This document shows, piece by piece, positions 1-64,000 of a stretch of 64,000 nucleotides of DNA; the stretch's first letter is position 1; each line of letters starts with the position of its first letter. Where the stretch lies: contig NZ_JACJSA010000022.1 in the NCBI RefSeq assembly GCF_014697545.1, positions 62,001-126,000 of the forward strand. The letters run 5' to 3'. The position numbers were made by a program, and so were the translations under genes. The notes beneath the pieces were generated by a model. The model was not told the DNA's origin. It saw nothing but the letters and a program-made list of their open reading frames with translations, and made no database searches. Origin of the DNA: Oscillatoria sp. FACHB-1407 (GTDB lineage Bacteria; Cyanobacteriota; Cyanobacteriia; Elainellales; Elainellaceae).

Positions 1-1227
1 TCCCTGCACTGCCAGAGCATAACGTTCTTCACTCTCTCGCAGTGCCTCTTCTGAGCGTTTGCGTTCGGTCACATCTCGAAAGGTTACGACCGTTCCCATC
101 AGTTGCCCATCTTCCCAGATAGGGTTGCTGATGTATTCCACCGAAAAACAAGTGCCATCCTTGCGCCAAAACACATCATTATCAACGTGATGCACAATGC
201 CGTCGCGGAGCGTGGTTTCAATCAGGCAAGCAGCTTCCGGGGGAGGAAGCTCAGGATTCGCGTGATGCAAAATAGCATCAATCGGTTTGCCAATCAGCTC
301 ATCTACTTCCCAGCCCAACATGCGAGCCGCCGCAGGATTGAGAAAAATTCCATTGCCGTGCAAGTCTATGCCGTAAATGCCTTCTCCAGCCGAGTTTAGA
401 ATCAACTCATGCAAATGGCGCAACCGCTCTAATGCTTCTTCTGCTTGTTTGCGAGCCGTGACATCGTTTTGTAGCCCGATAAAACTGGTTAGCTTGCCTT
501 GAGCATCAAACACCGGGTTAATTTGCAAGTCATTCCAGAAGGGAGTGCCATCCTTGCGGTAGTTCAGGAGCGTGCAGGAGATAGGTTGACGCGCAGCGAT
601 CGCCTGCCGAATTTCCTCAATCACGGTTGCATCGGTGCCCGGTCCCTGCAACATGCGACAGTTCTCTCCCATGATGTCTTCGGGAGTAAACCCTGTAATC
701 GCTGTAAAAGCAGGGTTTACAAAGATCACCGGGTTGTCGGGTAGCTGAGGTGCGGTAATAACGACCCCTGTGGTTACGTTTTCAATCGCCAATGCCAGTT
801 GATCATTGTCCCGCAGGGCTTGTCGCAGTTCCTCCAGCGTTCGGGCTCGTTCAATGGCATAACGAATCGATCGCTCTAGTAATAGAGCATCAAATTTTCC
901 TTTAACCAGATAATCGGCAACCCCAACCTTCATCGCAGCGATATCAACATCCAGATCGCCCTGCCCCGTTACCAAAATCATCGGTGCCTTGCAACCTGAG
1001 GCGATCGCCGTTTGGATCAGCTCCAGCCCAGTTGTAGATCCCAGTCGATAATCGACCAAATAAACGTCATGCTGATTTTTAAGAATAATTTCTAAAGCTG
1101 CATCATCCGTATTGACCCAATCCAGGCTAAACCGACTGTGCTGAATTTCAGCAAATAACCCTTGGGTAATGATGAAGTCGTCCTCATCATCTTCGATAAC
1201 AAGGACTCTTATGGGGTAATAAGACAT
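1..1227 (-). CDS. REC-LOV-PAS sensor protein, C-terminus outside the window
   Basis: The first 409 codons of a signalling protein lie here; the gene runs off the left edge. It opens with a response-regulator receiver domain (residues about 6-125, acidic IEDDEDD cluster, phospho-acceptor D59 in VYLVDYRLG). A PAS domain follows at about 145-255. This PAS has the LOV signature GENCRMLQG with the flavin-adduct cysteine at C190, then the asparagine-rich strand LLNYRKDGTPFWN and the glutamine strand FIGLQNDVT. A second PAS covers about 265-390 and ends VTFRDVTERKRSEEALRESE, after which a third PAS or a kinase would be expected. The ATG at 1227 is the first start before the receiver. The LOV family binds FMN and senses blue light; whether this one does is inferred from the motif. 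The output domain is unknown because it is off-window. Confidence 0.85.
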   Translation of the reverse strand, partial: MSYYPIRVLVIEDDEDDFIITQGLFAEIQHSRFSLDWVNTDDAALEIILKNQHDVYLVDYRLGSTTGLELIQTAIASGCKAPMILVTGQGDLDVDIAAMKVGVADYLVKGKFDALLLERSIRYAIERARTLEELRQALRDNDQLALAIENVTTGVVITAPQLPDNPVIFVNPAFTAITGFTPEDIMGENCRMLQGPGTDATVIEEIRQAIAARQPISCTLLNYRKDGTPFWNDLQINPVFDAQGKLTSFIGLQNDVTARKQAEEALERLRHLHELILNSAGEGIYGIDLHGNGIFLNPAAARMLGWEVDELIGKPIDAILHHANPELPPPEAACLIETTLRDGIVHHVDNDVFWRKDGTCFSVEYISNPIWEDGQLMGTVVTFRDVTERKRSEEALRESEERYALAVQG

Positions 1228-1689
1228 AATCAAAATTAAAGTGTTATTTAAAACACATAAAGCCCTATCTGTATAGTTCCCTCAATTTCAGGCTTTTGCA
1301 AGATAATTTCAGGGCGGTTTTCGTTAAGAATGATTGCCGTCCAGAGTATAAAACTGAGAGAAATCAAGCAATTAAAGGATTAATCAACGAAAAAGAGGGG
1401 TTAGACCCCCTTTGCCTAATGACATTCACTTGGTGTAGAGGGATTTTTAGGACATCTTTTGTCTCCTTGAGCAGCTATAGGGCTGATAGGCAAGGGATGA
1501 AACCGATGACTATTGCCAAATTTGCTGTTTTTTGAATGTCCTAAAGACTTGGAGCGATCGCGGAAAAGAGCCGCAAAAGAACGAAGTCGAGGCTTATGTG
1601 AAAGATTTCGTAACGCGATGGTTCACCTTATGGCATAGATCATAGGCTGAATTATTCGTCCTCAGGGCAAAGCTTTACTAAACGCAGGA

Positions 1690-1748
1690 ATGCAAAGGAC
1701 TGAGGACTGAGAAATGAGAACTGAGGACTGAGGATTGAGGACTGAGGT
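1690..1748. repeat. Degenerate short tandem repeat (GGACTGA-type units)
   Basis: Near-tandem units of ACTGAGG, GACTGAG and ATTGAGG follow one another for about 58 bases. This is the kind of low-complexity array common between cyanobacterial genes; no function is visible. Confidence 0.7.
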
Positions 1749-1869
1749 TGAAAGGCAAGCAGTACATCATGTTGCAGCTTGAGAGATGCCCTAACAAACC
1801 GTTCAGTTGCTATGGCTGCGGTTAGACATTGGGGAATGCAGATGTAATTCTCAAAAATTGACCACCGCT

Positions 1870-1897
1870 GTAGGGGCGTTTCGCGAAACGTCCCTAC
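1870..1897. repeat. Palindromic repeat, copy 1
   Basis: GTAGGGGCGTTTCGCGAA continues into a near-perfect inverted copy ending CCCTAC, giving a 28-bp palindrome. An almost identical palindrome occurs at 22962-22989, so this is a dispersed repeat and not a local terminator; it has no T-run. Confidence 0.8.
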
Positions 1898-2040
1898 AAA
1901 ATTCATAGATTGGATCAGCAACACCGTTGCAGTTGAAACCGCAGTTATAGCCGTAGCTACCATTGTCAGGGCAACTCAAAGCCCATAATGAACAAGGAGC
2001 TTAATCCCCTTGTCCTATAGCCCTACGCATATGCATTAGG

Positions 2041-2124
2041 ACATAAGGGGGTGTGGGGGCTGCGCCCCAGCCAGGGGTGGAACCCCTGCACCCCAAATTC
2101 CCACCCCTATTTACGACGAGTTGT
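2041..2124 (+). repeat. GC-rich mobile repeat family A, copy 1 (left end shortened)
   Basis: The core has three nested inverted repeats (GGGGTG/CACCCC, GGGGCTGCGCCCC, AGGGGTGGAACCCCT), then TTTACGACGAGTTGT. The left end seen in the full copies (TTCACAGATAGGG) is absent. It ends about 10 bases beyond the nanE stop codon. TTAG lies next to both ends and may be a target duplication, but four bases is weak evidence. Confidence 0.75.
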
Positions 2125-2133
2125 ACTTAGTAA

Positions 2134-2838
2134 TCACTTCTGTATCGCGGCACGATATTGCTGCACGAGCAGGTCAATGCCTGTAATTGCCGTGCCTACC
2201 ACGACCGCATCTGCCCCCAAGTCGAGTGCCTGTCGTGCCATTTGGGGGGACGAAATTCCTCCTTCACAAATAATAAATGCCTCAATTTGCGCCACAAGTT
2301 GATGAAGCAGATCAAACCCAGGGGGGGTCAGGTGGCGAGTAGCATCGGTATAGCCATAAAGGGTCGTACCGACGATATCGGCTCCTGCCTCAACAGCGGC
2401 GATCGCCCCTTCTAAGGTATCGACGTCTGCCATAACGGGCTTACTAAGTTGGGTGTGAATTTGTTCAATCAATGTGGCAACGGTTTCGCCACCGGGACGC
2501 GATCGCAGTGTTGCATCAATCGCGATGATATCGGCTCCGGCAGTGGCGATCGCTTCAGCATGCTCAAACTGCGGCGTGATGTACACGTCATAGCCCGAAA
2601 TTTGCCGCTTCCATAGCCCAATGATGGGAACGGTGACTCGCGATCGCACTGCCTCCACATGAGCAGGGGTATCAATTCGCACTGCCACCGCCCCCCGGTT
2701 AACCGATGCCTGGGCGATCGCCGCAATCACCGACGGTTCGTGCAACGGCGAGTCAACCGGAGCCTGACAGGAGACGATCAACCCCTGCTGGAGTGGTTGC
2801 AGAATCGCAGAAAATTTTGTTGACGAAGAAACTGACAT
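2134..2838 (-). CDS. nanE: Putative N-acetylmannosamine-6-phosphate 2-epimerase
   Basis: A 234-residue TIM-barrel protein matching the NanE family in length and motifs. NanE interconverts ManNAc-6-P and GlcNAc-6-P in the cytoplasm. Visible features are LIVSCQAPVDSPL near the N-terminus, GAVAVRID, PIIGLWK, GADIIAIDAT, the VMADVDTLEGA strand with its acidic residue, ADIVGTTLYGYT, and the C-terminal phosphate-binding ICEGGISSPQ and GADAVVVGTAIT loops. The start at 2838 fits the usual N-terminus. No other sialic-acid or amino-sugar gene lies nearby (no lyase, kinase or transporter), so the role is probably amino-sugar recycling rather than a full sialate pathway; that is inference. It is transcribed divergently from the small membrane protein at 2923. 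Confidence 0.9.
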   Translation of the reverse strand: MSVSSSTKFSAILQPLQQGLIVSCQAPVDSPLHEPSVIAAIAQASVNRGAVAVRIDTPAHVEAVRSRVTVPIIGLWKRQISGYDVYITPQFEHAEAIATAGADIIAIDATLRSRPGGETVATLIEQIHTQLSKPVMADVDTLEGAIAAVEAGADIVGTTLYGYTDATRHLTPPGFDLLHQLVAQIEAFIICEGGISSPQMARQALDLGADAVVVGTAITGIDLLVQQYRAAIQK

Positions 2839-2922
2839 ACTTAAGAAGGATGCCTCACCCTAGGTTCTCTTTATAGTCTGTTTTATAGTTTGAATTAGTC
2901 TTTGTATAGGGGTTAATTACAC

Positions 2923-3132
2923 ATGATGACTTTAATGGAAGCCGCCGCCGGGCTAGATAATGCGGGTGGTCATTTCCCTATTTCTTTTACGCTAGTGTAT
3001 ATCGTTGGTTTCATTGCGGCGGTAAGTATCGGGTCAATCGCCTGGTATAACTCTAAGCGTCCACCCGGATGGGAAGACAAAGAGCGTCCTGACATCGTTC
3101 CTGAAGTGGATGATGAGATCCAACAAAGTTAG
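2923..3132 (+). CDS. Small single-helix membrane protein, possibly Psb35-like
   Basis: A 69-residue protein with one hydrophobic segment (about residues 18-41, FPISFTLVYIVGFIAAVSIG). It is followed by a positively charged, tryptophan-rich juxtamembrane stretch (AWYNSKRPPGWEDKERPD) and an acidic tail. A single helix followed by WYNSKRP..W is conserved in a small cyanobacterial family. I associate that family with the photosystem II assembly peptide Psb35, but this is from memory and moderately uncertain. ATG ATG at 2923/2926 offers two adjacent starts. It is divergent from nanE and convergent with rsmB. Confidence 0.75.
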   Translation: MMTLMEAAAGLDNAGGHFPISFTLVYIVGFIAAVSIGSIAWYNSKRPPGWEDKERPDIVPEVDDEIQQS

Positions 3133-3217
3133 GTTAGATGCTCAGTACAACCTGTCATAAGTAAAGTTGGTGGGGGCGAGCAGTTGTTCACCCCTACCGA
3201 AGCAATACCGAAGTTCT

Positions 3218-4579
3218 TTAACTTTCAGGCGATCGCCGCAATCGCACCATAAAAAATCCATCCATTTGATGGTGATGGGGCAAGACTTTTATCCATCCCT
3301 GGGGTGTGACAAATTGAGTAGCGGGATGATCCCCTGCGGGAGGCTCAATCTGCCAGTTGGGATGGTTTGCCAGGAAGTGTTGAGCGATCGCCTCATTCTC
3401 TAAGGGATGCAGGGTGCAGGTGGAATAGACAAGCACTCCTCCCGGTTTCACCCAGGTTGCTGCTTCGGTCAGCAGTTCCGTTTGCAGTTGGGCGAGTTCT
3501 ACGACTGAATCGGGGGTTTGTCGCCACCGAGCATCTGCATGACGGTGCAACGTTCCCAACCCAGAGCACGGTGCGTCAATCAGCACGCGATCGGCTTGGT
3601 TAGCAAATTGGGGAATGTGACGGCTATCTTCAGTGCAAACTTGAATCGAGGTTAAACCCAATCGTCGCACGTTCTCTTGCAGGCGTTTGAGCCGAGAAGG
3701 GGTGCGATCGCACGCCCAAATCACACCGCGATCGCCCATAAGCTCAGCGATATGGGTTGTCTTTCCACCGGGCGCAGCGCAGGCGTCGATAATCGTCTCT
3801 CCAGGCTGAGGATCGAGCAGATGGCTCACCAGTTGAGCACTGGCGTCTTGCACTGCCCACCAACCCTCTTCAAAACCGGGGAGTTGTCGAATTGACCCCA
3901 CAGGCTTGAGCAAGCGCAACGCATCCGGTAGGGGAGGAAAGGGGGGGATCGCAATACCTGCCTGTTGCATCACGGTTGCCACCTCTGCAACGGAACTCCG
4001 CAACCGATTCACTCGCAGATCAATGTGCGGGGGTTGATTGAATGCCTGACAGAGCGCGGCGGTGTCTGCCCAGCCAAATTGCTCTAACCACACGCGCACA
4101 ATCCAATCCGGATAGCTGTATTGCATCCCCAATGCCATGACCGGATCATCTGGCAGTTGTAGAGGGTCGGTCTGTTGCGGTTGACCGTTTTCACTTAAGC
4201 GGGTGTATTGCCGTAGCACCCCATTGACAAATCCGGTTAGCCCTTGCAAACCATTGGTTTTTGCTAACTCGACGGTGGTATTGACGGCCGCCGATGCCGG
4301 GATATGGTGCAAATAGCGCAATTGATATAAACCGAGATGCAAGATCAGTCTTAGATCGGGGGGTTGTTGTTGCGCTTTTTTGGTGGCGAGTTGATCGATG
4401 AGAGCATCTAATGTTCGTTGCTGTCGGACACAACCATACACCAACTCAGTGCATAGGCTGCGATCGAGGTCAGCTAGCACCTCGCGTTGCAACTCGCGAT
4501 CGAGCGCAACATCGACAAATGCTCCTCGTTGCACTGCTCGGAGGGCTAAAAACGCAGATTGACGGGGATTTTTTGTCAC
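3218..4579 (-). CDS. rsmB: 16S rRNA (cytosine-967-C5)-methyltransferase RsmB
   Basis: A 453-residue RNA m5C methyltransferase. Residues about 5-135 form the NusB-like RNA-binding domain (SAFLALRAVQRGAFVDVAL, YGCVRQQRTLD). The C-terminal half is the SAM-dependent catalytic domain. It has the SAM-binding DACAAPGGKTTHIAEL, the first catalytic cysteine in APCSGLGTLHRH and the second in VYSTCTLHPLENE. The two-cysteine arrangement is typical of the RsmB/NOL1 group. The enzyme methylates C967 of 16S rRNA before subunit assembly. The start at 4579 gives the expected N-terminus. It stands alone and is divergent from the glycosyltransferase at 4861, with 281 bases of AT-rich spacer that probably holds both promoters. 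Confidence 0.93.
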   Translation of the reverse strand: MTKNPRQSAFLALRAVQRGAFVDVALDRELQREVLADLDRSLCTELVYGCVRQQRTLDALIDQLATKKAQQQPPDLRLILHLGLYQLRYLHHIPASAAVNTTVELAKTNGLQGLTGFVNGVLRQYTRLSENGQPQQTDPLQLPDDPVMALGMQYSYPDWIVRVWLEQFGWADTAALCQAFNQPPHIDLRVNRLRSSVAEVATVMQQAGIAIPPFPPLPDALRLLKPVGSIRQLPGFEEGWWAVQDASAQLVSHLLDPQPGETIIDACAAPGGKTTHIAELMGDRGVIWACDRTPSRLKRLQENVRRLGLTSIQVCTEDSRHIPQFANQADRVLIDAPCSGLGTLHRHADARWRQTPDSVVELAQLQTELLTEAATWVKPGGVLVYSTCTLHPLENEAIAQHFLANHPNWQIEPPAGDHPATQFVTPQGWIKVLPHHHQMDGFFMVRLRRSPES

Positions 4580-4860
4580 AGACGGGTGGCAATGAACTGG
4601 GTGATAAGTTTCGCAAACGATAAGATTCGCAAAAAATGTATTATTATCTTTTTGACGTCCCTTTATTTTTTCTTTACAAAATTGCTTTCAGCAAGAAATT
4701 GTTCTCAATTGCTCACAACCTGGCAGTCGTAAGCTTGGCGATCGCAGTCTTACACCACCGTAAGCCTTCACCAGTCAACCTTCGTGTATTGTTTTGCTGT
4801 TAAGCAGACAACCGTCGAGAGCAAATTCAGGGATTCATTCACTACTATTCTAAAAACATT

Positions 4861-6204
4861 ATGACGCGATCGATTTTAGAGAACCCCAAGCTTAACCGCA
4901 AAACGTCTCTTCAAAGCACGCTTCAAGATGGCGTTATTACCCCTCACTGGCGGCGACGGTTAACTAAATTCTATCGATCGATCATTCCCTCTCACATCCC
5001 TCCAGAGCAACAAATCTGGCTGCACAATACTCAAGATATTGTTGCTTTCAGTGAGCGACTGAAAGACCCTGACTACGACATTTCAACGATTGAATATGTC
5101 TTAATCGTTGACCCTGTGACTGACATTTACGACATTATTGAGTTCTTTTCCCAGTTACGTCGTAAGCTGCCCGACCATGCAAAGGTACTCTTCACCAACT
5201 TCAACTGTCTCTGGGCACCCTTGTTTGAATTAGCCGCTTCTCTTGGGTTTTCTAGACGTCGGGGCATTGGCAATTTCTATTTTGATAGCGATTTAGAATG
5301 CTTCCTGGAAATGTCTGGATGGGAGCACGTTAAAAAGATTCGGCGATTTATGCTGCCTCGTCAAATTCCAATTCTCAGTTCAATCTTTGACAACTTTTTG
5401 GTGCGTCTGCCAGGGTTACAAAATCTCTCGCTCAACAGCATTTTTATCGCTCGAAAAAGTGCAGAGGGTAGCCCCAGAGATTACTCAACAACAGTTCTTG
5501 TTCCTTGCAAAAACGAAGAAAACAATATTGAGGCGGTTATTCGTCGGATGCCCTCCTTTGGTCAATCTGTTGAGATCCTCTTTATCAATGACAAGAGCAC
5601 CGATACAACCGAGGAAAAAATCCTCTACTTCCAGCAACGATTCCCCGACAAAAATATTGTTCTGGTGCAGGGCCTGGGCAAAGGTAAAGGCGAAGCCGTC
5701 CGGGAAGGGATGAAGTATGCAACGGGTGACATCTGTATGATTTTGGATGCGGATTTAACCGTCATTCCCGAAGACCTGCCTCAGTTTTATGAGGCGATGC
5801 GCCGCCGCCGCGCAGATTTCATCCACGGCACTCGCTTAGTCTATCCCGGTGAAGCCGGAGCAATGCGCTTTGCCAACATTGTCGGCAACTGGGGATTCTC
5901 CATCCTGTTTACCTATGTGCTGGAGGAGCGAACCACCGATACGCTGTGTGGCACCAAAGTCTACTGGCGGAGAGATTGGCAACTGTTTGAAGAGATGAAA
6001 ACCAATTTGAAAAACACCGATGTTTGGGGTGATTACAACTTGATTTTTGGTGCATCTCGCTATGGCTTAAAGATTACTCAGTTGCCAGTACGCTATTTTG
6101 AGCGTTTGGAGGGCACTACCAAGATGACGAAACGCATCAGAAATGGTTTTATCATGCTGAGAGTAGTTTGGCAGGCTCTATGGTCTGTTAAGTTCATCTC
6201 TTAG
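4861..6204 (+). CDS. Two-part glycosyltransferase (GT2) with a methyltransferase-like N-terminal region
   Basis: A 447-residue protein. Residues about 1-190 resemble a class I methyltransferase remnant (FLEMSGWEHVKKIRRFMLP) but show no clear glycine-rich SAM loop. From about residue 208 there is a GT-A glycosyltransferase: VLVPCKNEENNIEAVI, then FINDKSTD, then the metal-binding D296-A-D298 in MILDADLTVIPED. The acceptor region is like dolichol-phosphate mannosyltransferases. It heads a run of rightward genes with the two methyltransferases at 6308 and 7093 (gaps about 100 and 60 bases). The context suggests lipid-linked or cell-surface glycan assembly; the sugar and acceptor are unknown. No strong ribosome binding site precedes the ATG. 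Confidence 0.85.
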   Translation: MTRSILENPKLNRKTSLQSTLQDGVITPHWRRRLTKFYRSIIPSHIPPEQQIWLHNTQDIVAFSERLKDPDYDISTIEYVLIVDPVTDIYDIIEFFSQLRRKLPDHAKVLFTNFNCLWAPLFELAASLGFSRRRGIGNFYFDSDLECFLEMSGWEHVKKIRRFMLPRQIPILSSIFDNFLVRLPGLQNLSLNSIFIARKSAEGSPRDYSTTVLVPCKNEENNIEAVIRRMPSFGQSVEILFINDKSTDTTEEKILYFQQRFPDKNIVLVQGLGKGKGEAVREGMKYATGDICMILDADLTVIPEDLPQFYEAMRRRRADFIHGTRLVYPGEAGAMRFANIVGNWGFSILFTYVLEERTTDTLCGTKVYWRRDWQLFEEMKTNLKNTDVWGDYNLIFGASRYGLKITQLPVRYFERLEGTTKMTKRIRNGFIMLRVVWQALWSVKFIS

Positions 6205-6307
6205 CGGTCAGGGGCGTTACTAGCCTCTTCTCACCCAACAACCCTGCTTTCTGGGATATCTAGAAGCGATCGCCCCTTAGATTTGTTTTAACATCCTCTG
6301 CTTATCT

Positions 6308-7030
6308 ATGAACCTGCAAGAACGACTCGAGCGAGAACGGCAACACGGTAAGGTGATTATCGCCACTGAAGAAAATAACTGGGGATGGAAAACCCCCGCA
6401 GGTCAAATTCGGTGGAAGCGTCGCTTTAATTATCTGGCACAGGCACTTCCCAACGCCGACGGTCAAGTCTTAGAAGTGGGGGCAGGTTCCGGCACCTTTA
6501 CGGTGGGTTTGGCAGATGTCTACTCGAATCTGATGGCGATCGACATCAGCGAAGACCTGATCAACATTGCTCGAACGAGAGCACCCTCAGCCCAGTTCGC
6601 AGCAATGGATGCCCACAATCTGGAGGTTCCTGACAATAGCTTTGATGCGATTATCGGGTGCTCGGTGTTGCACCATCTCGACTGGAATCTCGCGCTCCAG
6701 GGGTTCTATCACAAGCTCAAGCCCGGTGGGGTAGTGCGCTTTTCAGAGCCTAATTTGTTGAATCCACAGATTTTCATCCAGAAGACGATTCCGCCAATTA
6801 AGAAACGGCTAGGCGATAGCCCTGACGAGTACGCCTTTACGGCATGGCAAATTCGGCGATCGCTCAAACGGGCAGGTTTCTCTCGCATCACTGTCACGCC
6901 GTACGAGTTTCTGCATCCCTCAGTTCCTGAAAAGTGGATTGATGCGGTGATTAAGTTAGAGACTTTAATCTCTAAAACGTTCCTCAAACAAATCGGCGGA
7001 TCGTTGTTGATCGAAGCCTTCAAGCTGTGA
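6308..7030 (+). CDS. Class I SAM-dependent methyltransferase
   Basis: A 240-residue methyltransferase of the Methyltransf_11/25 type. Motif I is VLEVGAGSGTFTVGLA at about residue 54, followed by the acidic end of strand 2 in LMAIDIS, then FDAIIGCSVLHHLDW and the post-motif LKPGGVVRFSEPN. The fold and SAM site are clear; the substrate is not. Genes like this occur in polysaccharide and O-antigen clusters, where they methylate sugars. Here it sits between a glycosyltransferase and a second methyltransferase, which supports glycan modification as a guess. Confidence 0.88.
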   Translation: MNLQERLERERQHGKVIIATEENNWGWKTPAGQIRWKRRFNYLAQALPNADGQVLEVGAGSGTFTVGLADVYSNLMAIDISEDLINIARTRAPSAQFAAMDAHNLEVPDNSFDAIIGCSVLHHLDWNLALQGFYHKLKPGGVVRFSEPNLLNPQIFIQKTIPPIKKRLGDSPDEYAFTAWQIRRSLKRAGFSRITVTPYEFLHPSVPEKWIDAVIKLETLISKTFLKQIGGSLLIEAFKL

Positions 7031-7092
7031 TCAGAAAACATCTGTGATTCACGCAATACCAATTACTGCAATACAAGTGCAATACAGTTGTC

Positions 7093-7881
7093 ATGGGAAA
7101 ACAAGGTTTACTAGGCGGATTGAAGTTACCTCAAGAGCTTCAAATTAGCGATCATGACGATCCGGATAGCATTTACGTTATTCGGCGCATTATTAAACGC
7201 AAACCGTTTCTAGTAAACACCTACAAAAGCTTCTACCGCGATATTCTGAGCCGCATCAAAACGGTTCCAGCCGATGGCGATCTGATTGAACTGGGAAGTG
7301 GAGCAAGCTTCCTGAAGACTGAGTTGCCCCAACTCATTACGTCCGACGTGTTGCCCTACGATGGCGTAGACAAGGTCTTTTCAGCGTTAGATATTCCGCT
7401 TGCAGATAATAGTGTTAGCGCGTTTCTCATGACGGATGTGCTGCATCACATCAAAGACTCGCGGCAGTTTTTCCGGGAAATGCAGCGATGCCTGAAGGTT
7501 GGTGGCAAAGTGGTGATGATTGAACCTGCTAACACCTTGTGGGGCAAGTTTATTTTTAGCAATTTTCATCCAGAACCGTTTGACGACCAGGGGGGTTGGG
7601 GGTTTGAAGAGGGAGGACCACTCACTGGAGCAAATATTGCCATTCCCTGGATCATCTTTTTTAGAGATGTAGAGATATTCAAAAAAGAGTTTCCAGAGTT
7701 GCGGTTGCGATCGATTCGTTTACACACCCCATTCAAATATTTATTGAGCGGTGGGTTATCGTTTAGACAATTGTTGCCATCGTGGTGTTATCCAATTGTT
7801 GATTTGATCGAGTGGATTTTGTCACCGTTCAATCGATATTTAGCCATGTTTATGACAATCGAATTAGAAAAACGACACTAA
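7093..7881 (+). CDS. Class I SAM-dependent methyltransferase (second of pair)
   Basis: A 262-residue methyltransferase. Motif I is DLIELGSGASFLKTELP at about residue 60, and the later motifs are AFLMTDVLHHIKDS and LKVGGKVVMIEPANT. The C-terminal third is longer than in the neighbour at 6308 and is rich in aromatic residues (SWCYPIVDLIEWILSPFNRY), suggesting membrane association or a lipid/glycolipid acceptor. It ends convergently with the membrane glycosyltransferase at 8022. The product and substrate are unknown; I place it in the glycan block from context only. Confidence 0.87.
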   Translation: MGKQGLLGGLKLPQELQISDHDDPDSIYVIRRIIKRKPFLVNTYKSFYRDILSRIKTVPADGDLIELGSGASFLKTELPQLITSDVLPYDGVDKVFSALDIPLADNSVSAFLMTDVLHHIKDSRQFFREMQRCLKVGGKVVMIEPANTLWGKFIFSNFHPEPFDDQGGWGFEEGGPLTGANIAIPWIIFFRDVEIFKKEFPELRLRSIRLHTPFKYLLSGGLSFRQLLPSWCYPIVDLIEWILSPFNRYLAMFMTIELEKRH

Positions 7882-8021
7882 TACGGTAATGCAATAGACT
7901 TACTGGCTAACCCTACCCCTACAAACATTTGCAGCGATCGCGATTTAATTTAGTACGACAACTATCTCGACAGTTGCTATCCGTCTTTTGTGCTTGACGA
8001 TTGAAATCGCAACTATAGAGC

Positions 8022-9695
8022 TTAAGCCCCTTCATCCATCGTTTTGATACGGTAGAGAGCTTCGGCTTTCCCTGCAAAGATCTCCTCAATAGGTTGATTG
8101 GGTCCATATATTTTGAGACGACGACCCCTCAATGGATTCGTCTGAAAGAGCACACAACGTTGTCCCTGTTCAGAGATATCCTCTAGTGTTACCCGTTGAT
8201 TATAGTTCTCGTATATTTTGCTGTCCTCATTGTGAAACAACGCTTGCGGATAGAGTTGTGTGAGCACGTCACTAAACTGCTTGCCTGTCCAAAATTGCGC
8301 GAAGTGCAGTGCAGCAGGCACAGTTGAAGCACGTCTGGATTGGGTTAAAACACAGGAACTATATTCCGGGCTACTCAAAAGGGTTTGAATTTGGGCGGTA
8401 TCTGCGCGAAACATGGCACTGCGCTCAACGATTAACCGAGATGCCGTGTAGGTCTGATAGATTCCCAGTGCGATCGCCAACCCCAATGCGATCGCCAACA
8501 CAAACTCCGTTAAACTGGCGCGATCTAACAGATTACGTCCCAGAGCCAAAATCACAGGTAAATACAACTGAATAATCAGGAACATAATGAAGCCTGCAAG
8601 CCCAATAGAGGGCATCAAATAGCGGCTCTGGTAATATTCCTTAGCGGTGAGCAATAACTGCGCGATGATGGCGATCGTCGTCAGGCTAGAAATCCAAAGT
8701 AACCGTTTTGTAGCGACATCATTGAGATTAATTCTGAACTCACCTTTGCCATATTTTGAAAGTAGAAATAATCCAATACAGCCAATCAACAAGATTCCGG
8801 TCAAGTAGAGCAACAAACCATCTCTTTGGGAGAGGCGGTAGAGATTTTTTAGAATCGTTTCGACATTGATTAATTGCACCTCTCCACGACCATAGGGTTC
8901 ATCGCGAATTGCCAACGCAACAAACCAATTTCCTACGTTACTGTACTTGTCAAAAATAGGTAGGGTTCCTACAAAGAAGGTAATTACTGTTGAAATGCCT
9001 GTTAATAGTTTTTGTCGAATTCCTGGAACGACGACAAAAAACAACAGCATGGGTAGAAAGGTGAATTTGCTCACCAAACCAAACCCAAAGACAATGCCTA
9101 AGCTAATCGAAAACCAGGGCGATCGCTCAACCGTTGGCTTAAATAAATAAACGACTAAAAGAGTAGCTAATAACTGACTGGCACAAAACAATAACCCTTC
9201 GGGAGCGACTCGGCTCGGCTCATGTTCAGCGATCGACAGTGACATGACAAAAGGGGTTGTTTGCAAAATCAAACTCAGAAAAATGTTCTGACTAATGTAA
9301 TAGCAAACGAACCCAAGTAACCCCAAACAAATAGCTGTCAAGCCGATGATGGCGTAATTGGTTAGCTCCAGGTAAAGTTCTGGATTGCTCAACACGACTT
9401 CATTCACAGAAGCAATTCCAGAATTAAATAGGGACTGAAGCCAGTAACTAACAATAATTACAAAAGCTCCCAGGGTCTGTGCTGTCGTGCCAGGATGTTG
9501 AAAAATACCAGGACTTCGACCGTTGACGATATTTAATGAATCCATTAAATAGGCATAGTCAGGGTCTTGATTGGGTGTCCAATAATAGGGACCTTTTTGA
9601 TGGCTGATAACGATATAAGAGACCACATAAACGACAGGAAAGCCTATCAGAAACAGGCTATTCACGAGTCGCGTTTTGGTAATTGTTTTGAACAT
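8022..9695 (-). CDS. Polytopic membrane protein, GT39/ArnT-like glycosyltransferase
   Basis: About 557 residues from the ATG at 9695; an upstream in-frame start at 9773 would add 26 residues that do not look like a membrane protein start. The first helix begins SLFLIGFPVVYVVSYI. It is followed by a periplasmic loop with acidic residues (WTPNQDPDYAYLMDSL) of the type that carries the catalytic Asp in GT-C enzymes, then roughly ten more hydrophobic segments and a soluble C-terminal domain of about 150 residues. The architecture is that of polyprenyl-phosphate-sugar-dependent membrane transferases. It lies just downstream of an ArnC-like enzyme that would make such a donor, which supports the call. 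The sugar is unknown. Confidence 0.7.
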   Translation of the reverse strand: MFKTITKTRLVNSLFLIGFPVVYVVSYIVISHQKGPYYWTPNQDPDYAYLMDSLNIVNGRSPGIFQHPGTTAQTLGAFVIIVSYWLQSLFNSGIASVNEVVLSNPELYLELTNYAIIGLTAICLGLLGFVCYYISQNIFLSLILQTTPFVMSLSIAEHEPSRVAPEGLLFCASQLLATLLVVYLFKPTVERSPWFSISLGIVFGFGLVSKFTFLPMLLFFVVVPGIRQKLLTGISTVITFFVGTLPIFDKYSNVGNWFVALAIRDEPYGRGEVQLINVETILKNLYRLSQRDGLLLYLTGILLIGCIGLFLLSKYGKGEFRINLNDVATKRLLWISSLTTIAIIAQLLLTAKEYYQSRYLMPSIGLAGFIMFLIIQLYLPVILALGRNLLDRASLTEFVLAIALGLAIALGIYQTYTASRLIVERSAMFRADTAQIQTLLSSPEYSSCVLTQSRRASTVPAALHFAQFWTGKQFSDVLTQLYPQALFHNEDSKIYENYNQRVTLEDISEQGQRCVLFQTNPLRGRRLKIYGPNQPIEEIFAGKAEALYRIKTMDEGA

Positions 9696-9790
9696 GCTTT
9701 TCTTTAAGGAAAGCTTCTTTACATTTAGCAATATCGAAATCGCTAGTGGGCATAATACCATGTGGTATCCCACTGCTCACGTCCCCGCAT

Positions 9791-10846
9791 TCAAAGCACC
9801 GTTTTGTCGCCATTGCGGGGGCGTTGCACATGCCCTGCCCCAATGACCTCACGGACACGGTAGATGGGACGACCCTGTGATTCGTGGTAGGTTCGCATCG
9901 AGAGTTCAGCGAGCAACCCAAAGCTGAAGAGTTGAACCCCGGTGGTCAGCAGCAACACCGTCAAAATGAGCAGGGGGCGATCGCCAATCGGTTCACCAAT
10001 TACCAGTTTGACAAAGGTCAGATACAACCCCAGACCGACTCCCGCTGCGATCGCCAGCAACCCAAACAAGCCAAACACATGCATGGGACGGGTTAAAAAT
10101 TTCTTAATGAAGAAAATCGTCAGCAGATCCATCAACACGCGAAAGGTGCGTCCCAACCCATATTTGCTTTGACCAAAACGCCGACTGTGATGCAACACGG
10201 GCATTTCGGCGATGCGTGCCCCTTCGATAAAGGCTAATACTGGCAAAAAGCGATGCAGTTCGCCATACAAGTTCAAATCGGTGACAACCTCAGCCCGGTA
10301 TGCCTTAAGAGAACAGCCATAGTCATGAATCACCACACCCGTCACACGGCTAATCAACCAGTTGGCGATTTTAGAGGGCAATAGCCGGGTCAACGCGGCA
10401 TCCTGTCGTTGTTTGCGCCATCCACTCACCAGGTCATAGCCCTCCTCCAGCTTGGCTAAGAGTCGAGGAATATCGGCGGGATCATTCTGCAAATCACCAT
10501 CCAGCGTGACAATCACTCGACCGATCGCGTGCTTAAAACCCGCTGCCATCGCTGCCGTTTGCCCATAGTTGCGGCGCAGCAAGACCGCCCGCAAATCTGC
10601 CCGCTTCAAAGCCTCCTGGCGGAGCCATTCCGCTGAACCGTCCCGCGACCCATCATCCACACAGACAATCTCATAGTTGAGATGGCTCTGTTTCAACGTT
10701 GTGGCGATCGCCTCTAGCAGTTGAGGCAAACTCTCAACCTCGTTGTAAATCGGCACCACGACGGATACCTCAGGTTCATCTACCGTTAGCAAATTAGCAG
10801 GATAGTCTTCAGGCAGTAGGGATTGGCTCATACGCGATCGCGGCAC
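9791..10846 (-). CDS. GT2 polyprenyl-phosphate glycosyltransferase (GtrB/ArnC-like)
   Basis: A 351-residue enzyme. The GT-A domain at about 25-250 shows SVVVPIYNEVESLPQLLEAI, CVDDGSRDGSAEWL and the metal site VTLDGDLQNDPADIPRL. The acceptor-side motif is VIHDYGCSLKAYRAEV. Two C-terminal membrane helices follow (HVFGLFGLLAIAAGVGLGLY and LLILTVLLLTTGVQLFSFGL). This is the pattern of enzymes that load a sugar onto undecaprenyl or dolichyl phosphate on the cytoplasmic face. With the GT39-like protein at 8022 and the flippase-like protein at 10890 it forms a plausible three-gene module: load, translocate, transfer. That module is inference from order and family. Confidence 0.9.
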   Translation of the reverse strand: MPRSRMSQSLLPEDYPANLLTVDEPEVSVVVPIYNEVESLPQLLEAIATTLKQSHLNYEIVCVDDGSRDGSAEWLRQEALKRADLRAVLLRRNYGQTAAMAAGFKHAIGRVIVTLDGDLQNDPADIPRLLAKLEEGYDLVSGWRKQRQDAALTRLLPSKIANWLISRVTGVVIHDYGCSLKAYRAEVVTDLNLYGELHRFLPVLAFIEGARIAEMPVLHHSRRFGQSKYGLGRTFRVLMDLLTIFFIKKFLTRPMHVFGLFGLLAIAAGVGLGLYLTFVKLVIGEPIGDRPLLILTVLLLTTGVQLFSFGLLAELSMRTYHESQGRPIYRVREVIGAGHVQRPRNGDKTVL

Positions 10847-10889
10847 CTAATGGATCAGCAGTCTACTAAATGGAACATTTAGTCAATCT

Positions 10890-11795
10890 TTAGATTTTAG
10901 GGGTATCCGTTGCCGGATTTTTGTTTAAAGACGCAAAAGCTGCCCCAAGTGCCTCAGCCGAAGTACTGATTAACCGATAAAGCGCGACACCACTGAGCAC
11001 GACCCCATCTGAAAACGGTTCCCCAATCAGGGCGATCGCCGTTGCCTCAAACACCCCCAGACCACCGGGCGCACCCGGAACGACCAATCCCAGCAACCAG
11101 GCAAAGCTAAAGGCACTGAGGAGCGCAGGCACCTGATCCACGGGAACAGGCTGTAATGCCTGAAGCACAAACAAAAATCCCGTCGCTCGAAGACTGACAA
11201 AGCCAAATTCCCCCATCAGAGGAATACCTGGATAGCGTTGCAACCGTGGAGAGGCGTTGGACGCGATCGCCGTACCTTTTGTCTTGAACTGCTGAGCCAT
11301 TTGTAGCAAAGGATTCAGGACTTTGGGGTGAAACACAATCAGCAAACCCACCAGAATCACGGCATGAATGCCCCAATTTTGTAACCGACCTGCGATCGCC
11401 AGAGCCAGCGCAACCGCCGCCATCAACAGTGACTCCAGTACCACACTCAACACAGCGGCACTGGTAGAATAACCTGCCGACTCAGCCGCTTTGATCCGCC
11501 CCAGGAAGTGCCAGATATTTCCTGGCAGATACTTAGCGATGTTCGTGCGCAGATAGACCGCTACACCCCATAGCCCATTAGCAGGTTGCCCCAACTCGCG
11601 CAAAATCAGGCTCCAGACCCAACCCGACCAGATATGAGCCGATAGAGTCACGAGCAGCGCGATCGCCAACCACAGCCCCCCAACCGCATCAAGGCGAATT
11701 GACTGCACCTCAGCCCACTGGTTTCGCAACACCGCTCCGAGAAAAAACAGCGTCCCGCCAACGATCGCCCAACGCAGTATCGACTTTACTTTCAT
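10890..11795 (-). CDS. Flippase-like/LPG-synthase transmembrane domain family protein
   Basis: A 301-residue integral membrane protein with about eight hydrophobic segments. It has the family hallmark GAPGGLGVFEATAIAL near residue 240 and the early RTNIAKYLPGNIWHFLGR. This family (UPF0104, aglD/mprF-like) is found with glycosyltransferases and is proposed to move lipid-linked sugars or aminoacyl-lipids. Its start overlaps the stop of the upstream NlpC/P60 gene by four bases (ATGA-type overlap), so the two are probably translated together. It lies 43 bases upstream of the ArnC-like gene. Confidence 0.85.
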   Translation of the reverse strand: MKVKSILRWAIVGGTLFFLGAVLRNQWAEVQSIRLDAVGGLWLAIALLVTLSAHIWSGWVWSLILRELGQPANGLWGVAVYLRTNIAKYLPGNIWHFLGRIKAAESAGYSTSAAVLSVVLESLLMAAVALALAIAGRLQNWGIHAVILVGLLIVFHPKVLNPLLQMAQQFKTKGTAIASNASPRLQRYPGIPLMGEFGFVSLRATGFLFVLQALQPVPVDQVPALLSAFSFAWLLGLVVPGAPGGLGVFEATAIALIGEPFSDGVVLSGVALYRLISTSAEALGAAFASLNKNPATDTPKI

Positions 11796-12550
11796 GCTGG
11801 CTCTCCGCTAGGTTGCACGTCTCTCTGCGCGGGCACAAAACTTGCTGTGACCCGCCCTGCACCCCGAAACTGCCGAAAATATGCCTGACTGACTGCATCA
11901 CCCTCCTCAGAGAGGCGATCGATACCAATGCCATTGCGTCCCTGCTCTTTACCCGAACTGTGGATGTATTCTCCATTGCCCAGGTAGAGTGCCACATGGC
12001 TGCACCGTTCTGGCTTACCAAAAAAGAGCAAATCTCCCGGTTCCAGAGCGTCCAATGAGATGGGTTGGACAAATGCCTCTTGCTGATAAGAATCCCTCGG
12101 CAACCAGACCCCAACCGAGGCAAATGCCGTTTGCACTAACCCAGAACAATCGTAGTTGGGTCCAACCGTGCCACCCCAGAGGTAATAGTTGGGCTGCTTC
12201 ATCGCGGCTTGGGCATAGGCAATTACTTGGGGGAGGCGATCGCGAATCTCAATCTCGGAAACAGCGATCGCGCGGTAGGGTGCCTCTGCGGTCATCAACA
12301 TGTCCAGGTCTTCTACCGCTATCCATCCAGAATAGGCGTCTTCACACAAACAGACCTGAATTGCCCCGACATCTGCCACCGCTTCAGGGGTTGTGGGCAA
12401 TGGCAGGATTCGCAACTGTCGCCCAAAGACAGCTTGAGTCGCTAACGTTTTGAGCGTGGGAGCATCGTACAGATTTAAATTTGCCTGACACTCATATTCA
12501 ACGGTGTGATCCTCCATCCAGACATCATGTAACTCAGCAAGCGACACCAT
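11792..12550 (-). CDS. NlpC/P60 endopeptidase with N-terminal SH3-like domains
   Basis: A 252-residue cell-wall hydrolase. The N-terminal part (about 1-110) is SH3b-like (VEYECQANLNLYDAPTLKTL). The C-terminal part is the papain-like NlpC/P60 domain, with the nucleophile in NYDCSGLVQTAF, the catalytic histidine in CSHVALYLGNGEYIHSSG and the substrate loop GDLLFFGK. Cyanobacterial relatives cleave the gamma-D-glutamyl to meso-diaminopimelate bond in murein tripeptides. There is no signal peptide, which suits a role in recycling peptides in the cytoplasm. It overlaps the next gene by four bases. Confidence 0.9.
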   Translation of the reverse strand: MVSLAELHDVWMEDHTVEYECQANLNLYDAPTLKTLATQAVFGRQLRILPLPTTPEAVADVGAIQVCLCEDAYSGWIAVEDLDMLMTAEAPYRAIAVSEIEIRDRLPQVIAYAQAAMKQPNYYLWGGTVGPNYDCSGLVQTAFASVGVWLPRDSYQQEAFVQPISLDALEPGDLLFFGKPERCSHVALYLGNGEYIHSSGKEQGRNGIGIDRLSEEGDAVSQAYFRQFRGAGRVTASFVPAQRDVQPSGEPA

Positions 12551-12875
12551 AAAGCATTTTAGTTGTGCGTCAATCGTTAATGGTCAATGGTTAAGGGGCG
12601 ATCGTCAATGGTTAAGGGGCGATCGTCAATGGTCAGGGGCCAATAGTCAGTAGTCAAGGGTCAATCGCCAATGGTCAATCGGCATTAACATTAACTCGGC
12701 ATTAGGAGAATTCCCGTTTGCACAGGAACGATTGACCATTCACCATTGACCATTCACCATTGACCATTCACCATTGACCATCAACCATCAACCCTTCACT
12801 GTTGACTTTTCATGATCAACCATTGACTATTAACCATTGACAATTGACTACGTATCAGTCAAAAGCGGGGCAGCC
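12551..12875. repeat. Intergenic array of TCAATGGT/ACCATTGA units
   Basis: Between 12580 and 12850 the spacer is built of short units. The left half carries repeated GTCAATGGT and GTTAAGGGGCGATC, and the right half carries repeated ACCATTGACCATTC. The halves are inverted with respect to each other, so the transcript could form a long imperfect hairpin. The array lies between divergent genes. The unit length varies and there are no unique spacers, so it is not a CRISPR. Confidence 0.8.
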
Positions 12876-13811
12876 ATGCCATTTTTCAACAAAGATGAAC
12901 AACTTGAGACGTTGGGCGATCGCGTTCTGGAGGCAACGTGGGCAGCATTTCCCAGGTTGGCACAAAACCAGTTGGCATTGACCTGGCTGGTATATGACCC
13001 GCCCGTCATCGTGAACACAGGGGGTGCGCTGACTGCCGAGGAGTTTTGGCAACATCCCGTGCGGGGGTTTGCCTATCGGGGTGTAGAGTCGATCTATCCC
13101 GCCAGCGTCGTGAAGCTGTTTTATCTAGTTGCAGTTCATGAATGGCTCCAGCAGGGCATGATTCAACCCGGTGTAGAACTCGATCGCGCTACTCGCGACA
13201 TGATTGTAGACTCCAGCAACGATGCTACGAGTTTAGTGGTGGATGTGTTGACAGGCACAACCAGTGGTCCTGAGTTGCCCGTTGCTCCGTTTGAAACCTG
13301 GAAACATCAGCGCAATCTAGTCAACCGCTACTATCAATCCCTGGGGTGGTCAGAGCTAGAGAGCATTAACGTCAACCAAAAAACCTGGTGCGATGGAGCC
13401 TATGGGCGCGAACGTGCCTTTTTAGGAGAGTTGATGGATAACCGCAACAGGCTAACCACCAACGCAACAGCCCGATTACTGCACAGCATGGTCGGAGGGG
13501 TTGCCGTCTCAGCAGAGCGATCGCAAGCCATGATGTCGCTCTTACAACGCAGTCTCGATCCTGCCGATCTAGCGGCTGATCCCGAAAATCAAGTCACAGG
13601 GTTTTTAGGAGCCGGATTGCCCTTAACGGCTCGCCTCTGGTCAAAAGCCGGATTGATGAGTCGAGTTCGTCATGATGCTGCTTACATCGAACTTCCCGAC
13701 CAACGTCCTTACTTACTGGTCGTCTTTACCGAAGGCAAAGAACACAGCCAAAACGAAGCCATTTTGCCGTTTATTTCAGAGCAGATTGCAACAGCGATCG
13801 CTCAACTTTAA
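12876..13811 (+). CDS. Class A beta-lactamase-like serine hydrolase
   Basis: About 311 residues from the ATG at 12876. A TTG start 39 bases upstream would run into the repeat array and is unlikely. The penicillin-recognising fold is shown by S77-V-V-K80 in SIYPASVVKLFYL, by S113-S-N115 in VDSSNDATSL and by a third motif KAG in LWSKAGLMSRVRHD (KTG in classical enzymes). No signal peptide is visible, unlike secreted beta-lactamases. It may be a peptidase or esterase of the serine-hydrolase family acting in cell-wall turnover; the NlpC/P60 gene nearby fits that. Resistance to beta-lactams should not be assumed. Confidence 0.85.
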   Translation: MPFFNKDEQLETLGDRVLEATWAAFPRLAQNQLALTWLVYDPPVIVNTGGALTAEEFWQHPVRGFAYRGVESIYPASVVKLFYLVAVHEWLQQGMIQPGVELDRATRDMIVDSSNDATSLVVDVLTGTTSGPELPVAPFETWKHQRNLVNRYYQSLGWSELESINVNQKTWCDGAYGRERAFLGELMDNRNRLTTNATARLLHSMVGGVAVSAERSQAMMSLLQRSLDPADLAADPENQVTGFLGAGLPLTARLWSKAGLMSRVRHDAAYIELPDQRPYLLVVFTEGKEHSQNEAILPFISEQIATAIAQL

Positions 13812-13829
13812 GCAGGTTTGAGTGAGTTG

Positions 13830-13960
13830 TTATTGGTCAATGGTCAATCGTCAATGGTCAATGGTTAGGGGTCAGGGGTCAGTAGCCAGTAATCAGGGGT
13901 ATTATTCACCCACTTCCCACTCCCCATTCCCAGACGCGATAAATCGCGCCTCTCCCCATT
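13830..13960. repeat. Short repeat units downstream of the serine hydrolase
   Basis: GGTCAATGGTCAATCGTCAA units like those at 12551-12875, then C-rich TTCCCACTCCCCATTCCC units and the palindrome GCGATAAATCGCG. No gene is seen between 13812 and 14073. Confidence 0.7.
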
Positions 13961-14073
13961 ACCCCATTCCCCTCTCTACCTCTAATTTCTACGTCTAAAT
14001 CATTAGATCAACTTCATTTTCACGTCTTCCATTCGACCGATGAATCTCATCTATGAATTTGTTGAGCTAGTAA

Positions 14074-14634
14074 ATGGAGTTGATCAAAAAGCCATTCAAC
14101 ATGCGTAAACTTAACATTGGACTAACCGAAGAACAACGTCAAGGCGTATCAGAGATGCTAAATCGCGATTTAGCAGATGCCTATCTACTTTTGATCAAGA
14201 CTAAAAAATATCACTGGGATGTGATTGGTCCTCAGTTCCGCACGCTGCATGAGTTGTGGGAAGAGCAGTATCAGGCTCTAACTGAAAGCATTGATGCAAT
14301 GGCTGAGCGGATTCGTACCCTGGGTTTCTATCCCCTTGGAACCGCAGAAGGATTTTTGAAAGTTGCGTCTATTAAAGAAGCGGCTCAAGAGATCCCGACT
14401 GCAACTGGAATGGTAGCTAGCCTGGTGGATGACCACGAGCAAATCATTCGCAACATGCGTGAACACATCGATCGCTGTTCTGAAGAGTTCCATGATGAAG
14501 GAACGGCTGACTTCTTAACAGGTCTGATGGAGGCGCATGAAGAGATGGCATGGATGCTGCGTTCCTTTATTGAAGGGCAATCCCTGGAAGCCGATGGCAC
14601 AGCAACTCGCCGGGAACCCGCTAGTGTTAACTAG
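14074..14634 (+). CDS. dps: Dps-family DNA-protecting ferritin
   Basis: A 186-residue four-helix ferritin-like protein. The inter-subunit ferroxidase ligands of Dps are all present: histidine in KKYHWDVIG, histidine in RTLHELWEEQY, and aspartate and glutamate in SIDAMAERIR. Dps forms 12-mers that oxidise and store iron with hydrogen peroxide and can coat DNA. Two starts are possible: ATG 14074, or ATG 14101 (MRKLNIGL), which begins where most family members begin. A strong intrinsic terminator lies about 73 bases past the stop. The promoter region is the repeat-containing spacer upstream, and no Fur box could be recognised by eye. Confidence 0.92.
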   Translation: MELIKKPFNMRKLNIGLTEEQRQGVSEMLNRDLADAYLLLIKTKKYHWDVIGPQFRTLHELWEEQYQALTESIDAMAERIRTLGFYPLGTAEGFLKVASIKEAAQEIPTATGMVASLVDDHEQIIRNMREHIDRCSEEFHDEGTADFLTGLMEAHEEMAWMLRSFIEGQSLEADGTATRREPASVN

Positions 14635-14706
14635 TCTGTCGTAGCTTTTTAAGCTCCGGGTAGTTAGTTATCTGAGCACACATTTCACTCTCCTAACGTC
14701 AACCTT

Positions 14707-14732
14707 AAGCAGTTCCCTGAGAACTGCTTTTT
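14707..14732 (+). terminator. Intrinsic terminator after dps
   Basis: AAGCAGTTC pairs perfectly with GAACTGCTT around a five-base CCTGA loop, followed by TTT. It is placed to end the dps transcript. Confidence 0.85.
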
Positions 14733-14744
14733 CATTGCTAAGTA

Positions 14745-15026
14745 CTGTGATTCACAGATAGGGTTTGGAAATAAAACCAGGGGGGTGTGGGGGCTGTGCC
14801 CCACCAGGAGTGGAACCCCTGCACCCCCAATTCCCACCCTTATTTAACGTCAGTTCGGTTTAAGAGTCCGGCGAATGAATTCGTGGCTACTAGAGCGAAG
14901 TCCACCGACGCGGACTCCGGAAAAGGCATGATTTGACAAACCGACGCAGGTCGGTTTTGCTCCGATAGCGGCGGTTTTAACCGCCGAAATCCTTGTCCCG
15001 AATTCACCTTATTTACAACAAGTTGT
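14745..15026 (+). repeat. Family A repeat copy 2, apparently split by another repeat
   Basis: The left part (14745-14846) carries the full family A left end, TTCACAGATAGGGTTTGG, and the GC-rich core. The family right end TTTACAACAAGTTGT is displaced to 15011-15026. The roughly 157 bases between are a different repeat, flanked by CACCCTTATTTA and CACCTTATTTA. Confidence 0.7.
14847..15004. repeat. Repeat family B, inserted in a family A copy
   Basis: Contains the inverted pair GAGTCCG/CGGACTC and the hairpin GGCGGTTTTAACCGCC followed by CCTTGTCCCGAATTCA. A related tail is present at 22846-22925, so this is a dispersed family. The near-direct repeats at its borders look like a target duplication. 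Confidence 0.6.
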
Positions 15027-15045
15027 ACTCAAGAAACCTCAACAA

Positions 15046-16341
15046 TCAGTTATTGAGGGATGCAGATTTTTCACTCCTCAACACCATTTCACGGTGACGA
15101 ATGGTGGCGATCGCCACTTCCCACGGAAATGTAAAGGACTGAAACGACTCGGCTGAAATACGGTCTTTATCCAGGTCAACAACCACTTTGCAGAGAATAT
15201 CAAACAGCCGATGGCGTGCGGCTTCCAACTGGTGCAAATCGGTCATGTACTGAACCTGGTCAATCACCTCTAAAATCTCCAGGTTGTACATATCGGCTCG
15301 ATTTTTTTGGCGACCTGACAACCACAAATGAAACTGCCAAAAACCAGACACTAGAACGATTGCAACGGAGATAAATAAGCCAATCAGTTCAGCATATTCG
15401 ACCAGAAACCCAGGTTGATCTTGGTCGTAATAGGCTTTAGCCCCTTGATGCAGCGGCAAACCTAAATTTTCTCCTGCATCAGGCAACCGGATCGTTGCAG
15501 CACGAGGATACAAGCTAACAATCTCATTGCGAAATTCAAACAGCGTTTGGGCGATCGCTTGGATGACCTCTGAGTTAACGTCTTCGTGGCTCACCAAAAC
15601 GGCTCGAACCCCAACTACAGCAACATCATTTGGCGGAATCGGCACGCCCCCGTCGTAAGTGCCTTTGGGAATCAGCATCGGTTCCAGGTAAGGCAGGGAT
15701 AACTGCAACGATGCCACCTGATCAATTGGAATGAGGGTTGCCCGACTCGACCGCAACACATCTCCAGTCGCGGGGTTGCCCAATGCAATCACCCGAAACA
15801 GGGCATCGACTTCACCCCGACCCAGGGCAGCATAAGCTTCACGAGGCGAAAGAATGACTGGTGTAAAGTCTGATTCCTGGAGTTGATAGTGTTGACTCAA
15901 CGATTGAAATAACGCATAGGAACCGCTACCTCTGGGCATCAGAGCGACACGCTTTCCACGCAGATCATTTACCGTTTGAATACCTGAGTTGGCATTCGCC
16001 ATCAGGTGAAACACCTCTGGAAACAGATAGGCAACCGCACGAGTAGAGGGTTGGGTCGGTGTATCACTTTGCACGATCGCGAGTTGTACCTGCTGCTGTT
16101 CAAGCCACTCCATGTTTTGAGAGGCTCCCTCGCTTTCAATTACGGTAATTTGAATACGAGGATGATGGCGCGTAACAACCGTTGCCAGAGCTTGAGCAAA
16201 GGCATGATATTCACCTTCTTTGCTGCCTGTTGCAATCGTCAGTTGATAGACATGCCGACTCTCCCGCCACCACAATCCCCCAAAGGCGATCGCCGCTATC
16301 ACACTCAACAACACAACTGGCAGTGTTACTTTACTCTGCAT
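15046..16341 (-). CDS. TAXI-type (TRAP transporter) solute-binding protein with a C-terminal cytoplasmic tail
   Basis: About 431 residues from the ATG at 16341; the open frame extends upstream, but the membrane anchor begins here (MQSKVTLPVVLLSVIAAIAF). The TAXI ligand-binding domain spans about 30-320. It shows the family start LTIATGSKEGEYHAFAQAL, the motif VIESEGASQNMEWLEQQQVQ, and RGKRVALMPRGSGSY. A second membrane helix follows (LIGLFISVAIVLVSGFWQFH), then about 85 cytoplasmic residues. No TRAP permease gene is adjacent, so it may be an orphan receptor or sensor and not part of a transporter; that is inference. It is divergent from ogt. Confidence 0.82.
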   Translation of the reverse strand: MQSKVTLPVVLLSVIAAIAFGGLWWRESRHVYQLTIATGSKEGEYHAFAQALATVVTRHHPRIQITVIESEGASQNMEWLEQQQVQLAIVQSDTPTQPSTRAVAYLFPEVFHLMANANSGIQTVNDLRGKRVALMPRGSGSYALFQSLSQHYQLQESDFTPVILSPREAYAALGRGEVDALFRVIALGNPATGDVLRSSRATLIPIDQVASLQLSLPYLEPMLIPKGTYDGGVPIPPNDVAVVGVRAVLVSHEDVNSEVIQAIAQTLFEFRNEIVSLYPRAATIRLPDAGENLGLPLHQGAKAYYDQDQPGFLVEYAELIGLFISVAIVLVSGFWQFHLWLSGRQKNRADMYNLEILEVIDQVQYMTDLHQLEAARHRLFDILCKVVVDLDKDRISAESFQSFTFPWEVAIATIRHREMVLRSEKSASLNN

Positions 16342-16463
16342 GGTGTTCTTCACTCTGCCTACTCGCTTTATATCAACAGGGGGATTCACCAGACCAGAAT
16401 TGTAGAGAATTTTAATTGGAGTGTGGGTAAGAGAGGAACGATTGGAAGAGTGGTAAACTTCGC

Positions 16464-17027
16464 ATGAACCCTGCTCCAGGTCATATGGAACTTTTAATTG
16501 ACACGATCGCCACTGAAATCGGCTCAATCTTCATCGTCTCTGATGGGGAGTCACTCTGTGCCCTGGATTATGTCGATTACGAAGACCGGATGCGAACGCT
16601 GCTCACAACCCGTTATGGCTCCTTTCATGTCAAGCCTACGACTGACCCAATGGGAGCCAGCAGTCAGTTACAGGCGTATTTTCAGGGTCACTACACTGCC
16701 CTCGACGCGATCGCTGTCAATCCGGGAGGAACAGCCTTTCAGCGGCAGGTGTGGTCAGCATTACGCACCATTCCAGCGGGAACCACGGTTTCCTATGGCG
16801 CGTTAGCCGCCCAATTAGGCAAACCCACGGCATATCGTGCAGTTGGCATGGCAAATTCCCTAAACCCAGTGTCGATCATCATTCCCTGCCATCGGGTGAT
16901 TGGGGTGAATGCGGCTCTGACTGGCTACGCTGGCGGGTTAGAGCGAAAACGATGGCTCCTGCGCCATGAGGGAGTCGATGTTGCCCAGTTAGGCACCTAC
17001 AGCGAGCGCGAGAAGGTCAAGGGGTAG
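16464..17027 (+). CDS. ogt: Methylated-DNA-protein-cysteine methyltransferase
   Basis: A suicide repair enzyme of 187 residues that removes methyl groups from O6-methylguanine. The C-terminal domain has the helix-turn-helix FQRQVWSALRTIPAGTTVSY, the arginine finger in TAYRAVGMANSLNP and the active-site IIPCHRVIG. The N-terminal domain is the ribonuclease-like fold typical of Ogt and lacks the Ada zinc site. ATG 16464 or ATG 16485 could be used; the latter has CCAGG just upstream and gives the usual short N-terminus. It is divergent from the TAXI gene with a shared promoter region of about 120 bases. Confidence 0.92.
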   Translation: MNPAPGHMELLIDTIATEIGSIFIVSDGESLCALDYVDYEDRMRTLLTTRYGSFHVKPTTDPMGASSQLQAYFQGHYTALDAIAVNPGGTAFQRQVWSALRTIPAGTTVSYGALAAQLGKPTAYRAVGMANSLNPVSIIIPCHRVIGVNAALTGYAGGLERKRWLLRHEGVDVAQLGTYSEREKVKG

Positions 17028-17187
17028 GGGAGTTGGGAGAAAATTAATAAAAGGGAACAAGCTGTGTGGGCTATGCTCAACTATTTTTTAAGGAATATGT
17101 AGAACTACTCCTTAAGACAGATTTTCCGAATAAATCGAGTCAGCTTACCATGTGAGCTAATTGCGCGTACGTATACGGAAATGCTTC

Positions 17188-20100
17188 ATGCAACGTAGCT
17201 CAACCGACCAAGCTATTAGCGATCGCGATTCAGACCCTGCAAAACAGGTCAGCTTATCGTTAAGTCACGCTGCCTGGCAGCGATTAACAGAGGCAGCTGA
17301 GCGGCAGGGCGTTTCTCAATCTGAGTTAGTTGAGCAGTTTGCACGTAGCCTACAGAGCGATCGCTCTGCGGGGCAATCCTGCCATGACGCGATCTCGAAT
17401 GGGATGTCTGCCCCACCCGATGAGCCGATCGAAGACGAAGATCAAGACTCTGAAGCAGCAATTATGCTGTTAAACCGGAGCTTGCAGCGTCGCGTCGAAG
17501 AGCTACAAACACTGTTTGATGTCATTCCAATTTGCATTGCGATCGCCGAAGATCCCGATTGTCACTACGTTCGCGCCAATCCGCCCCTAATCAAGCTGTT
17601 GGGAGTTCCACCCCGACGCAACGCTTCTCAAACCCCATTAGAGATAGCAGATTTGCCCACGTTTAAGTTGTGTTGTGATGGGCGAGAACTGTTGCCAGAA
17701 GAACTACCTCTGCAACGCGCCATCAACACCGGAACAACGATCCACGACATCAACATCGACATCGTTCGATCGGATGGAGCCATTTTCAAGTTATTTGGCT
17801 ACTCCGCTCCTCTGTTTGATGAGATGGGCAAACCCCGTGGAGCCGTCAGTGCCTTCGTTGATGTCACTGAGCGCAAACGTACCGAGGCGGCTCTGGTGCA
17901 AGCTAACGAACGGTTTGAACTCGCCTCTGCCGCGGTGCGTGGGGTGTTGTATGAATGGAACGCAGAGACGAATCACATTGAGCGATCGCAAGGCCTCGTT
18001 GACTTGATCGGCTACCATCCCGATGAGGCAGAACCCACCATCGACTGGTGGAATCAACACGTTCATCCCGACGATATCGAGAAACTGACTGCGATCGCTC
18101 ACGATGCCTTAATGACAGGCAAAAGCCACTTCACTAACGAATATCGGGTGCGCCACCGAGACGGGCAATATCGCCATGTTTGGGACAGAGCCGTTATCGA
18201 GCGCGATCGCCACGGCAACGTCACTCGCATCATTGGGTGGAGTTTTGACATCACCCATCGCGTCAAAGCCGAAGTCGAACGTGCTCAACTGTTAGAGCGA
18301 GAGCAACAAGCCAGAGCCGAAGCAGAGCGGGCACAGCAGCAACTCATTTCGATTTTTGAAACTTCCCCCGTTGGTATCGGCTTTCTAGACGCTGAGCAAC
18401 GGTTTATCGCCATTAACGAAGCTCTAGCTGAGATCAATGGCATGAGCCAGGAAGAACATCTAGGACAGACAATTTCAGACTTGTTTGGTCAAGCTGACCC
18501 TGCTCTCGTAGAACTGTTTCAGCGCATCTACAGCACAGGCACCCCCTTTACATCGCCGCATTTAGCGATCAACGTACCCAGACGCAGCGATCGCCGTCCG
18601 GGATACTACAAAGTCTATTACCTGCCCATTCTGCAAAATGATGACCAGGTGGAATCGGTGTTGATCTACGTGCTCGACGAGACAGAACGATTTCGTCTGC
18701 AAGAGGCACGCCGCTTTTTAGCTGAGTCTGGCAATGTGCTCGCCTCATCCCTCGACTATCAAGTCACGCTCACCAGCATTGCCGAACTGGCTGTGCCTGC
18801 TCTAGCAGACTGGTGCAGCGTCTACATTCAAGATGAAGACAGTCAGACGCGCCCGCTAATTGTGACGCACGTCAATCCTAAAAAAGTTGCCTGGGCACAG
18901 GAGTTGCAACAACGGTATCCCTACAACCCCGATGAACCCCTTGGAGTCCCTCAAGTGATTCGCACAGGCAAGTCTGAGATTTATTCGGATATCCCCGATG
19001 CGCTGTTAGTTGAAGCCGCACGAGACGAATATCATTTGCAGTTGCTCCGTGAGGTGGGCTTCAGTTCGGTGATGATCGTGCCCATCAAGGTGCATGAGCG
19101 GACGCTGGGAGCAATCACCTTTACCAGCGCAGAGTCGGGGCGACACTACGATCAGATCGATCTGGCGTTAGCAGAAGAATTGGGACGACGGGCTGCCCTT
19201 GCCGTCGAAAACGCGCAACTGTACAACCTGGCACAACGCGATCGCGCCAAAGCTGAAGAAGCCAACCGTATCAAGGACGAGTTTTTAGCGGTGCTCTCCC
19301 ACGAGTTGCGATCGCCCCTCAACCCTATTCTCGGATGGACAAAACTGCTCAAGACCCGTAACTTTGATACGGCTACGCGCGATCGCGCCCTGGATACGAT
19401 TGAGCGCAATGCCAAACTACAAACCCAACTGATTGAAGACTTGCTGGATGTGTCCCGCATTTTGCAGGGCAAGATGATCCTCAATGTGGCGGATGTCGAT
19501 CTCAAAGCCACTATCAGAGCGGCTCTTGAAACCGTGCGGTTGGCGGCTGAGGCAAAGGGGATTCAAATTCACACCTCCTTTGCTGCCGATGTTGAACCTG
19601 TAATGGGCGACGCAGGGCGATTACAGCAGATCATCTGGAATTTGCTCTCAAACGCGATTAAGTTCACGCCATCGGGTGGGCGGGTTGACGTGAGACTGGA
19701 GAAAGTAGCCAATGAGGACTGGGGAGAGCCTGGGAAACCCCCTTACGTGTCACACTCCAGATTCCCCCTTCTTACCCACGCTCAAATCACCGTCAGCGAT
19801 ACAGGCAAAGGCATTCGACCAGAATTTTTGCCCCATGTTTTCGACTACTTTCGCCAGGAAGACAGCACCACGACCCGTCGCTTTGGGGGCTTAGGATTGG
19901 GACTGGCGATCGTTCGACATCTGACCGAGCTTCATGGAGGCACAATCGATGTCTACAGTGCTGGAGAGGGGCAGGGAGCCTCATTTAAGGTGCGGATTCC
20001 CATCTCTCAGGCGCAACCCACCAACCCTCCGTCTCATGAGCCAGAGCACCCCCTGCTTACTTACACCTCGCCACTGCATCAAACCCGCATCTTAGTGGTG

Positions 20101-20448
20101 GATGATGAAACCGATGCGCGGGATCTGGTCACGGTGATTTTGCAGGAGCATCAGGCAATTGTGCGATCGGCAGCCTCCGCCACTCAGGCATTAGCAACGT
20201 TACGCGAGTTTCAACCACACCTGATCATCAGCGATATTGGAATGCCCGAAGTGAATGGGTATACCCTCTTGCATCAGGTACGTCATCAACTCCCGGAATA
20301 TGCCAAGGTTCCCGCGATCGCCCTGACTGCCTATGCCAGCGAAACCGACCAACAACAGGCATTACGAGCCGGATTTCAACTTCATTTAGCAAAACCTATT
20401 GACCCAAATCATCTGGTAGAAGCGATCGCCTCTTTGTTGAAGGAATAG
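17188..20448 (+). CDS. Hybrid histidine kinase with an N-terminal RHH-like segment
   Basis: 1086 residues from ATG 17188; a TTG nine codons upstream is less likely. Residues about 19-58 read as a ribbon-helix-helix: strand QVSLSLSHAAW, helix RLTEAAERQG, turn VSQSELVEQFARSL. Three PAS domains follow (about 100-235, 240-365 and 385-505), then a GAF domain (about 530-685). The dimerisation domain has H705 in VLSHELRSPLNPILGW. The ATPase domain has the N-box NLLSNAIKFTPSGG and G-boxes DTGKGI and GGLGLGLAI. The receiver has phospho-acceptor D1016 in LIISDIGMPEVNG and the lysine in LAKPIDPNH. It is a cytoplasmic sensor with no membrane helix. The ligand is unknown. A CopG-like segment on a kinase is unusual. 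Confidence 0.9.
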   Translation: MQRSSTDQAISDRDSDPAKQVSLSLSHAAWQRLTEAAERQGVSQSELVEQFARSLQSDRSAGQSCHDAISNGMSAPPDEPIEDEDQDSEAAIMLLNRSLQRRVEELQTLFDVIPICIAIAEDPDCHYVRANPPLIKLLGVPPRRNASQTPLEIADLPTFKLCCDGRELLPEELPLQRAINTGTTIHDINIDIVRSDGAIFKLFGYSAPLFDEMGKPRGAVSAFVDVTERKRTEAALVQANERFELASAAVRGVLYEWNAETNHIERSQGLVDLIGYHPDEAEPTIDWWNQHVHPDDIEKLTAIAHDALMTGKSHFTNEYRVRHRDGQYRHVWDRAVIERDRHGNVTRIIGWSFDITHRVKAEVERAQLLEREQQARAEAERAQQQLISIFETSPVGIGFLDAEQRFIAINEALAEINGMSQEEHLGQTISDLFGQADPALVELFQRIYSTGTPFTSPHLAINVPRRSDRRPGYYKVYYLPILQNDDQVESVLIYVLDETERFRLQEARRFLAESGNVLASSLDYQVTLTSIAELAVPALADWCSVYIQDEDSQTRPLIVTHVNPKKVAWAQELQQRYPYNPDEPLGVPQVIRTGKSEIYSDIPDALLVEAARDEYHLQLLREVGFSSVMIVPIKVHERTLGAITFTSAESGRHYDQIDLALAEELGRRAALAVENAQLYNLAQRDRAKAEEANRIKDEFLAVLSHELRSPLNPILGWTKLLKTRNFDTATRDRALDTIERNAKLQTQLIEDLLDVSRILQGKMILNVADVDLKATIRAALETVRLAAEAKGIQIHTSFAADVEPVMGDAGRLQQIIWNLLSNAIKFTPSGGRVDVRLEKVANEDWGEPGKPPYVSHSRFPLLTHAQITVSDTGKGIRPEFLPHVFDYFRQEDSTTTRRFGGLGLGLAIVRHLTELHGGTIDVYSAGEGQGASFKVRIPISQAQPTNPPSHEPEHPLLTYTSPLHQTRILVVDDETDARDLVTVILQEHQAIVRSAASATQALATLREFQPHLIISDIGMPEVNGYTLLHQVRHQLPEYAKVPAIALTAYASETDQQQALRAGFQLHLAKPIDPNHLVEAIASLLKE

Positions 20449-20592
20449 GACATTTTTTTGTTCCCACCCTGAGGCAGCCATCTCTAAAGGTTTACAGACT
20501 CTCAAAGATCGTGTAAATGGATACAAAAGTTATGCCTCAGACAGCTACGAACGTCATAATAGATAACGTTTGATAGTCTTACGCTCTGGCTC

Positions 20593-20653
20593 AGGGAGAA
20601 GGGGGGTTGGGGGCTTTTGCCTCCAGCCAGGGGTGGAACCCCGCCCTCCATTC
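20593..20653 (+). repeat. Family A repeat, partial copy 3
   Basis: Only the GC-rich core is present (GGGGGTTGGGGGC through GGGGTGGAACCCC). It ends nine bases before the likely ATG of the protease at 20662, so it occupies the place where a ribosome binding site and promoter would normally be. Confidence 0.65.
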
Positions 20654-20661
20654 TAATCTTG

Positions 20662-22839
20662 ATGAGTACTGCTTTATCTACCATCGCTATGCCTGTAGAC
20701 CGTATTGGCAACACACCCCGACAGGCAACCACGATCGATGCGGGAGTTGGTTTTAGACGCTATCGCGATCAGATCGGGGGGGCCGATCGCAACGACTACT
20801 TCCGGCTTAACCTGAGCGATCGCCGCAGCTACAGTATTTCGCTCACACCATCGACCGCCGATGCACAACTTCAACTGCTAGATGCGGCAGGGCGAGTGAT
20901 TCAGCGATCGCGACGGTCTGGCAGAAGTCGTAAAGTAATCAACACAGTTTTAGAGGTTGGAACCTATTTCATTCGGGTGTTTTCGGCTCGGCGGGGTCGC
21001 GTAGCCACTCGATATCTGTTAGGGGTTTCCGCGACTGCAATACCTGAAGAACCTGTAGTCGATCGCGTGGGGAATAGCTCAACTCAAGCGAGTGACCTCG
21101 GCATCCTGACGGGCGATCGTACGTTGACAGAGGCGATCGGAGGGGCTGATCCACGCGATTATTACCGCTTTAACCTGACCCAACTCAGCAAACTGACGCT
21201 CAACCTCGACAACCGCATCAATTCGGTGTCACTGCTCCAACGAGATGGGGCAGCGATCGCGGGTCAGTGGACTGCCACCGATACAGGGCAACAATGGAGT
21301 TGGGAACTCCTACCGGGAACCTACTACATTCAACTGGAAGCGGCTCCCGCACAACCCAACACCAACTACACCCTGGCAATCACCACTACCCCCGACCGCG
21401 CAGGCAGTACTCCCAATCAAGCCTTGGATCTGGGAACCCTGACCCAAACCCAAACGGTGAGCAATTGGCTCGGCTCTAGCAATACCAGCGATTATTACCG
21501 CTTCACGTTGAATCGAGACATCAATTTGTCACTTGCCCTCAACGGTTTAGGACAATCAGTTGGGAGCATTGCTCTGTTAGACAGCAACGACTCAACCCTA
21601 CAATTTGCCACGGGGTCTGGTTCAACTGCCTCCATTACCCAGGACTTAACCGCAGGCACCTATTACGTGCAGGTGTTGGGCAACAGTGACTACACGCTGA
21701 CTCTCAATCTGCCCGCAGCAGATTTGGTAGCAACTGCTTTTAGCACGCCCTATGCACTCAGTGTAGGTTCCTCATTTACCACACAGTTTCAACTGCAAAA
21801 CGTGGGTACTGAATCCGTAGGAGCATTTCGGGTCAACTTCTATCTGTCAAGCGATACCCAAATCACCAGGGGCGATCGCCTTTTAGGTCACTACGATATT
21901 GCCGCTCTCAATGCCAACAGCCGCACCGGAACCCTCAATACTGTGTTAACGCTCCCCGATGCCAATGATCTGTTCTGGCAAACCGATGGCACCTACTATA
22001 TCGGCATGGCGATCGACCCCTTGAGAGCAGTCCGAGAAACCGATGAAACCAACAACAGCAACCAGGGTATCACGTTCGATCAGGATGCGGTTAATATCAG
22101 TGGCTTACCCAACACCCGCCCGTTCAACATCGACATTGATTACAGCAGTGATACGATTGGCTGGTTTACCCCTCAGCGACGTGCTGCATTAGAAGCTGCT
22201 GCTAGTATTTGGGAAAAGATCATTCAAAATGACTTGTTTGGTGCAATTGACCTGACATTAAATGTCAGGGCAGATGAGTTGGGTGGAACTACCGCCGGAA
22301 GAGCCTGGGCTAGCTCTGAATTCAATCCCAATGCTTCGATCGAGTTTGACCTGTCTACTAACTGGTTTTTTGATGCCAGTCCCAACACTGCCGATGACAT
22401 TCCCGCCAACACGCTCGATTTTATCTCCGTCGCTGTGCATGAAATTGGGCATACCCTCGGTTTTTCGGGAGTGGATAACGAGTTCAATAGTCGTGTCGTC
22501 AATGGAGCGTTTACAGGCATCAATGCCAGAGCTTACAACGGGGGCAACTCAATTCCGCTATCGGGTGATGGCTCTCACATTCGCCCCGGTTATGAGTTTG
22601 GCACCAGTGGCGCACCCCTGATGAATCCATTTGTTGCCTCTGGTACGCGCATATTACCAACCGTTCTTGATTTGGCGATTCTGGATGATATTCGTTTCAC
22701 CGTGAACTACGGTGCAGCGTCTCAAAATCGGTCTAACAATTCTGCCTCCTCGCAACCCATCAGCTACGCTCAGTGTGGTTGTGCTGCCTGCATCACCAAT
22801 CTCAATTCCGATCGCCAGTCGGTCTTTTCGGGCATCTAA
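20662..22839 (+). CDS. Metzincin-type metalloprotease with PPC repeats and a CARDB domain
   Basis: 725 residues from ATG 20662. There are three pre-peptidase C-terminal (PPC) beta domains, each starting with a D/R-R-x-G-N/S-x-x-x-Q-A motif and a DYYRF/DYFRL strand (about residues 12-125, 132-240 and 245-345). A CARDB adhesion-like domain follows at about 350-470 and ends VRETDETNNSN. The catalytic domain (about 485-700) has zinc ligands H593 and H597 with catalytic E594 in AVHEIGHTLGFSG. The third metzincin histidine three residues after the glycine is missing; H639 in DGSHIRPG is the likely substitute, and M654 in PLMNPF is the likely Met-turn. That spacing resembles leishmanolysin-type enzymes. 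No classical signal peptide is seen; secretion is expected but not shown. The last residues are cysteine-rich (QCGCAACITN). Confidence 0.82.
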   Translation: MSTALSTIAMPVDRIGNTPRQATTIDAGVGFRRYRDQIGGADRNDYFRLNLSDRRSYSISLTPSTADAQLQLLDAAGRVIQRSRRSGRSRKVINTVLEVGTYFIRVFSARRGRVATRYLLGVSATAIPEEPVVDRVGNSSTQASDLGILTGDRTLTEAIGGADPRDYYRFNLTQLSKLTLNLDNRINSVSLLQRDGAAIAGQWTATDTGQQWSWELLPGTYYIQLEAAPAQPNTNYTLAITTTPDRAGSTPNQALDLGTLTQTQTVSNWLGSSNTSDYYRFTLNRDINLSLALNGLGQSVGSIALLDSNDSTLQFATGSGSTASITQDLTAGTYYVQVLGNSDYTLTLNLPAADLVATAFSTPYALSVGSSFTTQFQLQNVGTESVGAFRVNFYLSSDTQITRGDRLLGHYDIAALNANSRTGTLNTVLTLPDANDLFWQTDGTYYIGMAIDPLRAVRETDETNNSNQGITFDQDAVNISGLPNTRPFNIDIDYSSDTIGWFTPQRRAALEAAASIWEKIIQNDLFGAIDLTLNVRADELGGTTAGRAWASSEFNPNASIEFDLSTNWFFDASPNTADDIPANTLDFISVAVHEIGHTLGFSGVDNEFNSRVVNGAFTGINARAYNGGNSIPLSGDGSHIRPGYEFGTSGAPLMNPFVASGTRILPTVLDLAILDDIRFTVNYGAASQNRSNNSASSQPISYAQCGCAACITNLNSDRQSVFSGI

Positions 22840-22845
22840 ACCTCG

Positions 22846-22925
22846 CAAGCCGCACCCTAACGGCGATGCGGGTTAAGCATCTGGCGGTTTCAATCGCCAA
22901 ACTCCTGATCTCGAACTCAGGTTAC
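22846..22925. repeat. Repeat family B, partial copy
   Basis: CTGGCGGTTTCAATCGCCAA followed by ACTCCTGATCTCGAACTCAG matches the hairpin and tail of the copy at 14847-15004 with several substitutions. Confidence 0.55.
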
Positions 22926-22961
22926 CATCTCTAAAAATTTGAGCTACGCATCAATATCTCT

Positions 22962-22989
22962 GTAGGGGCATTTCGCGAAACGCCCCTAC
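22962..22989. repeat. Palindromic repeat, copy 2
   Basis: A 28-bp palindrome, GTAGGGGCATTTCGCGAA and its inverted half, nearly identical to 1870-1897. Confidence 0.8.
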
Positions 22990-23169
22990 CACTAATCTGT
23001 AACCGTTATGGTTGAATTGGTATTACCCTACACCCCACAACCATTCTTCCCCTTACTCCCCCCTCTGACAGAAAGCGACCTTCCCATAGATTTGTCTCCA
23101 GGTAGAAGCCGATCGCCCCTTTATTCTGCGATATATGCAATATGTAGCAAGTGTCGAGACAGTTAATCC

Positions 23170-23223
23170 AAGGGGGTGTGGGGGCTACGCTCCCAGCCAG
23201 GGGTTCCTCCCCTGCACCCCGTC
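23170..23223 (+). repeat. Family A repeat, partial copy 4
   Basis: Core only: AAGGGGGTGTGGGGGCTACG through GGGGTTCCTCCCCTGCACCC. Both outer ends of the family are missing. Confidence 0.7.
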
Positions 23224-23280
23224 CTAACCAACCCCTCGGTTGCTATAGAAAAATTTGTTAATAAATCTGGATGTCGGGCT

Positions 23281-23502
23281 ATGTTCGAGTTATTAGAAGC
23301 CACTGTCAAGCCTTTGATGCTCAACTCCAATGTGTTGGATGTGGCGTATGAGATGTATTTGCAAGCACCCCAATCCAATAATCCAATCATCGATCTGAGG
23401 GAGTTATCACGCCGCACGGGAGCCAGTTTGTTAGAGTGTCGTAATGCGATCGTAGATGCTAACAAAGTGGGTAGATTTCCCAATTGTGCGCTGGAATCTT
23501 AG
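23281..23502 (+). CDS. Small hypothetical protein
   Basis: A 73-residue soluble protein from ATG 23281. The open frame continues upstream only because it passes through the repeat at 23170-23223. The sequence MFELLEATVKPLMLNSNVLD is followed by a predicted helical region, IDLRELSRRTGASLLECRNA, that looks like a small helix-turn-helix or UBA-like pair of helices. I do not recognise the family. It is convergent with the kinase at 23519, whose stop is 16 bases away. Confidence 0.6.
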   Translation: MFELLEATVKPLMLNSNVLDVAYEMYLQAPQSNNPIIDLRELSRRTGASLLECRNAIVDANKVGRFPNCALES

Positions 23503-23518
23503 GGATAAAAGTTCAGAG

Positions 23519-25270
23519 TTAGTGACGGGGCGATCGCAACGGCAATCGTACTGTAAAACAGGTGACGTTGTTTTGACTGGTGGCTTCGATCGCCCCATCT
23601 AGTTGTTCCACTAACTTTTTGGTCAGTGCCAACCCTAAACCCGTACCCCCATGCTTCCAGGGGTCATTATTGGGAATGCGGTAAAACTTATCGAATACGC
23701 GGGACAGTTCCTTGGGTGCAATTTCAACCCCCGTATTACACACTTGCAGCGACAAAATCTCTTGCTTAACGTCAGCCGAGATCATAATTGTTTCATGAGC
23801 TGGCGTATATTTGCAGGCATTCATCAACAATTCAGTAACAATTCGACTTAAGCTGAGCAAGTCAATTGTCAGTGCGGGGAGATCTGGATCAATCGTCAGT
23901 CGTAAGTGTTGTTGTTGCTCTTGAGCGCGTAGATAAAAAGCTTCAACGATATGATTTAACCACCCATGCAAGTTAATCGTAGTTGGTTGCAGCGCATGAG
24001 TCCCTGCTTCTAAATGCTGTAAGTCGAGGAGGTCATTCACAAGTTGCAATTCGCGATCGCACTCCTGTTTAAGAATCTCAAAATACTGAATAACTTTGCT
24101 GGAAGAAGTCGGAGATTGTAATAACTGTTCTACTAAAATTTGTCCCTGAAACGTTAAAGCATCTATCAATTGCAATGCCATTTTCATATTTGCTAAGGGA
24201 CTGCGTAACTCATGAGAAATGGTGCTGAGGAAATCATTTTTGAGTTGATTGAGCCGCTCCAGTTCCTTGATCTGGTTTTGAGAGGCATCATAGAGTTGTG
24301 CCTGACGGAGGGCGATCGCACATTGATTCGCCACTTGCTCCACTAAATGAATTTCCTGTTCACTAAAACTGGAAAGCATTGGCTTAAGTATCCACAGTTC
24401 TCCTAAAATGCCGTGTCGTTCAACCTGATCATCAAAGATCGGGCAAGCCAAAATTGCCGAGTGATCGGAGGTGGAGGCGGGTTGCACTTGGCAAAAGGCA
24501 AACCAGTGCTGTTGGTGTAACTGTTCGTAGATCTTAGGGGTATCTGCGATGTAAAGCGTTTGTCCCTGCGTTGTCACTTGTCCCGGTTGAACATACTCAT
24601 AGCGAACGGTAGAGGTGAGGCGATCGGGGCTATAGAGCACCGCATTACAACAATGACACTCCAACGCTTTTGCCAGTTCTGTAACAACTGTTTGCAAAAT
24701 TTGATTTTGATCCAGAGTATCGCGTACTTCATCCGAAATGCGCTTTAGAGTCCGTTCCAGGGTTAAGGCTTGTTCCAGTTCGAGCGTGCGTACTTGAACC
24801 CGACGTTCTAAATCAACATTCAAATGTTGTAATCGTTGATTGAGATTGAGCAGTTGTTGTTGCTGTGATCGAATGGTCAGTTGATGTTGAATTCGGACTA
24901 AAACCTCCTCAATTTGAAAGGGTTTTGTAATGTAATCTGCACCCCCCATTGAGAAGGCTCTTGCCTTATCCAACACATCGTTGAGAGCACTTAAAAAAAT
25001 TACAGGGATATGTTGTGTTAATCGATTTGCCTTGAGTCGAGAGCAGATTTCATAGCCATCCATGATGGGCATACGAATATCAAGCAGGATCAAATCGGGC
25101 ACATCCGCCTGCACCGTGTTTAGAGCAGCCTGTCCGTTGAGTGCCTGCCGGACAACGAACCCTTCTTGAGTGAGCAGTTTGGAGAGGGTTCGTAGATTGT
25201 CAGGTTGGTCATCCACAATCAGAATACTAATCGCACCGACAGAGTTAAAAACGGGAGATAACGCATTCAT
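23519..25270 (-). CDS. Response regulator-histidine kinase (REC-coiled coil-GAF-HisKA-HATPase)
   Basis: 583 residues. The N-terminal receiver has D64 in LILLDIRMPIMDGYE and K117 in YITKPFQIEE. A coiled coil (about 125-190) leads to a GAF domain (about 185-325). The dimerisation domain has H353 in FLSTISHELRSPLANM. The ATPase domain has LLMNACKYTP and the G-boxes NTGVEIAP and GGTGLGLALTKK. The arrangement with the receiver first suggests it is phosphorylated by another kinase. The large hybrid kinase encoded just upstream (25285-30445, same strand, about 14 bases from the end of its C-terminal segment) is the obvious partner, so the two probably form a phosphorelay operon. Confidence 0.92.
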   Translation of the reverse strand: MNALSPVFNSVGAISILIVDDQPDNLRTLSKLLTQEGFVVRQALNGQAALNTVQADVPDLILLDIRMPIMDGYEICSRLKANRLTQHIPVIFLSALNDVLDKARAFSMGGADYITKPFQIEEVLVRIQHQLTIRSQQQQLLNLNQRLQHLNVDLERRVQVRTLELEQALTLERTLKRISDEVRDTLDQNQILQTVVTELAKALECHCCNAVLYSPDRLTSTVRYEYVQPGQVTTQGQTLYIADTPKIYEQLHQQHWFAFCQVQPASTSDHSAILACPIFDDQVERHGILGELWILKPMLSSFSEQEIHLVEQVANQCAIALRQAQLYDASQNQIKELERLNQLKNDFLSTISHELRSPLANMKMALQLIDALTFQGQILVEQLLQSPTSSSKVIQYFEILKQECDRELQLVNDLLDLQHLEAGTHALQPTTINLHGWLNHIVEAFYLRAQEQQQHLRLTIDPDLPALTIDLLSLSRIVTELLMNACKYTPAHETIMISADVKQEILSLQVCNTGVEIAPKELSRVFDKFYRIPNNDPWKHGGTGLGLALTKKLVEQLDGAIEATSQNNVTCFTVRLPLRSPRH

Positions 25271-25284
25271 GGATTTTAAAGAGC

Positions 25285-25542
25285 TTATTTTATATCAAGA
25301 TAAATCCTCGATGCATCGATGATGGGCTGAAACTCAAAGCTATGCGTTAATCTCTCTAATTTACGAGCCAGCACAGCGTATTCCGAAGGGATTTGTTGCA
25401 GCAATTGATTGACGGCTTCGTCTTGACATAACAGGGAGGCTCTATGCAATGCACTGATCCACTCTAAAGGCATCACAGCTAACTCTTCTGCCGATAGAGA
25501 CGGGTCAATGAGCCACAAGTTATCATCTGCTGCGTCTTTTCC
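25285..25542 (-). pseudogene. Detached C-terminal segment of the large hybrid kinase
   Basis: Reads KGKDAADDNLWLIDPSLSAE then MPLEWISALHRASL and QIPSEYAVLARKLERLTHSF, and ends YLDIK. This is the short helical tail that cyanobacterial hybrid kinases carry after the last receiver. It is in a different frame from the kinase body. Removing one base from the six-A run (T6 on the + strand, 25543-25548) would join the two reading frames without a gap. The apparent TTG start at 25518 is probably not used. It could be a real frameshift, a slippage site or a sequencing error. Confidence 0.7.
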
Positions 25543-28500
25543 TTTTTTGGGAATAGATGTAGTCTACCCCCAAATGTTCCGTCATCTTGCGGAATAGGAT
25601 TTTCTCCGAAAAAGGTTTACTAATGTAATCATTGCACCCGGCAGCAAGAGCACAGGCGTGATCATCCGGCAGTGCCTGAGCGGTAAGAGCAATGATGATG
25701 GTAGGGCGTGGGGAGTCGGAGGGGAGTGGGTTGCCCTCCTGTCCCTCGGCTTCCTCAACCTGTTCTCCTGTTTCCCGTTTCTCTAAGGCTCGAATTTGCC
25801 GAGTCACTTCATACCCATCCATTCCCGGTAGGCGAATATCCATCCAGACCAGGTGGGGTTGCCATTGCTGCCAGAGAGATAGAGCCTCCTCTCCTGTCGT
25901 CGCTTCCTCGACAGTAAACCCAATCTGTTTCAATAGCTTTACGAGTAGCAGTCGATTCTCTGCCTGGTCATCTACCACCAAAATTCGATAGTCCGGTTGA
26001 CCGGGAGCTAACCCAATCACGAGACGATCTGTCACTGGAGATGGGATAGTTTCTCCAGTGACAATCTCCACTGGAATCGTGAACCCAAACGTACTTCCTT
26101 GTCCCAGACGACTCTGAGCCGTAATCTCGCCTCCCATGAGTTGTACTAAACGACGGCTAATCGTCAACCCTAACCCGGTTCCTTCCTGGACTCGTTGTCC
26201 CGCCGCCGTTTGAGTAAAGGCATCAAAAATCAGATCCAAATCCTGGGGAGCAATGCCAACTCCGGTGTCTTCTATTTCAACGTGGAGCAAATAGGAAGTA
26301 GGGAGTGCAGAGTAGGTCGAGTCTGGTAGCTCCTGCCCGGTTTCCGGTTCTCGATGCCCTAAACTGAGGCGCAACGTAACCCCACCCTGGTCAGTAAATT
26401 TAATCGCATTGCTCAAGAGATTCAGCAGGACTTGCTCTAACTTTTGAGCATCTACCACGATGAATTGCGGCACTTCGGGAAGGATATCGAGATGGAGAAG
26501 TAAGTTTTTGCGATTGGCTCGCTCACTCAAGGTTGTCTGGATGGCGTGGAGTTGCTCGAACAGGTCAATCGCTTGCTTTTCAAGGGAGAGTTTTCCAGAT
26601 TCGATTTTAGATAGATCCAAAATTTCATTAATTAACTTCAGCAACGAGTTACCGCTGTTGTGAATTAGATCGATGTATTCGCGATCGCTTGCCGAGATAT
26701 CAGGGTTACGCTGCATTAACTGAGCAAATCCCAGAATGGCGTTGAGCGGTGTCCGCAGTTCATGGCTCATGTTGGCAAGAAACATACTCTTCGCCTGATT
26801 GGCGGCTTCTGCGGCTTCTTTTGCCTGTTGCAGGGCTTGCTCTGTCTGCTTGCGATCGCTAATATCGGTAACTCGTACTAAGTTGAGCTGTTGATCAGCA
26901 ATTTGCACTGGTTTTGCCGCCAAGTTGCCCCAGAAAAAATTCCCTTGACGGGTGATGTATTCAACTTCTCGGCTCCAAAATCCTTTTTGTTGCATCTCCA
27001 CCACGATCTGAGCGATCTCCTCTGACGTGAATGGTCGCCGCTGTAACGTACGACCTTCGATGCCAATTAATTCTGTCTTGTTGTTGACTTCAAAGAGTTC
27101 TACAGCCCGTTGGTTGCAATCTGTAATCAGCAAGGTATTGGGATCAACCAGGAAGAGAGCATCAGTTGCTTCGTTATAAATTGTTTCACGCAGGTCTTTC
27201 TGGCGTTGTAGTTCTAACTCAGCTTGTTTGCGATCGCTAATATCAGTGATCTGGGCAATCAGATAGAGGGGGCGATCGTCCATATCCCGCATTAAAGCAA
27301 TATTCAACAATCCCCAGATGGAGTGTCCGTCCTTGTGTAAAAATCGTTTTTCGACCTGATAGCCCGGAATTTCACCCGCCATCATTTGATTGGCTAGAGC
27401 GGAGTCAATCTGTTGGTCGAGTGGATGAGTGATTGCCTCCAATCCCAGCATTAACAATGTTTCTTCTGAATATCCCAGCATTTGACAGAGCGTAGAGTTA
27501 ACCTCTTGAAATCCACCTACCAGTGAGATCAATGCCATTCCGGTTGTGATCGTGTCAAAGGCTCCCTTAAATTTTTGCTCGCTCTGGCGAAGGGCAAGTT
27601 CTATCTGCTTCAAGGAGGTGATATCTCGGAGACTGACCACAATCCCTGAAATAGCACCCTGTTCGTTTGTGTAGGGAGCATAGGTGATGCTAAAAAATTG
27701 CCTTCCCAACGCAGGTAGCTCAAACCATTCGTTGCGCTCGACTGTATGCCCTGCAAGACATTGGCTGTAACAGGGACGAATAACCTGCTCAAACACATCT
27801 CGCCCTACAATATCACTAACGAGCAGCCCAATGATTTCAGAAGCATTTCTGTTGTACCAGCTTAGGTAAGTCTGATTAACAACCCGATAACGGTATTGAG
27901 TATCAATCAGGGCAATGCCATCGGTTGTGCTTGCAATAATGCGTTCGTATTGTCGCAGGGCAATTTCTGCTAATTTGCGATCGGTGATATCTCTTGCTGC
28001 TGCGTAAATCAGTTCGCCAACCGGGAACGATCGCCACTCAATCCAGCGGTAGGAACCGTCCTTGCAGCGATAACGGTTGATAAAGTTAAGGCTAGCTTCT
28101 TGCTCCGTCAGGAATGCAAGTTCCGTAAGGGTGCTGTCTAGATCATCGGGATGCACATAATCTAGAAATCGGTTGCCCTCTAGTTCTGCCAGGTCATAGC
28201 CAAGGGTCTTTTCCCATTGTTGATTGACGCGACGGAAGTAGCCGTTGGTATCGGCAATGCAAAGTAAATCGAGTGCAACAGAGAAGAATCGATCGAGCTC
28301 TTCAGTTTTAGCTTGCAACGCCAGTTCTGCCTGTTTGCGATCGGTAATGTCTACTGAAATTGCAGTGACGACCCAACATTGCTGAGTCTCATTCCAGCGA
28401 GAATTATTGGACTGTGAAATCCACCGCAGATCACCATTTTTATGCCGCAGTCGATATTCGTAAGTATCTGTTCGTTCTGCAAAGACGTTGTTGAATACTT

Positions 28501-30445
28501 GAGACACAATTGCCTGCCAATCTTCCGGCTGAATCTGATTGACCCAGAGGTTATTATCTACAGTCAATTCTTCAGCGGTAAACCCCGAAATCACTTCAGA
28601 TCCAGCCGACACCTGATCAATCTGCCATCTCCCATCGGGAAAAACTCGCATACTGGCAATCGCAGCGATTGTGCTATTCAATATGTCTTTGACTTTGGCT
28701 TCAGAAGCTTGGAGGGCATGTTCAAGCTGTCTGCGATCGCTGATGTCCAACAAAATGCCATACCAGGTGACGATGTTGTTGTCCTGTTGCAGTGGGCGAG
28801 CACTTGCCTCCACCCACTTAACGGCACCGGAAGGCGTGATGACGCGAAACGTCAGGGTAAATGGCTCCAGTGTTTTCGTGCTGTAAGCCATGGCTGCATC
28901 GTGAACCGAGCGATCGTCTGGATGAATTTGTTTGAGAGCCGTGTTGGCATCTGCAATCATCTGCTCTGGCTCTACCTCCAAAATGTCGCGACTGACAGGA
29001 CTCACGTATCCAAACCTGTAGGAACCATCCGGGTATTGGAGATAGGTATAAATCATGCCCGGTACAGCGGCTGCCAACTGCTGAAGTCGAGCTTCACTTT
29101 GACGGGTTGCCTTTGCGTCCACGGCTGTTTGAAACAACTGCCGCAGTTGCTCCGCCATCTGGTTAAACGATTGCGCCAAATCTTGCACTTCCGTGACCGG
29201 GCTATCGGTCGGCACGTTTTGAGTCAAATCACCTTCGGCTAACTTCTGGCTGGCTTGATTGAGTCGCGCAACACGGGTACTAATGCGATTGGCAATGGTC
29301 AACCCAGAGGCGATCGCCAACCCTAACGTGAGCAAACACAGCACAAGGGTACTGCGTGTATTAGCTTGAATCTCCGCCATAAAATCGGACTCTGGAATCA
29401 CCGTGACCACCAGCCAATCCAGTCCATACTCATCCTGGTAAGGAATGATCTGCACAAAATCACGTTGACCAGCAATCGTCAACCGGAGTTGTTGCGTGCT
29501 GCTGATATGGCGAAAATCTCCAAAATGCCGCAGTAGCTGTTGCGCGATCTCCCGCGTCTGGTCATCCTGACTATCCACCACAGATAGGCGATTGGGCTGT
29601 CCGTTGACCTGACGCATCCCCGATGCCTCCTTTAAAGCTGACGTAGCAATTAAATTGCCCGATCGCTCAATGATAAACACCTGCCCGTTAGGAGAAAACT
29701 CAAGTTGATTGAGAAATAGACCAATCTCCGGCAAGAAATAGCCAGTTGTAAAGAAACCTTGCACATTGCTACTGACATCCCGGACTGGAGCCACAGCGAA
29801 TGTTTGCAAAACCGGAACAATTCGTGCCAGAAACACCCTCGTCCAGCCTTGCTGATCCATCCTTTCGGCATCGCGATACCAAGGAGACGTACGAAAGTCA
29901 TCGCTAAACTGATATAACAAATCCCTCGGTCTACCCTGGGAATCTGCCCAGAAATATCGACGCTGACCACGTTTAATTTCGTAAAAAAGAACTGTCTCCA
30001 GGGGAATCGTTTGCCCAGAGGCTTGTTCTACAAACTTTTGTAAGGTTTCTATATTAATTCGTCCATAGCCGATGGCACTGCCGTCCTCACGCCAAAAGCC
30101 ATTGCCAGGAAGAGAGGGGTTTGCAAGGATCTGTTGCCAGAGTTGCTGCCTTACTTGTTCTAAGTTATCCAACTTCAGCGTTCCTTGCTCCACTGCCAAG
30201 CGATTGACTGTGACAATCTCCTGAGGCGCGTGTAAGTAACTATCGAGGCGATCGCCCACTCGTTCTGAGGTCTGCCGCAACAATTGATTCGCCAGGTTTT
30301 CGACGGCTTGCTCTCCACTGCGGTAAGACAGATAACCCACCAGGGCTACTGCACCTACGGTTTGCACTACAAAGGGAATGACTAATACCCATCGCAGAGG
30401 AAGGTTGACCTTAACACGGCGCAAAAACGGTGAAGCGATCGGCAT
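25523..30445 (-). CDS. Membrane hybrid histidine kinase (dCache-HAMP-multi-PAS-HK-REC), 3' frameshift
   Basis: About 1640 residues from ATG 30445 (the frame opens at 30496, but the TM-preceding start MPIASPFLRR is the usual one). It has membrane helix 1 (WVLVIPFVVQTVGAVALVGY), an extracytoplasmic dCache sensor domain of about 320 residues, helix 2 (STLVLCLLTLGLAIASGL) and a HAMP domain. About six PAS/PAC units follow (each ending in DISDRKQ-like or DITDRK-like linkers). The dimerisation domain has H in NMSHELRTPLNAILGF (codon at 26762-26764), and the ATPase domain has NLLSNAIKFTDQGG and GTGLGLTISRRL. The receiver has its Asp in LVWMDIRLPGMDGYE (codon at 25838-25840). It ends in a basic, out-of-frame tail (KRKRRSR) just after an A6 run; the proper tail lies at 25285-25542. 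The external ligand is unknown. Confidence 0.9.
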   Translation of the reverse strand: MPIASPFLRRVKVNLPLRWVLVIPFVVQTVGAVALVGYLSYRSGEQAVENLANQLLRQTSERVGDRLDSYLHAPQEIVTVNRLAVEQGTLKLDNLEQVRQQLWQQILANPSLPGNGFWREDGSAIGYGRINIETLQKFVEQASGQTIPLETVLFYEIKRGQRRYFWADSQGRPRDLLYQFSDDFRTSPWYRDAERMDQQGWTRVFLARIVPVLQTFAVAPVRDVSSNVQGFFTTGYFLPEIGLFLNQLEFSPNGQVFIIERSGNLIATSALKEASGMRQVNGQPNRLSVVDSQDDQTREIAQQLLRHFGDFRHISSTQQLRLTIAGQRDFVQIIPYQDEYGLDWLVVTVIPESDFMAEIQANTRSTLVLCLLTLGLAIASGLTIANRISTRVARLNQASQKLAEGDLTQNVPTDSPVTEVQDLAQSFNQMAEQLRQLFQTAVDAKATRQSEARLQQLAAAVPGMIYTYLQYPDGSYRFGYVSPVSRDILEVEPEQMIADANTALKQIHPDDRSVHDAAMAYSTKTLEPFTLTFRVITPSGAVKWVEASARPLQQDNNIVTWYGILLDISDRRQLEHALQASEAKVKDILNSTIAAIASMRVFPDGRWQIDQVSAGSEVISGFTAEELTVDNNLWVNQIQPEDWQAIVSQVFNNVFAERTDTYEYRLRHKNGDLRWISQSNNSRWNETQQCWVVTAISVDITDRKQAELALQAKTEELDRFFSVALDLLCIADTNGYFRRVNQQWEKTLGYDLAELEGNRFLDYVHPDDLDSTLTELAFLTEQEASLNFINRYRCKDGSYRWIEWRSFPVGELIYAAARDITDRKLAEIALRQYERIIASTTDGIALIDTQYRYRVVNQTYLSWYNRNASEIIGLLVSDIVGRDVFEQVIRPCYSQCLAGHTVERNEWFELPALGRQFFSITYAPYTNEQGAISGIVVSLRDITSLKQIELALRQSEQKFKGAFDTITTGMALISLVGGFQEVNSTLCQMLGYSEETLLMLGLEAITHPLDQQIDSALANQMMAGEIPGYQVEKRFLHKDGHSIWGLLNIALMRDMDDRPLYLIAQITDISDRKQAELELQRQKDLRETIYNEATDALFLVDPNTLLITDCNQRAVELFEVNNKTELIGIEGRTLQRRPFTSEEIAQIVVEMQQKGFWSREVEYITRQGNFFWGNLAAKPVQIADQQLNLVRVTDISDRKQTEQALQQAKEAAEAANQAKSMFLANMSHELRTPLNAILGFAQLMQRNPDISASDREYIDLIHNSGNSLLKLINEILDLSKIESGKLSLEKQAIDLFEQLHAIQTTLSERANRKNLLLHLDILPEVPQFIVVDAQKLEQVLLNLLSNAIKFTDQGGVTLRLSLGHREPETGQELPDSTYSALPTSYLLHVEIEDTGVGIAPQDLDLIFDAFTQTAAGQRVQEGTGLGLTISRRLVQLMGGEITAQSRLGQGSTFGFTIPVEIVTGETIPSPVTDRLVIGLAPGQPDYRILVVDDQAENRLLLVKLLKQIGFTVEEATTGEEALSLWQQWQPHLVWMDIRLPGMDGYEVTRQIRALEKRETGEQVEEAEGQEGNPLPSDSPRPTIIIALTAQALPDDHACALAAGCNDYISKPFSEKILFRKMTEHLGVDYIYSQKRKRRSR
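25543..25548 (-). other. Homopolymer A6 (T6 on +) at the presumed frameshift
   Basis: The kinase frame reads through this run into seven non-family codons and a stop. The frame one base away reads straight into the expected C-terminal tail. Short poly-A tracts are typical sites of indels and of polymerase slippage. Confidence 0.7.
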
Positions 30446-30637
30446 AGAGCAGGGAATGGGAAATACAGTCTGACGTTGCACAACTGGGTCTGCCAAACCA
30501 GTTTAGCTTTCCTCCAGCTTACTCGGTCTACGGCGGTTTTCAGACGAGTGCTACACAGCGAACGTCTGCGAATTCAAGCGATGCAAACAGATGCAACCAA
30601 TCGCTGTGGCATATACAAATGAAAATTGCTGTAAGAA

Positions 30638-30746
30638 CTGCTTTCACAGATAGGGTTTGGCAATAAGGGGGATGTGGGAGCTGTGCCCCCAGCCAGGGGT
30701 TCCACCCCTGCACCCCAAATTGCCCCCTTATTTACGACGAGTTGTA
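30638..30746 (+). repeat. Family A repeat, complete copy 5
   Basis: Has both ends: CTGCTTTCACAGATAGGG on the left and TTTACGACGAGTTGT on the right, about 109 bp. AGAA is present just outside both ends (30634-30637 and 30746-30749), a possible short target duplication. It sits directly before the receiver fragment at 30747 and has probably displaced that gene's start. Confidence 0.75.
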
Positions 30747-31481
30747 GAAGTGAACAAATTGGTAAAAAAGACCTCATCTTAGTTGTAGACGATAACCTCG
30801 ATAATATTTCTACTCTTTCTTTACTGCTACAAAAAGAAAATTACACCGTCCGACAAGCAACGAGTGGTGCGATCGCTCTACGCACAATTAAAGCTCAGTT
30901 ACCCGATCTGATTCTGCTAGACATTCGCATGGCAGAGATGAATGGGTTTGAGGTGTGTAGTGCACTGAAGCGATCGCCCCAAACCCGTGACATTCCAATT
31001 CTGTTTATCAGTGCCTCTAATAAAATCGAGGATAAGGTCAAAGGGTTCGAGGCGGGTGGCGTCGATTACATCACCAAACCCTTCAGAATTCAGGAATTTT
31101 TGATCCGGGTACAACATCAACTCAAAATTCGCACCCTACAAAGACAACTAGAAACCAAAAACGCCCAACTCCAGCAAGACGTCTACGCTCGTCAACGGGC
31201 TGAAGAGAAGTATCGCAGCATCATTGAAAACGCTTCGGTAGACAACCAGTCTCGCTGGCGTAATCGGCACGCAAAAATTTAGCTATGACCTGTGGGGCGA
31301 TACCGTCAACACCGCCAGTCGAATCCAAACCAGTAGTGAACCTGGCAAAATTCAAGTTTCCGCATCGACGGATGAATTGCTCAAAACCCAGTTTCGCTTT
31401 GAGCCGCGAGGCTTAATTGACCTCAAAGGCAAGGGGACACTACAAACCTACTGGCTCCACGACAAACTTGAACACGTTTAA
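30747..31481 (+). pseudogene. Remnant of a REC-PAS-adenylate/guanylate cyclase
   Basis: The 5' part encodes a full receiver domain (LILVVDDNLDNISTLSLLL, LILLDIRMAEMNG, YITKPFRIQE), a coiled coil and the first residues of a PAS domain (RAEEKYRSIIENAS). At about 31250 the frame changes and the last ~75 residues of a class III nucleotide cyclase follow: LAGVIGTQKFSYDLWGDTVN, then GRIQTSS-like and LKGKGTLQTYWLHD, stop TAA at 31479-31481. The rest of the PAS and the first two thirds of the cyclase domain, including the metal-binding aspartates, are deleted. There is no convincing native start codon because the family A repeat ends where it should be. The receiver might still be expressed, but cyclase activity is impossible. 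Confidence 0.85.
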
Positions 31482-32206
31482 GAATGACGATTCGCGTAGT
31501 AGTATTGCCGATTTTGTTCGATCAGGTTGGGTTCCGTCCAATGCGGGTCGCGATCGTGCCACAGGTGTAGATAGACCAATTCTGGACAACGACATAGATG
31601 GCAATCCCGCTCCAAATATCGCTCGATCACATCCTGATCTTCGCCACCCCACCCGACGAACGCCTCATCCCACCCGCCAATTTGCAGCAAGCGATCGCGT
31701 TGAAAAAAGGGAACCACTCCAAACCGCTCTCCCCGGATCAGGTGCTTCCACAGCGCAGTGGGCATATCTTCTGGGGCGATCGCAGCCTGCACCAACTCCG
31801 CATCTAACTCCTGCACGTTAATCATCTCCGAGGTTGACATCACCCGATATCCGGTCACTAACAGCGAGGGAGAATTCGCTGCAATTCGCAGATGACAGGT
31901 CAGACTATCCCCCACCGGAATCAAGTCCACATCAAAGGGAGCAATCCATTTGCCCTGCGCCATACTCAATCCCACGTTGAGAGCTTTCGTCTTGTGAAAC
32001 ACCCCTGATCCCTCACAGAAGTGATAATTGACTGAGATATTGCGAATTGCCGTTTGAATCCAGAGTGATGGTGTTTCATCCACTTCGACCAACACCAATT
32101 CGCAAAACTGAGCTAGTTCGGGGTGCGCTCTCCACCAGTTCAGTTGAGTTTCAAGATGGGATTTGCGCCGACGGTAGGTCACGAGTAACGAGAGTTTAAT
32201 GGTCAT
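31478..32206 (-). CDS. Glycosyltransferase family 2 / galactosyltransferase-like
   Basis: 242 residues. The N-terminal strand LSLLVTYRRRKSHLETQL is unusual for GT2. The metal-binding DVD lies in WIAPFDVDLIPVGDS, and the C-terminal part has the GT7-type acceptor motif GWDEAFVGWGGEDQDVIERY. Such enzymes add hexoses or N-acetylhexosamines to surface glycans. The stop overlaps the last four bases of the cyclase remnant on the other strand. The related gene at 32288 lies 81 bases upstream on the same strand, so they are probably one transcription unit. Confidence 0.87.
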   Translation of the reverse strand: MTIKLSLLVTYRRRKSHLETQLNWWRAHPELAQFCELVLVEVDETPSLWIQTAIRNISVNYHFCEGSGVFHKTKALNVGLSMAQGKWIAPFDVDLIPVGDSLTCHLRIAANSPSLLVTGYRVMSTSEMINVQELDAELVQAAIAPEDMPTALWKHLIRGERFGVVPFFQRDRLLQIGGWDEAFVGWGGEDQDVIERYLERDCHLCRCPELVYLHLWHDRDPHWTEPNLIEQNRQYYYANRHS

Positions 32207-32287
32207 GCTCAGGAGAGGGTGTGAGGAGTGGAGGACGGGGTGGATGAGTTAGGAAGATTAGAGTCAGAGTGTACACATGATATGAGT

Positions 32288-33136
32288 TCACAACAGAGTC
32301 ATCGGCAACCGCACGGTGATTGGTTTGAAATAGCGTAGCTCAGGTCGTAGGGTCACAGGTAAGTCGCCCAATAATTCTTGATGAGCGAGCGATCGCACAC
32401 AGGCAACGATATTGCAATTTCGGGTGTGGCTCGGTTCCAACCCACCCCAATGTTGATTGCGAGTCGTATCATCGTGGGACAAATGCAGCACGGTTCCGCA
32501 CCCTTGAATTGTCATTCCCAAAATACTCGCCCGAATCAGCAAATCCTGATCCTCCCATCCCCACCCCTGGAACTGTTCCTTATAGCCTCCGAGTTGCAAC
32601 ACCGTATCTCGTCGAGCACAAATCAACCCGCATCCGGGGCGATCGCCAACCTGAGAAAATCCCTGTGTTTCAAGCTGAATGGGCACGATCTCAACAATCA
32701 CTTCTGTTGCGGTGGTTTGCATTCGATAGGTGTAGCGATCGCGCCTCAACGATACAGCGGTTGGATTCGATTCAATCACGTGCTGAACACAAGCGATCGT
32801 GTTGGAATGAGTCGTCACAGTTGTGATCAACTGCTCAATCGTGACTGCGTTCCACACAATATCAGCATCCGAAATTAACAAAATTTCTTCTTGTTCTGTT
32901 GTGTACTGAATCCCCTGATTAATCAACCACGATTTGTTAAATCCTGCGATCGGCAAGTGCAACACATCAACTCGTGGCAGGTGACGCAACGAATGGAGTG
33001 CCGCGACACAGCGGGGTTCGGTGGAACCACCATCACACACGACGACCCGATCAACCCCCTCAATCGACAGCAGCGACGCAACACACTGACTAATCTCAAG
33101 CCGATCTTTGATAGGGATGATGACTGCCAATGCCAT
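32288..33136 (-). CDS. Glycosyltransferase family 2
   Basis: 282 residues. It shows LAVIIPIKDRLEISQCVASL, the nucleotide-site VVVCDGGSTEPR, the metal-binding DAD in LLISDADIVWNAV, and the same C-terminal motif as its neighbour (GGYKEQFQGWGWEDQDLLIR). The similarity of the two C-termini suggests an old duplication or a two-enzyme polymerase-like pair acting in turn on one glycan. The sugar and acceptor are unknown. It starts about 115 bases from the end of uvrA. Confidence 0.87.
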   Translation of the reverse strand: MALAVIIPIKDRLEISQCVASLLSIEGVDRVVVCDGGSTEPRCVAALHSLRHLPRVDVLHLPIAGFNKSWLINQGIQYTTEQEEILLISDADIVWNAVTIEQLITTVTTHSNTIACVQHVIESNPTAVSLRRDRYTYRMQTTATEVIVEIVPIQLETQGFSQVGDRPGCGLICARRDTVLQLGGYKEQFQGWGWEDQDLLIRASILGMTIQGCGTVLHLSHDDTTRNQHWGGLEPSHTRNCNIVACVRSLAHQELLGDLPVTLRPELRYFKPITVRLPMTLL

Positions 33137-33251
33137 ACCAATCTGTCGTACACATCTGTCATATCAACCTGTCGCGATCGCCCTTCAGCAACTTGTTGCC
33201 GTATAAATTAAGCAACACTGATTTGATGGCGTGCCTCATCTCAATGTGCCG

Positions 33252-36200
33252 TTACGATTTTGCAGGGGGATGAGAGGCGAGCACTTTCTTGAGGTATTGT
33301 CCTGTGTAGGATCGAGGCACCTCTGCTACGGCTTCGGGAGTACCCTGAGCGATGATCTCACCGCCGCGATCGCCCCCTTCGGGTCCCAGGTCAATCACCC
33401 AGTCAGAGCAGCGGATCACATCCAGGTTATGTTCAATCACCAGGATGGAGTTGCCCATATCTGCCAGACGTTGCAACACATCCAGCAATTTGTGGACATC
33501 ATAGAAGGATAAGCCTGTCGTAGGTTCATCGATCAGATAGAGGGTTTTCCCGGTGGCGCGTCGAGACAGTTCGGTAGCCAGTTTCAACCGTTGCGCCTCT
33601 CCCCCTGACAGAGTGGGAGCGGTTTGCCCCAAACGAATGTAGCCCAAGCCCACATCCACCATCGTTTGCAAGCGGGCATGAGCTTTGGGGATATTCTCAA
33701 AGAAGACCATTGCCTCTTCGGCGGTCATGTTCAACACGTCCGAGATGGACTTGCCCTTATACTTGACCTGCAACGTTTCCCGGTTATACCGTGCGCCTTT
33801 GCAGACTTCGCATTGCACATAAACATCGGGCAAAAAGTTCATCTCAATCACGTTCACGCCCTGTCCACCGCAGGCTTCGCAGCGTCCGCCTTTGACGTTA
33901 AAGGAGAACTGTCCCGGTTTGTAGCCGCGTGCCTTTGCCTCGATCGTTTCCGCAAACAGATCGCGAATCACGTCGAAGACTCCGGTATAGGTTGCCGGGT
34001 TGGATCGGGGAGTGCGTCCAATTGGCGACTGGTCAATCACGATCGCCTTATCCAGCGCATTTAGTCCTCCCAGTTCATTCATTTCTCTGGGATGGGGGAT
34101 CTTGTGTCCAAAGTGGTGTTGCAACGCAGGATAGAGGAGTTCGTTGATCAGCGTCGATTTACCTGAACCCGATACTCCGGTGACGCAGACCAGCTTACCC
34201 AGTGGAATATCGACATTAATGCTTTGCAGGTTGTTGCGGTGAGCATTGCGAATCTTGAGACTGCAACCATTGCCTTTGCGACGTTCCGCTGGCGTTTGAA
34301 TCACCCGCCGATTCGAGAGATAGGCTCCGGTCAGGGATTCCTCCGCATCCAGAATGTCCTGGAGCGCGCCTTTGGCAACAACTCGTCCTCCGTGGACTCC
34401 GGCTCCGGGTCCGATATCCACCAGATAGTCTGCGGCTCGAATCGTATCTTCGTCGTGCTCTACCACAATCAGCGTGTTGCCCAGATCGCGCAGACGGATC
34501 AGCGTTCGTAACAGGCGATCGTTATCCCGTTGGTGTAACCCGATGCTGGGTTCATCCAGGACGTATAGAACTCCCGTCAGACCGGAACCGATCTGGGTTG
34601 CCAGTCGAATTCGCTGAGCTTCACCACCCGAAAGCGTCATGGCAGTGCGATCGAGGGTGAGGTAATCCAATCCCACATCCAGCAAGAACTGGAGACGGGC
34701 TTTGATTTCTTTAAGTACCAGATCGCCGATTTGTGCCTGTCGGGGAGTTAGTTCCAGCGTGTTGACTCGATGCAGACAGTCGCGAATGGAGGCACTGGTC
34801 AACTCTTTAATCCGATATTGCCCCACCCGTACCCGCAGCGCAGCAGGCTTGAGGCGATTGCCCCCACATTCTTCGCAGGGTTGGTCAATCAGGTATTGCT
34901 CCAGCTTTTGCTTGTAGAGTTCGGAGGTCGCTTCGCGATACTGGCGATCGAGCATGGGTAGCACGCCTTCGTACCGTCGATGGTAGCCCTTGTTATCGCG
35001 GTAGCGGGAATCCGACTCGATAAAGATTTTCTCCTCGGAGCCATGCAAGATGACGTGTTGCTGGTCGGGGGTGAGCTTGCTCCAGGGAGTTTGGATCTCG
35101 AAGCCAAAGGCTTGCCCAACGCTGTAGAGCAGTGAGAAATAGTAGGTGTTGTCTTTTTCAGACCAGGGAGCGATCGCCGCGTAGACGGGTAGATCCGGAT
35201 CAGGCACCACCAACTCGGCTGAGAAAGTTCGTAGCGTGCCCAACCCATGACAATGTGGACAGGCTCCATAGGGCGAGTTAAAGGAGAACAGGCGAGGAGA
35301 CAGTTCCTCCATGACGGCCCCATGTTCGGGACAGGCAAAATTCTCTGAAAAGATCAACTCCAGCGAAGATTGGTTGGTCTTCTCATCCGTTTGCCCATAG
35401 CGTCCGGCGGGTTCTGCTGCCATGGAGGGCAACACCGCCAACTGCATGTCATCCGGTTTCACCGGGAAAGCGACGACATTGCTGGGTTCTGGCAACGTGG
35501 CATCGATGATGGCGATCCCTTCCGATCGCTTCAAACAGGTGGAGAGGGAGTCTACCAACCGTTCCTGGATACCCTCTTTTTTGACGAGGCGATCGACCAC
35601 AATTTCGATGTTGTGGAACTGGTTTTTGTCCAACTCAATCGAATCGCTCAGTTCTCGCACTTCGCCATCCACCCGCACCCGCACAAACCCCTCCGCCGCA
35701 AGACTGGAGAGCAGTTTCTTGTGCGTTCCTTTTTTGCCCCGCACGACGGGAGCCAGGATTTGAAAACGGGTGCGATCGGGCAGATCAGAGATGCGATCGA
35801 CCATCTCATCAATAGTTTGCGGCACAATGGAGCGATCGCAATGGGGGCAATGGGGTTCTCCGGCGCGTCCGTAGAGCAAGCGCAGATAGTCGTAAATCTC
35901 GGTTACGGTTCCTACGGTGGAACGGGGGTTGTGGGAGGTGGATTTCTGATCGATGGAAATGGCAGGACTCAAGCCCTCGATCGCATCTACATCGGGCTTA
36001 TCGACCTGACCCAAAAATTGCCGCGCATAGGCACTCAGCGACTCGACATAACGACGCTGTCCCTCAGCAAAGATGGTGTCAAACGCCAGCGACGATTTGC
36101 CCGATCCGGACACCCCCGTAAACACCACCAGTTGGTCACGGGGCAACTCCAGATCTACATTCTTCAAATTGTGCTGCCGTGCCCCCCGAATCCGAATCAG

Positions 36201-36419
36201 GTTCTGAGGCGGTTTGGAGCTTGGCAAGGCGTTGTTCTGCCCTGAAGCGGCACGATGAGCCTGGGGCGCATCGCCATTCCCATTCTGGGGTTCAACGTCT
36301 CTATCAACATCAAGCTCAGTTACCGCTGAGAGTTTAGAACTCTTTCCGGAGTTGGCACGCTTGGGCATAAGGGGCAGTTTCAGCAGGAAACGGTTCTTAA
36401 CAATTCTATCGCTATCCAC
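33252..36419 (-). CDS. uvrA: UvrABC excinuclease subunit A
   Basis: A 1055-residue damage-recognition ATPase of nucleotide excision repair. The first ABC module starts NLIRIRGARQHNLKNVDLEL with Walker A GVSGSGKSSLAFDTIF. The second has Walker A GVSGSGKSTLINELL. Both signature motifs are present (LSGGEAQRIRLA and LSGGEAQRLKLA), as are the zinc modules (HCPHCD, CEECGGNR, CEACGGQG/CEVCKGAR). The N-terminus carries about 70 non-conserved residues before the domain begins; ATG 36368 (MPKRANSGK) is an equally good start. A linker around residues 310-355 is longer than in E. coli. It is a single-gene unit. Confidence 0.97.
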   Translation of the reverse strand: MDSDRIVKNRFLLKLPLMPKRANSGKSSKLSAVTELDVDRDVEPQNGNGDAPQAHRAASGQNNALPSSKPPQNLIRIRGARQHNLKNVDLELPRDQLVVFTGVSGSGKSSLAFDTIFAEGQRRYVESLSAYARQFLGQVDKPDVDAIEGLSPAISIDQKSTSHNPRSTVGTVTEIYDYLRLLYGRAGEPHCPHCDRSIVPQTIDEMVDRISDLPDRTRFQILAPVVRGKKGTHKKLLSSLAAEGFVRVRVDGEVRELSDSIELDKNQFHNIEIVVDRLVKKEGIQERLVDSLSTCLKRSEGIAIIDATLPEPSNVVAFPVKPDDMQLAVLPSMAAEPAGRYGQTDEKTNQSSLELIFSENFACPEHGAVMEELSPRLFSFNSPYGACPHCHGLGTLRTFSAELVVPDPDLPVYAAIAPWSEKDNTYYFSLLYSVGQAFGFEIQTPWSKLTPDQQHVILHGSEEKIFIESDSRYRDNKGYHRRYEGVLPMLDRQYREATSELYKQKLEQYLIDQPCEECGGNRLKPAALRVRVGQYRIKELTSASIRDCLHRVNTLELTPRQAQIGDLVLKEIKARLQFLLDVGLDYLTLDRTAMTLSGGEAQRIRLATQIGSGLTGVLYVLDEPSIGLHQRDNDRLLRTLIRLRDLGNTLIVVEHDEDTIRAADYLVDIGPGAGVHGGRVVAKGALQDILDAEESLTGAYLSNRRVIQTPAERRKGNGCSLKIRNAHRNNLQSINVDIPLGKLVCVTGVSGSGKSTLINELLYPALQHHFGHKIPHPREMNELGGLNALDKAIVIDQSPIGRTPRSNPATYTGVFDVIRDLFAETIEAKARGYKPGQFSFNVKGGRCEACGGQGVNVIEMNFLPDVYVQCEVCKGARYNRETLQVKYKGKSISDVLNMTAEEAMVFFENIPKAHARLQTMVDVGLGYIRLGQTAPTLSGGEAQRLKLATELSRRATGKTLYLIDEPTTGLSFYDVHKLLDVLQRLADMGNSILVIEHNLDVIRCSDWVIDLGPEGGDRGGEIIAQGTPEAVAEVPRSYTGQYLKKVLASHPPAKS

Positions 36420-36525
36420 TCCCTAGAAGTGTCAAAGCGGCAGAGAATGATGAATTGAACAAAACCCTATAGTAGCGCGATCGCCCCTATTTAGTACATG
36501 CGTTCCCAAAAGCGATCGCCCCCAC

Positions 36526-36560
36526 TCCCTACTCCCTACTCCCTACTCCCTACTCCCCTT
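36526..36560. repeat. TACTCCC tandem repeat overlapping the ATPase 3' end
   Basis: CTCCCTA units are repeated about four times. The stop codon of the ATPase gene lies inside the array, so repeat length changes would alter the protein's tail. Confidence 0.8.
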
Positions 36561-39436
36561 CGAACCACGGCCTTCCGCCCTTCCTCTGCTCCCAACATCA
36601 CAACGGGACATACCGTTAACAGCAGCCATTGCCAGGAAGCGAGGGGAACCGTGCCAAAGATGCGGCTCAACGGTGGAATGTAGATGAACGCCCAGAGAGC
36701 GACCAACTCAACGGCAATGCCAACCCACAGCAAGCGATTTTGAAACCAGGGTAATTGAAATGCCGATGCCCATTCGGAGCGACAGGCGAATAGATTGCCT
36801 ACCTGACAGGCGACGATCGCCGCCAGGGTCATGGTGGTGGCTTGCTGATAGATGGTCATCACCGTCGCATCGGCGGTATGCGCCAGAATGTCAGGTGTCA
36901 CCTGTTGAATATCGGCGAGGGAATAGCCATAACTCCACCAGACGATGAAAAAGCCCGCCATCGACAGAATGGTTTCGATCGCACCCAAAAATCCGTAGGC
37001 GCGTAACAGCAGTGGCGCATTCAGCAAAAACTCTTTTTTGGCGCGAGGTGGACGGTTCATAATGCCCGTTTCGGGAGGTTCTGCCCCCAATGCCAGCGCA
37101 GGCACCATATCCGTTCCCAGGTCAACCGCGAGAATTTGCAGAATTGTCAGCGCAGGCGGAATCCGTAACGCCACCATTGCTAAAAAGGGCACAATTTCTG
37201 GAATGTTGGACGCCAGAATATAGGTCATGAACTTGCGGATGTTCTGGTAGATGGCGCGTCCCTGCTCCACCGCACCGACGATCGCCGCGAAATTATCATC
37301 CGTCAACACGATATCCGCCGCTTCCCGTGCCACATCGGTTCCATTCATCCCCATCGCCACTCCAATGTTGGAGGCTCTCAGTGCAGGGGCATCGTTCACC
37401 CCATCGCCTGTGACCGCGACCACATCTCCCATGTCTTTGTAAGCCTGCACCAACCGCAGCTTATGTTCCGGTGACATGCGGGCAAACACCAACCCAGAGC
37501 GGTATTTCAACACCTGCCGCAGTTGAGCATCGGAGAGGTGTCCCATGCCCTCTCCCGTCACGACTCGCACCTGATCTTCCACCAGCCCAATTTGACGAGC
37601 GATCGCCTCTGCGGTGAGTCCATAGTCGCCCGTCACCATCGTTACTTTGATGCCTGCTTGATGACACTCGGCGATCGCCCCTGGCACTTCATCACGAGGC
37701 GGGTCAAACATCGCGACCAATCCGATCAGGGTGAGATCTTGCTCTAGTTCTTGAGCACGCAAGTCTAGCAACTCGGTGTCCCCTTTGCGGGCAGCCACTC
37801 CCAAAACACGAAACCCCTGTCGGGCCAACCCATCATTGGCAGCCGCAACTTCATCCCAATCGTTCTGATTTAGCGGTTGTACTGCGCCATTTCTTAAAAT
37901 CGATTGGCAATGGCGCAAGACTTCTAACGGTGCGCCTTTGGTAAACGCCAAGTAAGGATGGTCATTGCGCCACAACTCCGACGATTGCCAATTCAACACC
38001 ACCGTCATCATGCGGCGACGCGAGTCAAAGGGTATTTCTCGCAGTCGGGGATACTGAGTTTTCAGCGTTTCCAGCTTGAGTCCGGCTTTCACCGCCGCAA
38101 CCAGCAGAGCCGCTTCCGTTGGGTCGCCAATCTCCTGCCAACGACTGGGCGTGTTGAGATGTACCAGACGAGCATTCGAGCAGAGGGCGGCTCCAACCAG
38201 TAGCAGATGCACCTTCCAGGTGGGCGTGCGATCGGGAATGTGAACCGTTCCAATCGTCGGGTCGTATCCCGCTCCAGTGACTTCAATCGCAGCAGACGAA
38301 ACCGAAGAGGATGGATCGGGTTGCCAGGGAATCCAGAGATGACGCACGGTCATTTCATTTTTGGTCAGTGTCCCTGTTTTGTCGGTACAGACCACGGTGG
38401 TTGCACTCAACGTCTCTATGGCTGAAAGGCGGCGAACCAGGGCATTGCGCCGTGCCATTCGTTGCACTCCCAACGCCAACGCCAGAGTCACCGTGGGTAG
38501 CAGACCTTCCGGCACGTTCGCGACAATAATGCCGATCGCAAAGATAAAACTCTCGGTGGCACTCATCCCCACCAGCAAAAAACTGAGCAGGAAGACCGTC
38601 ACGCCCATAATCAGAGCGATCGCCGTAATGATGCGGACAATTCGCGCCACTTGCACTTCCAGTGTGCTGGTTTCACGCTTGATACTCGTGGTCAGGTGCG
38701 CGACCTGCCCAAATTCCGTTTGTGCTCCTGTGGCATATACCACCGCTACCGCCCGCCCTGCGGCAACGGTCGAGCCCGCCAGCACGAGATTGGCGATCTC
38801 TGCCGGATTGACTCGCTCTTGCAACGGTTGTTCCCCCGGACGAGTCAGAGCCTTGCCACCCCGCACCGGGACTGCCTCCCGCAACCTCACCGGATGGGCA
38901 TTTCGAGCAACGGGCAGCGACTCACCCGTCAGCACCGAAACGTCGATATACAGCGCATCGGCAGATACCAGACGCGCATCGGCAGAAATGCGATCGCCCT
39001 CCTCCAGTTGCATCACATCGCCCCGCACCAACTCCCGCGCCGGAATCTGGGTTAGTTCCCCACCGCGATAGACCTTCACCTGCATCGGCAACACGTTTTT
39101 CAGGGCAGCTAACGCTTTTTCGGCTTGAAACTCCTGCCAAAAACTAAATATTGCATTGATCCAGATGACGGCCCAAATTGCCCAACCCAATTCGGGAGTG
39201 CGCGAGATAAAGGCGAGAATGCCTGCTACCCAGAGCAGCAACGCCATGAAGTGAGTCAGTTGATCGGTGAAGCGTAACCACAACAGACGATGGGCGGGTT
39301 CTGGCAACTCGTTGGCACCAAATTTCTCAAATCGCTGTGCAGCCTCAAATTCTGATAAACCCTCAGATGTAGTGCTTAAGGATTGATAAACCTCTTCGAT
39401 CGGTAGTGCCCAGATTGGCTGATGTATTGACACCAT
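36536..39436 (-). CDS. P2-type cation-transporting ATPase
   Basis: A 966-residue membrane pump. An N-terminal cation-ATPase domain (SLSTTSEGLSEFEAAQRFEK) is followed by the actuator TGES loop in SVLTGESLPVARN, the M4 ion-site motif NVPEGLLPTVTLALALGV and the phosphorylation site D352 in VVCTDKTGTLTKNEMT. The hinge is MVTGDYGLTAEAI, the ATP-domain motif is VTGDGVNDAPALRASNIGVA, and the C-terminal cation-ATPase membrane domain has about four to six helices. The VPEGLLPTVT form of M4 is closer to Na+/K+-type than to copper or zinc pumps. The ion (Na+, K+ or Ca2+) cannot be fixed from sequence alone. The C-terminal tail VVRRGVGSRE is encoded by the TACTCCC repeat. Confidence 0.93.
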   Translation of the reverse strand: MVSIHQPIWALPIEEVYQSLSTTSEGLSEFEAAQRFEKFGANELPEPAHRLLWLRFTDQLTHFMALLLWVAGILAFISRTPELGWAIWAVIWINAIFSFWQEFQAEKALAALKNVLPMQVKVYRGGELTQIPARELVRGDVMQLEEGDRISADARLVSADALYIDVSVLTGESLPVARNAHPVRLREAVPVRGGKALTRPGEQPLQERVNPAEIANLVLAGSTVAAGRAVAVVYATGAQTEFGQVAHLTTSIKRETSTLEVQVARIVRIITAIALIMGVTVFLLSFLLVGMSATESFIFAIGIIVANVPEGLLPTVTLALALGVQRMARRNALVRRLSAIETLSATTVVCTDKTGTLTKNEMTVRHLWIPWQPDPSSSVSSAAIEVTGAGYDPTIGTVHIPDRTPTWKVHLLLVGAALCSNARLVHLNTPSRWQEIGDPTEAALLVAAVKAGLKLETLKTQYPRLREIPFDSRRRMMTVVLNWQSSELWRNDHPYLAFTKGAPLEVLRHCQSILRNGAVQPLNQNDWDEVAAANDGLARQGFRVLGVAARKGDTELLDLRAQELEQDLTLIGLVAMFDPPRDEVPGAIAECHQAGIKVTMVTGDYGLTAEAIARQIGLVEDQVRVVTGEGMGHLSDAQLRQVLKYRSGLVFARMSPEHKLRLVQAYKDMGDVVAVTGDGVNDAPALRASNIGVAMGMNGTDVAREAADIVLTDDNFAAIVGAVEQGRAIYQNIRKFMTYILASNIPEIVPFLAMVALRIPPALTILQILAVDLGTDMVPALALGAEPPETGIMNRPPRAKKEFLLNAPLLLRAYGFLGAIETILSMAGFFIVWWSYGYSLADIQQVTPDILAHTADATVMTIYQQATTMTLAAIVACQVGNLFACRSEWASAFQLPWFQNRLLWVGIAVELVALWAFIYIPPLSRIFGTVPLASWQWLLLTVCPVVMLGAEEGRKAVVRRGVGSRE

Positions 39437-39587
39437 ACTTTTCTCATCCTGTGTGGATGCAGCGATATCCCATTCCTTATTGTTGTTGCACCTTGTGAGG
39501 AAGTCTTGAGGCTGATTTTAATGTTTCTGGTGTACCTGTCCGTTCGCTGAATCGTTTACTACAGGTTTTGCACAAGTAGTTCTGCTA

Positions 39588-39997
39588 AGAGCCTATCTGA
39601 AAACCCAAAAGTTGTAATAGGATTGGATTGGGCGTGTTTCAGCGTTTAGCGTATGACGAACTTCACAGAAGTTGACCCTGCCTTTCTCCTTCCCGATGAG
39701 GTCTGGGAACACCTCAAAAATGCCATTCCACCCGAACCTTTGAAGCCAAAAGGTGGACGACCGAGAATGGACGATCGCAAAGCTTTGAATGCCATTTTCT
39801 ATGTGCTGCGAACAAGTTGCCAGTGGAAGGCATTACCGAGGTCTTTAGGAGCGTCTAGCACGGTTCATGACCGATTTCAGTTGTGGATGAAGCAAGGTGT
39901 GTTTGAACGGATGTGGGAGTTAGGTTTGGAGCAATATGCTCAAGAGGTTGGGATTGAGTGGGAGTGGATGGGCAATTCAGGTTTTCGGATAGGCTCT
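39588..39997 (+). mobile_element. IS5-family (IS427-like) deletion derivative, 410 bp
   Basis: Bounded by inverted ends AGAGCCTATCTGAAAACC and its partner (AGAGCCTATCCGAAAACC on the other strand), with TA on both sides (39586-39587 and 39998-39999). It carries only the first open frame of an IS427-type transposase. Outside the TA lie TCTGC and GCAGA, so the empty site was the palindrome TCTGCTAGCAGA. The element cannot transpose alone because the DDE catalytic part is deleted. Confidence 0.88.
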
Positions 39998-40000
39998 TAG
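39653..40000 (+). pseudogene. IS427-type transposase OrfA (DUF4096-like), catalytic half missing
   Basis: About 115 codons. LLPDEVWEHLKNAIPPEP, then KGGRPRMDDRKALNAIFYVL, RTSCQWKALPRSLGASSTVH and DRFQLWMKQGVFERMWE are the N-terminal winged-helix region of IS5/IS427 transposases. The frame then jumps directly into the right inverted repeat (SGFRIGS), and the stop codon TAG is formed partly by host DNA. The DDE domain normally encoded by a second frame is absent. It may still be translated and could bind the ends of related elements. Confidence 0.85.
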
Positions 40001-40371
40001 CAGATTCGGGGAAGCTGTTCACCGCTCAACATATCAACCATGCGTTGAGTCCCAATTCGACTCTTTAAAGTCACAACCCCGATTGATTTGGATGTAACGC
40101 TACCAATCATGCAGGGCGCATTATCTGTTTTCAATGGGCTACCTGATGCATTGTGTGATGCATAGTAGGTTCGCATCATGTCTAAGGCTCGTTCAGCATC
40201 ATGTGCAGGCACAAAGGCAACAAAGCGTCCTTCATTCGCAACATAAAGCGGATCAAATCCCAAAATCTCACATGCCCCCTGCACTTCTTCCTGGATGGGA
40301 AGTTGAGACTCGGCGATCGCAAATATCCCTTGCATCATCTGTTGGGCAATAGCATTCCCTGCTTGGCACAC
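39997..40371 (-). pseudogene. hypE: hypE remnant (C-terminal third)
   Basis: About 124 codons of hydrogenase maturation protein HypE, which normally has about 340. Recognisable parts are AESQLPIQEEVQGACEILGF, DPLYVANEGRFVAFVPAHDA and the invariant C-terminal PRIC. HypE dehydrates the carbamoyl group attached to that last cysteine to make the cyanide ligand of the NiFe site. The ATP-binding N-terminal two thirds is gone; upstream sequence (40372-40440) shows no homology in any frame. The IS derivative at 39588 is inserted at the stop codon, turning TAG into TAA without changing the protein. A functional hypE must lie elsewhere if the hydrogenase is made. Confidence 0.85.
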
Positions 40372-40539
40372 AGAACTCTTAATTCTCGGATTATTTTAGT
40401 CTTCTAAACGTTTAAGTCTCCTCACGAATTTCTCACAAATTCATGCTCAACTATAGATATAAACTTGCTTTCTAATTCTATTTTTACATCTTGTGAAGAG
40501 CACAGAATTATTTTACCAATTGTGGCAGGAGGTCATCCT

Positions 40540-41196
40540 ATGCTGTTCAAAAGAACTGCATTAATTACACTCATTAGCTTAAGTTTTCTTGGCATTGGGG
40601 CGATCGCCACCGCGCAACGACAAAGCCCTATTCCATCTCATTTGACCATTAAGCAATCTGCCTGTCCCTCTGCTATGAGTCATAGAGGCAGAATGAGAGG
40701 TGGCATGATGCCAATGCAACTGGCTAGCGAGTTTGATTACTTAAATCAGATGATACCGCACCACCAAGAGGCGATCGATACAGCTCAAATTATTCTGGAG
40801 CGGAGTAATCGTTCTGAAATGAGAGAATTTGCACAAGATATTATTGATGTTCAATCCACTGAAATTGAACAAATGCAGGCTTGGTTAAACGAATGGTACC
40901 CCGATCGCCCATCCGCCTTACTCTACACGCCGATGATGCGTGATTTGAGGCCATTAGAAGGCGATGCGCTGGATCAAACATTTTTAGAAGATATGATTTC
41001 ACATCACCACATGGCAGTCATGATGTCACACATGTTGGTTCATCGTGGGTTTGTCGAACATGAAGCCCTTCGCCCCTTTTCAGAACGGATTGCCAGTTCT
41101 CAAAGAAATGAAATTCATCAAATGCAAGCTTGGCTAAACGAATGGTTTGATGCTCCAAGCGGATGTTTTGAAATGGGTAGGATGCAAGTGAGATAG
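40540..41196 (+). CDS. Secreted DUF305 protein
   Basis: 218 residues from ATG 40540, chosen because AGGAGG lies at 40527-40532, seven bases upstream, and because a signal peptide begins exactly here (MLFKRTALITLISLSFLGIG, cleavage near ATA-Q). Two DUF305 ferritin-like repeats follow. The first is DYLNQMIPHHQEAIDTAQII with EIEQMQAWLNEWY; the second is FLEDMISHHHMAVMMSHM with EIHQMQAWLNEWF. The family is periplasmic, rich in His and Met and often linked with copper. The N-terminal linker also has Met clusters (MRGGMMPMQ). It is surrounded by remnants of hydrogenase genes on the other strand; whether it came in as part of the rearrangement is unknown. Confidence 0.88.
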   Translation: MLFKRTALITLISLSFLGIGAIATAQRQSPIPSHLTIKQSACPSAMSHRGRMRGGMMPMQLASEFDYLNQMIPHHQEAIDTAQIILERSNRSEMREFAQDIIDVQSTEIEQMQAWLNEWYPDRPSALLYTPMMRDLRPLEGDALDQTFLEDMISHHHMAVMMSHMLVHRGFVEHEALRPFSERIASSQRNEIHQMQAWLNEWFDAPSGCFEMGRMQVR

Positions 41197-41218
41197 GTGC
41201 GTACACTTCTTCTCTTAT

Positions 41219-41320
41219 TCAATCGCTGGTGCCAGTAGATTGGATATGGGTGGCTCCTTCTCGTTTAGCTTGCTCTACGGCTGTATCCAGTACGTTCTGC
41301 ATTATTCCAACTTCATGTAT
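41219..41320 (-). pseudogene. hypA: hypA remnant (N-terminal ~33 codons)
   Basis: Reads (I)HEVGIMQNVLDTAVEQAKRE then GATHIQ, followed by STGTSD and a TGA stop. MHE-x-G-(I/L)-M is the start of HypA, whose second-position histidine binds nickel for insertion into hydrogenase. The initiator appears as ATA, not ATG, and everything after about residue 27, including the zinc domain, is lost. It overlaps the end of hoxW in another frame, as tightly packed hydrogenase operons often do. This fragment is too short to be seen as an ordinary gene. Confidence 0.65.
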
Positions 41321-41778
41321 AGGGTTGTTCTCGCTGTTTGAATCAGATGATGGATTGCCTCCAATGCAACGTTAATCTCTTGTTGAATCAATGCGGAAAA
41401 TGTCTCTCCCAAGTCAAAATTGCTTCCTGGCACTGTTACCCACCACGCTTTAGGATGATGCCCGTAGAGTGCTTGAGTAATGGCTAGTAGGATAGACGGT
41501 TCACACCAATGCCCAGTCACCATTCCAGAATCTGAGATCGTGATCGGACACACTTGAACTGTTTTGGTATGAGTGAGATTAGCGTCTACAAAAATAACAA
41601 GATCTACCTCGATTAACCTTTCAGCTAAATCAGGGGTTAATTGCTGAACAGCGATCGCTTCTACATGGGGAATTTTCCAAGTTGCAACATGGCTAGCAAT
41701 ATGTGGCCCAACTCCATCGTCACCGCGTAAGGAATTGCCGTAACCAATCACTAAGATCGTTTGATTAACTGTATTCAC
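41302..41778 (-). CDS. hoxW: Hydrogenase maturation protease (HoxW/HycI type)
   Basis: 158 residues. It shows the family start ILVIGYGNSLRGDDGVGPHI, the central acidic FVDANLTH and the conserved histidine region GHHPKAWWVTVPGSNFDLGE. These proteases clip the C-terminal peptide of the large subunit after nickel is inserted; the substrate here is probably HoxH, encoded 2.7 kb upstream on the same strand. It is the only apparently intact maturation gene in the window and lies between the dehydrogenase E2 remnant and the hypA remnant. Confidence 0.92.
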   Translation of the reverse strand: MNTVNQTILVIGYGNSLRGDDGVGPHIASHVATWKIPHVEAIAVQQLTPDLAERLIEVDLVIFVDANLTHTKTVQVCPITISDSGMVTGHWCEPSILLAITQALYGHHPKAWWVTVPGSNFDLGETFSALIQQEINVALEAIHHLIQTARTTLYMKLE

Positions 41779-42061
41779 GTTGATGTTGTTTGGCTGTTTT
41801 GTAGCGACATCCCCACCTCTTGACTGTATAAAAAATTTGTTAGGTTTTTGTGAGGCTTCTCTGATTAGTTATGTTCTCTTATTAACCCGGGAACTATTGT
41901 TCATATGTCCTTTGAAAGTTAATCATGATTGTGTAGGATGTGTTAGACGATAGCCATAACGTATCAGCGACAGGCTATCGGTGCGTTACGCTGACGCTAA
42001 CAGCACGCTACATAGAGATATAATGTCTTTCACTGCCAGGTTAATAACTCTCTATAGTTCT
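41779..42061. other. Spacer with a small dispersed repeat
   Basis: About 280 bases. The part at 41935-42015 contains GATAGCCATAACGTATCAGC and GGTGCGTTACGCTGACGCTA, each with internal inverted symmetry, typical of small dispersed cyanobacterial repeats. No gene is seen. Confidence 0.5.
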
Positions 42062-42637
42062 TCAAACATACGATTGAGGGTATTGGCGATCGCACTCAGC
42101 TAATAGTTGGCATACCTGATCATCAGTAGTTTGCGTAAAATCTTCGTACCAAAGACCAATGGCATTTCTTTCTTGAATGGCTCCTTCTGGCCCTGTGCCC
42201 TGGATCTGGTTTAAATCAACGCCCAATTGAGCAGCTAATCGACGGGCAATAGGCGAGGCACGGAGTCGTTTACCATTACCCGATGATATCGACGTGATTG
42301 AGGGTGTGAGAGGTAAAGCCACTTCACCAGACGGCTTCTCTTTGAGTTGCTGTGGGGATGGTTCTTGAGACGGCACCGTCACTTTAGCCATCTCAGTCAC
42401 TGTCTCTGAATGAACTCTAACCATCACCGTTCCTACAGGAACTTTAGTCCCTGGCTCCAGAACTAATTCATCAACAATAGTGTCCTCAAAGACTTCAATT
42501 TCCATGATGCCTTTATCCGTTTCCACATCGGCAATGATGTCACCAGGCTGAAGGCGATCGCCCGGTTTGACATGCCATGTAACCAGTGTTCCTGTTTTCA
42601 TATCTGCCCCTAAGCTGGGCATACAGAAGTCAGCCAT
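42062..42637 (-). pseudogene. Truncated dihydrolipoamide acyltransferase (E2), lipoyl and E3-binding domains only
   Basis: 191 codons. The lipoyl domain has [20 protein letters not shown] and the lipoylation loop DVETDKGIMEIEVFE. The peripheral subunit-binding domain follows (RASPIARRLAAQLGVDLNQI, GTGPEGAI). The acyltransferase core (about 230 residues with HxxxDG) is missing; it is replaced by about 30 unrelated residues ending QYPQSYV. The start overlaps the E1-beta stop by eight bases (ATGGCTGA), as in intact operons. It may still yield a lipoylated two-domain protein, so calling it a pseudogene is a judgement. Confidence 0.75.
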
Positions 42638-42890
42638 CGTGCATTACCATCCTTCTCACCGTTTGAACAATCGTTGCTGCTTGAGGTAATGCGGCTCGTT
42701 CCAACTGATTGGCATAGGGCATGGGAACTTCCGCTGCACAAATTCGCTCAACAGGAGCATCCAGTTCGTAAAATGCTTTTTCCATAATGCGAGCACTAAT
42801 CTCTGCGGAGATGCTGCCGCTGCGCCATCCTTCATCGATAATGACAGCCCGATGCGTTTTGGCCACAGAGGTCACACTGGAACCTGCCAC
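42630..42890 (-). pseudogene. E1-beta subunit remnant (C-terminal domain) of a pyruvate/acetoin dehydrogenase
   Basis: Only the last ~80 residues remain: [51 protein letters not shown]. This is the transketolase C-terminal domain of the alpha2beta2-type E1-beta. Its 5' end is fused directly, out of frame, to the middle of E1-alpha, so a deletion of roughly 1.2 kb (half of each gene) is implied. The apparent start is not a natural one. Confidence 0.85.
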
Positions 42891-43408
42891 AGTGCAGCTA
42901 GATTGAGTGCCTCATGAAACTCACCCTCAGCGGCTGCACCATCCCCAAAGAAGCAACAGGTGACATGGTTTCTTTGTAGTTTTTTGTCAGCTAATGCGAG
43001 TCCTACTGCCAGAGGTAAACCGCCTCCCACGATCGCATTGCCCCCGTAGAAACGCTTGTCCCTATCAAACAGGTGCATCGAACCACCCCGTCCCCGACAA
43101 CACCCCCCTAACTTGCCATACATTTCTGCCATCATCGTTGTCATGGCAATTTCCCACGCTAATGCTTGTCCGTGCTCTCGATAAGTAGCGACGATCGCAT
43201 CTCCGGCTTGCAACGCCTGCATCACTCCCACTGCAACCGCTTCTTCTCCATTGTAGAGGTGCAAGAAACCACGAATTTTAGAAGCACTATAGAGTTCAGC
43301 GCACTTGTCTTCAAAACGACGAATTCGCAGCATTTGCCGCAGCAATTCCAGAAGATGAGAGGAAGCCTCTTGAGGAGATTTTGGCTTAACTGCACTTGAT
43401 TTTCTCAT
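42872..43408 (-). pseudogene. E1-alpha subunit remnant (N-terminal half) of a pyruvate/acetoin dehydrogenase
   Basis: From ATG 43408 ([10 protein letters not shown]) or 43423. It contains [39 protein letters not shown], the substrate-site [10 protein letters not shown] and the start of the thiamine-diphosphate motif [20 protein letters not shown]. The frame stops after WQVPV, just before the NN end of the cofactor motif that should follow. It abuts the acetyl-CoA synthetase remnant with no gap, so the ancestral order was acs, E1-alpha, E1-beta, E2. Confidence 0.87.
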
Positions 43409-43423
43409 TGAAATTATCCCCAT

Positions 43424-44093
43424 TTAGTCTGTTTCTAGGGTGGATAAGTCTCCTTCGGGTAAACCGAGTTCTCGTGCTTTTAACAGTCGCCGCATAATCT
43501 TGCCACTCCGAGTTTTTGGCAAGCTCTCTTGAAATTCCAACTCTTTAGGGGCGATCGCGGTACCGAGTTTTTGGCGAGCAAAGCCGATGAGTTCTAACTT
43601 CAAAGCGTCACTCGGTTGATAGTCGGACTTAAGGGCGACAAACGCCTTTACCAGTTCACCAACCATGGGATGGGGTTTGAATCACCCCGGCCTCTGCAAC
43701 GGCTGGATGCTCCATCAACACACTTTCCACCTCAAAAGGCCCGACCATATGCCCAGAAGTCTTGATAATGTCGTCTTCTCGCCCAACAAACCAAAAATAA
43801 CCATCTGCATCCCGCATTGCCAGATCGCCCGTAATATACCAACCATCGACAAAACATTTCTGGTAACGGGCTTCATCGTGCAAATATCCCCGAAACATTG
43901 ATCGCCACCCCGGTTTCAGAGCTAAGTCGCCATCCACATTGGGTTTATCAATCAATTCAACTGTGCCATCCTCATGTCGCCGCACGATCGCGGCTTCAAT
44001 ACCTGGAACTGGACGCCCCATCGAACCAAGACGAATCTCCATCGTCCTGTAATTGGCAATCATGATGCCACCTGTTTCCGTCTCATTCAGCAC
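43424..44093 (-). pseudogene. Acetyl-CoA synthetase remnant, truncated and frameshifted
   Basis: C-terminal ~220 residues. It starts inside the adenylate-forming motif [20 protein letters not shown]. It then has [40 protein letters not shown] and, in a second frame, [13 protein letters not shown], then [14 protein letters not shown] with the catalytic lysine of the C-terminal lid. The frames separate at about 43667, where GTG ATT C AAA CCC CAT replaces an expected GTG ATT GGC AAA CCC CAT, so two bases are missing. The first two thirds of the gene are absent; the break at about 44090 lies in an 18-bp tandem duplication. Confidence 0.88.
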
Positions 44094-44118
44094 TACACTA
44101 TCTCATTCAGCACTACAA
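44083..44118. repeat. 18-bp tandem duplication at the acs breakpoint
   Basis: CTCATTCAGCACTACA occurs twice in a row, at the point where homology to acetyl-CoA synthetase ends. Such duplications mark past rearrangement. Confidence 0.7.
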
Positions 44119-44137
44119 CAAAGGATGGGAATAAGAA

Positions 44138-44500
44138 ATGACTGCGTTAAATAACAAACATTCCTATGCTGATCAGATGAAGCATGTTCGCAGCTACACG
44201 AGCAAGCTGTCGAATGCGCTGCCTGATGTCATGAAGAATTTTTATGCCCTCAGCAAAGCGTCTTCCAGTGATGGAGCGTTGGATACCAAAACCAAAGAAC
44301 TGATTGCATTGGCGATCGCCGTTGCCACGCACTGTGATGACTGCATTGCTTTTCACACCAGTTCAGCCTTAAAAGCAGGTGCAACCCCAGAAGAAATCAT
44401 GGAGATGTTGGGGGTAGTTGTTTTTATGGGTGGGGGACCAGCGTTGATGTATGCAACACACGCGATGGAAGCCGTAGAGGAACTGCAATCATCCCAATAA
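44138..44500 (+). CDS. AhpD-like carboxymuconolactone decarboxylase family protein
   Basis: 120 residues. The redox-active CxxC with its histidine is seen in ATHCDDCIAFHTSSALKAGA, flanked by ELIALAIAVA and EIMEMLGVVVFMGGGPALMY. Family members with this CxxC reduce peroxides or act as disulfide relays. It is convergent with hoxH (16 bases apart) and lies between it and the acs remnant. A role in protecting an oxygen-sensitive hydrogenase is attractive but only inferred from position. Confidence 0.88.
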   Translation: MTALNNKHSYADQMKHVRSYTSKLSNALPDVMKNFYALSKASSSDGALDTKTKELIALAIAVATHCDDCIAFHTSSALKAGATPEEIMEMLGVVVFMGGGPALMYATHAMEAVEELQSSQ

Positions 44501-44515
44501 TCGAAGGAATATTGG

Positions 44516-45973
44516 CTAGTTTCGCCAAACCTCATGAAGTAATGTTCCATCTGCACCGAGCAATTGAACCTGTAATGGCATTTGCCCCGCAGCATGAGTT
44601 GAGCAGCTTAAACAGGGATCAAACGCCCGGATTCCAGCTTCTACCCGGTTCAGCATGCCTTCAGGAATGGTAGAACCATGAATGAAATGGCGAGCGATTT
44701 GAGCCACAGTCCGATTCATCGCAAGGTTGTTTTGTCCGGTTGCAATGATTAAATTGATTTGTTGTATCAGCCCGTTTTCATCGACTTGATAATGATGAAA
44801 TAGAGTGCCACGAGGGGCTTCACTCACTCCAACTCCTTCTAACTGGTTGATGCCTGCATTCGCTCTGAGATGGGTTGACTGCAAGTCTGGGTCATCCATC
44901 ATCCAATCGATCTGTTCGATCGCACCCAAAATTTCAATTAAGCGGGCGTAGTGATAGAAGAAGGAAGACGTCACTGTGCCGTTGCCGTGCTCGCGAAATT
45001 CCTGCAATTCTCGATCGGCTAAAGGGGTACCGATGCGAGTACAGACATTGAGACGGGCCAGAGGGCCAACTCGATAAAGACCATTATCTAACCGACAGTG
45101 TTCTTGCTCAGCAGGATAGCCCAAAGGACGGTAATAGGGAAATTTTAAGTAAGACCAGGGTTCGACGGCTTCGCCAATGTAGTCGCGATAGCGGTTAGGG
45201 TCGAGGCGATCGCCAATAATGTTGCCTGCACTATCTATCACCCGTAAGTAACCATCGTAGTGCTCCCACAATCCGTGGGGAGTGACTAACCCCATAAACA
45301 AAGACGGAAAGTTGCCAAAAGTTTGGGCTTCGCGTTCATGCTTCTGCAAGACCTGCTTAAACTGCTGTAATGCATTTAAGGCCGTCGCCCGAACTTCTGG
45401 CAGGTAATCGCGAATGCTGTCTCGTCCTGCATCAGATAATGGCTCTCGTACCCCACCTGGAACTGCCCAGGCAGGATGAACTTTGCGGCCTCCCAGCAGT
45501 TCAATAATTTCTTGACCAAACTGACGTAAGCGAATGCCACCCCGAGCCAGTTCAGGGGCAGTGGCAATCAACCCAACTAAGTTACGACGGTGTGGATCGG
45601 TGTCCATACCTAACAGCAGGTCTGGAGCACTGAGATGAAAGAAACTCAGGGCATGAGATTGGACGATTTGAGCCAGATTGATCAAGCGACGCAACTTAAC
45701 TGCTGCGGGAGGAATCGTCACCGCCAGAATGCGATCGCCCGCTTTTGCTGAAGCTAACAGATGACTCACTGGACAGATGCCACAAATTCGAGCAGTAATT
45801 CCTGGCATTTCCCAGAGGGGACGTCCTTCACAAAATTTCTCAAATCCACGAAATTCAGTGACATGAAAGCGAGCATCCGTCACTTGTCCAGTGTCATCCA
45901 GGTAGATGGTAATTTTCGCGTGTCCTTCAATGCGAGTCACCGGATCAATCACAATTTTTTGTGTCATAGCCAA
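44516..45973 (-). CDS. hoxH: Bidirectional NiFe-hydrogenase large subunit
   Basis: 485 residues, the catalytic subunit carrying the NiFe(CN)2CO centre. The N-terminal nickel ligands are C64 and C67 in [11 protein letters not shown]. The C-terminal ligands are C454 and C457 in DPCLSCSTH. The remaining 25 residues after H460 are the peptide removed by Hox[19 protein letters not shown] is the classical start. No ligand is missing, so the subunit looks functional. It is the last intact gene of the leftward hox operon and starts two bases after the stop of the CBS gene, implying translational coupling. Confidence 0.97.
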
Positions 45974-45975
45974 CT

Positions 45976-46602
45976 CTATCCACTACACAAGTTGTCTAAA
46001 ACGGCAGGTGTTCTTAATGCTTCAAACTCCTTAAAATACTCTTCTAGAGCTGTTTTAAGCACTTGATCAGCCTGCTGTTGAGAGAGTTCTGAGAGTTTTT
46101 CTTCTAACGTGTCCCAGGTGGCGGCTTGATCTGGTAACTGGGGCAGTCCTTCTGTGTAAGCGGTGCGTGCCTGTTGAGCCAATGCCTGAAGATCTGGATT
46201 GGGTAAAGCTTTGCAGAGTTCTTCACCCAAATGACTTTTGACCAAAATATCAGAGATGGAAATGATGCCAAGCAGTTCACCTCGAATCACAGGGGCTCTG
46301 AGCAATCGATTACGAGCAAACAGTTTCAGCACATTGTCAACACTCAAGTCCGGATTCACAACAATACAGGGTTTGGTCATCACCTCATGCACTCGAACAT
46401 GCTCCGGATCGCAATTCCCATTTGCCATCTGACAGGCAATATCGGTTTCAGTGATAATGCCATAGGCATCATCCACATTGTCTCGCTCGACGATGAGCGA
46501 TCGCCACCCTCGTACCTGCATTAGGGCGATCGCCTCCGCCAGAGTGGCTGAACTGCGAATGGTGACTACATCTCGTGTCATGATGTCTGATGCTTTCACC
46601 AT
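45976..46602 (-). CDS. Two-CBS-domain protein with a CP12-like tail, inside the hox operon
   Basis: 208 residues from ATG 46602, chosen because AGGAGG lies five bases upstream (46608-46613). CBS1 spans about 5-60 ([43 protein letters not shown]) and CBS2 about 70-125 ([40 protein letters not shown]). CBS pairs bind adenylates. The last ~80 residues ([51 protein letters not shown]) resemble CP12 in their spacing of the WD-x-x-EE and K-T-x-L-E-x-Y blocks but lack the paired cysteines. Cyanobacterial CBS-CP12 fusions are known. Its place between hoxY and hoxH suggests control of hydrogenase by energy charge; this is inference. Confidence 0.87.
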
Positions 46603-46692
46603 ACTGACCTCCTCAAAATATCCCAATCAAAATTTCAATCGTTTCTTACTGAAGCTCCTGACTACTCCGCTCATTCCAGGAATGCGGCTATC

Positions 46693-47235
46693 TCAGCCAA
46701 ATTTAATCTGCTGTCGCTCCAGACGAGGAATTTGACCATTGAGCAACGGTTCTAAAACGGCACGAATGCGATCGGCAGAAGGAGGACACCCTGGCAAATA
46801 GAGATCAACAGCCACAACGGCATGAACAGGGGTTACTCGGTCTAGGAGATCGGGTACAATTCCGGGTTCCGTTGGAATCTGACCATGATGATTAGATAGT
46901 TCCAGATAGCTACGTTGCAGCGTCGGAAGCGCACTTCCCAATGAATTTCGCAATGCTGTCACATTTCCAGTCACAGCACAGTCTCCAAACGAGATCAGGA
47001 GGCGCGATCGCGCTCGAATTTTCTGAATCATATCCAGATGATCCGTATTGGCGATCGCCCCCTCGACTAACACAACATCCACCCCGTCTGGATACACTTT
47101 GACATCGATCAGTGGGCTGTAGACTAAATCCACTTGTTCTAGCAGGTCAAAGAGCCATTCATCTAAATCTAAAAACGACATATGGCATCCAGAACAGCCA
47201 CCAAGCCAAACCGTTGCCAATTTGAGACGGGACAT
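46693..47235 (-). CDS. hoxY: Bidirectional hydrogenase small subunit
   Basis: 180 residues, binding the proximal iron-sulfur cluster and pairing with HoxH. Cluster ligands are visible in WLGGCSGCHMSF (C14, C17), LISFGDCAVTGNV and LYLPGCPPSADRI. The protein has no Tat signal, as expected for the cytoplasmic bidirectional enzyme. It sits in the hox operon with about 90 bases before the CBS gene, the longest gap in the second half of the operon. Confidence 0.96.
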   Translation of the reverse strand: MSRLKLATVWLGGCSGCHMSFLDLDEWLFDLLEQVDLVYSPLIDVKVYPDGVDVVLVEGAIANTDHLDMIQKIRARSRLLISFGDCAVTGNVTALRNSLGSALPTLQRSYLELSNHHGQIPTEPGIVPDLLDRVTPVHAVVAVDLYLPGCPPSADRIRAVLEPLLNGQIPRLERQQIKFG

Positions 47236-47286
47236 GATTTCCTCTCAACTATTTCACTAAAATTTGGGCAATTTTGACAGCTTGAC

Positions 47287-47451
47287 CTATGACAAAATCC
47301 CCAAGAAAAATGAAATGGCACTTTCCCGGATAAAATTCATGATGGCAATGGCAGCTTGAGGAAACAGCGTTGCTTCAATCCCTAACAAGAACAATGCTAG
47401 AAGGAACCACAAGACAACCCATAGAAACTGTGGATTATGGAACCTTAACAT
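47287..47451 (-). CDS. Small membrane protein between hoxU and hoxY
   Basis: 54 residues from ATG 47451, which starts 14 bases after the hoxU stop and has GAGGTG upstream. It is mostly hydrophobic, with one long helix (FLWVVLWFLLALFLLGIEA) and possibly a second (AIMNFIRESAISFFLGIL). I do not recognise a family. It is in line with the operon, with operon-like spacing on both sides (14 and 51 bases), so it is probably expressed. It could anchor or dock the soluble Hox complex at a membrane, but nothing in the sequence proves this. Confidence 0.6.
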   Translation of the reverse strand: MLRFHNPQFLWVVLWFLLALFLLGIEATLFPQAAIAIMNFIRESAISFFLGILS

Positions 47452-47465
47452 AATAAACACCTCGC

Positions 47466-48182
47466 TTAGAATTGCCATTGTTGCTTTTGACGAGCATTGA
47501 CGATGAACTCAATTTGGGTGCGATCGTGGATCATCTCACCCACCGTTGAACCCTGATGAAAAATTGCACCCGTTGGACAGGCGGCGACACATTTGCCACA
47601 GGATGTACAGGTTTGAGACATGCCCCAAGGTTGATGTAGATCGGTGATGACCTGGGATTGCCAACCTCGACCTGCTACATCCCACGTATGAGCACCTTCT
47701 AACTCATCGCAAACCCGTACACAACGGGTACATAAAACACAACGATTGGGATCGCTCCCAAAGCGATCGTGAGACAGATCAACTGAACGATGAGGAAACT
47801 GGTACTCTAACCGCACATGATCCATCCCCATTTCCATCGCTAGATTTTGCAGTTCACAATGACTGTTGGCAACACAAACAGCACAAGTATGGTTCCCTTC
47901 TGCAAACAACATTTCAACGATCAGGCGACGATACTTTTGCAGGCGATCGCTCTGGGTTCGTACACTCATCCCCTCTGCCACTTTGGTCACACAGGCTGGT
48001 TGCAGCTTAGCACTCCCCGCAATTTCGACCAGACACAAACGACAGGCACCAACTCTCGAAATCCCCTCCAGATAGCACAAGGTAGGAATATAAATTCCCG
48101 CAACGTGTGCGGCCTGAAGAATAGTTTCTGCTTCACGAGCAGTGATGAGTTGACCATCAATCGTGAGGGTTTTAACGGTCAT
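47466..48182 (-). CDS. hoxU: Hydrogenase diaphorase iron-sulfur subunit
   Basis: 238 residues from ATG 48182; the frame continues upstream into the stress-protein gene, but this start gives the normal MTVKTLTIDGQ. The ferredoxin-like 2Fe-2S domain has CYLEGISRVGACRLCLVEIA with a later QPAC. The His-Cys3 4Fe-4S site lies in GNHTCAVCVANSHCELQ. Two more 4Fe-4S sites are seen, CVLCTRCVRVC and CTSCGKCVAACPTGA. HoxU passes electrons between the NADH-oxidising HoxEF and the hydrogenase HoxYH. All cluster ligands are intact. Confidence 0.96.
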   Translation of the reverse strand: MTVKTLTIDGQLITAREAETILQAAHVAGIYIPTLCYLEGISRVGACRLCLVEIAGSAKLQPACVTKVAEGMSVRTQSDRLQKYRRLIVEMLFAEGNHTCAVCVANSHCELQNLAMEMGMDHVRLEYQFPHRSVDLSHDRFGSDPNRCVLCTRCVRVCDELEGAHTWDVAGRGWQSQVITDLHQPWGMSQTCTSCGKCVAACPTGAIFHQGSTVGEMIHDRTQIEFIVNARQKQQWQF

Positions 48183-48219
48183 CGCTGGTGCTGATAAAGG
48201 TTTTGATGAGACTAACGGA

Positions 48220-48765
48220 TTAGCGTAAAACAGCCGCGATCGCCGCAGACTCAGTGGAACTGGTTTGAATCGTAGGACGAACAATATGAACCGAGCAGGG
48301 CGCATGATTAGCAACATAATGGCTGACGCTGCCCAGCAGCAGTTCTGTTAAACCTGAGTGGCCTCGATGCCCAATCACAATTAGATTTGCTTGCCATAAT
48401 CGAGCAAAGTCACAAATGGCTTCGCCCGGTTCACCCAAACACTGGAAAAACTCAGCCGCAACCCCCTGAGCGATCGCATCATGGGTATAGGATTTCAAAA
48501 TATTAATATCTGGGTTATCTGTGGCGGTCAGTCGATCGAAGTGCCAATGCCCTATATAACATTTGATAGCACTGTCTGTAGGTGTAGGGTATTCCTCTAA
48601 AGTTTCCAGTTCTGAATCAGGTACGGTGACAGACTCGTCCACAGGCAAAATATGGAGCAACCCCAACTGAGCCTGGGTCTGTTTAGCAATTGATATAGCC
48701 GTATTGACGACCCATCGACTCATGAGTGAAACATCAATCGCTACCAAAATTTTTTTAATCATCAT
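48220..48765 (-). CDS. Universal stress protein, between hoxF and hoxU
   Basis: 181 residues (start 48765 or the second ATG at 48762). The UspA fold is seen in IKKILVAIDVSLMSRWVVNT, and the nucleotide-binding loop is VIGHRGHSGLTELLLGSVSH followed by APCSVHIVRP; the G-x2-G-x9-G-S motif indicates an ATP-binding type. It starts ten bases after the hoxF stop and lies 37 bases before hoxU, so it is clearly co-transcribed with the hydrogenase. Together with the CBS protein it gives the operon two adenylate-binding accessory proteins. Confidence 0.92.
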   Translation of the reverse strand: MMIKKILVAIDVSLMSRWVVNTAISIAKQTQAQLGLLHILPVDESVTVPDSELETLEEYPTPTDSAIKCYIGHWHFDRLTATDNPDINILKSYTHDAIAQGVAAEFFQCLGEPGEAICDFARLWQANLIVIGHRGHSGLTELLLGSVSHYVANHAPCSVHIVRPTIQTSSTESAAIAAVLR

Positions 48766-48775
48766 ATTGCCTCCA

Positions 48776-50467
48776 TTATTCTTGATGATGGTTTGCCCGT
48801 GAAGAGTCTGAGGAGGAGGGTGCGGATTGAATTAACGCCAGATAATCCTCCCGAAAGTGCCGCAGGGTGCTGAAAACAGGGTTAGGTGCTGATTGTCCTA
48901 ATCCACACAAGCTCGTATGTTTAACCATGTCACACAGTTCTTCGAGCAGCTCCAGATCCGTTGACGTTGCCTTCCCACTCCGAATCTTGGTAAGGAGCTG
49001 ATGGAGTTGCACGGTTCCGACTCGACAGGGAATGCATTTGCCGCACGATTCATCTCGGCAAAATTCCATAAAATAACGCGCAACATCAACCATATTGGTT
49101 TGCTGATCCATCGCGATCATGCCGCCAGAACCCATGGCGGAACCGAGTTGAGCCAAAGATTCGTAATCCACTGGAGTATCAAACGCAGAGGCAGGAATGC
49201 AGCCACCCGAAGGACCACCCGTTTGTACTGCTTTGGCAGTTCCCCCGCCCGGTACACCACCTCCCATCTCTTCAACAATTTGTCGCAGAGAGGTGCCCAT
49301 CGGTACTTCAATTAAACCTGTGTTGCGAAGGTGGCCTGTCAGAGCAAAAACTTTTGTGCCTTTGCTTTTCTCAGTGCCAATGCTAGCAAACCAGTCAGAC
49401 CCATAGCGAATAATGGATGGGACATTGGCGAAGGTTTCAACGTTATTAATTAATGTCGGGAACCCCCATAACCCCCGTTCGGCTGGATAGGGTGGACGAG
49501 GGCTGGGAGTTCCCCGTTTGCCTTCAATGGATGCCATTAAAGCCGTTTCTTCACCACACACATAAGCCCCAGCCCCAGTGCGAAGATCAATCCGAAAGTC
49601 AAAGGGAGAATCAAAGATTTGGCTGCCTAACAGCCCTAACTGTTGGGCTTGCCGAATCGCCAGTTGGAGCCGCCGACTGGCTAGAGAATACTCTGCTCGG
49701 ATGTAGATGTAGCCTTGAGTTGCACCGATCGCATAAGCGGCGATCGCCATCCCTTCTAACATGCGGTGTGGATCACTTTCCATCACACTCCGATCCATAA
49801 ATGCACCCGGATCACCCTCATCGGCATTGCATACTACAAATTTGCGATCGGCGGTGACTGACAGTTCCCCCTTTGTCGTCGCCTTTGCTACCGTTGCCCA
49901 CTTTAACCCAGTCGGGTATCCTGCTCCGCCTCGTCCCCGCAAACCACTACGGGTAATGGCATCAATTACCTGATGAGGCGTCATTTCGCGTAAGACCTGA
50001 TGAAGTGACTGATACCCTCCCACTGCAATGTAAGATTCAATCCGTTCCGGGTCGATCACACCCGTATTTTCTAGAACGACCGACCGTTGACGGGTAAAAA
50101 ACGGATGGGTCAAATCACCCCGTTGCAACGGTTCACACTTGGTTTTGGAGATGGAGGTTGGCTGTAAAGCAGCAACAATGGCTGAAGCTTGATCAGGCGT
50201 GACGGTTTCATATAACAACGATCGATCGGGTTGAGTTTTATCATCCACCGCAACCAGAGGGGCACGACAGCACAACCGCATGCAACCCACCCCAGATACC
50301 TTGACTTGATCTGCCATCCCTGCTGCAATGACGGCTGCTTGCAACTTCTCTCGAAGGATCAGTGAATCTGCTGCAACACAGCCTGCGGCGACACAACAGC
50401 GAATATGAACCGCCTTTTGAGTTTGACGTTCTTTTTCAGCAATGTCTAGCAGTTCTGGTAGATCCAT
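48776..50467 (-). CDS. hoxF: Hydrogenase diaphorase, NADH- and FMN-binding subunit
   Basis: 563 residues, homologous to NuoF of complex I. An N-terminal thioredoxin-like 2Fe-2S domain (RCCVAAGCVAADSL, GCMRLCCRAPLVAV) leads into the FMN/NADH domain with GLRGRGGAGYPTGLKW and CNADEGDPGAFMDRS. The C-terminal 4Fe-4S site lies in ESCGKCIPCRVGTVQL and SLCGLGQSAPNPV. It oxidises NADH or reduces NAD+ and exchanges electrons with HoxE and HoxU. It is preceded by hoxE with 65 bases between. Confidence 0.96.
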   Translation of the reverse strand: MDLPELLDIAEKERQTQKAVHIRCCVAAGCVAADSLILREKLQAAVIAAGMADQVKVSGVGCMRLCCRAPLVAVDDKTQPDRSLLYETVTPDQASAIVAALQPTSISKTKCEPLQRGDLTHPFFTRQRSVVLENTGVIDPERIESYIAVGGYQSLHQVLREMTPHQVIDAITRSGLRGRGGAGYPTGLKWATVAKATTKGELSVTADRKFVVCNADEGDPGAFMDRSVMESDPHRMLEGMAIAAYAIGATQGYIYIRAEYSLASRRLQLAIRQAQQLGLLGSQIFDSPFDFRIDLRTGAGAYVCGEETALMASIEGKRGTPSPRPPYPAERGLWGFPTLINNVETFANVPSIIRYGSDWFASIGTEKSKGTKVFALTGHLRNTGLIEVPMGTSLRQIVEEMGGGVPGGGTAKAVQTGGPSGGCIPASAFDTPVDYESLAQLGSAMGSGGMIAMDQQTNMVDVARYFMEFCRDESCGKCIPCRVGTVQLHQLLTKIRSGKATSTDLELLEELCDMVKHTSLCGLGQSAPNPVFSTLRHFREDYLALIQSAPSSSDSSRANHHQE

Positions 50468-50532
50468 AGCGATAGCAATTCGCGGCTTACAACAGTCAAA
50501 CGTGAAAACGATTCGAGCTTTGAAGCGAAACC

Positions 50533-51027
50533 CTAGACCTCAGTGTCTATGCGCCTTGAGAGAGGTCTTAGGCGATCGCGCAGCAAACCTGGCGTTTGAT
50601 AACCGTGCACTCGATCATCAATGACAACAATAGGCGCAAGACCACAGGTTCCTAGACAACGAGCCGTGGATATCGAAAATTGTTGATTAGCTGTCGTTTC
50701 ACCAGCATGAAGATGAGCAAACTGTTCAACGGTAGACAAGAGCGCATCTGCTCCTTTGACGTAGCAGGCCGTGCCAGTGCAAACCACACAATGATGTACC
50801 CCTTTAGGCACCATAGAAAATAGGTGGTAAAACGTTGCTACGCCATATACTCGGCTGGGGGGCAACTTTAAGCTGTGGGCAATATACAACAGCAGATTAG
50901 TGTCTAGATAACCAAATAGATCTTGTGCAGAGTGCAAAATTTCAATCAGAGCGTCTTGTTGATACTGATAACGTTTTATTGCAGCGTCCAATATTCTGAA
51001 GCTTACATCCCCACTCGGATGTTTCAT
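50533..51027 (-). CDS. hoxE: Hydrogenase diaphorase 2Fe-2S subunit
   Basis: 164 residues, homologous to NuoE. The four cluster cysteines are in VVCTGTACYVKGADALL and STARCLGTCGLAPIVVID. The N-terminal helical region (LIEILHSAQDLFGYLDTN, SRVYGVATFYHLF) is typical. It is the first gene of the leftward hox operon, so the promoter should lie in 51028-51441. Confidence 0.95.
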   Translation of the reverse strand: MKHPSGDVSFRILDAAIKRYQYQQDALIEILHSAQDLFGYLDTNLLLYIAHSLKLPPSRVYGVATFYHLFSMVPKGVHHCVVCTGTACYVKGADALLSTVEQFAHLHAGETTANQQFSISTARCLGTCGLAPIVVIDDRVHGYQTPGLLRDRLRPLSRRIDTEV

Positions 51028-51441
51028 AAAACCATCCTGGATATGAGATAAAAGACGAAATTACTACACTAAACTCGTCAGGTTCTACCTTTAGAACATA
51101 GAGAAGAACTATAAGGATTGTGTGAAGGACATCAAAAACCTGAGCGTCAATTAGAACTATCGAATTTGTGCCTGTCCAATGACACTTAGGATAGGGCACT
51201 CAACAGGACTCAACAGATTTGTCAGGCAATCAGCCTCACAACTTCTTTAGTTTTTGTCTCTAAGCTGTAGAAGTCTAAACAAAATGAATGATTCCTCTCA
51301 CAATTCGCTTATCTCACAAATCATTTAGAACCGCTATAGTTAACTTAAAAACACTTCTATCAATCAGAAGCAATAACCAAACTTAAAGAAAAAGATTTAC
51401 TACGAAAATTTACTACAACGTTTTAATTACAGGAGATTAAC
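51028..51441. promoter_or_regulatory. Divergent promoter region between hoxE and the LuxR-type gene
   Basis: About 414 AT-rich bases with no gene on either strand. It must contain the hox operon promoter and probably that of the regulator. I could not pick convincing -10/-35 boxes for hoxE or a known LexA/AbrB site by eye. ACTTCT at 51241 and AGAAGT at 51268 form a loose inverted pair that could be an operator. AGGAGA at 51431-51436 is the ribosome binding site of the regulator. Confidence 0.55.
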
Positions 51442-51804
51442 ATGAACTGTGTACAGTTTTTATCACCTGAAAAATCAAATAATAATATTGCTATTTTCCC
51501 TACTCACCCTCAAGGTCTAGTTTTTCTTGACCAACTATCAAAGCCTTCTGCTCCAACAATGGTTAGCATTCTTGCGCTTAACTCAGATTATTGGAGCATT
51601 TTACAAGATCACCCGTTAACCAAGCGTGAACTCGATGTTTTACGGTTAATTGTGGATGGATATACAAATGCGGCGATCGCCCAAAAACTGTATTTAAGCG
51701 TTGGGACGATCAAGACGCATGTTCGTAATATTCTCAGCAAATTCAATGTTCACGATCGCACACAAGCAGCCGTTATTGCTTTACGGGCTGGATTGGTGAA
51801 CTAG
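51442..51804 (+). CDS. LuxR/NarL-type DNA-binding regulator lacking a receiver
   Basis: 120 residues. The C-terminal 65 are a GerE/LuxR helix-turn-helix: LTKRELDVLRLIVDGYTNAA, then KLYLSVGTIKTHVRNILSKF and DRTQAAVIALRAGLV. The N-terminal ~55 residues are not a receiver or ligand domain and resemble nothing I know. A good ribosome binding site (AGGAGA) lies six bases before the ATG. Small stand-alone LuxR proteins in cyanobacteria are often redox or stress regulators. Its divergent position makes it the leading candidate for control of the hox operon; that is inference. Confidence 0.9.
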   Translation: MNCVQFLSPEKSNNNIAIFPTHPQGLVFLDQLSKPSAPTMVSILALNSDYWSILQDHPLTKRELDVLRLIVDGYTNAAIAQKLYLSVGTIKTHVRNILSKFNVHDRTQAAVIALRAGLVN

Positions 51805-51890
51805 TCCAGAGAAGTTTGAGGAATGATTGTAGGGTGTTCAAGGCATGACCGCTAAGAATATCTAGAGCAGCAGTGAGGGCAGAATTAACC

Positions 51891-52331
51891 ATGGTGGCCA
51901 GTTATCGAGAGAAAATAATTACGCTGTGGGCAGTATTTCTGTTAGGAATACTGTTTCACACTCAATTGGGTTTAATGCCGTTATTTCATAACCTGAGTGT
52001 TGCGACTTCCGAAGCCCATGAAACGACAGATATTGCCTGGGTATTATGGCTCATGCTAGGTTTTTTTGTCATTCCAATGGGGCTGATAATTACAGCACTC
52101 TTCACTCACTCAAAACCCTACCGCAGGCTGCATTTCGGAGTCACTGTTGTCTACTCTCTTCTAAACTTTTTTCATATCGTTGCTGATCTATTAGTGCAAC
52201 CGATCGCCTGGTATCAAATTGCCTTGATGATCATATTGTTTCTAATTGGAATCCTACTCAATATTGTTGCTTTTCAATGGATGCACAGCCGAGAGACTCA
52301 TCGGCTTTTACAAGAACACTCAGTCCTGTAG
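51891..52331 (+). CDS. Small four-helix membrane protein
   Basis: 146 residues from ATG 51891; the frame opens 18 bases earlier at a GTG. About four membrane segments are visible: ITLWAVFLLGILFHTQLGLM, WVLWLMLGFFVIPMGLIITA, VVYSLLNFFHIVADLLV and IALMIILFLIGILLNIVAF. Short conserved-looking polar residues (HTQLG, HIVADLL, HSRETH) could bind metal or heme, but I cannot name the family. It follows the LuxR-type gene by about 85 bases on the same strand. Confidence 0.75.
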   Translation: MVASYREKIITLWAVFLLGILFHTQLGLMPLFHNLSVATSEAHETTDIAWVLWLMLGFFVIPMGLIITALFTHSKPYRRLHFGVTVVYSLLNFFHIVADLLVQPIAWYQIALMIILFLIGILLNIVAFQWMHSRETHRLLQEHSVL

Positions 52332-52374
52332 GTCAATAAGTTCTAAAACCAGGCATTTGGGGAAACTCCCCCAA

Positions 52375-52412
52375 CCCCCAAGTGGGGAGGTAGTGATGTT
52401 CCCACTTGGGGG
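52375..52412. repeat. Perfect 12-bp inverted repeat
   Basis: CCCCCAAGTGGG and its exact reverse complement are separated by 14 bases. There is no T-run, so it is not a standard terminator, although it lies 44 bases after the membrane-protein gene. The stretch 52332-52743 otherwise holds only repeats. Confidence 0.75.
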
Positions 52413-52509
52413 GATTAAATCAGATCGGATATTAATTCCCTGGTGGGGGCGAACGGTCGTTCATCTCCACAAAACAGCGTCGATGCTGTTTAATTTCCAT
52501 TCCTAAGCA

Positions 52510-52623
52510 CTGCTATTCACAGATAGGGTTCGGAAATAAAACAAGGGGGTGTGGGGGCTGCGCCCCAGCCAGGGGTTCCACCCCTGCACCCCAAATTCCC
52601 ACTCCTATTTATGACGAGTTGTA
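52510..52623 (+). repeat. Family A repeat, complete copy 6, with 7-bp direct repeats
   Basis: Full-length: CTGCTATTCACAGATAGGG on the left, the GC-rich triple-hairpin core, and TTTATGACGAGTTGTA on the right, 114 bp. CTAAGCA is found immediately outside both ends (52503-52509 and 52624-52630), as expected of a target-site duplication. Confidence 0.85.
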
Positions 52624-52743
52624 CTAAGCAAACTGCTAGCCAGGGTTGCATCAGTTTTGCACACTCAACAGATCAATATGCGTTATAAGTTTGTATGCTA
52701 AAGCATGTAAAAATTCTCTTGACAATTTTTGCCCTATACCTGC

Positions 52744-53202
52744 ATGAGTGGTTCCCAGATTAACGTTGTTCCGATTGCCTGTTGTCTTTCAAATTTGACA
52801 GTCTTTACAACAGATGCCAATTCAGTCTTTCCTAACACTATCTTACAAAGCAATCAGCCTTTTTCACTCAAGGTTACAGTCGAGTTTTCGGGGCCAGGAG
52901 CGATCGCCTTTGTACCCCTTGCACCTTCTATTCAGGTTGAGTTTTATGCAAAACCGCTCAGTCCCGATCCTGGCATTGTTCTTGGAAAAGTTGAAGTCAA
53001 AGCAAATCCCAATGTCCTGACATACCCACTTACGCTGACCCTTCCCCCACCAACATCAATCGGATTGCGTCCTAAAACCATCTATAGCATCGGCTCGGTC
53101 TTGCAGATTGGTAATCCTGATTGGCCTTCGTTTATTAATGGGTTTACCGAAGAACTCACAATCGAAATCTATGCCACCCCGCCAGAAAAGAAATCTAAGT
53201 AA
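52744..53202 (+). CDS. Hypothetical protein
   Basis: 152 residues from ATG 52744 (a TTG five codons upstream is possible). It is soluble and rich in beta-strand-forming and proline residues (FSLKVTVEFSGPGAIAFVPL, LTYPLTLTLPPPTSIGLRP). It has an immunoglobulin-like look, and there is no signal peptide. I do not recognise it. It stands alone behind a family A repeat. Codon use appears normal for the window. Confidence 0.65.
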   Translation: MSGSQINVVPIACCLSNLTVFTTDANSVFPNTILQSNQPFSLKVTVEFSGPGAIAFVPLAPSIQVEFYAKPLSPDPGIVLGKVEVKANPNVLTYPLTLTLPPPTSIGLRPKTIYSIGSVLQIGNPDWPSFINGFTEELTIEIYATPPEKKSK

Positions 53203-53374
53203 TAGGAATCAAATAAGTTCGAGACTTGGTAGGGAGAGAAAGCAGACATCCCCCTTTATCTACCTTCTCCCCCACTCATCCCAAGACATGGGTCAAGGTT
53301 GCCCACATCTTAATCCTCACACCAATGACATCAGTTGCGACCTGTTAAAGCTGAGAGAGACGCCAACGCGGTTC

Positions 53375-53842
53375 TTAGTCAAGCTTAACCTTGACTGTTT
53401 TGCGCTGTTCTGACTCAGCTTTAGGTAGCGTCAAGCTCAACATACCATTCTTAAACTCAGCTTGAACTTTGTCAGGTTGAACATGCGCTGGCAATGAAAT
53501 TCTGCGCTCAAATTTGCCGTAGTGAAATTCAGTACGCATCACGCCTTTGCCTTCTGTTTTGGATTCTGACTTCCGTTCACCTTTGATTGAAACTAATGTT
53601 TCTGTCACTTCAACCTCTAAATCTTTTGCCTCCATTCCAGGAGCTTCTAGTTTGAGATGGATAGCGTCGTTTGCTTCTTCGATTTCTGCCGCAGGGATAA
53701 AAGCAGGCGATCGCCCCTCTCCGTTTCCATCTGGTAGAAGTCGATCAAACAAACGATTCATTTCTCGTTGCAAACTTTCAATTTCTCGAAATGGTTCCCA
53801 GTGGCTTAAGTTTTCTAGAGAACTGCGTTGTAGTAATGCCAT
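53375..53842 (-). CDS. hspA: Small heat-shock protein (Hsp20/alpha-crystallin)
   Basis: 155 residues. The N-terminal arm (HWEPFREIESLQREMNRLFD) is followed by the alpha-crystallin domain (PAAEIEEANDAIHLKLEAPG, FHYGKFERRISLPAHVQPD). It has the conserved FKNGMLSLTLPKAE (A-x-x-x-n-GvL type) and a short tail. It is an ATP-independent holdase that binds unfolded proteins and thylakoid membranes in heat-stressed cyanobacteria. The promoter region is the long spacer at 53843-54408; I saw no certain CIRCE element. Confidence 0.94.
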   Translation of the reverse strand: MALLQRSSLENLSHWEPFREIESLQREMNRLFDRLLPDGNGEGRSPAFIPAAEIEEANDAIHLKLEAPGMEAKDLEVEVTETLVSIKGERKSESKTEGKGVMRTEFHYGKFERRISLPAHVQPDKVQAEFKNGMLSLTLPKAESEQRKTVKVKLD

Positions 53843-54488
53843 ATGAGTTATCTCCTGTTTCTAAAGAAGTTAATCACACTAATTCACTGTAAGGCGAATG
53901 CTCAGATGCACTAAGGAGTTGTGAGAAGATTTCGAAAATAAGATTTCTGGAGTGAATAGGATGTTCCAAAGTAACTGGATGGTTTAGAGAACTTGATTCA
54001 TTATGGTTATCAGTTTGGAACGATCGAACAAGACTCATTAGGCTGATGCCTTGCTCTCATTTAGATTTATGGTTTGACATTTCTCTGGATATTACAATAG
54101 CTCAAGAGCTTAAAGAAGTTGTGAGGATGCAGTGTTTATTTGTACCTATCAGGAGAGAATTTTACAACCCAACAAATGTTCTTAAATAGCGCACGAGTAA
54201 TAGACACGCTTTAGTTGACACAACCCAAATTGAGATTGCCATATCACTGAGCATCCCTTCACAAAATCCTTAGAAGTTTTTCCTATGATTAGAGATGAGA
54301 GTTAACCTCATTGCGCTCACTAACAGTGTTCACTAACAGTGCTGATCGCTCGATTTCTAGTATTCACCAGTCAGATCACAACGTGTCAGGTTTTATTAAC
54401 CCTTGTAGAGAGGAGGATGGCACAGTTCCTCCTCTTTTTCTAGACTCATCAGCAACATCAGATTTCACTGTTTCAAGTCTGTCAAGTG
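53843..54488. other. Long AT-rich spacer between hspA and the large kinase
   Basis: About 650 bases with no convincing protein gene. It holds the hspA promoter on the left and a free-standing terminator on the right (54409-54439). A 62-codon frame at 54311-54499 spans that terminator and is not called. Confidence 0.6.
54409..54439 (+). terminator. Intrinsic terminator with no assigned gene upstream
   Basis: AGAGGAGGA pairs perfectly with TCCTCCTCT around a nine-base loop and is followed by TTTT, oriented for rightward transcripts. No rightward gene lies upstream for more than 1 kb, so it may end an unannotated small RNA. Confidence 0.7.
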
Positions 54489-57400
54489 TTATGGGCTAAT
54501 CAGGGTGCGTAAACGTCTTAGCAGATCACTTAAGTCATACGGTTTCGACAAAAAAACATTTGCACCAGCGGCAAAAACAGCCTCCCGATTAGAAGATAGT
54601 CCACTAATCGCAAGAATTTTGACCTCTGGATTCATTCTCCGCAGCGTGCGGATGGCTACGATGCCGTCCATATTGGGCATCATGACATCCATCAAGATAA
54701 CGTCGATTTCAGTTTGGTGCTTCGCATAAAGCGCGATCGCATCAACCCCATCGTTAGCGACAAAAGTAGTGTAGTAGTGACTTTCTAGCAGGGATTGATT
54801 GGTTTGTCTGATAGCCAGGTCATCATCGACGATGAGCACTCGTTCACCGTTGCCTTCTAACAGTTCTTCTTCTAAAGGGATATCAGGCACCAACTCTTCT
54901 GTAGCAGGCAAGTAAACTTTAAATTGGCTACCTTGACCCACTTCACTCTCAACTTCTAAAAAGCCTCCATAATTTTTGACAATCCCCAACACAGTAGACA
55001 GTCCTAAACCTGTTCCTTGTCCCAATTCTTTAGTGGTAAAAAACGGCTCAAAAATGCGATCGCGCACTTCCAGCGGAATTCCAGTCCCCGTATCCGCAAT
55101 ACTTAAGACAACATAGTTACCCACGTGAGCATTCAAATGCATTTGAGCAAATAGTTGGTCAACATAATAGTTTTGGGCCGAGAGGGTGAGAATTCCACCT
55201 TGAGGCATTGCATCACGAGCATTGACGCATAAGTTCATCAAGATCTGATGTAAATAGGTTGGGTCAGCCGACACTAACCACAGTGATTGATTGGAAATAT
55301 TCGTTTGGATTTGGATCGACTTTGGAAACGTTTGCTGGAGGACTTTGCTCATCTCATGTAAGAGAGGTGCAACGTGTAGCGATACTCTTTTTCCCTCCCT
55401 GCCACGGGCAAAGGTCAAAATTTGGTTGACCATTTCTGCACCCCGCTTGGCACTCTCTTCTAAAATTTGCAGCATCTCGTGCGATCGCGCCACTAGACCG
55501 TCTTGTTTCCAACACAACAGTTGGGCGATCGTTAAGATGGGTGTGAGGGCATTGTTTAAATCGTGGGCAATGCCACTGGCAAGTGTACCCAGGCTCTCTA
55601 ACCGCTGAGCACGATAAAACTGAGCTTCGAGTTGCTTTCTTTCGGTGATGTCTGTATCGACTACAAGAATGAATTTAGGGTAGCCAATTTCGTCTCGTAC
55701 TAACGTCCAACGAGCCGCGACAGTGACTTGCTTGCCTGTTTTACTAACATTACTAACCTCACCTCGCCATTCACCTTGATCGAGTAAAACGCTCATGATA
55801 TTTGGCAACTGGACGATGTCACTGGTCAATAACTCATAAGCAATTTGCCCGATCGCTTCAGTTTTTTTCCAACCGTATAATTGCTCGGCTCCTTGATTCC
55901 AATAGTAAATTTGATGACTCAGATCGCACACAAAAATAGCATCTGACGCAATATCTAAGAGAGCCGCTTGTTCTCGAACTTTTTGCTCAGCTAACTTACG
56001 CTTTGTGATGTCTGCGTATGTAACAACATAGCCTGTGATGTCTTTTGTGGTTGATTTCATAGCGGCCATTCGGGCTGAAACCCAACGAACCTCGTGTTGA
56101 GGGGTCAACAATCGAAATTCAGTGGAGTCTTCGTCCTGATGGCCTTGCAAATACGCTTTCCATGCTTCAGAAACAGCTTCTCGGTCTTCTGGATGAATGG
56201 CTTGAAGCCAACCATTGCCGAGAGAATCTTCAAAACTCAATCCTGACATTTGCTGCCATTGATTGTTTGCATAGAGGCATATTCCATCCGCATTGGTTTG
56301 AAAAATTCCAATGGGTGCGGCTGCACTCAGGGTACGAAATCGTTCTTCACTTTCCTCCAAAACAATCTGCATTCGTTCGCGCTCTGCCAACTCGCGCCGC
56401 GTTTGTTCATACAATTCAGACTGTTGGATCGCAATACCCACTTGGGTTGCCAATCGCCGCAACAGAGATATTTCGACAGGTTGCCACTGACGTGGAGTCG
56501 CGCAGTGATGAGCAATCAACAAGCCCCAAAGCGTTTCGCCTTGAAGAATAGGGACAACTAAATTGGCTTTGACCTGAAATGATTTGAGTAGCTCAACATA
56601 GCAGGGTTGGAAATCTTCTGTATCAATGTCAGCAATGGAGGCAATTCGCCCCTGTCGATAGGGTTCAATATAGCGATCGCTAAAACAAGGATCAGAAATC
56701 GTAGTAGACAAAATTGATGTCCATTCTGCATCGACCGACTCTGTAATCACATCTCCCTGCCAGCCAGAATGAAAGCGGAAAATAATGACCCGATCGGTTT
56801 TGAGAAACTCCCTAACCCGATGAACAGTGCTGGATAAGACTTTCTCTAAATTAAGCGACTGCCGAATCTCCTGGGCAATATCTGCCAGCAAATATTCCTG
56901 CTTCATTTGCTGCTGGAGGGCAAGCTCCGTCTGTGTACGATCGCTAATATCGATGGCTGTCCCGACAATTCGAAAAATTCTCCCTGTTTCGTCTTGAATC
57001 GGAGAGAGGGTAGTTAATGTCCGAATCGTGCGATCTGAAAAGGCGACATATTCCTCATAGGAGATACTCTGACCTTTTTGTAAACACTGTTTATAATTTT
57101 GCCGAAAATTTGCTCCGATTGTTGCGCCAAAAACCTCTTCAGGGGTTTTACCGCGAAGAGCTTGTGTCGTATTGCCTGCAAATTGTTCTGCTAGATGATT
57201 AAAGTCACCGTATCGAAAGTCATTGGCTTCAGTAACCTCAATCACAAACACTCCCTGAGCTGCCCCATCATAAATGCTGCTCAGAAAGGCTTCACGTTGA
57301 CGCAGTTCAATTTCCACTTGTTTGCGCTCAGTAATGTCGATGACTGAGCCGATAAACCCCAACAACGTTCCTTTGGAGTTATATTCAGGGACAGCTTGAG

Positions 57401-59336
57401 CCAATACCCATTTCACTGAACCATCTGGATACAGGTAGCGGTGTTCGACCCGATAGTCAACGGGATGCCCCAGTTGGGTTTGCTCTATAAAGTTAGACCA
57501 GGTTGCATAGACCCAAGCCCGATCATCTGGATGCAAATATTGCCCCCACCCGTCGCCTAAGCTTTGCTCTAGAGATAGCCCTGTAATTTCTAAAACTTTG
57601 GCATTGGCATAGATACATTGCCCCTTCAGATCACTACGAAAAATACCCACAGGGCTAATTTCGGATAAGAGGCGATGCCGTTCTTCACTCTCTCGCAGGG
57701 CTAACTCTGTTTCGATGCGATCGCTGACATCTCGCACAATCGCCAAGTGACGACCAGGCATAAAATGGGCGATCGCCGCCAGTTCTATCGTTCGTACACT
57801 GCCATCAGGACGATGCAGACTACAGTCTCCAATCATCTGCCCCTGTTGGAGAAAGCGTTGCCAAAATTTAGTTTGATCCAACGGTGGAGCTGTAAAATCA
57901 GTCACCTTAGAACGCAGAAATTCTTCTTTGGAGATGCCAAACAACCGACAGGCAGCAGGGTTAGCATCGACATAACACCCCTCATCGTCTGCAATGACGA
58001 TCGCATCTGAGGTGTGATCAAATAGGGCTTGCCATTGATTCTGCTGTTGCTGCAAATGTTGACCGGCATCCGTCAGTTCTGCCGCTTGCTCCGTCACTTT
58101 TGCTTCTAACTGCTCACAGAGCAATTGCAACTGCTGCTCTTTTTCTCGACGTGGGCTAATCTTTCGCAGTAACCAGCGTAGCTCAACCGTTTTATCTTGC
58201 AAGTTTTTGATACTGGTGATCGTCGCCAAAACAGGAAAAGGTTCTCCCTGTGTGGGCTGAATGTTAACTTCCCAATTTTGAACAATGTTAAAGTCCACTA
58301 ACTGCTGGTGAAAATTGTGGTGATTGTCCTCTGTAATAAAAATACTTAAAGATTTACCAATCAAATAGGGACGTTTAACACAAAAAAAATTAGAGGCAGC
58401 TTGATTGGCTTCTTGAATGATCCCGTTTATGTCCGTTACAAGATAGGCTTCTGGAGCAAATTCAAACAAATCTCGATATCGCTGACACTCCAATGTCAGG
58501 TTTTGCTGAGCTTGCTCCAACTGGTCGTTTTGTTGTCTTAATGTCTCCTCAATGACTCGCAATTCTTCTAAGGCAAGTCGCAACTTCTCATTCACTGCAT
58601 GAATTTCAGCTAACTGTGAAGTTGTCAGTTGGTCAACTATTTGTGGAACTAGAGAAGACGAATACAGTGGATTCAACTGATAACCCACGCGGTGATGAGT
58701 TTTAATAAAATCTTTGGGCGCACCTGCCGTGGTGAGTTTGTGTCTTAACTCCTTAATGTGTACTCGGACGGCTTCTTCACCAGGAGATTCGATAGAACTC
58801 CAGGCGTGATCCAAAATGGCTTGTGCACTAAATGTCTTTTGAGGTTGCCGTAGCAATAATTCTAGAATGGCATATTCTTTAGGAGTAACTGATAGTAGAT
58901 GCGTGCCATAGAGCACTTTTCGGCTACTGGGATCAACCGACAAATATCCCCACGTTAAGACAGGCTGGTTGCTCATTCCTCCACGTCTTAACAGTGCCTG
59001 CACACGGGCTACCAATTCTTCGGCATCAAATGGCTTGACAACATAATCATCTGCTCCGGCATTAAGGGCGATCGCTTTTTGGTGCCCGTCTCCTTGCCCA
59101 GTCAGTAGCAAGATAGGGCTTTGAAATCCTCTAGCTCTCAAGTGTTGACAGAGGCCAACCCCATCCAATTTAGGCAAAATCACATCGAGCAGGATGAGGT
59201 CGTATTCAAAGGCATCTGTCATTTGCAGCCCTTCTTCGCCATCAACTGCAATATCTACGGCATAGTTATAAGTAGACATCAAAAACTGCAATGTTTGAGC
59301 CACAGTTTGATCATCTTCTACAACTAAAATCTTCAT
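54489..59336 (-). CDS. REC-wHTH-multi-PAS-GAF-histidine kinase-REC fusion protein
   Basis: 1615 residues. The N-terminus is a complete OmpR-class response regulator: receiver with D51 in [15 protein letters not shown], then a winged helix (about 130-225, [42 protein letters not shown]). Four PAS domains follow (about 275-395, 430-545, 550-670 and 680-800). The GAF domain (about 825-1000) has C884 in DPCF and C912 in QPCYVELL. Two more PAS domains follow (about 1015-1130 and 1140-1250). The kinase has H1258 in [14 protein letters not shown] and [13 protein letters not shown] plus [11 protein letters not shown]. The C-terminal receiver has D1550 in [12 protein letters not shown]. It has no membrane helix. 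It could sense, self-phosphorylate and bind DNA in one chain. Confidence 0.9.
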
Positions 59337-59868
59337 AATGGTCTCCGGGGCGACCTATACCGAAATTGAAATAATTCGTCAGGTTTGTAGGTTTAATTTA
59401 AGAACACAGAACTTAATGAAGTTCAAATAAAAGCTCTTCTATACTGCTTCCCAACTATGACTGCATAAGTTTCGTATACACGTTCTTGTAACGATTATGA
59501 ATAACGGTTTAACAAATGAAGAACACCCTATTTTGTTGGAACTCAACTTGAGGTATCTCTCATTAAATTACGAACGTATTTCAATGTTGAAGCAATTTTA
59601 ATAAAATTTATTGGCAAAAGAAATAAAACTAAGAATTTCATTGCCAACTTTAGATTATTTTTTATTTCCCACACTTTCTTTACAATCAATCCCAAAATTG
59701 ATGAGTCAAGAGTTGCATGGTAGAGAGTGCCCTAGGGCAGTCCCTATATCCTCTTCTCCTGAGTCAATGGGCGATCGCTCTCATCATCGCCTGTGTTACT
59801 GCCAGCTTCGTTAAAATGAAGACGGCATATGAATTCTTGAAGCTGTCTCAAACAACTTACTATGAGCA
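59337..59868. other. Spacer upstream of the large kinase
   Basis: About 530 AT-rich bases. It should contain the promoter of the leftward kinase. A 67-codon frame at 59611-59814 has no plausible protein features. Nothing else is seen. Confidence 0.55.
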
Positions 59869-60050
59869 ATGAACCCTACGGCGCATTGGGAAAGGTATGA
59901 GCGGCAAAATCAAATTTCTAATCGATTTCTGTCCGATGAAATTATTCAACTGCGGACTCAAGCTCGAATTATTTCAACCATTTTTCTGGTCATCGACGCA
60001 TTTTTGCTCTATGTGCTGCTGGCACATTTGAGCAACACTCAGCACGATCA
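59869..60050 (+). pseudogene. Fragment resembling an FtsX-like ABC permease
   Basis: About 60 codons: NRFLSDEIIQLRTQARIIST then IFLVIDAFLLYVLLAHLSNT. The SNEI-x-QLRTQAR segment followed by a helix is the region before the third membrane helix of MacB/FtsX-type permeases. After TQHDQ the frame becomes nonsense. The rest of the gene is absent on both sides, so this is a rearrangement scrap. The family call is from memory of the motif and is moderate. Confidence 0.45.
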
Positions 60051-60129
60051 AAAAGTTTGTCGATCACGGTGCAAACGTTCATGGGCTTCGTCTAAACTGC
60101 CAGATGCAGCAACCAGTTTTGCCCCTGCG

Positions 60130-60513
60130 GGTACGTTGTTTCCGGCAGGGGCGAAGGGTAGTTTGTGCAGGCCTCCATATGAGCGATATTCCATCCTTGC
60201 CCGATGAGTTGTTGTGGGGAGAGCGAGTGTTGCAACTGATTGCGAATCTTACCCGTCGGGATGGTGAAGAGTTTCTCTCATTAGCTCCCCAAATCCCAAT
60301 CGAAACTCAGGTAGAGGCATTTTCTCTAACCGCTGCCAACAAAGCACTAGTGTTGCGAACACAAAGTTCTGCAATGTAGGGGGTTTGGGGGCTTCGCCCC
60401 AAGAAGGGGTGGAACCCCTTCACCCCTTTCAAAACTTATTTTTTGCTGTACTAGAAGCACCTCGGAGGGGCAAAATACAAGGTGCAGTTGCCTTGGTGAC
60501 TAATCAAAGCTGA
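60130..60513 (+). pseudogene. C-terminal remnant of a zinc-type alcohol dehydrogenase, split by a family A repeat
   Basis: GRRVVCAGLHMSDIPSLPDE, LLWGERVLQLIANLTRRDGE and TQVEAFSLTAANKAL match the last ~100 residues of zinc-dependent alcohol dehydrogenases. The frame is then broken by the repeat at 60351-60449. It resumes exactly in phase as EAPRRGKIQGAVALVTNQS with a TGA stop at 60511-60513. The N-terminal two thirds, with the zinc and most cofactor residues, is missing. The gene was therefore already a fragment, or became one, around the time the repeat arrived. Confidence 0.8.
60351..60449 (+). repeat. Family A repeat copy 7, inserted in the dehydrogenase remnant with ACTAG duplication
   Basis: 99 bp with the shared core (GTTTGGGGGCTTCGCCCC, AAGGGGTGGAACCCCTTC) but diverged ends (TGTTGCGAACACAAAGTT and ATTTTTTGCTGT). 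ACTAG is duplicated at 60346-60350 and 60450-60454. Removing the element and one ACTAG restores the dehydrogenase frame. Confidence 0.85.
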
Positions 60514-60964
60514 ATTCACTAGAGGCTCACAAGTTCCTCAAATTTGTCTCCTACTCTCAAGGCAGGAATTTGGAAGAGCAACGATGGAATCCAAAGAATT
60601 GTCCCGATTCATGCAATCTTTGCAAAATAATCTTGCCATTCCGACTTTTAGTCTCCAGCTTGCTGTACGGTAACCTGAGCAAACTACTCACCTTGTTGAT
60701 CATGATTCTTTAGCAGTATGAGTTAGTCACTTTACCTCAGATGAATCAAATGTTTGATTGGTTAGAACACTAGATTTTAGGTTAAGACAGCATAAAACCA
60801 CAGGAACAATTGAGAATTCCTATTTAGTACCTTGCCCATAATTGGCATACTGCTGAAAGTGTGAACCATATCAAGGGTTTCGCTAGGTGTAAAAGATCAT
60901 CAATGGGGAGTGAGGCGGAACGATAAACGAAATCATTGGAAATCTCTTTTAGGAAAGAGCAGTT
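60514..60964. other. Spacer with nothing recognised
   Basis: About 450 AT-rich bases between the dehydrogenase remnant and the membrane protein at 60965. No gene, repeat or RNA structure stood out. Confidence 0.5.
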
Positions 60965-61678
60965 ATGACAGATTCCAGTAAAGAAATTATTGTTGTCCAA
61001 ATTCCACCCTCTACCAAAAGCCTTGGATTCTGGTCCGCAATACTTGCTACAGTATTCAGCTTCATGTACGTTATAGGGCAAGTTGCTGAATGGTTAGGAC
61101 TCTTAGGATCTCAAGGAGGTCCTGCAAGCAGTAGTACGACACTAGGTCTGGTGATACTGCTAACACCGTCATTCTTTCTTGGTTCTTCATTTCTCCTTCT
61201 TGTTGTGAGCATCCACCAACTTGCGCTGCCTGACAGAAGAATCTGGAGTCACACAGCTGTTGCATTCGCCACAATTTATGCAACTCTGACCAGCCTTGTC
61301 TATTTTGTTCAGCTTACCCTCATTACGCCTCGTATTGCACACGGGCAGGTTGAAGGCATTGAGGTATTTTTATTTGTACCCTTTGATTCGTTTTTGTATG
61401 CTGTCGATATTCTCGGCTACAGCTTTATGAGTGTGGCTACCTTATTTGCTGCACAGGTGTTTATAGGCGGCGGACTGTATCAAGTCGTGCGATTATTCTT
61501 GCTCGCGAATGGATTGTTACTTCCCTTTATTGCGCTACAAATGTATTTTCACCCATTAATATGGGTCGCAGCACTTTGGGCAGTAACGTTTCCAGGATCA
61601 ACGTGGGCACTTGCCGTTCTGTTTCAACGTGCTGTAATTGTATCCACTGTTCCTAGCAACTCATCAGATGAAATGTAG
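60965..61678 (+). CDS. Six-helix membrane protein of unknown function
   Basis: 237 residues with about six membrane segments, for example GFWSAILATVFSFMYVIGQV, LVILLTPSFFLGSSFLLLVV, AVAFATIYATLTSLVYFVQL, SVATLFAAQVFIGGGLYQVV and LLLPFIALQMYFHPLIWVAA. The N-terminus (MTDSSKEIIVVQIPPSTKSL) is short and cytoplasmic. AGGAAAG lies upstream of the ATG. No family is recognised; the arrangement resembles small integral proteins of unknown function found next to stress genes. It stands alone. Confidence 0.75.
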   Translation: MTDSSKEIIVVQIPPSTKSLGFWSAILATVFSFMYVIGQVAEWLGLLGSQGGPASSSTTLGLVILLTPSFFLGSSFLLLVVSIHQLALPDRRIWSHTAVAFATIYATLTSLVYFVQLTLITPRIAHGQVEGIEVFLFVPFDSFLYAVDILGYSFMSVATLFAAQVFIGGGLYQVVRLFLLANGLLLPFIALQMYFHPLIWVAALWAVTFPGSTWALAVLFQRAVIVSTVPSNSSDEM

Positions 61679-61801
61679 GAGTAGTATGGTAATGCTCCGT
61701 GTTTAGCAATCCCAATACACATTGAATATCGAGAGTTTATCGGTAACAATCGTTACCGTCAAGGAATTCGCTAATTTAGAGAAACTTACCAACCCTAGTT
61801 T

Positions 61802-62161
61802 TTAGTTTTGACACTGCACTAAGGCTTGGCGTAGCTTATCAATTTCTGCATCTTTCTTGATAATTCCAGTAGCACCTAGCTGTTGGATGAGACTTAGATT
61901 TAAGCTTCTATCTGAAGTCAGGAAGAAGAAGGGAATACGCAATGTATTTCGATCATTTCGCAATTGCTTTAGTACTTCAACCCCATTCATTTCAGGCATA
62001 TTAACATCGCAAAGAACTAAGTCAGGGCAATGAGAGCGAGCAAGTTGAATGCCCTCAAAACCATTCTCTGCTGTGATCGGATAAAATCCCTCGGTTCTTA
62101 ACCAATCAGCCAGGATAACGCGAAACGTTTCATTGTTATCAATAACAAGAATAGTTTTCAT
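61802..62161 (-). CDS. Single-domain response regulator
   Basis: 119 residues from ATG 62161; 21 extra upstream codons are unlikely to be used. It is a receiver only: KTILVIDNNETFRVILADWL, phospho-acceptor in LVLCDVNMPEMNGVEVLKQL, the T/S position in FFFLTSDRSLN and the lysine in GIIKKDAEIDKL. With no output domain it must work by protein contact, like CheY or Spo0F. The nearest kinase remnant is the broken PAS gene at 62543-63007, transcribed in the same direction. A functional partner is not evident in the window. Confidence 0.9.
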   Translation of the reverse strand: MKTILVIDNNETFRVILADWLRTEGFYPITAENGFEGIQLARSHCPDLVLCDVNMPEMNGVEVLKQLRNDRNTLRIPFFFLTSDRSLNLSLIQQLGATGIIKKDAEIDKLRQALVQCQN

Positions 62162-62542
62162 AACTTCCCGATGTGCAGTTTTAGGTGATACAAAAGCGTT
62201 TTCCAACGTGATTAGATTTCTCAAAGCTTAAGTCTTTGTCTTCACCTGCTAAAGGTCTTTGTCTTAAAATGCTTGTCTTAATAACTAAATCAGGCATTTC
62301 TGTTCAATAGTAGCAACAGAAAAATTGTCTTTAATCCTCTCGAATATGACACAGTATTTGATTAGAACAATAAGGGTAATTGATCATAAAAACATTGCTT
62401 TCCAAAGATAAAAGTCGAAAATTTGAATGTGTTTGTCGGTTGAGTCACTGTTTCAAACGGTTTCACATTAACAGATGTTGCTGCTCCTGCTTGATGGAGG
62501 ATTTTTGAGATTCGTTGAAGTTGTTTGAAAATACCGTTTCAC

Positions 62543-63007
62543 TCAATCTTCCGGCGAGCATGCCAAAAGATGAGGCAACAGTCGCACACTTCCCAATATT
62601 TGAAGTGGAAACCCGTCGATCGCTGCTAGCAACGGGGTTTCTTGGGAATGCAGCCAACACCATGCTCCATCGGCTCGCTTCATACGATAGTTGGTCATCA
62701 TCACGTCATTAGAGCGCAGGGTAGCAAAGCGTTGGTAATGATCGGAAACTAAGTTCAGGCCATCAGGGTGAATGAGATTGTCTAGCCCAACAGCACTCAT
62801 CTCATGAATGGCATCGGCAGTATAGCCCAGCATTGTTGCAATAGAACAACTGGTGGAGAGTGTGCGCTGGTCTACCAAACCATAGACATGGAGACTCTCT
62901 CCGATAGGGCTAAATTCTTAAATCTGCAAGCGTCCTAGAGCAGTGATTAGGTGTTGAAGAAATGAGACAAAAGAATAATCTGGGTAAGTTGTGTGGCTGG
63001 TGTTCAT
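62543..63007 (-). pseudogene. PAS-domain sensor remnant with an internal stop
   Basis: Starts MNTSHTTYPDYSFVSFLQHL at 63007, with AGGAGG 11 bases upstream. The frame is interrupted by TAA at 62918-62920 and then continues in the same frame: FSPIGESLHVYGLVDQRTLS, IATMLGYTADAIHEMSAVGL, HPDGLNLVSDHYQRF, WCWLHSQETPLLAAIDGFPL, QILG. This is a whole PAS domain. It stops at 62543 without the kinase or other domain that normally follows. The single nonsense codon and the missing 3' part both argue against function. Confidence 0.75.
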
Positions 63008-63471
63008 TGATTCATTCCTCCTATCTCCGATAGAAACAGTGCGCATGTAATCAATTTTTTTTAGCATCCAAACCGGTTTTTCCCCGTTGCTTCCCTGGTA
63101 GACAAGAACATTAGGACAAATGCGATTTCTACCTTTCGAGAGCCAAGTGGGATCTGAGGGTGAAGGGCTTAGACATAATCTCTTTGTCTACAAGGTTACG
63201 GAAAAAGAGTAGCTCGGCTCCTGATTCCATAGTTTCAGGATCAGTTGTAAAGAAATCGTGAGGGATGAGAAGATAATCTAAAATTGGTATCACTGTTAAA
63301 ATCTTTAGAATGTATTTCAGTGAAACTTGTTGATTGAGGATGATACTCGATCAATTGCAACAATCGGCAAGCTGCGTTTTGAGCAATTCACCATATCCTA
63401 TGTCTAACCATTGCCCGTAAAGCTTGACTCAGCACTGTAAGTTAATAGCAAATCGCTCTAGAGGACGAGGG
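63008..63471. other. Spacer with nothing recognised
   Basis: About 460 bases; apart from the ribosome binding site of the PAS remnant at its left end, I see no gene, repeat or RNA. Confidence 0.5.
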
Positions 63472-63855
63472 TTAAGCAGACAATAGTTCCTCACTGATCA
63501 GAGCGGTTACTGTTTCGGGGGCAATCGTAGTCCACTGGGGGTTTGTGGCTTGTCCGTTATGCCATTCAAATGTCACCTGGCTAAAATCAGCACAGGTTGG
63601 TTTATTGAAGCCTAGAGTGTAATGCTCAATCCAAACGAGCTTGGCAGGATCAAGACAAAATTCTCTAACAATTTGATTGGCTAGCTTCTCAACAAGGTAG
63701 GGGATAAACCATCCCATCTCAAACCCCATGTCCGTAATTATCACCGTTTGCACTTCATCATGAGGTAAGAAGATCCGGAGATGACACTGAAGTTGCCAGA
63801 CTCCAAACACCTGACCTGGCATTTGACAGTGATAGATTTGATCAATGGTTTTCAT
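63472..63855 (-). CDS. Conserved-looking hypothetical protein
   Basis: 127 residues, soluble, with ordered sequence (TVIITDMGFEMGWFIPYLVE, LVWIEHYTLGFNKPTCADFS, VTFEWHNGQATNPQWTTIAP). It looks like a real small enzyme-like or binding domain but belongs to no family I can name. The start at 63855 gives MKTIDQIYHCQMPGQ. It has no close neighbour in the window; its upstream region reaches the right edge. Confidence 0.7.
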   Translation of the reverse strand: MKTIDQIYHCQMPGQVFGVWQLQCHLRIFLPHDEVQTVIITDMGFEMGWFIPYLVEKLANQIVREFCLDPAKLVWIEHYTLGFNKPTCADFSQVTFEWHNGQATNPQWTTIAPETVTALISEELLSA

Positions 63856-64000
63856 ATTACTAACAGATTAAACAAGAAACAAAAAGTGTTCCAATCTTAT
63901 GAACAGTCATCAACTCTGCAATATCTTAAACTTGCAGGAATTAAACAGTAACGGGCGATCGCATCAATTTAGAGGAAACAGAATTTTGAGCTAAAGAGTT

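Follow-up and report, generated by a model that had tools for sequence, protein, structure and literature searches.

How did a GC-rich repeat come to stand among the codons of an alcohol dehydrogenase gene? The question arises at 60346-60454 of the window, by which we mean the whole stretch of 64,000 nucleotides of Oscillatoria sp. FACHB-1407 that was analysed, where ACTAG is found at both 60346-60350 and 60450-60454 with 99 bp in between. An earlier note on this DNA had described the intervening repeat as a mobile unit that duplicated ACTAG on entering the gene. Our answer, to which we assign a probability of about 0.92, is that the repeat is a non-autonomous DNA transposon (MITE), designated family A, and that it was inserted here at CTAG.

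The insertion and its host gene

Features of the dehydrogenase locus, in window coordinates:

60116-60349, + strand: zinc alcohol dehydrogenase remnant before the insertion, about codons 234-311 of 329
60347-60350: left copy of the target CTAG (CTAG in 30 of 30 left flanks)
60351-60450, + strand: MITE of family A, TGTTGC...GCTGTA, 100 bp in this copy (consensus 101 bp)
60351-60374, + strand: left terminal inverted repeat, imperfect, matching the right end at 15 of 24 positions
60379-60426: GC-rich double-hairpin core, common to other repeat families
60427-60450, - strand: right terminal inverted repeat, reverse complement TACAGCAAAAAATAAGTTTTGAAA
60451-60454: right copy of the target CTAG (29 of 30 right flanks read CTAG and one TTAG)
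60454-60513, + strand: dehydrogenase remnant after the insertion, with its stop TGA at 60511-60513

That the repeat breaks into dehydrogenase codons is confirmed, since deletion of 60351-60454 joins the two remnants in frame as ...SLTAANKAL-EAPRRGKIQGAVALVTNQS*. The insertion point falls at the codons CTA-GAA in the last third of the gene. Because only codons 234-328 of a 329-codon homologue are retained, the host is a gene remnant. The NCBIfam profile TIGR02822 matches residues 2-78 of 82 at profile positions 252-329 of 329, which is the last position, with a score far below the curated cut-off, a value set for whole proteins; no match to the remnant was found among solved structures or in Pfam. 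The insertion into the gene thus stands as the earlier note had it, while the unit runs over 60351-60450 rather than 60351-60449 and the gene is not intact. Of 39 relatives, not counting the own genome, 4 have an uninterrupted dehydrogenase tail at 63-71% identity, in open frames of 333-348 codons, and this supplies the empty site in relatives that the note had called for. Family A may have landed in the dehydrogenase gene itself or in a piece of such a gene that was already in decay. Another family A copy is found in a second decayed gene, one of LysR type (locus L011).

The unit consists of the core and arms of about 28 and 24 bp. It carries no gene and, when read in the frame of the host, contains stop codons. 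Its inverted ends (TGTTGCAAACAC/TACAGCAAAACG-like) agree at 15 of 24 positions, a level that 3 of 10000 shuffles reach. Folded as single-stranded DNA, the unit lies 4.6 s.d. below shuffles and the left end is predicted to form a small hairpin. GTAG stands before the core. Searches against Rfam at the gathering threshold gave no match in the window.

Copies, flanks, and empty sites

The genome (8.13 Mb in 66 contigs) holds family A in at least 40 places, at 93-100% identity and covering the unit. Among 36 copies, 93-101 bp long, the median pairwise identity is 0.95. In the 30 own-genome loci collected by BLAST (L001-L030), CTAG stands on the left in 30/30 and on the right in 29/30, with TTAG in L026, and a profile built from 23 own copies recovered 11 full copies (10 in contigs C1-C3 and 1 in the window) with CTAG on the left in 11/11 and on the right in 10/11, the remaining one having TTAG. 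Aligning the copies, as the earlier note had proposed, yields fixed ends, with both flanks reading CTAG in 29 of 30 loci. The reading of ACTAG as the duplicated target did not hold up, although ACTAG is indeed present at both edges. The base before CTAG is A on the left in 22 of 28 loci with enough flank and on the right in 25/25 copies of a stricter set, which was drawn by regular expressions and omits among others L009, L021, L026, L027, L028, L030, and L050. Because the A varies on the left and is constant on the right, the target is CTAG and the right-hand A is the last base of the element. Mismatched flanks do occur (TTAG/CTAG, CTAA/CTAG, CCAC/CTAG, CTAG/CTAC, CTAG/CTAA, and CTAG/TTAG), and no matched pair other than CTAG was seen among the copies inspected. 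Since nearly all targets are CTAG, the identity of the flanks is by itself no proof of a 4-bp duplication; the flanks fit as well with a TA target (2 bp) and a CTAG preference, or with a CTAG borne by the ends. A 4-bp duplication at a YTAR/CTAG target would be expected of an IS5-family derivative, and a TA duplication of an IS630/Tc1-mariner derivative.

Copies are also found elsewhere among cyanobacteria. Seven other genomes match nearly the whole unit, most with CTAG on both sides, and an exact-pattern search, which may leave out records near the window's own genome, gave nine stretches of A-type elements in Leptolyngbya sp. FACHB-8 and two Leptolyngbyaceae MAGs. At 1507-1712 of locus L067 (genome G052), two A elements stand in tandem with the middle CTAG in common, as though the target duplicated by one A had served as the insertion site of the other.

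Empty sites within the same genome are provided by a second repeat, family C, which carries a single ACTAG. Thirty C loci were fetched, of which 29 matched the pattern used. By our count, CTAG is present at the site in 23 of 29 uninterrupted copies. The copy in the window contributes one such feature:

14890-14893: empty CTAG site of repeat family C, the site that holds the MITE of family A in six other C copies

Family A sits exactly at this CTAG in those six copies, with CTAG on both sides in five and CTAG plus TTAG in one. All six inserts have one orientation and four share a base variant, so that some of them may go back to a single insertion that was copied along with C. Family C itself occupies 14846-15030 of the window, with at least 40 copies scored of 230 first-look candidates in the genome. 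It is perhaps another MITE, with TTAACGTCAGTTCGG-like ends as judged by eye. The conclusion that the repeat moved into its place is supported by the empty sites in the genome and by the uninterrupted gene in 4 of 39 relatives. Rather than being an ancestral part of its sites or lacking flanking repeats in most copies, the repeat has empty counterparts and a near-universal CTAG.

The same-looking empty site, the palindromes, and the hairpin at the left end would also suit a REP or an element of IS200/IS605 type that a Y1 (RAYT-like) transposase moves in single-stranded form, with the left CTAG as the target and the right CTAG as part of the element. We consider this improbable. Whereas IS200/IS605-type elements need no inverted-repeat ends, the ends of family A form an imperfect inverted repeat, and the decay of flanks hits the left and right CTAG alike. 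The sister family B, which has the target CTWAG, also argues against it. Its 35 copies comprise 13 flanked by CTAAG/CTAAG, 12 by CTTAG/CTTAG, and 10 by other pairs that differ, some of them in the central base, and no CTAAG/CTTAG pair is among them; since the central base is matched in 25 copies, the duplication in B is a true one. The GTAG before the core recalls the GTAG-tagged REPs of cyanobacteria and so counts for the single-stranded route. REPs are palindromes of 20-40 bp, often found with IS200/IS605-type transposases (PMC3733652), and family A shares with the GTAG-tagged ones the palindromes and GTAG but differs from them in its inverted ends and the CTAG on both sides.

Search for an autonomous transposase

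For a MITE inserted at CTAG, a transposase made elsewhere would recognise the ends of family A and direct its insertion into CTAG, so that a copy of CTAG borders each side. By analogy with MITEPsy1 of Pseudomonas syringae pv. phaseolicola, this enzyme might be of the DDE type, acting in trans and IS5-like. MITEPsy1 was seen to transpose, is related to ISPsy2 (entered as 'IS5?' in a table), and has a duplication of 4 nt, CTAG or YTAA (PMC3189936). Compared by description, MITEPsy1 resembles family A in its 100 nt, lack of a gene, imperfect inverted ends, and CTAG (PMC3189936). There, however, a partner insertion sequence is proposed and six genomic copies are given (PMC3189936), whereas family A has at least 40 copies and no partner was found. 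A core common to other families further sets A apart from MITEPsy1. Within the cyanobacteria, Nezha, cited in PMC10969869 and PMC3733652, is reportedly a MITE of the filamentous Anabaena variabilis. Small dispersed repeats are also known from cyanobacteria (Elhai et al. 2008) and are reportedly shorter than A.

Transposase families in the genome comprise PF13546 and PF13751 with one place each and PF01609 and PF13358 with three each. At none of these eight loci (seven distinct, since L094 and L097 overlap) is CTAG followed by an A-like end at 12 of 20 positions or better; an earlier scan had given one weak right-end match in L096, with 6 mismatches of 20. The three PF01609 loci were accordingly rejected as an IS5-family partner of A for want of A-like ends, and the PF13358 loci L101-L103, of IS630 type, have no A-like ends either. 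The PF01609 element at 547-2231 of L097 has CTAG on both sides and other inverted ends, AGCACCGGTCA by eye. Judged by these ends, it is a CTAG-flanked insertion sequence of the same genome and not the partner of A.

The ends themselves were searched for as a motif. This gave 6 matches in the own genome, 22 matches in 6 of 9 relatives, and, among 388 genomes of the class, matches in 2 (its own and one other); there were 0 matches in IMG/VR viral contigs and none in plasmids. Those inspected proved to be MITEs, fragments, or hybrids, apart from a left end standing alone next to another gene (L062) and a double left end of 35 bp (L099). The last of these, at 1501-1535 (genome G317), is a palindrome of two family A left ends with almost nothing between them. 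All 22 matches in relatives are short A elements or fragments within the 125 bp shown, with no autonomous partner, and for L253 and L265, which have no partner end nearby, the 3-kb locus held none either. Inverted ends bounded by CTAG and alike at 12 of 16 positions, a threshold that would miss A itself with its ends alike at 9 of 16, were found as two pairs in C1-C3 and the window, both without A ends. One pair of A-like ends 300-4000 bp apart, at 60347-60773 (427 bp) with a right end matching at 12 of 20, was taken for chance. The transposase with matching ends that the earlier note had suggested looking for was thus absent from the families and genomes searched, at end lengths that would overlook a partner with shorter ends in common. 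MITEs can outlive their partner transposase, and that of A may have been lost from the genome or be present but not recognised.

A core common to several families

The GC-rich core extends well beyond family A. In the 2.03 Mb of C1-C3 plus the window, a profile of the core finds 122 places, of which 7 belong to the window and 110 have E up to 0.001; a Markov-shuffled copy has 0. With both arms assigned, 81 cores divide into B 35, E 21, D 11, A 11, F 2, and G 1. Another 13 are without recognised arms, and 28 have mixed or half-recognised pairs, some of the mixed labels being loose matches rather than true hybrids. Cores in the window, other than that in the dehydrogenase locus, are:

2046-2099, + strand: core in a hybrid, family D left arm and family B right arm
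14781-14833, + strand: core with a family B left arm, the right side running into repeat C
20601-20655, + strand: core with an unclassified left arm and a D-like right arm
23171-23225, + strand: core in family E, left flank TG and right flank TA in this copy
30668-30716, + strand: core in a family B element with unmatched flanks GTAAG / GAAGT
52544-52592, + strand: core in a family B element with CTAAG on both sides

Consensus sequences were derived from 34 copies of B, 11 of D, 20 of E, and 11 of A. In these, the 49-bp core is identical in B, D, and E and 86% identical to these in A, and the similarity of left and right arms across A, B, D, and E stays within the shuffle range. Nearly all arms of A (left 11/11, right 12/12), B (34/37, 38/41), and D (13/13, 14/14) have a core within 90 bp, as do 19/29 left and 21/28 right arms of E; several arms without a nearby core keep pieces of one. 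In loci of relatives, inspected by eye, the core is found in A arms and in D-, F-, and G-like arms, and also with TATAGC(A/G)-type ends (L076, L077, and L091) and two further kinds (L080/L092 and L067). The GC-rich part is not itself the mobile unit; what moves is the core together with its arms. The earlier note was right to place the GC-rich repeat in a mobile unit, yet the core, which also occurs in unrelated arms, is not that unit. It behaves as a shared module.

Flanking repeats differ between the families as well. TA stands on both sides in 10/11 copies of D, 11/20 of E, and 4/4 of G, and could be part of the ends since it is invariant. D and E both start with TAGC. The genome also has an IS630-type gene with TATAGC ends (931-2050 of L103), whose transposase is in two overlapping frames of 156 and 190 aa and is possibly frameshifted or decayed. 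Four 93-bp elements with IS630-type ends like those of L103 (C1:792650, C2:454820, C2:599360, and C3:388656) have no core and differ only in how the three loop bases of a perfect hairpin are oriented, TTT in three and AAA in one. A comparable variation is found in copies of A, where loop 2 reads GGA in 13, TTC in 9, TCC in 4, GAA in 2, and AAA in 1 (29 of 36 fit the pattern) and loop 1 reads TTC in 26 and GAA in 1. These variants are most simply read as extruded hairpin loops that were inverted.

Conservation of the fold was assessed on 80 cores with a hand-written structure. Hairpin 2 has 528 paired cells, above the shuffle maximum of 519, while hairpin 1 (484 vs 488) and the outer stem (424 vs 429) are not above letter shuffles and RNAalifold gave no sensible consensus for the core. 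Because only hairpin 2 exceeds the letter shuffles, we do not claim selection for the fold. Inside hairpin 2, some 21-25 bp like CGTTCGGCTGAGC..TCACGCCGAAG are found at C1:6943, C1:377473, and C3:47836 (tiles L143, L161, and L218). This seems to be a mobile repeat within a mobile repeat, and it presumably resembles the small dispersed repeats of Nostoc.

How the core came to have such different arms can be read in two ways. One old MITE may have diverged at its ends while gene conversion kept the core the same. This descent from a common ancestor would agree with the nearness of a core (90 bp or less) to almost every arm of A, B, and D, with the TAGC start of both D and E, and with the hybrids, which show recombination between cores. 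By eye, clear hybrids joined at the core are D-left/B-right at window position 2046 and B-left/D-right at C1:313094, and others are E-left/B-right at C1:456791, A-right/D-right at C1:657760, and B-right/A-right at L063. Gradual divergence, however, must change an end and its target together, which disfavours common descent: the arms are alike only within the shuffle range while B, D, and E agree in all 49 bp of the consensus core, and the flanking repeats are CTAG, CTWAG, and TA. The core would most likely have spread between families by recombination between cores. It is conceivable that the core is a selfish module that swaps arms by such recombination among MITEs with different transposases and targets (CTAG, CTWAG, and TA), and that in this way it survives the loss of any one transposase.

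Genomic placement

With the element removed, an open frame of at least 150 codons encloses 2/32 A sites, vs 400/600 random CTAG sites. Elements with a core (C1-C3, E up to 0.001) lie in called ORFs in 2/103 cases vs 78% of random positions. Genes being simple longest-ORF calls, gaps being 150 bases or more, and expectations being counted by bases, the 97 core elements borne in gaps divide into 27 between convergent genes (14.4 expected), 27 between divergent genes (27.5), and 43 between tandem genes (55.1), an approximately twofold enrichment between convergent genes.

This enrichment bears on the reading of the GC-rich palindrome as a transcription terminator or gene-end motif of the dehydrogenase locus, as does the folding of the core as RNA, which is better than that of most shuffles (z -2.8, with 2/200 as good). 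The reading is nonetheless highly improbable. At this locus, the element splits dehydrogenase codons instead of standing after the stop codon, no terminator-like site, with a GC hairpin and a T run after it, came up at the core in a consensus scan over 60000-61000, and the fixed ends and CTAG flanks are marks of a transposon; among the core elements, divergent gaps hold 27 of 97, the chance level. The view that the repeat is not merely a terminator or gene-end motif, which the note had already advanced, is borne out by the CTAG flanks, the fixed ends, and the split codons. Once inserted, the element may still act as a mild terminator. Our best guess is that the strong hairpin makes an intergenic insertion harmless, or mildly useful at transcript ends. 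Elsewhere in the window, arrays of short TCAATGGTCAATGG-type repeats, both direct and inverted, at 12562-12806 and 13822-13902 flank an ORF at 12837-13811.

Implications

Family A is a new MITE family. The insertion in the dehydrogenase remnant would, taken alone, be an ordinary and clean case of a MITE with an empty site; the unusual part is the core common to different ends and targets. In the usual view, MITEs are shrunken copies of one insertion sequence with the ends kept and the inside decayed, whereas here the inside is common and nearly invariant and the ends and flanking repeats differ. The Correia/NEMIS elements of Neisseria, with two forms of ~107 and ~155 bp set apart by 50 bp of internal sequence (PMC2229807), have common ends and a differing inside, the reverse of the cyanobacterial families with their common inside and differing ends. 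A limited literature search, which is no proof of absence, turned up nothing recognisable as MITE families with one core but different ends. If this arrangement of core and ends holds, MITEs of cyanobacteria would be mosaics of a common hairpin and borrowed ends. It would then become testable by what means a sequence without a gene outlives its transposases, and whether insertions are tolerated on account of a strong hairpin.
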